Shown here: one piece after another, positions 1 to 20,137 of the stretch
Numbering within the stretch: the stretch's first letter is position 1
Layout of the letters: the number at the start of each line of letters is the position of its first letter
IMG/VR virus record: IMGVR_UViG_3300025102_000384
Coordinates: 1 to 20,137 of that record
DNA: 20,137 bases
Strand: one strand, 5' to 3'
Source of the DNA: a virus
Notes under the pieces: model-generated
What the model saw: only the letters and a program-made list of their open reading frames with translations
The model's database searches: none
Told to the model about the DNA's origin: nothing
Translations under genes and position numbers: made by a program

Positions 1-56
1 GATTGTGAGCGGGTTTCAGTCTTGTTTGACTCCTGTTTATCAGTTTTTACACTCAT
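1..56 (-). CDS. Possible 5' end of a leftward gene, cut by the window edge
   Basis: On the minus strand an ATG at 56-54 opens a frame of 18 codons that reaches the window edge without a stop. It begins MSVKTDKQES and is rich in K, T, S, E and Q, as many disordered phage protein starts are. No convincing ribosome binding site precedes it. It would run in the same direction as the nuclease, helicase and winged-helix genes, so it could be the next member of the leftward replication block. Function unknown; the call rests only on an open frame and position. Confidence 0.3.
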   Translation of the reverse strand, partial: MSVKTDKQESNKTETRSQ

Positions 57-140
57 GATATTTTGGATTTGTGGAATGTTGAAGTTGTAGGTTCGGGCGA
101 TTGCCTTTCCCTTACACTATAGTAACCGCCCCGTTTTGCT

Positions 141-170
141 TTCGGTTTTCAGTTAGTACAGAAAACCGAA
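141..170 (+). terminator. Perfect inverted repeat, possible weak terminator
   Basis: TTCGGTTTTC at 141-150 and GAAAACCGAA at 161-170 are exact reverse complements around a 10-base loop. The rightward read continues into TTATATTATTT, a broken U-rich tail. The stem has few G-C pairs, so it could be a weak rightward terminator or a protein-binding palindrome. No clear gene ends upstream of it within the window. Confidence 0.35.
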
Positions 171-224
171 TTATATTATTTGGCGGGGAGTTGCGGAGTC
201 AATGATGGTGGGGTCAAAAAATTG

Positions 225-255
225 ATGGGGGGTGGGAGCGGGGCCATACCCCCAT
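225..255 (+). other. G-rich inverted repeat
   Basis: ATGGGGG at 225-231 pairs with CCCCCAT at 249-255 around a loop that itself contains GGG and GGGG. Further G-runs lie at 185-188 and 210-213. The plus strand could fold as a hairpin or, less surely, as a G-quadruplex using runs at 210-213, 227-232, 234-236 and 240-243. Function unknown. Confidence 0.3.
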
Positions 256-351
256 GCGCTGTATGTATATGTATATGCCCTTGCGCGACTCTAAGCCATT
301 TTCTAGAAACGACTTTTCGGGTATATACCTATTTGATAGGCTGTCTGGGCT

Positions 352-477
352 ATGGCAGACTTAATTAAAACGCTACAGTTGGCTCTTGAAGAGGTTGCGA
401 CAATAGGAAATCAGAAGGCTATTGATATAATAGAGCGAGCTATAGTGCAGGCTAGGCGAATTAATGATCCTGAATAG
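352..477 (+). CDS. Small hypothetical protein, 41 residues
   Basis: An ATG at 352 opens 41 codons ending in TAG at 475-477. The product begins MADLIKTLQLALEEVATIG and looks like one amphipathic helix with a normal residue mix (A, I, L, E, K, R), which is more protein-like than the longer overlapping frame in another phase. The frame is closed by a stop at 337-339, so ATG 352 is the only start. The ribosome binding site is weak. It meets the leftward nuclease gene tail to tail with a 17-base overlap. Function unknown; it may be a genuine small phage protein or chance. Confidence 0.4.
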   Translation: MADLIKTLQLALEEVATIGNQKAIDIIERAIVQARRINDPE

Positions 478-910
478 TATCTCTGAAGCCTTTATTCTCT
501 AAAAGTCCCCATGCGCCTAGATAGATTCCCCATTTTGCATCATCTATGTTAGAGGTATTGACTGATATGGTCTTCATTCCGTAGATGGCATCGTAAGGGA
601 TGATGAGAAACTCATTGGTTGGCATACCAACGAAGATATAAACATCTATATCGCATCTGTCATGGATAGTTTTTTTAGAGTGGCCTCCCCTGATAGTCCA
701 CTTGTAGGCCTTTTCGTTGCCTGAAGGGTGGTTAAATTTGGTGGCAGACTTGATTTGCACCTTATGAGTGAATCTGCCTTTAGTTATTATTCTATCGTAG
801 GGGGCGTAGTCTCCTTCGGGAGTGGATACGAACCAATTACGTTTGATTAATTCAGCGGTGACAACGCATTCAGCGGCTGTTCCTAGCTGCTTGTTATGGT
901 GTGTTCCCAT
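461..910 (-). CDS. PD-(D/E)XK family endonuclease
   Basis: A 149-residue protein whose first 60 residues match the pattern of small PD-(D/E)XK nucleases related to the I-Ssp6803I / PDDEXK_5 group. A helix carries GTAAE (Glu14), followed by the strand containing Asp39 (APYDRII) and the Q-x-K strand (VQIKSATK, Gln52 and Lys54). These would be the metal- and phosphate-binding residues. The rest is a mixed alpha/beta tail with Trp-rich segments. The gene starts inside the end of the helicase gene (17-base overlap) and is probably translated with it. Such enzymes act as homing endonucleases, Holliday-junction or branched-DNA nucleases, or restriction-like enzymes. The coupling to the helicase favours a role in DNA replication or recombination, which is inference. 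Family call fairly firm, substrate unknown. Confidence 0.7.
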   Translation of the reverse strand: MGTHHNKQLGTAAECVVTAELIKRNWFVSTPEGDYAPYDRIITKGRFTHKVQIKSATKFNHPSGNEKAYKWTIRGGHSKKTIHDRCDIDVYIFVGMPTNEFLIIPYDAIYGMKTISVNTSNIDDAKWGIYLGAWGLLENKGFRDTIQDH

Positions 911-2261
911 AGCTGTCTACGGGAATGTCTACTACAGGTGAAGCGTCTCGCATCTTGGTGTACTTTGGGACGAACTCAATATTGATTTCACCCACTGGGC
1001 CATTCCTCTGTTTGGCAACTATGAGGGACAAGGGGTATGGTTTTCCGTCAGACATGTCAACGTCATTATCCCTATGGAGCATAACTACTACGTCTGCATC
1101 TTGTTCTATTGCTCCTGAGTCTCTGAGGTCTGTTAGGCGAGGTTTACGTTCGTTTATGGTTCCAGCGCGGGAGAGTTGAGATAAGCAGACTACGGGTACG
1201 TTTAAGTCCTTTGCTAGGGCTTTTAGTTGTGATGACCAGTATCCTACTTCTAGGGCTCTGGTTTCAAATTTCTTGGAGGATGATATTATCTGGAGGTAGT
1301 CGATTACGATTAGGTCTATGCCTACGTCACGCTTAAGTCTTTTGGATTTAGATTTAATATTATGGATGGTGCAGGTTCCGCTATCGTCGACGAAGATTGG
1401 GCGTTTACCGATGAGGTCAATGCCAGCCTGAATCTTCTTCATATCATCTTGGGAAAGGTTGCCTTTGAGAGCGTCACGGTAGTCGAGGTTCATCTCGGAG
1501 CAGATGGATCGCATTTGGAGTTGAGCGGCTGTCATCTCTAGGGAGAAGAACAGGACGTTATGACCACGGGCTGCTGCTGCATCGGAGATGCAGAGACCGA
1601 GTGAAGTTTTGCCTACGCTTGGCCTAGCGGCGATGATATTCAGTTCACCTTTGTTGAGTCCTGAGATCATCTGATCGAGGTTGTATAAGCCAGTAGTGAT
1701 TCCCTTGATGCCACCTTTACGGTTGAAGCAATCAGTGAAGAACTCCACGGTATCCTGCCTAATGTCCTTATAAGCCCTTACAGACGTTTCTGAATCCCTT
1801 ACCTTGCACAGACCCTCTGCTCTTTCAAAAAGCTCTTCTAGTACCCCTGTGGGCTTAGCACTGGGGTCTTGTGCTATCCTTGATGATACCTCATCACATA
1901 GTGACTTGGTTTCCCGCTTCATTTTTGTTTCTTGCAGGATTTCCAGATAGTACTCCCAGTTGAGCGGGGAGGGTGTGATGCTCTCGCATTCATCCACGAA
2001 CTGGATGTTCTGGTGGATATTGTTTTCGATGAACTTGCGATTGATGGTGACTTTATCTATCAGCCGATCTTTGTCGTATAGGTCAAGTATCACCAGCATG
2101 TGATTCTTGCAGATCGGATCGGTGAATAGATTAAGCGGCCTATCTTCCCTCGTAAGCAGCTTGTCTAAGATTTGGGGGTCTAGAAGAATACAACCGATCA
2201 GTCCTCGCTCTGCTGTGTAATCTTCAAGATGGTCTAGCTTTTTATTATTTAACCTCTGCAT
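894..2261 (-). CDS. dnaB: DnaB-type replicative DNA helicase
   Basis: A 455-residue RecA-fold helicase that would form a hexamer and unwind DNA 5' to 3' at the replication fork. An N-terminal helical domain (about residues 15-150, with RGLIGCILLDP near 19-29) resembles the DnaB primase/loader-interacting domain. The motor domain follows: Walker A ARPSVGKTS (212-220), the FFSLEM segment (238-243), Walker B LIVIDYLQI (317-325), the LSQLSR sensor (360-365) and the PRLTDLRDSGAIEQDAD arginine-finger region (374-390). Length is typical of DnaB. The start ATG at 2261 directly abuts a GAGG, too close for an ideal ribosome binding site, so translation may depend on upstream reading. It lies just past a TA-rich region and an iteron-bearing initiator gene, and overlaps the nuclease gene downstream. 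Phages with their own helicase bypass host helicase loading; that is known for the family. Confidence 0.95.
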   Translation of the reverse strand: MQRLNNKKLDHLEDYTAERGLIGCILLDPQILDKLLTREDRPLNLFTDPICKNHMLVILDLYDKDRLIDKVTINRKFIENNIHQNIQFVDECESITPSPLNWEYYLEILQETKMKRETKSLCDEVSSRIAQDPSAKPTGVLEELFERAEGLCKVRDSETSVRAYKDIRQDTVEFFTDCFNRKGGIKGITTGLYNLDQMISGLNKGELNIIAARPSVGKTSLGLCISDAAAARGHNVLFFSLEMTAAQLQMRSICSEMNLDYRDALKGNLSQDDMKKIQAGIDLIGKRPIFVDDSGTCTIHNIKSKSKRLKRDVGIDLIVIDYLQIISSSKKFETRALEVGYWSSQLKALAKDLNVPVVCLSQLSRAGTINERKPRLTDLRDSGAIEQDADVVVMLHRDNDVDMSDGKPYPLSLIVAKQRNGPVGEINIEFVPKYTKMRDASPVVDIPVDSYGNTP

Positions 2262-2337
2262 CCTCGTTAATTATATTGTACTACTATAGATGTTAATTTG
2301 TGTTATAGATATATATATATATATAGATATATATGTG
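2262..2337. other. TA-rich stretch, likely DNA-unwinding element
   Basis: The 76 bases between the winged-helix stop and the helicase start are almost entirely A and T, with an alternating TA run near 2309-2334. It directly adjoins the iteron array on the helicase side. In lambda-type origins an AT-rich element beside initiator-bound iterons melts first; the same layout here suggests this role by analogy. Confidence 0.6.
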
Positions 2338-2760
2338 TTAAGAGAATTTAGCCGCAGTTGCGCCCATTCCGCCGATAAAAATGTCCTGAACTGGGTCTTT
2401 AGACTCAACTGTTGAGTTCATTGACTCAACACTTGAGTCATCTGACTCAGTAACTGAGTCTTTATACTCAACTTGAACTGGGTCATTTGACTCAACTACT
2501 GAGTCATTAGACTCACCTATTGCGTCAATTGACTCAGTTGTATCTAGACCTGAGTAGGTGGATACCTTGGAGCGGTTATTGGTCTTGATGACTAGCTGTT
2601 TGGATATCAGCGAGGGCAATCTTTTACTAATTGCTTTACGAGTCATACCTGTTTTGTAGGACAATTTGTTTATAGACATATCGTCTTCACATAACAGGGC
2701 TGCGTATATGCGAAAGCTCAGTGGGTCGAGCTTCGTTCGGTTAAGTTGATCTACTGTCAT
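2338..2760 (-). CDS. Winged-helix DNA-binding protein, probable replication initiator
   Basis: A 140-residue protein in two parts. Residues about 14-70 form a winged helix-turn-helix: a helix (LSFRIYAALL), a second helix (SINKLSYKTG), a recognition helix (RKAISKRLPSLISKQL) and a wing ending in VSTYSGL. Residues 74-124 are an acidic, disordered-looking heptad series of the ES-x-D-S type (for example IGESNDS, VTESDDS, TVESKDP) encoded by seven 21-bp DNA repeats. The tail is QDIFIGGMGATAAKFS. The repeats look selected as DNA rather than protein, because their palindromic core is the conserved part. The gene precedes a helicase gene, which fits an O-like initiator that recruits helicase. A transcriptional repressor is the main alternative. 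A terminator-like hairpin and U-run end five bases upstream of the start, suggesting attenuation. Confidence 0.7.
   Translation of the reverse strand: MTVDQLNRTKLDPLSFRIYAALLCEDDMSINKLSYKTGMTRKAISKRLPSLISKQLVIKTNNRSKVSTYSGLDTTESIDAIGESNDSVVESNDPVQVEYKDSVTESDDSSVESMNSTVESKDPVQDIFIGGMGATAAKFS
2392..2541. repeat. Seven tandem 21-bp palindromic iterons
   Basis: Units start at 2392, 2413, 2434, 2455, 2479, 2500 and 2521; all are 21 bp except the fourth, which is 24 bp. Each holds an inverted repeat, consensus TGAGTCA-NN-TGACTCA. The third unit is perfect (TGAGTCATCTGACTCA); the others have one to a few changes, such as TGGGTC, TGCGTC or TACTCA. Twenty-one bases is two helical turns, so all palindromes face the same side, apart from a three-base offset after unit 4. 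A longer near-duplication places 2387-2430 and 2474-2517 87 bp apart, so the array probably grew by duplicating a block of about four units. The array lies wholly within the coding sequence. Confidence 0.9.
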
Positions 2761-2763
2761 TGT

Positions 2764-2801
2764 AAAAAAAAGACCCCCTTGCAGGCCAGATTGCAGAGGT
2801 C
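2764..2801 (-). terminator. Intrinsic terminator or attenuator before the winged-helix gene
   Basis: Read leftward, GACCTCT (2801-2795) pairs with GGGGGTC (2778-2772), extended inward by GCA/TGC, and is followed at once by eight T residues (2771-2764). Two of the outer-stem pairs are G-U in the leftward RNA but would be C-A mismatches in a rightward RNA, so the structure fits the minus strand. It ends just before the winged-helix ATG at 2760, which suggests an attenuator for the replication block. Confidence 0.6.
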
Positions 2802-2917
2802 GGCTACTAGAAAAGCGAGAAACTAGCTAAGCCATAGGCCCGTAAGGGGGTGTAAAATACTGTTGTTCTTCTTCTTCCTAGCCGATAGCCTGCGGGTAGC
2901 AGGCAAGTAACCTCTGC
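2764..2917 (-). ncRNA. Structured leader RNA or small RNA candidate
   Basis: The leftward transcript can form several long pairings. GCAGAGGT (2917-2910) is fully complementary to ACCTCTGC (2800-2793). TCGGCTA (2885-2879, minus strand) pairs with TAGCCGA (2806-2800). A strong hairpin lies between them (GCCTGC/GCAGGC, 2904-2888). ACCCCCTT (2851-2844) pairs with AAGGGGGT (2780-2773). The first and last helices cross, giving a pseudoknot, and both compete with the terminator at 2801-2764. It could be a cis-acting attenuator for the initiator gene or a free small RNA ending at the U-run. It matches no RNA family I recognise. Confidence 0.5.
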
Positions 2918-2969
2918 GGGGGTAAGAGTACACCTGCACCTTGAGGCGGCAAGCCCTTTTTAAAAAAAA

Positions 2970-3713
2970 ATGCAAAGCAATGAAAAACTCCTGAAAAACA
3001 TAGCAGAAACAGGAGTTATCAGTTTGCCTCAGATGAAGCTTGTATGGGAGGTCATGCAGGAGCAGATGCTCGAAATGATGGTCAACAAGCAGGATTCCAT
3101 TGATCTAGGATTTGCAGAAATTTATCCGATCCCGTACCGAGCTAACTGGAAGAATGGGCTCTATGATGAGTTCAAATCGCTTGGCCAAGACTTCAAAGGT
3201 AAGGGCCATGAGGCGTGTGTGGAGATAGCTCAGGACAAAGGATTCTGGGCTGAGATGAGCAACACCAGACTACTGGCATTTAAGGACGATCACATCTATT
3301 GGACGATAGAGGTGGTTCCTAAAAAGCAGTGGTGGGCAAGCACCATAAAGGCAGAGAAGGAAAAGAGAAGTAAGCTATCGGCAGCAGATTATTGTAAGTA
3401 TGTGGCCAAGCTAATTTATAAACTGAAAGGAAAACTGTTAGATGTCTATCGTTCGTTTGTATCGCAAGCGGCTATCCCGTGCGGGGGCATTCGCAATAGT
3501 CGCGTTGCAGGGGGCCACTTCCTTGTGCCGTTCATTAGGTCTCGCCAAGTGTCTGCCAAGCATCCTGAGAACAGGGGGCCAGTTGATGTGGTGGTCAATC
3601 TTCGGGATGCCTTACACGCAAACGGTGGACTCGACCACACGGCTGGCGAGATACCGAGAGTGTTGGCAGTGTCCGATATTCAACCCCAAGAGAAAGACTT
3701 GCGGGAGACATGA
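2970..3713 (+). CDS. Hypothetical protein with suspect 3' end
   Basis: A 247-codon frame of unknown function. Residues 1 to about 157 look like a normal, mostly alpha/beta protein with Trp- and Lys-rich segments (PIPYRANWKNGLYDEF, IYWTIEVVPKKQWW). After about residue 158 the frame lies over the next gene, whose own frame (from ATG 3442) looks far more protein-like, and the composition here becomes odd (GGIRNSRVAGGHFLVP). A TAG at 3439-3441, in the next gene's frame, stands directly before ATG 3442. A one-base shift near the AAAA at 3431-3434 would end this protein there. So the true product may be about 157 residues, with a frameshift or sequence error. The ATG at 2970 has no close ribosome binding site. 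It begins a rightward cluster divergent from the replication block. Confidence 0.6.
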   Translation: MQSNEKLLKNIAETGVISLPQMKLVWEVMQEQMLEMMVNKQDSIDLGFAEIYPIPYRANWKNGLYDEFKSLGQDFKGKGHEACVEIAQDKGFWAEMSNTRLLAFKDDHIYWTIEVVPKKQWWASTIKAEKEKRSKLSAADYCKYVAKLIYKLKGKLLDVYRSFVSQAAIPCGGIRNSRVAGGHFLVPFIRSRQVSAKHPENRGPVDVVVNLRDALHANGGLDHTAGEIPRVLAVSDIQPQEKDLRET

Positions 3714-3819
3714 CGATCCTGAATTAGGATGTATGTGTTATATGCCTTTGAAAACAAAGTATAAGGACGCGACATGTTGGGCGCGTGATAATGATTTAGA
3801 GTTTGGATGGAATGAGTGA
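3442..3819 (+). CDS. Cysteine-rich phage protein, probable metal-binding knuckle
   Basis: A 125-residue protein with a basic N-terminus, a moderately hydrophobic helix at about residues 14-36 (AGAFAIVALQGATSLCRSLG) and a C-terminal cysteine cluster: C74-x2-C77, C87, C97-x-C99 and C112, in the context YRECWQCPIFNPKRKTCG and GCMCYMPLKTKYKDATCW. Spacing of this kind usually binds zinc. I recall similar small Cys-rich proteins from other tailed phages but cannot give a function. AAAGGA upstream could serve as a ribosome binding site and a stop codon directly precedes the ATG, so the start looks right. It overlaps the previous frame by 272 bases and the next gene by eight. Confidence 0.7.
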   Translation: MSIVRLYRKRLSRAGAFAIVALQGATSLCRSLGLAKCLPSILRTGGQLMWWSIFGMPYTQTVDSTTRLARYRECWQCPIFNPKRKTCGRHDDPELGCMCYMPLKTKYKDATCWARDNDLEFGWNE

Positions 3820-4453
3820 TACTGGAGTAATACCCGATGGTGGGACAGTCGATGTCCCAGATAGTAACCCCGTAGAAGTACCGCCTACTAAGGGATTATT
3901 TTCAAATAAGGAAGCTAAACAAGCAGCGGCCGAAACAGGATTAGTAGCTTTAAAAAGAAAAAAGTATGGGGAGCTAAAGAAGCTAGGAGACTTTATAGAG
4001 AAGGAAGGGGTAGTTAAGACCAGTATAGGGTATGTATTCCTATCAGCGGAGAAGCTGGAACCTCTTATGCAACTAGCGGCAGATATAGCATACGAATCAG
4101 ATGACGAGACTGTTAAGTTAACAGCTATAAGCAAAGCGGTTGAAGTATCCAAGCAGTTAACAGAATCAGCAAAAATCTGTAGTAATATGGTAAATGCCAA
4201 ACAGATCAAGCCAGAGGAGGCTAAAAAGAAAGCCAGCTTTGCTGCTGGACAAGTAGTAGCACCAATTCAAATCAATGACCCAAAACAAGTCAATATCACA
4301 GGAGGAGAGTCTGACAACGGAACAGGCGAGGGAGGCAATAATGGAAACGCTCAAGGCGATGCAACACAAGCCGAGCACAACATTCCTCGCGGGGATAATG
4401 TCGCAGGCACTGGGCCTAAAGACGGGAATGGCAAAGAAGGCAATCAAGTATAA
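3812..4453 (+). CDS. Hypothetical helical protein with Gly/Asn-rich tail
   Basis: A 213-residue protein from ATG 3812; an in-frame TTG at 3803 is a less likely start. Residues about 30-150 are helical and rich in K, E and A (SNKEAKQAAAETGLVALKRK, LEPLMQLAADIAYESDDETVKLTAISKAVEV). The last 55 residues are low-complexity Gly, Asn, Asp and Glu. It begins within the end of the Cys-rich gene, and its disordered tail is encoded by DNA that also encodes the start of the next gene. Position shortly before the large terminase gene and a helical build make a small terminase subunit conceivable, but no family signature is visible. Confidence 0.65.
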   Translation: MSDTGVIPDGGTVDVPDSNPVEVPPTKGLFSNKEAKQAAAETGLVALKRKKYGELKKLGDFIEKEGVVKTSIGYVFLSAEKLEPLMQLAADIAYESDDETVKLTAISKAVEVSKQLTESAKICSNMVNAKQIKPEEAKKKASFAAGQVVAPIQINDPKQVNITGGESDNGTGEGGNNGNAQGDATQAEHNIPRGDNVAGTGPKDGNGKEGNQV

Positions 4454-4718
4454 AATTGAAAATATACTATTGTTTGATAGAAAACAGAGTGACTACGGCA
4501 GTAAGAATATAGCTGCGTGGGATAAGAAAGACCTGAACATTCTTGGCGTGGGGTTCAGGCTCAATGATAAACTCCAGCGCATGATGAATCTAACTTGGAA
4601 GCGCATAGAGAGCAAAGAATCGCCAGAGGTTATAGAGGAAAGTATGATAGACACAGCGAAGGACATAGAGAACTACGGGACTATACTGGAGTTACTAGAG
4701 TCCGATGAATGGAGTTAA
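4341..4718 (+). CDS. Hypothetical protein overlapping its upstream neighbour
   Basis: I start this at ATG 4341 because GGGAGG (4330-4335) sits five bases before it, giving 125 residues. An in-frame ATG at 4275 without a good binding site would give 147. The protein is helical: an N-terminal segment (ETLKAMQHKPSTTFLAGIMSQ), a basic stretch (KKAIKYKIENILLFDRKQ) and an acidic C-terminus (DIENYGTILELLESDEWS). It overlaps the Gly/Asn-rich tail of the previous gene by 113 bases in another frame, and this frame looks the more constrained. A small terminase or packaging accessory role is possible from position only. No domain recognised. Confidence 0.65.
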   Translation: METLKAMQHKPSTTFLAGIMSQALGLKTGMAKKAIKYKIENILLFDRKQSDYGSKNIAAWDKKDLNILGVGFRLNDKLQRMMNLTWKRIESKESPEVIEESMIDTAKDIENYGTILELLESDEWS

Positions 4719-4721
4719 TAT

Positions 4722-5033
4722 ATGCCAGCAAAGAAAAAAATGACCGCCGCCGAGAAGAGGGAGTTCGATAGGCGAATGGCCTTAATGAAGAGGGACAACC
4801 TACGAAGAGCGTCTAAACCTAGAGCTAAAGCAAAGTCCACCTCTAAGAGCCCGTCAGGAAAGACAGGTCTGGTTGTAAGAGGGAACCCAGTAGTAAAGGG
4901 TAATGCAAAACCTCACAAGAGTCAGAGACATGTTGGAAGACAATTAGGGCCAAATGAAAACGCACCTCATGAGTCCACTCCTAAAAGAAAATCAGTTAAG
5001 AGAAAAACTGTATCTAAGAGGAGAAAGTATTAA
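4722..5033 (+). CDS. Highly basic small protein, possible nucleic-acid binder
   Basis: A 103-residue protein extremely rich in Lys and Arg with Ser, Pro and Thr. It starts MPAKKKMTAAEKREFDRRMALMKRD, a likely charged helix, then becomes disordered with clusters such as KSVKRKTVSKRRKY at the end. Such composition suits binding to DNA or RNA, for example in DNA condensation or packaging, or it may be a flexible virion protein. GGAG lies about eight bases before the ATG. The stop overlaps the next start by one base (TAATG). Function unknown. Confidence 0.7.
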   Translation: MPAKKKMTAAEKREFDRRMALMKRDNLRRASKPRAKAKSTSKSPSGKTGLVVRGNPVVKGNAKPHKSQRHVGRQLGPNENAPHESTPKRKSVKRKTVSKRRKY

Positions 5034-5272
5034 TGACCAAGACCCAAGAAGAAATTGCTAGGAAGATTAGCGGTCTTCTTGGGGAGCATTTTAATAGCTC
5101 GTTGCTGGTACTAGCCAGTGATCAAATGGACGAGGATGACTTTATATCTGTTAGATTTTTTGGGGGGTGCTTGACTGCTGTCGGAATGGCTGAATTTGCG
5201 AAAAACTCATTAAACTCAATGTTGGATGATGCAAGCGAGCCACATGATGATCAAGAAGATGCTATAATCTGA
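5033..5272 (+). CDS. Small acidic hypothetical protein
   Basis: A 79-residue protein with two hydrophobic helices (IARKISGLLGEHFNSSLLVLA and FFGGCLTAVGMAEFAKNSLNSML) and an acidic tail (DDASEPHDDQEDAII). It starts at the TAATG junction with the basic protein, so the two are likely translated together; one basic and one acidic partner could interact, which is speculation. Its end overlaps the end of the leftward terminase gene by 11 bases, with no strong terminator seen between the converging genes. Confidence 0.65.
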   Translation: MTKTQEEIARKISGLLGEHFNSSLLVLASDQMDEDDFISVRFFGGCLTAVGMAEFAKNSLNSMLDDASEPHDDQEDAII

Positions 5273-6728
5273 GCAACTTAGCTGCTGGTGAGTGGTCTCC
5301 AATCTGAATTTCGTGGAACATTTCGCCTAGAATGCAATAGGTAGTGGCATCCCAAACATGCTTATGTTTGTTATTGCGAACATAAGTGCGCTTGCTTCTA
5401 CCTTTAGTCTTTTTCAACCCCCCCTTTAAGCTCTCTATAAGCCCTTCAGAGCGCACGGAACAAGTTAACCTCCCCTCGGTTAGCAATTGCTTTGTAAGCA
5501 TCACACGGAGCCTCACAGACTCAGCAAACTTAGGGCAGGGGCTCAGGACGATCTCCCCGCCAGTAACTCTGGATACAATCATCGAGTCCCATGTGCCAGC
5601 CGCAGATCGGAATCGGTCAACCGCGCTGGCATCAGACCAGTGAACCCACTGGAATCTTTTACCAGCCACCTCCTCCCACTCACGCATCATTTCTTGGAAG
5701 GAGATTGTGAAGTCCTCGATGGTGACTTCTCCGTCAATGATGACTAACTCATCGAGCACGTTAAAGGCTGGGCCTGATGTGGTAAGAACCTTCTCCATAA
5801 TAACAGCCGCGTGGTTTTTGTCGCCCAAGTCCCAGCCAGTATAGAGCACATCAGTGTTTTCGTCTGGGAGTAGTACGTCCCAATCTTCAAAGCTACCTTC
5901 GTTGTTTCCTCCTACATGGCGGGATGCGAACACGCCAGTAAAGAAACTATCCTTGGAGGTCTCCACCCACTTTCCATCTACATAAGAGGCATATAAGTCA
6001 GGATCATGTGCAAAGGTGGCCTTTAAATCCTCAAACTCCCGTGGGTCTAGGAATGTATTATCCGCAACTTTTGTCTCTATTAGTGTTAAATTCTTTTGGT
6101 AATCAGGATTTGGGTGGTCATCTCGCTGTGCTTCTTCATACCATATTTTATATGCCCAGAAATCTTGCCCTTCTTCTTCGCATGGGTTGGTATCGGATAT
6201 CCACATGTGTGAATCGTAAGGAACTCCAGGCATACGAAGCTGACCCTTCGGAAAACGGAACACATAATCCTCTTTAAAGTTGGTGAGCTCGGACACAAAT
6301 ATGCAGGAAAACACTGTTCCTTTAACCTTTTGGGCTATTTCGTCCTCAATTTTAAGAGAATGTAGCTGAAATTCAGACTCACCCCCGTGCATATTACTTA
6401 TTCTAAAATGCTCCATTCGGGTAGCTCCATCCATTTTCATGGGCGTTACAAGCTCACATCCTTCTAGTTCTTCAGTCCATTCAGGTACAATCTTCTGATA
6501 TAACAAGTCCCACACACCTACCTTGGCATTTTTCAGGGTGTTAGTGAACACACCTATACGGGCAGAAGGGGTTTCCCATGCGTGACGCATGAGCCTCTGT
6601 AGAACGCCCCATGTTTTGGCTGAGTAACGGGGGCCAGATACAAGTACATATCGGCCATAGCAGTTAAAGATTTCGTACTGCTTGGGGCTAAGTCGTGGCA
6701 TCCATACGCCACCATCATCTTCGCTCAT
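5262..6728 (-). CDS. terL: Terminase large subunit (DNA-packaging ATPase and nuclease)
   Basis: A 488-residue protein that cuts concatemeric phage DNA and pumps it through the portal. ATPase: Walker A SGPRYSAKT (31-39), Walker B CIFVSEL (142-148, acidic Glu147 preceded by Ser) and the coupling motif WISDTNP (176-182). Nuclease, RNase H fold: GWDLGDKNHA with Asp300, HWSDASAVDR with Asp366 and KHVWDATTY with Asp460 as the likely metal-binding triad. Length is normal for the family. The gene points left while the portal, capsid and flanking small genes point right, which is unusual. The ATG at 6728 follows a hairpin containing the GGAG, so expression may be restrained. Packaging type cannot be told from sequence alone. 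Confidence 0.95.
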   Translation of the reverse strand: MSEDDGGVWMPRLSPKQYEIFNCYGRYVLVSGPRYSAKTWGVLQRLMRHAWETPSARIGVFTNTLKNAKVGVWDLLYQKIVPEWTEELEGCELVTPMKMDGATRMEHFRISNMHGGESEFQLHSLKIEDEIAQKVKGTVFSCIFVSELTNFKEDYVFRFPKGQLRMPGVPYDSHMWISDTNPCEEEGQDFWAYKIWYEEAQRDDHPNPDYQKNLTLIETKVADNTFLDPREFEDLKATFAHDPDLYASYVDGKWVETSKDSFFTGVFASRHVGGNNEGSFEDWDVLLPDENTDVLYTGWDLGDKNHAAVIMEKVLTTSGPAFNVLDELVIIDGEVTIEDFTISFQEMMREWEEVAGKRFQWVHWSDASAVDRFRSAAGTWDSMIVSRVTGGEIVLSPCPKFAESVRLRVMLTKQLLTEGRLTCSVRSEGLIESLKGGLKKTKGRSKRTYVRNNKHKHVWDATTYCILGEMFHEIQIGDHSPAAKLLRL

Positions 6729-6732
6729 CGCT

Positions 6733-6752
6733 CCGCGATATTAGTGTCGCGG
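6733..6752 (-). promoter_or_regulatory. Hairpin over the terminase ribosome binding site
   Basis: CCGCGA and TCGCGG (6733-6738 and 6747-6752) are exact reverse complements around an eight-base loop. On the minus strand the 3' arm merges with GGAG just before the terminase ATG at 6728, so folding would hide the ribosome binding site. This suggests translational control of terminase; the effect is inferred. Confidence 0.45.
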
Positions 6753-6817
6753 TAATTGCATTCCAAGTAATCTATATGCTGGACAAAGAATATTAAACTA
6801 CCATAGTCGGTTCAGGG

Positions 6818-6838
6818 TGTACTGTAAGCAGCAGTACA
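6818..6838 (+). promoter_or_regulatory. Seven-bp inverted repeat before the head operon
   Basis: TGTACTG (6818-6824) and CAGTACA (6832-6838) form a perfect dyad with a seven-base spacer, ending ten bases before the ATG at 6849. No Shine-Dalgarno sequence lies between it and the start. It could be an operator or an RNA hairpin controlling the rightward head genes. Confidence 0.4.
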
Positions 6839-6848
6839 TATTAATTTA

Positions 6849-7076
6849 ATGATCACAGTATCAATAGATTTAACGAAAGAAGGTTATGAGGAATTGGCTG
6901 AGCTAATGTCTTCATACGCCGTCAATGACTCCGTTATTTTGGATAATGTTTCTGGCAGTATTTCTTCTATCAGCCCAGAAGGGGTAGAGATCAAGGTCGA
7001 TACTCTGGATATAGAGGATTACATGTACGAAGTCCCAGACTCAGAAGAGATGGACGAGCCTGAAGCGTTAGCTTAA
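6849..7076 (+). CDS. Small acidic hypothetical protein
   Basis: A 75-residue protein with an N-terminal strand-helix part (MITVSIDLTKEGYEELAELM) and alternating hydrophobic strands (SVILDNVSGSISSISPEGVEIKV by composition), then a very acidic tail (PDSEEMDEPEALA). It is the first rightward gene after the terminase promoter region and overlaps the next start by one base (TAATG). No good ribosome binding site; a palindrome lies just upstream. Function unknown, perhaps a regulator or minor head-assembly factor. Confidence 0.6.
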   Translation: MITVSIDLTKEGYEELAELMSSYAVNDSVILDNVSGSISSISPEGVEIKVDTLDIEDYMYEVPDSEEMDEPEALA

Positions 7077-7360
7077 TGCGGGAAGCGATAGAGGATAACC
7101 TCAAGGTCTTGGTTACTCAGGATAAGCAAGGAAGATATTCCTTCTCTATCCACATAAAGAGGCTGAAACCTGAGTTCGACCTAGAGAAAGGAACCGTTGT
7201 GTTTGGCCAATACAAAGGGGCGACAGGCAAGGTCGAGGAAGGTGTTCCTGTTAAAATGTTTTTAAAACTTTACGGCCAAAGCTCCTTAAAGGAGCGTTAT
7301 AACAGGTTAAAAAAAGCAGTCGACGAGGCTGAAAGAAAAGGAAAGCCAGTACTAATATGA
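7076..7360 (+). CDS. Hypothetical protein upstream of portal
   Basis: A 94-residue basic protein. The middle (RYSFSIHIKRLKPEFDLEKG, GTVVFGQYKGATGKV) looks like beta strands and the C-terminus is a charged helix (SLKERYNRLKKAVDEAERK). It is coupled to both neighbours by start-stop overlaps: TAATG at its start and ATGA at its end with the portal gene. This places it in the head operon. No family recognised. Confidence 0.6.
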   Translation: MREAIEDNLKVLVTQDKQGRYSFSIHIKRLKPEFDLEKGTVVFGQYKGATGKVEEGVPVKMFLKLYGQSSLKERYNRLKKAVDEAERKGKPVLI

Positions 7361-9717
7361 TAGATTTAGATATTTTAAAGGATCGTGGATACTCACAAGA
7401 GAAGATGAGGTCTGTGTTCTCCGCAGAGAAAAAGCCAGAGCAGATTGAGAAGCTGATTGGCAGGATGCGTAATCGCATTCAGGAGGGTGTAAGCCGCAGT
7501 CTTCGTGATCATAAGTTATATTATGCACTCGATTTGGCTTGGAACGCTCCGCTCCGACAAATTTCCCCCACGCTGTTACATAGTCTCGTTTCCAAAAAGG
7601 GAGACGATAAGTCTGTGGCCGAGGCTCTGGATAGCTGGGGGGTATCTCATTTAATAGAGGATCATGTATCTGCCAAGGGTGAGACCACTCAGGCACTGAA
7701 CCTTCCAAGGTTTTATCAGATATTTGTTCCCTTGGTTAAGGCGTATGTGACGATCAGATGGGCGCGTATCTTTAATGACAGGAACTTGGTTCCTTTATTT
7801 AAGTATGAGCCTCACAAGAGCACTCAGCAAAACAGGGTTAAAGGGGAGATCGTAACGGATCGTGTTCAGATTATTTCTCAGCAATACGATTATTCCAGTG
7901 TTCTATCTCAAAGTATATTCCAGATGCTACATTATGGGTACTGCTTGCAGTTTCCAAAGGAATCTTGGCATAGCGAGAAACAAACAATTAGAGATGAGGA
8001 TGGAGGTGAAAAGGAAGTATATACAAAGGAGGGGATTAGATATCATACTCCTCACCCAGCTAGAACATTTTGGGATATAGCCCATAGACCTTCTAGTTTT
8101 AATTCGGATACGGGCTGTAAGTTTAGCGGTTATTGGGCTATACAGAGATATGGAGAAGTGGCAAATAACAAGATGTATTATAACACTGATAAGGTTGCTG
8201 CTGGAAGTATTGACTGGCTTACTAGCAATGCCAACTTTGGGTTATATGTGAACTCTGGTTATTCTGGGACTGTTAAGTTTCTTCAGAAAGAATCGGGTGC
8301 ATTATTGTTGGACAGAGAGAAGGACGTACAATTCTACACTTCTGAGCATGATGACTATTCTGTTTTAGTCACCGAATACTTTGAGAAATTAAACCCCAAG
8401 AAGATGGGGCTCTTCGATTACGATCATGATGTTTGGTTCCGATTCTGCGTGGCTCAAGACGATACAGTTATTTATGCGGAGCCGCTTCCATATTGCCCAG
8501 TAGTTTACTACGGCTACGACAGCAACGAGTTGCAGACAGTCAATCCATCATTGTCCTTGGAGATTTTACCGTTCCAAGATCATGTGGGGAACTTGCTTAC
8601 TCAATATCTTTTAAGCATTAAGCAGAACCTGACTAACATGACCTTTGTTGATGAGGATCAGGTTGGTGGTGATACAGTCGAAGAGATCAATGATGCTGGG
8701 CAGAACATGTACAGCACATTGAACTTTGTAGGCTATTCATCCCGTAAGGCGCGTGTCGGACAGCACGATCCAGAGAAAGCATTTACATCATTCAAATTCC
8801 CACAACAAAGTACAACGGAGGTTATTAATGGAGTCAGAAGCATCTTGGATATTCTTGAGCGTGTTCTTGTTCTTTCTGCTCAGGAAGTGGGAGCAGCGGC
8901 ATCCCATGAGCAAACTGCTGAAGAGGTAAGGAGCATAGCCAGTTACACCAGTAACAGGTTGCAGTTCACAAGCTCGTCAGTGGATAGGGCAGTGTATGCG
9001 TGGAAGACCCAGATTTACAATGGGTTGATGGCATACGGAGAGCCAGAGTTCTATGCCCAGCTACAGACTCCTGTTACCAGAGAGAGGTTGGAGAGGCTTG
9101 GGTTTACAGTTGAGGATGCCGATGATGGAATAACATCGAAGCCAGTTGTTGCCGTGAAAGATAAGACAGCTATTTCCTTAGAGTCCTTCTCGTCGGTTCG
9201 TGACGGGATGGATCGTATTAATAACCCAGCCAGTGCAAATGTCATGGCTCAGTTATTTGGGGCGGCAATGGGTAATCCTTTGGTTGCTCAAGTGATTGGC
9301 CCAGAGCAGGCAGTTGGTCTGCTTAATCAGATATTTGAACTATCAGGTGTACCGAGAGACTTCAGGTTGAAGATGGCTAAGTCTGTGGAAGAATTGCAGG
9401 CAGCGCAGGAACAACAAGGAGAAGGAGCAGGGCAGAATGTTGCTGCTGTTCAGGAACAAATGATGGGTCAGTTGCAGGAAGCAGCACAGGTAATTCAGCA
9501 ACAGGTTGCGGAACAGTTAGCTCAGAGTAGCGAAGCTGTTAGGCAGCAGGTGCTAACGGATGTCAGCGGGGTAACACAACAGTTAGCTGGACAGGCAGAG
9601 GCCAATGCCAATCAGCTATTGAGGCAAGCTCAGGTAATAGAGCAAATAGCAGCGCAAGTCGGTGGACAGAACGCGTCCCCTGAACCACCTCCTCCCACTG
9701 CGCTTGATACAGTTTGA
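7357..9717 (+). CDS. Portal protein (head-tail connector)
   Basis: A 786-residue protein that I take as the portal, the dodecameric ring through which DNA is packaged and ejected. Support: its size, its place between terminase and scaffold/capsid genes, and an architecture of an N-terminal helical region, a long mixed alpha/beta core (including LVKAYVTIRWARIFNDRNLV near residues 125-144) and a C-terminal helical tail. From about residue 675 the tail is Gln- and Ala-rich (EELQAAQEQQ, QVIQQQVAEQLAQ, QAQVIEQIAAQVG), a likely coiled coil like a portal barrel. It is longer than most portals, at the long end of the family. Start overlaps the previous stop (ATGA). No residue signature alone proves the call. 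Confidence 0.75.
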   Translation: MIDLDILKDRGYSQEKMRSVFSAEKKPEQIEKLIGRMRNRIQEGVSRSLRDHKLYYALDLAWNAPLRQISPTLLHSLVSKKGDDKSVAEALDSWGVSHLIEDHVSAKGETTQALNLPRFYQIFVPLVKAYVTIRWARIFNDRNLVPLFKYEPHKSTQQNRVKGEIVTDRVQIISQQYDYSSVLSQSIFQMLHYGYCLQFPKESWHSEKQTIRDEDGGEKEVYTKEGIRYHTPHPARTFWDIAHRPSSFNSDTGCKFSGYWAIQRYGEVANNKMYYNTDKVAAGSIDWLTSNANFGLYVNSGYSGTVKFLQKESGALLLDREKDVQFYTSEHDDYSVLVTEYFEKLNPKKMGLFDYDHDVWFRFCVAQDDTVIYAEPLPYCPVVYYGYDSNELQTVNPSLSLEILPFQDHVGNLLTQYLLSIKQNLTNMTFVDEDQVGGDTVEEINDAGQNMYSTLNFVGYSSRKARVGQHDPEKAFTSFKFPQQSTTEVINGVRSILDILERVLVLSAQEVGAAASHEQTAEEVRSIASYTSNRLQFTSSSVDRAVYAWKTQIYNGLMAYGEPEFYAQLQTPVTRERLERLGFTVEDADDGITSKPVVAVKDKTAISLESFSSVRDGMDRINNPASANVMAQLFGAAMGNPLVAQVIGPEQAVGLLNQIFELSGVPRDFRLKMAKSVEELQAAQEQQGEGAGQNVAAVQEQMMGQLQEAAQVIQQQVAEQLAQSSEAVRQQVLTDVSGVTQQLAGQAEANANQLLRQAQVIEQIAAQVGGQNASPEPPPPTALDTV

Positions 9718-10022
9718 TCAACTACACGAAGAACACCACAACTGACAACGAGGTTGCTGATGTAAAGCAGTGGCTTCATTCACCGCAATCAAAATTATTC
9801 AGGAAGTATGTCCTGAACGAGATTGCCTACAATCAAGCTATGGCTGGAAAAGAGTCCAGCCTTAATCATCTTTCAGATAGATCGTGGGAAGTTAACGACC
9901 ACGTTAAAAAAGCGGCAGAGTTAATATCATTTATAAAGATTCTGGGTGAATACTCTCAACCAGAAAAAGAACTTTATAAACTACAATTGGAAATAGACAC
10001 AAACATAGACACTTATGCCTGA
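9714..10022 (+). CDS. Small helical protein between portal and scaffold
   Basis: A 102-residue frame using TTG at 9714, which overlaps the portal stop by four bases; no ATG lies near the start. The product begins MINYTKNTTTDNEVADVKQWL and is helical and mixed-charge (SKLFRKYVLNEIAYNQAMAG, AELISFIKILGEY). Its end overlaps the scaffold start by eight bases. The tight coupling implies a real head-assembly gene with a rare start codon. Function unknown. Confidence 0.65.
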   Translation: MINYTKNTTTDNEVADVKQWLHSPQSKLFRKYVLNEIAYNQAMAGKESSLNHLSDRSWEVNDHVKKAAELISFIKILGEYSQPEKELYKLQLEIDTNIDTYA

Positions 10023-11529
10023 ATTACCACCAAAACCAATACTGGAACTCGGTCAAGGAATCGAAGTTGAGGGATCAATGGAAACTGACAAGACTGCATC
10101 AGGGGCAGACAGAAACGACCCGAATGTTAAACATGTTGATTTTGTCGCTCCAGATATAATTGAACATACTGGGGAGACCGTTGATAAATTAGAACCAGAA
10201 GACCCTGAAAAAGAAACCGAACAAGAACCAAAAGAGGAGGTTGAAAATAATCTTTTTGAATTGCGGAAAATGATGGGGATGGAAACTAAAGAGGAAAAAG
10301 AAAACCCGCCCAATGAAGCAGATGAGGAAGAGTCAGAAGTATTAGAAGATGAAGAGGAGGAAGCTGAAGAGGAAACTGTTGCAGAGGAGAAACCCAAGAA
10401 GAGGTTAAAGAAAAAAGAACCAGCACCTTCTTATGAAGATATGGCTAAGCTTGCTGGTCAGGCAGCAGCCGAAGCACTTAAACAAAGTGACGCAAGCAAC
10501 AGGACTGAACAGGCTCCTACTGTTGATTCAGTGGAATTAGACGAAGAGGATCAAGGTACATACGAAATCTTCAATCAGATGGAGAAGTCTAATCCCGATA
10601 AGTATAAGGGAATTAGTAAGAAGTTTGCTGACTTCGTGGATTCATCCAAGGAGTACCAGAAAGAATGGATGGCTAAGAATCCAGATGATGAGTTTGATCC
10701 CGAATCAGATGAACACGCTGCTTTCTACGAAAAGAACGAGCCCCAATATACCCAGAAAGATTTTAAGAAAGCTGAAAAGAGGGTGGACATGGCTGATGTC
10801 CTTGGAGAGGTAGAACAGAAATATCAGGATAAGATAGAGGAGCTAGAGGATAAGCTGTCGCGCAGGACAGAATCACAGCCTCAAGCAAGAGAAACTGCTG
10901 AGTCTGCAATCAAGGAAATGGTTTCTCAGGTATCTCCAGAGATAGAGAAGATCATAGACGAGAAAGGGCTGGAAGAAGCTGAAAAGGCAGACCCTCTTGT
11001 ATATGACAAGATATCTCAGGCGGCTGAGACTATCAGCACGATGGTGTATGAGATTGAACAGAACAAGAGTCGCAGTGGAACATTCACTCCCAACTCAAGA
11101 AATGAAACACATAAGTATGTCGCTGATTTCATAAAGGGTAGGGAGCAGTATGTTAAGAGCTTGCCAGCCTCTAGTCAGACATGGAACGGCAAGTCATTTG
11201 CCACCAACTCAGAGTTTAATAGGATGTCTAACGCAGATAAACAAACGCATTGGACTATAGATTCTACGCTGCTCAAAAACGAATTGGTAAAAGAAATATC
11301 GCAGACTGTTAACGCTGATATAGAGCAATCAAGAAAGATGTTGGAAAGATACGGAGTTCCTAGTGCGGGGAAAACGGCGCAGACCAAGAAAACCAAAAAG
11401 TCCAAAACAGTAAATAAACCCGCGTCTCCAGAGTCTGCCGCTCAAGGTACTAACTCCCCGAATTTGACCACTGGCACAGAAGAGATTTCTACGCCAGAAA
11501 AAGAATTAGCGAATTTATTGTGGGGCTAA
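10015..11529 (+). CDS. Scaffold-like head assembly protein
   Basis: A 504-residue, very polar protein directly before the major capsid gene, the usual place for scaffold. Residues about 45-140 are a long acidic Glu/Asp-rich segment with a basic KPKKRLKKKEP block. The middle (about 145-360) is predicted helical or coiled coil (KKAEKRVDMADVLGEVEQKYQDKIEELEDKL by composition). The C-terminus is lysine-rich (KTAQTKKTKKSKTVNKPAS) and ends ELANLLWG, a plausible capsid-binding tail as in other scaffolds. No protease motif was seen. The call rests on position and composition. Confidence 0.75.
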   Translation: MPELPPKPILELGQGIEVEGSMETDKTASGADRNDPNVKHVDFVAPDIIEHTGETVDKLEPEDPEKETEQEPKEEVENNLFELRKMMGMETKEEKENPPNEADEEESEVLEDEEEEAEEETVAEEKPKKRLKKKEPAPSYEDMAKLAGQAAAEALKQSDASNRTEQAPTVDSVELDEEDQGTYEIFNQMEKSNPDKYKGISKKFADFVDSSKEYQKEWMAKNPDDEFDPESDEHAAFYEKNEPQYTQKDFKKAEKRVDMADVLGEVEQKYQDKIEELEDKLSRRTESQPQARETAESAIKEMVSQVSPEIEKIIDEKGLEEAEKADPLVYDKISQAAETISTMVYEIEQNKSRSGTFTPNSRNETHKYVADFIKGREQYVKSLPASSQTWNGKSFATNSEFNRMSNADKQTHWTIDSTLLKNELVKEISQTVNADIEQSRKMLERYGVPSAGKTAQTKKTKKSKTVNKPASPESAAQGTNSPNLTTGTEEISTPEKELANLLWG

Positions 11530-11548
11530 TAAAATTTCAGCACCTTTT

Positions 11549-11554
11549 AGGAGG
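11549..11554 (+). promoter_or_regulatory. Strong ribosome binding site of the capsid gene
   Basis: AGGAGG lies eight bases before the ATG at 11563. It is the strongest such site seen in the window, which fits the high expression needed for a major capsid protein, and it fixes the capsid start. Confidence 0.85.
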
Positions 11555-11562
11555 AATATATT

Positions 11563-13488
11563 ATGCCTACACAATCAGAATTGTTTGGGGATCAAGGTGA
11601 TCGTTGCAAGGTCGCCGTCTCAAATAACTACGACTCATGTGGAACGATCACTCGTTCCAATATTGCATACGCCACTCCAAGTGGGCTGCTAAGTATTTTT
11701 AAATCTGGCAGTGCATCAACTGATCATTATCGGGACATGCAGTCCTTGATGACCACTAATATGGAGTTAAAGGCCTGCGGAACCAAGACATACGGTCTAT
11801 ACGACTGGCTCATGTCTTCTGCGCGTCCCGTGGGATCGTTGATCAACCAGAAAAAGATTCAGGGTACTGACTCCATTATGGAGCCGTTTATCTTGGCTTC
11901 TCAAAAGAGCATCATCAATGATGACTTCTGGGCTGTTATAAAAGGTTGGACTAATGCTGAGTACAAATCAGCTAACGGCGATTCGACAGTATATCCTTTA
12001 ACTGACACTCGTATTGATGCTGGTGTTACTTATGGTATCGGCAATGCTGCTGGTAGTAGCACTGCTGCAACTAGAGTTCTTCGTCTTGTTAACCGATATG
12101 GTTTAGACGGAGCAGCTAACTGGTTTGTTAAAGGAGGAACAATTCACACGTTTGGTCGTAAAGCCACAGGTGAAGCTACTAGAACACAGTGGGTTATTGT
12201 TGACTCTGAACCAAAAGCAGACGGCTCATACACAGATGTTCTTGTTTCATCAATGACTGGTGGGGCTGCTACTGACGGTAATGTTGATGCCACGATTAAT
12301 TCTGGTGTTGCTGTTATTGGAGCTAACAATGTTAGTGATTACGAAAGCTGGTGTGAAAATCGCCCTGCTTTGAATCCTAATAAGGTAGTTCCGTTCTGGA
12401 CTCAGACTTCTCGCTACACTCTTTGTGTGGATGAGTTCTACAAAGAATGGTTTGCTAAGCTCACGGCTAACAACCCGTACTTTGCCAAGTTCGGAGATGT
12501 AACCATTGCTGAGCGCAATCGCCAGCTAGGTGGAATGTGGCAGAAAGAATGGATGAACTCCTTCTTCTGGGGTAAGCGTATTGGAGCAAACCAAACTCTT
12601 GCCAACTGGACTAGCCTTGGCCCTCAGTATGCACATTACAGTTCTACTCTTGGCGGGGTTTCCACTACTGATGGAAAAACTACTGGTACACTTGTTAGTC
12701 GCAAGGCTAACGCTATTGGTGTATACGAGCAGTTGTTTGCCTGCGGTAGGGTTAAGGACTTGAAAGGTCAGAAGCTTAACTTGGCTGAGTTGTTTAACGA
12801 GATTTATACGCTTTATCGTACTCGTTCCAACAGCGGTCGACCTTCTGATAACATTGATGTCTACACAGACAGCAAGACAGCTAGTTTGATACAGCGTGCT
12901 ATGGTTAAATACTATGGTGCTGCTACTAGCACAGGTTCAAACAGTGCCATATCTTTTGACTACCAAGTTAAAGACGGCAAGATCGACAAGCTCGGTTTCC
13001 GTGTACGCAGTTACGAGTTGTTATATCCTCAAGGGGTAACACTTAACATTATCACCGATCATTACTTCGATGATTTCGCAACTGCTGCGAATGTTGAGCA
13101 AACTATTGCTGGCCAGCACGCTGATGCTGCTAACAACCACATCAACACAACGGGTCGTTTCTTAATGATCCTTGATCTTGGTGGTGGTATTTATCCTGGC
13201 ATCGTAGATTCCAATCGTAAGGTGCACACTGTTGGTGCGCTGGAAGACTTGGCCAAGGTTGACAGTGGATACGGCTGCGTGATGCGTTCGCCAACTAAGG
13301 AAGTTACACTTAACAGTGTTACTTGGACTGCAATCGTTGAGTGTCCTGACGATAACCTTATCGTTGAGAACTTCACGGCTGAAGAACCAACAGTTGTTGA
13401 GAGCACTGCGGTTTACCAGATTGAAGGTGGGTCTAATGTTGCTGCATCTACGGCTGACCTCTTGGATGACTCCGACTTGGACGATTAA
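11563..13488 (+). CDS. Major capsid protein
   Basis: A 641-residue protein following the scaffold gene, with a perfect ribosome binding site and a strong terminator behind it, as expected for the most abundant virion protein. It is rich in Gly, Ala, Ser, Thr and Asn with many short strands, in keeping with a HK97-type shell protein, though larger than most (commonly about 300-400 residues). Part of the extra length may be inserted surface domains, for example the Gly/Thr/Ala-rich stretches at about residues 150-255. The last 30 residues are acidic (ADLLDDSDLDD). The call rests on position, composition and expression signals; no catalytic motif applies. Confidence 0.8.
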   Translation: MPTQSELFGDQGDRCKVAVSNNYDSCGTITRSNIAYATPSGLLSIFKSGSASTDHYRDMQSLMTTNMELKACGTKTYGLYDWLMSSARPVGSLINQKKIQGTDSIMEPFILASQKSIINDDFWAVIKGWTNAEYKSANGDSTVYPLTDTRIDAGVTYGIGNAAGSSTAATRVLRLVNRYGLDGAANWFVKGGTIHTFGRKATGEATRTQWVIVDSEPKADGSYTDVLVSSMTGGAATDGNVDATINSGVAVIGANNVSDYESWCENRPALNPNKVVPFWTQTSRYTLCVDEFYKEWFAKLTANNPYFAKFGDVTIAERNRQLGGMWQKEWMNSFFWGKRIGANQTLANWTSLGPQYAHYSSTLGGVSTTDGKTTGTLVSRKANAIGVYEQLFACGRVKDLKGQKLNLAELFNEIYTLYRTRSNSGRPSDNIDVYTDSKTASLIQRAMVKYYGAATSTGSNSAISFDYQVKDGKIDKLGFRVRSYELLYPQGVTLNIITDHYFDDFATAANVEQTIAGQHADAANNHINTTGRFLMILDLGGGIYPGIVDSNRKVHTVGALEDLAKVDSGYGCVMRSPTKEVTLNSVTWTAIVECPDDNLIVENFTAEEPTVVESTAVYQIEGGSNVAASTADLLDDSDLDD

Positions 13489-13516
13489 TCTTAAATAGTA
13501 AATATTAGTTACTGCC

Positions 13517-13561
13517 AAAGGTGGCAGGTAGGCTTACGACTGCTTGCCTGTCACCTTTTTT
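13517..13561 (+). terminator. Intrinsic terminator after the capsid gene
   Basis: AAAGGTGGCAGG (13517-13528) pairs with CCTGTCACCTTT (13547-13558), a 12-bp stem with one G-U pair, followed by a run of six T residues (13556-13561). It closes the head operon about 30 bases after the capsid stop and probably lowers, rather than abolishes, transcription into the tail genes. Confidence 0.9.
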
Positions 13562-13580
13562 CGTTTTAAATTAACAGCGC

Positions 13581-13985
13581 ATGAACAATAGGTATTACAA
13601 GCAGTCTGACCCTACAACTCCACTATACTTGAGCAACGGTCAAAAATTGGTTTTCCCTCATGTTGATTATCAGTTTGGTTATATAGCCACGAAGGACAAG
13701 TTCTTGATAGGAGAATTAAACGCCGCAATAAACAAGGGTATCGGAGGAGTTTCTGTTTCTACTAAGGGTGAATACAGCGAGTATCTAAAAAAAAAATCCT
13801 TGGGAATGGCTCCCCAGAGAAGATGGAGGGACGAGATAATAGCGGAGACAGCTTTAGATCCCAGTCAGTCCCCGTACAAAAACCCTGCCCCAGTTGCCGA
13901 GGAGGTAGAGTCTGGTAATAAGGTGAAAGCTGAAGAGCCTACACCTAAAAAAAGAGTAGGAAAATTTAAGAAGAAATCTAAATGA
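13581..13985 (+). CDS. Hypothetical structural or assembly protein
   Basis: A 134-residue protein with an ordered N-terminal part (YYKQSDPTTPLYLSNGQKLV, FGYIATKDKFLIGELNAAI) and a basic, Pro- and Lys-rich C-terminus (TPKKRVGKFKKKSK). It begins about 20 bases after the capsid terminator and ends in an ATGA overlap with the next gene. A run of ten A residues (13787-13796) encodes three lysines and is a possible slippage site. Position suggests a head-completion or neck role; no family recognised. Confidence 0.6.
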   Translation: MNNRYYKQSDPTTPLYLSNGQKLVFPHVDYQFGYIATKDKFLIGELNAAINKGIGGVSVSTKGEYSEYLKKKSLGMAPQRRWRDEIIAETALDPSQSPYKNPAPVAEEVESGNKVKAEEPTPKKRVGKFKKKSK

Positions 13986-14773
13986 CTTTTGCCACTTTAA
14001 AATCGAATGTTCGATCTCAGGTATTCCCGTATGGTGTGCCTGAGAACCTTAGCACTGTAATCGACAACTACATTGTTGAGGCTTTAGTACACCTTCAAAG
14101 GTACGTCCCGTGTTATCAGCAGCTTAATGTCACTAACACGGATGTGCTGTCAGGTAGCACGGCCAACTTTGAAGAGTACATTCGGACTTCGGTTACGGCT
14201 GCGCCTGATGGTCTTATCAACCGCTTGTACACAATTGACAGTGATTCGGATAACACCAACTCATCGAGCAAGTTTGATGAGCGTCACTACAAGCAGAAGA
14301 GTTTTCAGGATATTACAGAATGGATCAGGAACGAAGAAGCTACCGATTATTTAAAAGTGGATGCAACCAAGTCTGCTTCGGCTTCAACTACTGATCCGAA
14401 GAACGTGCAGGCTGGAGCCCAGACTTCCGCTGATACAGAGGAGAGAGCTTTCACAGGCATGTGGGCCAAGTACAGAGGTAAGCTCTACATTGCCCCAAGA
14501 TTAATTGATTCAGAATCCTTGGTCATCGAGTGGACTGGATTCAAAAAGACATGGGCAGATAATGATGTGGTTGATGGTGACGATCCAGAGGTGCAGAGAG
14601 CAGTCAGGCTTTATGTAACCAAGGAACACGCCAGAGACTGGGATCACGATACCGAATCTTACCAGATGGCTACTGCCGAGTTTAACGACACGGTTAGTGG
14701 AATGATCTGGGAGTGCAACCAAAAGGAGACACAAGGAAAACAAATTTATCCTGATCAGGGTAAACCATTTTAA
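13982..14773 (+). CDS. Putative head-tail connector or neck protein
   Basis: A 263-residue protein just after the capsid region. The first 45 residues (TFATLKSNVRSQVFPYGVPENLSTVIDNYIVEALVHLQRYVP) form helices like those of connector/adaptor proteins placed under the portal. The rest is beta-rich with a central acidic stretch and a helical end (VRLYVTKEHARDWDHDTESYQMATAEFNDTV). Similar phage neck proteins often start with a short helix and the LQRYVP-like segment, but I rely mainly on gene order. Translated with the previous gene by ATGA overlap; followed by AAGGAG for the next gene. Confidence 0.55.
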   Translation: MTFATLKSNVRSQVFPYGVPENLSTVIDNYIVEALVHLQRYVPCYQQLNVTNTDVLSGSTANFEEYIRTSVTAAPDGLINRLYTIDSDSDNTNSSSKFDERHYKQKSFQDITEWIRNEEATDYLKVDATKSASASTTDPKNVQAGAQTSADTEERAFTGMWAKYRGKLYIAPRLIDSESLVIEWTGFKKTWADNDVVDGDDPEVQRAVRLYVTKEHARDWDHDTESYQMATAEFNDTVSGMIWECNQKETQGKQIYPDQGKPF

Positions 14774-14787
14774 GGAGAAAAAATAAT

Positions 14788-15111
14788 ATGAGTTCAAGTG
14801 GATACACACCAGACTTAGGAGGAGGGCCGCAGCCTAGCAATTTAGTGCAGGCTGACACGGCAGGAGCAAAATCAGGAGCTACGATAACTGCTAATGCAGG
14901 GCGTAAATCCATAACCATCCAAAACCAAGGAACGAATGTTCTATTTGTTAAGCTTGGTTCTGGGGGTTCTACATCTTCATTTCATTACACTGTTAAAGCA
15001 TCAGGTGCTCAGGACAACGGGACTGGCGGAACAGTTAAAATAGATACTTACACTGGCATTATTACTATTGCTGGTACTAGCCCAAGATATTCATTCGCAG
15101 AGTTCGTATAA
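14788..15111 (+). CDS. Small beta-rich virion protein
   Basis: A 107-residue Gly-, Ser- and Thr-rich protein. The core GRKSITIQNQGTNVLFVKLGSGG and the following FHYTVKASG are strands of a small beta sandwich, a pattern I associate with phage decoration or fibre-base proteins. AAGGAG lies about 11 bases before the ATG. It sits between the neck gene and the fibre cluster. Likely a minor structural protein; function not established. Confidence 0.6.
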   Translation: MSSSGYTPDLGGGPQPSNLVQADTAGAKSGATITANAGRKSITIQNQGTNVLFVKLGSGGSTSSFHYTVKASGAQDNGTGGTVKIDTYTGIITIAGTSPRYSFAEFV

Positions 15112-15123
15112 GGAAACAGGCAT

Positions 15124-15492
15124 ATGGCAGCAGAAATAACAGGGTCAGGAGGCTCAGGTGCAAGCTCAGGGTATGTGCTCGATCTAACATGGAGCAACGA
15201 CAACAGTGCTGTAAGTGGCGTGACATACAGTCACGACTCAACATCTGGTAGTGCATACGACACGGTTGAAATTACTCACGGGCTAGGAACTCGAAATGTA
15301 ATTGTCGATATCATTGATCTGCAATCAAGCGGATCGGACAACCTTAATGACCGTGCATACGACGGAGTTGATATTGGCCACACTCAGCATGTTGTTGTTA
15401 ATAGAAACGGAGACAATACTGTTAAGTTATTTTTTAACGGAGCAAGGACAACAAATTGGCAGTATAAAATCCTAGTGCAAAAAATTGGCTAA
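15124..15492 (+). CDS. Small beta-rich tail/fibre-associated protein
   Basis: A 122-residue protein. After a Gly/Ser linker, VEITHGLGTRNVIVDIIDL (about residues 57-75) resembles the HGLGTRxVIV motif seen near the ends of phage fibres and related structural proteins. The remainder continues as strands (HVVVNRNGDNTVKLFFNGARTTNW by composition). AGG lies close before the ATG and the stop overlaps the next start (TAATG). It is probably a fibre or decoration component. Confidence 0.6.
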   Translation: MAAEITGSGGSGASSGYVLDLTWSNDNSAVSGVTYSHDSTSGSAYDTVEITHGLGTRNVIVDIIDLQSSGSDNLNDRAYDGVDIGHTQHVVVNRNGDNTVKLFFNGARTTNWQYKILVQKIG

Positions 15493-15785
15493 TGTCTGTT
15501 CGCACCAAGATACAGCATGAGACTAAGCGCAAAGGCCCACCCCGTAACTTAGGTCGGGGTGAGCTTGCTTACAATGAACTCGATGGTCTTCTGTATATTG
15601 GTGCGGGTGGAGAAAACAGAGGTCAGGCTAGGAAAAAACTAGCTATAGCGGGAATGGAGTTTGAAGAAGCTTCTTCATTAACCGCTGAAGAGATCAAACA
15701 GCTACTTAAAATAAAAGGAGATGCTGTTGGAACTCAAAACATACAAGAGCTTCACGATAAAACCCTCAATGGAGGATTCTTCTAA
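15492..15785 (+). CDS. Short fibre-like protein with shared N-terminal module
   Basis: A 97-residue protein starting with a module containing NLGRGELAYNELDGLLYIG (about residues 19-37), the same as in the next two genes and like the N-terminal hub of phage fibres such as Mtd_N. A helix follows (SLTAEEIKQLLKIKGDA), and it ends HDKTLNGGFF, a C-terminal motif echoed in the next gene (NKTIDCGTF). Both ends overlap neighbours by TAATG. It may be a mini-fibre, an adapter or a piece of a split fibre. Confidence 0.65.
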   Translation: MSVRTKIQHETKRKGPPRNLGRGELAYNELDGLLYIGAGGENRGQARKKLAIAGMEFEEASSLTAEEIKQLLKIKGDAVGTQNIQELHDKTLNGGFF

Positions 15786-16831
15786 TGTCTAATATAATCA
15801 AAATCAAACGCAGTGACACCAGCCCAGCGGCTGCGCCAACTGCATTAGCTAGAGGCGAGTTAGCTTTCCAAGAGGTCAGCAATATACTTTATGTAGGCTC
15901 AGGCAACGAGACAGGAGGAGAGGCAGCTAACAGGCCAGTAGTGGCTGGGCCTCTTAACTTGATGCCAGTCCCTACTGCTAACGTAAACCTAAACAGCAAG
16001 AGGATCACAAACCTAGCTGCGCCAGTAGCAGCGAACGATGCCGCGCGGAAGGCGGATGTTGATGCGGCGGTTCAAGGTCTGGACGTAAGGGAGTCAGTCA
16101 GGCTACACGTTATTTCTCCGTCACAAGCCCTGTCAGGCACACCAACGATTGACGGGGTTTCGTCTGTTGCTGGGGATCGCGTTCTAGTGTCCGCTCAAGG
16201 GTCTTCTAATGGAATTTATGTAGTGGCAAGTGGGTCATGGAGCAGGGCGACTGATTTAAATGCTAATGACAGTTGTTCCGCTAATATGTTCTTCTTCGTA
16301 GAAGAGGGAACAGATTACGCTGACACGGGCTGGGTCTGCACAACCAATGAAGATGTAACTCTCGCTAACTTGGCGTTTGCTCAGTTTAGCGGAACGGGTT
16401 CCATAACTGCTGGGGATGGTATTGCAAAGAGCGGGAACACGCTTAGTGCTGATCTGAAAGCTAACGGAGGATTGGTGATTGAGAGTGGTAAGGTTGCTCT
16501 GAAGCTGGATGCAAGTTCCATTACTGGCAGCTTACCCAATACTAAAGTGTCTGGCCTTGGCTCACTCGCAACTCTCAGCGCGGTAGGTGCTGCTCAGATT
16601 ACGGATAACACGGTAGGCGCGGCAGAGCTAAACGTAAGTGGCAACGGAACCAACGGGCAGTACCTCATCACGGATGGAGACGGATCATTTAGCTGGCAGA
16701 CTTTACCAGTGAGTGGAGGGACAGGCATTAGCGTAGACAGCAACTTCCTTCTTTCTATAGATAGCACGGTAGCCACCTTAACGGGAACCCAGATACTTAC
16801 GAACAAGACAATAGATTGTGGAACTTTCTAA
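15785..16831 (+). CDS. Tail fibre protein
   Basis: A 348-residue protein. The N-terminal module (IKIKRSDTS, ARGELAFQEVSNILYVGSG) is shared with both neighbours. Then come a segment like tail-fibre junctions (NLNSKRITNLAAPVAANDAA, about residues 70-90), a beta domain with GDRVLVSAQGSSNGIYVVASG (about 130-150), and a Gly/Ser/Thr-rich shaft. It ends TLTGTQILTNKTIDCGTF, a motif commonly found at the ends of phage fibre segments. Likely trimeric. It joins the preceding and following genes by TAATG and TAA-ATG contacts. Confidence 0.75.
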   Translation: MSNIIKIKRSDTSPAAAPTALARGELAFQEVSNILYVGSGNETGGEAANRPVVAGPLNLMPVPTANVNLNSKRITNLAAPVAANDAARKADVDAAVQGLDVRESVRLHVISPSQALSGTPTIDGVSSVAGDRVLVSAQGSSNGIYVVASGSWSRATDLNANDSCSANMFFFVEEGTDYADTGWVCTTNEDVTLANLAFAQFSGTGSITAGDGIAKSGNTLSADLKANGGLVIESGKVALKLDASSITGSLPNTKVSGLGSLATLSAVGAAQITDNTVGAAELNVSGNGTNGQYLITDGDGSFSWQTLPVSGGTGISVDSNFLLSIDSTVATLTGTQILTNKTIDCGTF

Positions 16832-19800
16832 ATGTCCAATAACACAATTCAGATTAAGCGCAATACCAGCGGCGCACCTAGTAGTTTAGACGCTGGCGAG
16901 TTAGCAGTTAATCTCACAGACAAGAAGCTCTGGGTCGGCAATAATGCTGGCGATGGGGTACTTCATTTAAACGATCACCTCCCCCTAGCTGGCGGCACAC
17001 TCACGGGCAACCTGACAGTCGGCGGCAATTTGACTATCCCTCAAGGAAACCACTTTAAGTTGGACGGAGGTTCAGATACATATATATACAGCGATACGTC
17101 TGACTCCATTGCGTTCAACACCTACAATGTTCAAAATCTGATTGTAAGAACTACTGGGGTAACAGTCGGCGGCAGTTTAAAACTAAATGACAATGTAAAA
17201 GCTAACTTCGGCACGGGTAACGATCTGGAAATTTACCATGATGGTGCAGATGCGAGAATTAGAAATGCCACAGGCACTCTAAAAATTCAAGCGACCAGTA
17301 ATGGGGAAAATGGGGTCATGCTCACCCCCAACGGAAAAACTTCACTATACTACGATGGTATTGAAAAATTTGAGACAACCTCCACAGGTGCAACGGTCAC
17401 GGGCAACCTATCAGTAATCTACAACGGCAGCGCAAGTGTTCGCACATATAATGGTGTTTTAAAATCTGACTTTATTGAAAATTCTGCTGGAGCAAATAAC
17501 CTAACTATTCGCACCGAGTCTGGCGGCAATAAGAATGTAATAATTGATCCAGATGGAACTGGGTATTTAAATGTTAAAAGTTGGAGTGTTTTTGAAAGCA
17601 GCACCAATTTTGCTAGTATCCGATTAAAGTCTACTGCGGGTGAATGGGACATAGATAACAACAACGGCACGTTTGGGTTGCAATGGGCTGGCGGTGATAA
17701 ACTGACGCTGAGTAATTCTGGCAACCTGACAGTCGGTGGCGATGCTACAATTGGCGGTGCTGCAACTAAATTAAAAACATACAGCGACATAACCTACTCT
17801 GGAATATACAACGGAAGTTCTTTATTTAGTGACGAGGCGATTTATTTTGGAGCGGGAAGTACCTATTTTAAAAACGATGGAGCAACTTCATTAACTATTT
17901 CTGCGGCTGGAACTGTTACTGTTAGCAACAACCTAACTGTAGCTAGCAGTTGTACACTGGACTATGGTGCTAACCCCGCTCCAGACGGAACAGACGTAGA
18001 CGTTTTAAAAATAGGATCAACTGTCGGATCGGGTTACGATGAGGAGTTTAGAATAAAATGGTACTCTGGAACAGGCGATCTGGCATACATAGGTAGTTCA
18101 TACACAGACGCTACTGCTGGGAACGATAAATCCTACCTAGCTTTTGGAACCCGCACTTCAGACGTTGTTTCTGAACGACTTCGCATTGCCCATGACGGTG
18201 GTGTTGGAATAGGTTTGGGAGGTTCTGACCCTAGCACAAAGTTAGACGTTTATCACGCTACCGACAGCCAAATAACAGTCTCATCTGATAGCGATTCCTC
18301 TGGCGACAGTTCATTAGCTTTAATTGAAAGAAGTGCAAACTCAGCATTTGGATCGGCAAACACATACGGGTTTCAATGGAAGTATGATGGTGGCGACAAC
18401 AAGCTATATCTCACCTCTGGCAATCAAACTTCTATAGTTAACAGACTGACGGTTGAGCGAGACACGGGAAATGTTGGCATAGGAGGGACGACAGCACCCA
18501 ACTACAAGCTCCAAGTGGCGGGAACATTTAGGGCGTCTGACTCTGGTTATTTCGCCAAGACTAGCGGCACAGGCTTAACGGTGGATCACGGGACTTCGTT
18601 CGGAACGATAGCAAGTGACATTCACTATTTTAAGGGCAATGTCGGCATCGGAGATACAAGCCCTGCTGGTTTATTATCTTTAGCTAAAGGAACTCGCACA
18701 CTAGATATAAAACTGGAAACAAGTCCAGCAACTGGAGATATGGGAGTTCAGTTTAGGGCTGGTAGTGGCGATTATTTAGGTTTAGCTGCTGGAGGAGGTA
18801 CTGGGACAGGCATTATTATAGATGATAGTAATAGAGTTGGCATCGGCGGCACACCCAGCGGGACTTATACAAAGCTCCATGTGGTTGGTACTACATTTAT
18901 AGACGCCACAGAAACAACAGGGGGGCTTACTGTAAAGGCTACCAGTAATGCCAACATAACACTCCAGACCGCTCAAAATTCAGCCTATCATGCAACCTTA
19001 GCCGCCCATTACAGCTATACTACCCCGATGACGTTGAGCGGATACGGAGGAACTGTATTAGCTCAAAATACAGGAGTCACAAAAACATTACTGTATGCAA
19101 ACAACGCTGAACAGATACGGATAACTACTACTGGCGTTGGTATAGGTTTGGGAGGTTCTGATCCCAGCGCAAAGCTCCATGTAGCTGGATCAGCAATTGT
19201 CGGAAGAACAAATACCACAGGAGCTTACCCTAACGACGATTACGACTTGTTTGTTGGTAACGGGAATAGCGGAACCAGAATACTTTTATTTAACAACTCA
19301 GGCAACTACCACTCAGGTTTAATTGCTTATGACACAAACTGCTTAAAGCTGGGGTTAAATAATTCTAATAGTGCAGACAGTTTACTGACCACTACTGCGG
19401 TAAATATTACGAACACGGGCGTTGGCATTGGTGGTATTCCGGGGTTGCGTTTTGAAGTAAAGACAAGCGACTCAGCATCTACACAATATGGCATATCTGT
19501 TACTAACCCCAACAACCAAGCCTCCAATGGGGGTGGTGCAGGGATAAGATTTTCAACGTCAGGTGGGCCGGGAGCATCTGGAAATGAGGCGAATAAATAT
19601 TCATCTATTGAGGCGTTTGATGTAGATAATTGGGGAAGCCATAGCGGGTTATCGTTTACCACTAGCAATTCCTACAACAAGACGAAAGCGATGGTGCTGG
19701 ATCGGAATGGTCGGTGTGGCATAGGCGTAACTGATCCAGACTCAAGATTAGAAATAAAAGGAGCTGGTGCTTCTACTGGACTTACTCTTAAAACAACTGA

Positions 19801-20137
19801 CAGTTCTGGCAATACTGGTTTTTGGGCGCAGGATGGAGGGAAAGTAGGAGTACATTATTACCCCTTTGTAGTAAATCAAGACTACGGTGATACTGATTGC
19901 CCGTCTAGCACCTATATGTATGTCCATAGTGCCTCTCCGTTTATCATTAAAAATGACGGCAAAGTTGGCATCGGCAGTACCGCACCGACTAATAAATTCA
20001 CGGTAGCGGGCGGCTCTCAATACACTAAAGCGTACCTATCGCAGACAGCAGACATTCATATAGCCAACACCAGCGGAGGTGGAGTTGGTTCTTATGCTGG
20101 AGCAATTAGTTTTTGCAGCACCGACGAGGCTAACCTA
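16832..20137 (+). CDS. Giant repetitive tail fibre, 3' end beyond the window
   Basis: An open frame of 1102 codons from ATG 16832 to the window edge with no stop. It starts with the shared module (IQIKRNTSG, DAGELAVNLTDKKLWVG), then PLAGGTLTGNLTVGGNLTI, a fibre shaft signature. From about residue 455 on there are eight copies of a VGIG-type repeat. Phrases such as NDLEIYHDGADARI and YYDGIEKFETTSTGATVTGNL are typical of phage fibres in aquatic metagenomes. Proteins with these VGIG repeats often end in an intramolecular chaperone (peptidase S74); whether one follows cannot be seen. Probably the main host-recognition or fibre-shaft protein. The start directly follows the previous stop. Confidence 0.85.
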   Translation, partial: MSNNTIQIKRNTSGAPSSLDAGELAVNLTDKKLWVGNNAGDGVLHLNDHLPLAGGTLTGNLTVGGNLTIPQGNHFKLDGGSDTYIYSDTSDSIAFNTYNVQNLIVRTTGVTVGGSLKLNDNVKANFGTGNDLEIYHDGADARIRNATGTLKIQATSNGENGVMLTPNGKTSLYYDGIEKFETTSTGATVTGNLSVIYNGSASVRTYNGVLKSDFIENSAGANNLTIRTESGGNKNVIIDPDGTGYLNVKSWSVFESSTNFASIRLKSTAGEWDIDNNNGTFGLQWAGGDKLTLSNSGNLTVGGDATIGGAATKLKTYSDITYSGIYNGSSLFSDEAIYFGAGSTYFKNDGATSLTISAAGTVTVSNNLTVASSCTLDYGANPAPDGTDVDVLKIGSTVGSGYDEEFRIKWYSGTGDLAYIGSSYTDATAGNDKSYLAFGTRTSDVVSERLRIAHDGGVGIGLGGSDPSTKLDVYHATDSQITVSSDSDSSGDSSLALIERSANSAFGSANTYGFQWKYDGGDNKLYLTSGNQTSIVNRLTVERDTGNVGIGGTTAPNYKLQVAGTFRASDSGYFAKTSGTGLTVDHGTSFGTIASDIHYFKGNVGIGDTSPAGLLSLAKGTRTLDIKLETSPATGDMGVQFRAGSGDYLGLAAGGGTGTGIIIDDSNRVGIGGTPSGTYTKLHVVGTTFIDATETTGGLTVKATSNANITLQTAQNSAYHATLAAHYSYTTPMTLSGYGGTVLAQNTGVTKTLLYANNAEQIRITTTGVGIGLGGSDPSAKLHVAGSAIVGRTNTTGAYPNDDYDLFVGNGNSGTRILLFNNSGNYHSGLIAYDTNCLKLGLNNSNSADSLLTTTAVNITNTGVGIGGIPGLRFEVKTSDSASTQYGISVTNPNNQASNGGGAGIRFSTSGGPGASGNEANKYSSIEAFDVDNWGSHSGLSFTTSNSYNKTKAMVLDRNGRCGIGVTDPDSRLEIKGAGASTGLTLKTTDSSGNTGFWAQDGGKVGVHYYPFVVNQDYGDTDCPSSTYMYVHSASPFIIKNDGKVGIGSTAPTNKFTVAGGSQYTKAYLSQTADIHIANTSGGGVGSYAGAISFCSTDEANL
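18198..19980 (+). repeat. Eight VGIG-type repeats within the giant fibre
   Basis: The fibre carries recurring motifs of the form (G/N/R)VGIG...(P)...KL.V, at about residues 457, 548, 603, 669, 768, 863, 961 and 1044; examples are VGIGLGGSDPSAKLHV, VGIGGTPSGTYTKLHV, CGIGVTDPDSRLEI and VGIGSTAPTNKFTV. Spacing is irregular (about 55 to 100 residues). They probably mark turns of a beta-helix or trimeric shaft. Copies 1 and 5 share the nucleotide stretch for GLGGSDP, which suggests fairly recent exchange. Confidence 0.8.

Follow-up and report, generated by a model that had tools for sequence, protein, structure and literature searches.

Lambda O and the phage replication initiators like it are large proteins, coupled to the replicative helicase through a separate domain or a loader. 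In lambda itself the iterons lie within the gene for O (299 aa), with an AT-rich region 3′ of them, and the gene that comes next encodes the loader P, not a helicase. In P22 the initiator gene, gene 18, encodes an O-like protein of 271 aa, contains the origin (annotated at 32840-32984), runs long past it, and is directly followed, in the same orientation, by gene 12, which encodes a DnaB-like helicase. Lambda iterons are inverted repeats, and the copy number of such iterons varies, with four in lambda and six in Stx phages (PMC7466680). The gp38-gp39-gp40 system of SPP1 has its oriL repeats inside gene 38, an AT-rich unwinding element, and a DnaB-family helicase of its own (PMC6316719). SPP1 gp38, the origin-binding protein, has 256 aa, the loader gene 39 stands between its gene and that of the helicase, and there is a second origin, oriR.

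The locus described here lies in a viral DNA of 20,137 bases (positions 1-20,137 of IMG/VR virus record IMGVR_UViG_3300025102_000384), the whole of which is referred to below as the window. Positions 2262-2541 very probably constitute, as judged from sequence comparison, a theta-type origin situated within the very gene that encodes its initiator, of the kind exemplified by lambda O and P22 gp18. The locus shares with lambda the in-gene iterons and the AT-rich region 3′ of them, with P22 the order and orientation of initiator and helicase genes, the helicases being 31% identical across most of their length, and with SPP1 the combination of origin repeats inside the gene of the origin-binding protein, an AT-rich element and a phage-encoded DnaB-family helicase (PMC6316719). 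It departs from the known kind in that the initiator is small and has no visible C-terminal partner domain, the spacer is not part of the gene, and the iterons have naturally switched from one type to another. Thus, in contrast to P22, the initiators of the window and its relatives have only 115-140 aa, the last full unit is followed by no more than about 30 residues, the AT-rich element is outside the gene, and there is no significant full-length similarity to gp18; unlike in lambda, neither a loader nor a C-terminal domain is evident, five to seven units are set at a fixed 21/24-bp pitch, and, compared with the lambda O kind, the AT-rich element lies beyond the gene and not within it; and, unlike in SPP1, no loader gene intervenes and a search for further iteron clusters found none.

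The original prediction had listed the phage-borne helicase as a difference from P22 and the palindromic iterons as a difference from lambda, and both points must be withdrawn, given that P22 gene 18 directly precedes the DnaB-like gene 12, that lambda iterons are themselves inverted repeats (PMC7466680), and that the palindrome is weak in one of the two iteron types described below. Its remark that the initiator is about half the size of lambda O (140 against 299 aa) does identify a real difference. As for its suggestion of an undescribed family, the phages do appear to be without described relatives, as tblastn with the initiator, portal, terminase and capsid proteins gave zero matches among 50,697 phage records, but the kind of origin, that of lambda O and P22, is known.

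An iteron array inside the probable initiator gene

The initiator gene (2338..2760; MTVDQLNR...AKFS, 140 aa) is an open reading frame (ORF) on the minus strand, as are the helicase gene, the origin elements and the leader hairpin described below, and its start and stop are kept in relatives. It is the first gene of its operon, beside a divergent intergenic region, and is separated by 76-77 bp with no ORF inside (in the window and close relatives) from the gene of a 455-aa DnaB-type replicative helicase (894..2261; PF03796, E 3e-83; PHROG 19, E 9e-95; 31% identity to P22 gp12), which lies downstream of the initiator gene in every relative whose contig extends that far. The 3′ half of the initiator gene (2392-2536, bases 225-369 of 423) is occupied by seven tandem 16-bp units of the form TGAGTC-N4-GACTCA, with starts at 2392, 2413, 2434, 2455, 2479, 2500 and 2521. 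Read in the direction of the gene, these are unit 1, TGAGTCAATTGACGCA (2521..2536); unit 2, TGAGTCTAATGACTCA (2500..2515); unit 3, TGAGTCAAATGACCCA (2479..2494), after which comes a conserved 24-bp step; unit 4, TGAGTATAAAGACTCA (2455..2470); unit 5, TGAGTCAGATGACTCA (2434..2449); unit 6, TGAGTCAATGAACTCA (2413..2428); and unit 7, TGAGTCTAAAGACCCA (2392..2407). Only unit 5 is an exact TGAGTCANNTGACTCA. Matches to this sequence with at most two mismatches number five against 0.11 expected, and the array of the window is not due to chance. Seven tandem in-gene units had been predicted correctly, but one of their steps (2455 to 2479) measures 24 bp instead of 21 bp, and they are not the strict palindromes originally proposed, with one exact unit in seven and a mean palindromy of 6.3 of 8 base pairs. 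Half-sites are spaced alternately by 9 and 12 bp (mean 10.5 bp), or about one per helical turn, which places them on one face of the DNA and creates dyads between units as well as within them.

The array is followed by a short C-terminal tail of the protein, DIFIGGMGATAAKFS (2341..2385), and then by a spacer of 81% AT (2262..2340), a putative DNA-unwinding element, so that the TA-rich stretch and DnaB-type helicase gene of the original prediction are both borne out. Two conserved boxes mark this spacer: box A, ACACATATATAT in the window and TCACATATATAT in relatives (2327..2338), and box B, TATCTATAACACAA in the window and TATCTCTAACACAA in relatives (2298..2311), 26-27 bp apart, with one A-B pair in the close group of the window and two pairs in most distant relatives.

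Relatives comprise 11 IMG/VR contigs in all. A first scan gave four close ones (L002-L005; initiator identity 77-94%), and a terminase scan together with a profile scan gave seven more (L024, L025, L028, L030, L031, L033 and L124, the last identical to L125 over the compared stretch around the gene); terminase relatives L138-L141 (34-38%), whose contigs contain no helicase, were left out. Two scans of GTDB genomes gave no relative, and when viral contigs were scanned with a helicase profile, most of the matches were helicases of other phages, 30-44% identical. A survey for tandem repeats in ORFs 5′ of the surveyed helicases parsed part of the loci and, as it scored lambda O itself near background, was too coarse to be relied on. 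A search for in-gene repeats in related phages, proposed as a check at the outset, proved positive throughout: all 11 contigs have in-gene arrays of five to seven units with the common step order 21,[21],24,21,21,[21], and all have the AT-rich spacer. Units number seven in the window and L002 and six in L003-L005, which lack one 21-bp unit among units 2-3, such units being gained or lost in frame. Across the whole contigs of four relatives of 42-66 kb, including the divergent promoter region, a second iteron cluster is absent.

The arrays are of two types. Type 1 units, TGAGTCNNNNGACTCA, occur in the window, L002-L005 and L024, and type 2 units, TRTGGAAAATGACCNA or T[AG]NGGAAAANRACCNA, in the six other contigs (L025, L028, L030, L031, L033 and L124); their right halves are alike and their left halves different, and palindromy is clear in type 1 (5.9 of 8 pairs) and weak in type 2. 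The switch from one to the other, probably a single evolutionary event, coincides with changes at initiator residues 35, 39 and 41 (R41 in type 1, W41 in type 2), which resemble a change of specificity. This covariation is only suggestive, since the recognition helix holds no excess of the residues fixed differently in the two types (2 of 9, p 0.61).

A small predicted winged-helix protein

Residues 1-72 of the initiator (2545..2760) form a winged-helix DNA-binding domain according to AlphaFold2 and Foldseek, with pLDDT 84-95 over residues 11-70, a confident fold to about residue 72 and a recognition helix at about residues 41-53 (2602-2640). The ORF and this model agree with the 140-residue winged-helix gene of the original prediction, whose 3′ half holds the array. 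Residues 76-140, encoded by the array, have low pLDDT and are predicted to be disordered; as part of the overall origin explanation, which we consider very probable, the repeat-encoded peptide would be a disordered linker whose main requirement is to stay in frame. Beyond the array, the sole feature conserved in all relatives is the short tail with its K-[FY]-S end, of low pLDDT, and neither alignment nor AlphaFold2 reveals a C-terminal partner domain in addition to it. Even such a short tail could still contact the helicase.

Profile comparisons point to an initiator. PHROG 678, "replication initiation O-like", is matched by all eight members scanned (best E 5.1e-6), PHROG 1032 (replication-initiation) by seven of the eight and PHROG 186 (DnaD-like loader) by six; these matches are modest, and winged helices are widely alike. 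By hhalign, similarity to the single sequences of lambda O (probability 0.5%) and P22 gp18 (1.3%, the match being confined to the helix-turn-helix) is not significant. Foldseek searches of viral models rank an annotated lambda GpO N-terminal protein second, and those of the PDB give ArsR/MarR regulators as the best folds. Taken against the features of lambda O and PHROG 678, the family has the N-terminal winged helix, in-gene iterons constrained as DNA and a 3′ AT-rich element, and lacks a C-terminal domain contacting loader or helicase, and we therefore regard it as lambda O/gp18-like in its working and not as a full-length member. With the P22 gp18-gp12 module it has the gene order in common, but neither the length of gp18 nor its sequence over the whole protein.

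The ArsR/MarR-like folds raise the question of whether the array is a set of operators, bound by an autorepressor of that type and regulating transcription instead of replication. These solved folds are those of palindrome-binding proteins, type 1 units are palindromic, and the gene opens its operon and borders a divergent intergenic region, all of which would suit an autorepressor. The units, however, lie about 224-369 bases inside the gene, the four relatives of 42-66 kb have no cluster outside it, the divergent promoter region included, the PHROG profiles speak for replication initiation and an O-like protein, and the gene order, the AT-rich spacer with its conserved boxes and the helicase suit an origin. 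A purely regulatory array is accordingly improbable in our judgement; an initiator may also regulate its own gene in addition to serving replication.

Selection on the array as DNA

An alternative of a different nature, and one that we consider very improbable, is that the repeat matters at the protein level, as a flexible acidic seven-residue peptide, and that the similarity of its DNA derives from recent tandem duplication. Each unit does comprise seven codons in frame, and whole 21-bp units have come and gone without shifting the frame. A recoding test, in which each gene was randomly recoded 5000 times with synonymous codons drawn from the phages' own codon usage, the protein being kept, nevertheless argues against it. 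Identity between units is 0.72-0.84 as observed and 0.47-0.59 after recoding (z 7.1-10.6), the observed value being attained by none of 5000 same-peptide recodings in any of the nine genomes tested, and palindromy too exceeds its recoded expectation (z 3.9-5.5). The positive control, the four annotated iterons of lambda O put through the same test, gave z 7.0, so that the signal in the family of the window is as large as that of a known case.

Codon conservation leads to the same result. The half-site codons GAG, GAC/AAC and NCA occur in 32 of 32 units of the window and its four closest relatives. In three independent pairs of diverged genomes, the codons of shared residues differ synonymously at 50 of 117 positions of the winged-helix part but at 2 of 45 within the units (Fisher p 4e-7); synonymous change is thus nearly nil in the units and near 50% in the neighbouring domain of diverged pairs, and recent duplication is no explanation for such scarcity. 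Together with the recoding scores, this scarcity means that the array is selected as DNA, beyond what its peptides require.

The encoded peptide, moreover, is predicted to be disordered and differs entirely between clades, ESxDS (ESNDS) in type 1 having become the unrelated [MV]ENDP (MENDP) in type 2. Unit sequence and peptide have both switched while the step pattern is constant, and hence the peptide is not what is conserved. The original prediction had held that it would fail if relatives kept the protein heptads and lost the DNA repeats; the opposite is seen, with distant relatives changing the peptide and keeping the array geometry. Its core, an initiator gene carrying its own iterons and accompanied by an AT-rich element and a helicase, is well supported by the relatives, the recoding test and the conserved spacer.

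Replication neighbours and the initiator leader

For a theta-type origin within the initiator gene, the reading we favour, a stepwise course of initiation can be proposed. The winged-helix domain of about 72 residues would bind the five to seven in-gene units, whose half-sites are about one helical turn apart, and an O-some-like complex would assemble along one side of the helix; the bound complex would strain and open the adjoining AT-rich spacer, whose A and B boxes are conserved; and the initiator would recruit the phage's own DnaB-type helicase, probably by way of the K-[FY]-S tail, with which the observed gene order and tail conservation are consistent. Host primase and polymerase would then complete the replisome. 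Homologues of DNA Pol A, Pol III alpha and the DnaG N-terminal domain are absent from the relatives in searches whose controls were positive, as expected of a user of the host replisome, and one relative encodes SSB, an AAA_24 (RecA-like, Sak4-type) ATPase, a PD-(D/E)XK nuclease and an integrase-family protein. Such a gene content suits a phage that brings its own origin recognition and helicase and relies on its host for the other parts of the replisome.

A further proposal is quite possible, though we hold it tentatively: that a minimal initiator, consisting of a winged helix of about 72 residues and a tail with the translation of the origin between them, loads DnaB directly, with neither a loader nor a C-terminal domain, and that within one phage group its specificity has been rewired from TGAGTCA-type to TGTGGAAAATGACC-type units at fixed geometry, which would provide a natural series for a protein-DNA specificity switch. 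If the minimal reading is true, it shows how little an initiator needs in order to designate an origin and bring in a DnaB ring. As the two iteron types, each with its matching initiator, share one geometry, comparing them also allows one to ask which residues determine origin specificity, and in what way an origin that encodes protein can change its sequence.

Cumulative GC skew, named in the original prediction as a further check, does not indicate the array. In four relatives its minimum lies 2.6-3 kb downstream, on the helicase side (about 24.9 kb in G003, 16.8 kb in G012, 18.5 kb in G011 and about 22.5 kb in G013), the matching place being just outside the start of the window, and this counts, together with the modest PHROG matches and the ArsR/MarR-like best PDB folds, against an origin at the array. 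The minima of these genomes have no shared repeat, and the skew of the initiator and helicase genes runs counter to that of the remainder of their operon. Least probable of all is a partition site, with a TubR/ParR-like winged helix on a centromere array: phage TubR is among the structural neighbours (rank 33) and centromeres are iteron arrays, but the window and five relatives contain no tubulin/TubZ or ParA-type (AAA_31) gene, by searches with positive controls, and the neighbouring gene encodes a DnaB helicase (a ParM/StbA search, whose own controls were silent, carries no weight).

The leader of the initiator gene (2761-2969), between the divergent genes, contains a conserved long hairpin (2774..2850) that pairs its sole Shine-Dalgarno-like GGGGG (2774-2778) with CCCCC (2846-2850) and is followed by U8 and then the initiator start codon. 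Covariation is found in seven pairs with two-sided changes (18 such cells), against one or two pairs in slid controls, and pairing is better on the initiator-sense strand (190 versus 171 of 205 cells). Single-sequence folds are only mildly stabler than shuffles (z about -1 to -1.6), the divergent intergenic region has no match in Rfam, and L024, in which the hairpin is retained, has about 190 additional bases and lacks a U-run ahead of the start codon. From its pairing and position, the hairpin may serve to control how much initiator is made, at translation or by attenuation.

Elsewhere in the window, two pairs of long ORFs overlap out of frame (3442-3713 and 4275-4453; 247/125 aa and 216/147 aa) and are kept in relatives at 67-99%. 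The early operon of one relative encodes a ThiF/E1-like protein (PF00899, E 2e-17; L146:7737-8474, that is G013 27737-28474), with similar ORFs in G003 and G011, and two genomes contain very large unannotated ORFs, of 4353 aa (G013 39828-52889, L147 region) and 4000 aa (G011 37726-49728).

Follow-up and report, generated by a model that had tools for sequence, protein, structure and literature searches.

A conserved minus-strand RNA in front of a likely phage replication initiator gene, and its complementarity to the start of dnaB

What lies in the gap between two divergent genes at the replication locus of this virus? The window, that is, the whole stretch of DNA analysed here, is a virus record of 20,137 bases, and the element under study occupies its minus strand at 2764-2917. 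It sits between the start of a leftward gene for a likely replication initiator and the start of a rightward gene at 2970 (g2970), which has no family match. Does this element encode an RNA, how would the RNA fold, and on which genes might it act?

The locus and its relatives

The leftward gene behind the element encodes a protein of 140 amino acids (2338-2760, minus strand). It is followed by a gene for a DnaB-type replicative helicase (894-2261, minus strand; Pfam DnaB_C, 3e-83; PHROG 19) and by a leftward PD-(D/E)XK endonuclease gene (461-910). The N-terminus of the 140-residue protein is a winged helix (Pfam matches slightly under the cut-off), and members of its family match an O-like replication initiation PHROG (7/8) and a second initiation family (6/8). 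Some members also match transcription-regulator and Ren-like families, and a PDB profile search with the 140-residue protein gave only weak matches, to MarR-type and other winged-helix proteins. Because of the winged helix and the matches to O-like and other initiation families, and despite the mixed others, the gene is called a likely initiator here, as the initial annotation had proposed. The sequence TGACTCA or its complement occurs six times inside the initiator gene, and an AT-rich stretch lies between this gene and dnaB; with these repeats, the interval at 2262-2540 is a candidate for a lambda-like origin. In the distant-clade records L044, L049, L052, and L057, TGGAAAA repeats (four or five copies) replace the TGACTCA type.

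Is the element found in other viruses? A search with the initiator gave four close relatives, and a search with the terminase gave 17 loci. Ten of the 17 contain both g2970 and the initiator, and the RNA lies between the two genes in all ten; two of these entered the search as different cuts of the same contigs. The remaining seven show no initiator, the ends of the contigs being reached first. The element's own DNA pattern, a biased route, added two contigs (L057 and L058), and the relatives carrying the RNA element number 12 in total. Nine distinct elements were aligned (A6), and a second, model-based alignment (A10) comprises eleven rows, of which ten are distinct. L040/L012 and L058 were omitted as identical or nearly identical to L015 and L057, respectively; A6 additionally omits L047 and L050, which are identical or nearly so to L044 and L049. 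A10 was fitted to the helices P2-P4 described below and is thus biased towards them; a single origin is common to A6, A10, and the model R1, which are not independent tests.

In the species genomes, one exact element pattern had no match and the terminase search gave no confirmed relative. A blastn search of 50,697 named phages with the region gave no match either. In DNA and protein searches of the named phages, the terminase, g2970, the capsid-size gene, the initiator, the L052 element, and g3442 were unmatched; DnaB alone was matched, at less than 60% identity. Of 29 sources searched with model R1, the 16 that have no known copy yielded none, which says little, because several of the 16 are other cuts of contigs ending before the region and four have a terminase identity of 34-38%. 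R1 also gave three extra matches (E values of 0.064, 0.064, and 0.37), all of which overlap known copies but on the opposite strand. When the window and four relatives were searched with the covariance models of Rfam 15, no match reached the gathering score, and those listed at E values up to 10 were far below it (lowest E, 0.082). That the RNA belongs to no recognized family, as first noted, agrees with this search. No description of this phage RNA was found among the titles and abstract openings that word searches of the open PMC library listed.

The DNA identity of the element is 0.64-0.90 in 15 pairwise comparisons of six records, versus 0.30-0.55 at the four-fold sites of dnaB; the 36 bases upstream of the element are 39-72% identical (15 comparisons, six records). 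The contrast is weaker against g2970, since its four-fold sites are 54-79% identical, closer to the element's values than to those of dnaB. The comparison supports purifying selection on the element. Judged from the alignments, a conserved minus-strand RNA folded around the helix P3 very likely exists.

The fold, the strand, and the promoter-like boxes

The putative RNA is 154 nt long in the window (2764-2917), and all nine distinct elements span 149-154 nt when measured from GCAGAG to the last U, which in L043 belongs to a short CUUUU. Read from 5′ to 3′ on the minus strand, it begins with the P1 5′ strand GCAGAGG (2911-2917), which a T-A pair at 2910 extends in the window. Next is the hairpin P2 (2888-2904), GCCTGC/GCAGGC in the window's clade and a longer hairpin of the type GTGG..AAGGCC/GGCCTT..CCAC in the distant clade. 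A linker rich in A and U (2852-2880), in which ACAA and TT are conserved, leads to the P3 5′ strand (2837-2851). The hairpin P4 (2802-2833) has the form GGC..GCTAG TTTCTCGCTTTT CTAGT..GCC, with a loop of the TTCTGCTCA type in the distant clade. After P4 come the P1 3′ strand CCTCTGC (2793-2799), the partner of 2917-2911, and the P3 3′ strand GGCCTGCAAGGGGGT (2773-2787). One base past P3, the RNA ends in a U8 tract (2764-2771). A tract of at least seven U was found in eight of the nine distinct elements, and the same eight have a GC-rich stem followed by the U-tract upstream of the gene on its strand; in L043, the tract and with it this arrangement are absent.

How well is this fold supported? 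The window's single sequence folds no better than its shuffles (minus strand, z = -0.89; 37 of 200 shuffles at least as good, no signal beyond chance), and the claim of a fold therefore rests on the relatives. P3 is a helix of 15 positions (2851-2837 with 2787-2773), 14 of which pair in the window, one as G-U. In a hand alignment, 134 of 154 P3 cells pair in register, versus at most 90 of 141 when slid. On A10, seven of 17 P3 pairs are changed on both sides (a number attained by 16 of 500 shuffles), and 17 cells are changed on both sides versus a shuffled mean of 6.8 (0/500 as high), a result inflated by the relatedness of the rows; slid versions have at most five such cells. Taken over the entire model, 89.8% of 400 cells pair, versus at most 56.6% when slid. 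Unguided, RNAalifold, which cannot draw pseudoknots, recovered P3, P4, and the inner three pairs of P2 on the minus strand. P1 is kept in ten of ten distinct rows, save one mismatched end pair in one row; because it is near-invariant and shows no covariation, the pairing is kept yet unproven. If P1 forms, as is probable, it crosses P3 and the fold is a pseudoknot. A kissing contact between the P2 loop GAGCAG and the P4 loop CTGCTC was also drawn by eye and is not claimed; five of the nine distinct elements would form four to seven of its pairs, and the window's clade would form none.

The initial annotation had drawn these segments as a short terminator hairpin and crossing helices that would destroy it. 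The segments and their complementarities do exist in the minus strand: GCAGAGGT (2917-2910) with ACCTCTGC (2800-2793), a second 7-bp helix (2885-2879 with 2806-2800), and ACCCCCTT (2851-2844) with AAGGGGGT (2780-2773). The last of these is real and covarying, not as a whole helix of 8 bp but as part of the 15-position P3. In the short terminator hairpin (2801-2795 with 2772-2778), none of the pairs is changed on both sides, and 77.6% of cells pair in register versus 85.1% when slid by one column. It is complete only in the four rows of the window's clade, its outer pairs being lost outside that clade. The second 7-bp helix likewise shows no changes on both sides of a pair, and only three of the ten distinct rows, all from the window's clade, can form it in full. 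Short cores of both can pair in other rows too. Compensatory changes in relatives, which had been suggested as a check, were thus found in P3 and not in P1, the short hairpin, or the second 7-bp helix.

In the window, the P3+P4 domain has an energy of -33.5 kcal/mol versus -12.0 kcal/mol for the local terminator hairpin; in the nine elements, the ranges are -31.5 to -38.1 and -6.1 to -12.0 kcal/mol. Since the annotated alternatives show no covariation and P3+P4 is far more stable, the best reading joins the crossing helices in one fold, with the long helix P3 as the terminator-like stem. The crossing itself is thereby retained as a probable pseudoknot whose helices are compatible with each other, not as an alternative that destroys a terminator. 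A mechanical scan calls the short stem at 2787-2772 with its U-run terminator-like. As to a conserved, mutually exclusive antiterminator, the annotated alternatives are not conserved, and a non-exhaustive look revealed no other conserved partner of P3.

Which strand is transcribed? On the minus strand, 22 cells are G-U and one is A-C in the helix cores (P2 of the distant clade, the 13-pair core of P3, and P4), a count that omits four P3 positions and the window's clade for P2. In all 18 hand-aligned columns of P3, the numbers are 15 G-U versus 11 A-C, the A-C cells lying at three positions (u9, v7, and v8). The consensus energy is -31.53 kcal/mol for the minus strand versus -26.28 kcal/mol for the plus strand. 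The G-U counts, the U-tract, and the consensus energies favour the minus strand, and the leftward RNA that had been deduced from G-U pairs is borne out to this extent. An RNA of the plus strand is disfavoured by its higher consensus energy and by the G-U and A-C counts; its single-sequence fold has little signal (z = -1.43, 16 of 200 shuffles as good). Visual inspection of the linker for a plus-strand promoter revealed no -35 box, and this possibility was abandoned.

Promoter-like boxes precede the element on the minus strand: a -35-like hexamer TTGCCG (2947-2952) and a -10-like hexamer TACTCT (2925-2930), the latter 7 nt before GCAGAG. An A/T tract directly 5′ of the -35-like hexamer (2957-2969) overlaps the start of g2970, recurs at the same place in relatives as T8-9 followed by A, and is presumably UP-element-like. 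The arrangement TTGnnn, 16-17 nt (19 in L043), T/C-A-nnn-T, seven bases, and GCAGAG was found in nine of nine distinct elements by a search that allowed spacers of 15-19 and 6-8. When the sequences are aligned on GCAGAG, A at -12 and T at -8 are invariant and T at -13 is present in six of seven, as are G at -22 and C at -3 in the variable upstream stretch. TAnnnT stands at one column in six of seven sequences (0/20,000 mononucleotide shuffles, in a test made after seeing the pattern). A sigma-70 consensus scan called no promoter on this strand here, and the -35 hexamers are poor matches to the consensus. The 5′ end of the RNA is predicted at 2918 or 2917. Of the promoter and terminator that mark a phage small RNA, the boxes are present at a fixed distance in all nine distinct elements and the U-tract in eight; both are candidate signals, the consensus scan having called no promoter.

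The initiator gene and the start of dnaB

How is the RNA connected to the genes behind it? Three bases, not the annotated five, separate the end of the U-tract from the ATG of the initiator (A at 2760), and the distance is only three to five bases in eight of the nine distinct elements. In these eight, P3 stands against the U-tract, and the idea of a terminator-like end before the initiator stands. The Shine-Dalgarno (SD)-like sequence of the initiator, AAGGGGGT (2780-2773), lies in the P3 3′ strand. The duplex of the SD-like AAGGGGGU has an energy of -11.7 kcal/mol, the lowest of 23 start entries, and this sequence stands 13 bases before the ATG, versus 8-10 bases in four clear cases among other genes; several genes of this virus carry ordinary SD sequences. 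In eight of nine distinct elements, the G-rich strand at the SD place gives -8.0 to -14.3 kcal/mol.

The exception is L043. It keeps the promoter-like boxes, the fold, and the length of the RNA; the U7-8 tract is absent, and about 180 extra bases precede the initiator ATG, before which no SD-like sequence was found (-0.1). Thus, neither termination nor SD coupling is universal, and L043 speaks more strongly than anything else in these sequences against a simple attenuator. The extra bases of L043 (4478-4662) are themselves rather well folded (z = -2.03, 8 of 200 shuffles) and have no Rfam match above the gathering score.

Does the RNA also match the helicase gene? The dnaB start (A)TGCAGAGGT (2252-2260, minus strand) is complementary to ACCTCTGCA in the region of the P1 3′ strand, taken with A2800 and A2792. 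A perfect complement of at least nine bases (9 to 12 nt) lies at the dnaB start in nine of 13 records, namely the window, L041, L015, L040, L042, L044, L047, L052, and L057. None of at least nine bases was found at this place in L043, L049, and L050, and the contig of L058 ends before the dnaB start. Chance complementary 9-mers are common elsewhere in the records, and M-S starts (ATGAGC) are common.

Energies around start codons, shuffles, and a cross-table were calculated for nine of the 13 records. In the interval from -8 to +13, dnaB ranks first among 400-915 start-like codons in four window-clade records for the P1 3′ segment. For the P4 loop, it ranks third of 597 in L044, fifth of 710 in L049, first of 688 in L052, and fourth of 219 in L057, and the ranks in L043 are 49th and 278th of 299. 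From -20 to +16, three RNA segments (the P4 loop, the P1 3′ strand, and the linker) were compared with the mapped gene starts. Here dnaB is first among 9 to 16 genes in seven of nine records (the window, L041, L015, L042, L043, L044, and L052), second of seven in L057, and third of 15 in L049. The segments differ between clades: (A)TGCAGAGGT against the P1 3′ strand gives -18.7 to -22.5 kcal/mol in the window's clade, and the ATGAGCAGAA region of dnaB against the P4 loop gives -19.2 and -18.1 kcal/mol in L044 and L052. In L043, GCAGAGG lies in the SD region of dnaB (-13.9 kcal/mol), a match that appears only from -20 to +16 and not from -8 to +13.

In the genomes of the six strong records, 5 to 9 of 2146 to 4468 intervals are as low, including those that overlap the dnaB site itself; the corresponding numbers are weak in L043 (37/1634), L049 (52/3430), and L057 (53/1184). 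Shuffled segments were never as low in six of nine records (0/3000), and were so 6, 34, and 51 times of 3000 in L043, L049, and L057, respectively. In the cross-table, P4 loops of the distant clade fit the window-clade dnaB poorly (-8.9 to -9.9). Pairing does not depend on partners from the same record: the P1 segment of every record fits the window-clade dnaB (-16.0 to -22.5), and the P4 loop of L043 fits the dnaB of L044 better than L044's own loop. Since the P1 segment is invariant and fits from any record, it is dnaB that matches the RNA in the window's clade, and there the dnaB pairing competes with P1. The match was noticed post hoc, and members within a clade are not independent; the complementarity to dnaB is a good lead and not a result.

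Two further observations concern these segments. The dnaB start (2250-2259) and the 5′ end of the RNA (2917-2908) share the 10-mer GCAGAGGTTA in the window, L041, L015, and L040; the RNA of L042, which begins with GCAGAGGGTG, lacks this shared 10-mer. The second-best complementarity is that of the P4 loop to the start of the gene at 7076 (7076-7095; -14.6 to -15.5 kcal/mol in the window, L041, L015, and L042).

Possible roles of the RNA

What might the RNA do? I give about even chances to a dual role, in which it would be both an attenuator leader of the initiator and dnaB genes and a small RNA acting on dnaB. A promoter that overlaps the start of g2970 would initiate leftward transcription around 2917/2918, and the RNA would fold as P1, P2, P3, and P4, with the pseudoknot formed where P1 crosses P3. 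The GC-rich base of P3 and the U8 tract would end most transcripts 3 nt short of the initiator ATG and release an RNA of about 154 nt, and the minority that reads through would encode the initiator and DnaB. In this longer messenger, the SD-like AAGGGGGU would be locked in P3 unless P3 opens. The released RNA, or the same segment in the long messenger, may pair with the dnaB start codon, through the P1 3′ strand in the window's clade and the P4 loop in the distant clade. This pairing would restrain helicase synthesis, and the replication supply would thus be set by the RNA. A terminator before the initiator could also limit origin activation, because repeats lie in the initiator gene and the AT-rich stretch lies after it. 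P3, the strand, the promoter-like boxes, the RNA length, and purifying selection are supported by comparison, the dnaB complementarity less firmly; I infer transcription, termination, the share of read-through, SD sequestration in vivo, and antisense repression of dnaB.

A bolder form of the dual role is put forward tentatively. The RNA may represent a new phage RNA family in which a single unit of about 154 nt controls replication in three ways: P3, crossed by P1, would end transcription before the initiator and hide the ribosome site of this gene, and the released RNA would pair with the dnaB start. As part of this tentative reading, the dnaB start would imitate a piece of the RNA, the P1 5′ strand GCAGAGG in the window's clade and the P2 loop GAGCAG in L052, so that the messenger and the RNA would compete for the same internal partner. 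The pairing site may also have moved between RNA segments as the beginning of dnaB changed. If true, a phage replication operon would be under the control of a self-contained RNA device, with a terminator strand that is also a ribosome site and an antisense site switched between clades. It would operate in viruses for which no relative among named phages was found beyond distant DnaB matches. It would offer a compact, testable system for an RNA setting the supply of phage replication, and a covariance model by which further members may be found.

Could the RNA act in cis only? A leader that attenuates transcription and controls translation, with P3 as the terminator that hides the SD-like sequence and the dnaB match due to chance, is possible but rather unlikely. 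P3 and the U-tract stand beside the ATG in eight of nine distinct elements with the SD-like sequence inside P3, and the post hoc dnaB match is weak in three of nine records. Against chance, dnaB is the best tested start in seven of nine records through segments that differ between the clades, and L043 retains the RNA although it has lost both the U-tract and the adjacency.

The same L043, decoupled from the initiator, is compatible with a purely trans-acting or protein-binding RNA beside which the terminator before the initiator would be incidental, as are the promoter-like boxes of its own and the uniform length. This is improbable, given the three to five bases between the U-tract and the ATG in eight of nine elements and the SD-like sequence in P3.

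Still less probable is an origin transcript, which would prime or activate an origin made of the initiator-gene repeats and the AT-rich stretch, like lambda pR. Iteron-like repeats and an AT-rich stretch are present, and lambda replication is described as stimulated by transcription through the origin (PMC3985674); however, the RNA ends before the repeats, and a fold is conserved, which goes beyond what transcription alone would need.

The metabolite- or protein-controlled switch of the initial annotation, between the short terminator hairpin and a pseudoknot destroying it, can be drawn in the window and includes the stem called by the scan, but it is very improbable, as the hairpin and the second 7-bp helix have no both-side changes, the outer pairs of the hairpin are lost beyond the window's clade, and no Rfam riboswitch matches; of its two proposals, a small RNA is better supported than a riboswitch.

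Are comparable systems known? The Listeria leader Rli51 is reported to be terminated early to give a 121-nt RNA that acts in trans (PMC11394854). The present RNA is similar in that leader termination would release a discrete RNA, predicted at about 154 nt and possibly trans-acting; it differs in the phage replication genes, the pseudoknot, and the terminator strand doubling as an SD-like sequence, all read here from sequence. Among phage small RNAs near replication functions, lambda OOP is described as antisense to cII and PreS as acting on host dnaN (PMC12197685). Like them, the present RNA is a short phage RNA adjoining, or aimed at, replication functions; unlike them as so described, it shares the strand of its presumed phage targets. 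OOP overlaps a gene of the opposite strand in antisense, whereas the present RNA lies in an intergenic gap on the initiator's strand. The put RNA of HK022, reported to suppress termination (PMC9378689), is a structured RNA of early phage transcripts that acts on transcription, as the present RNA would be; the present RNA, in contrast, ends in a terminator-like stem. The lambda-type replication region, as outlined in PMC7466680, also has repeats inside the initiator gene and an AT-rich stretch; here the AT-rich stretch lies after the gene and a structured RNA before it.

On the other side of the gap, a perfect 8-bp inverted repeat (AACTCCTG/CAGGAGTT, 2986-3017) lies just inside g2970. Long overlaps of reading frames follow, g2970 with g3442 (3442-3713) and g3803 with g4275 (4275-4453), and every member of these pairs is matched by tblastn in the relatives that span them.
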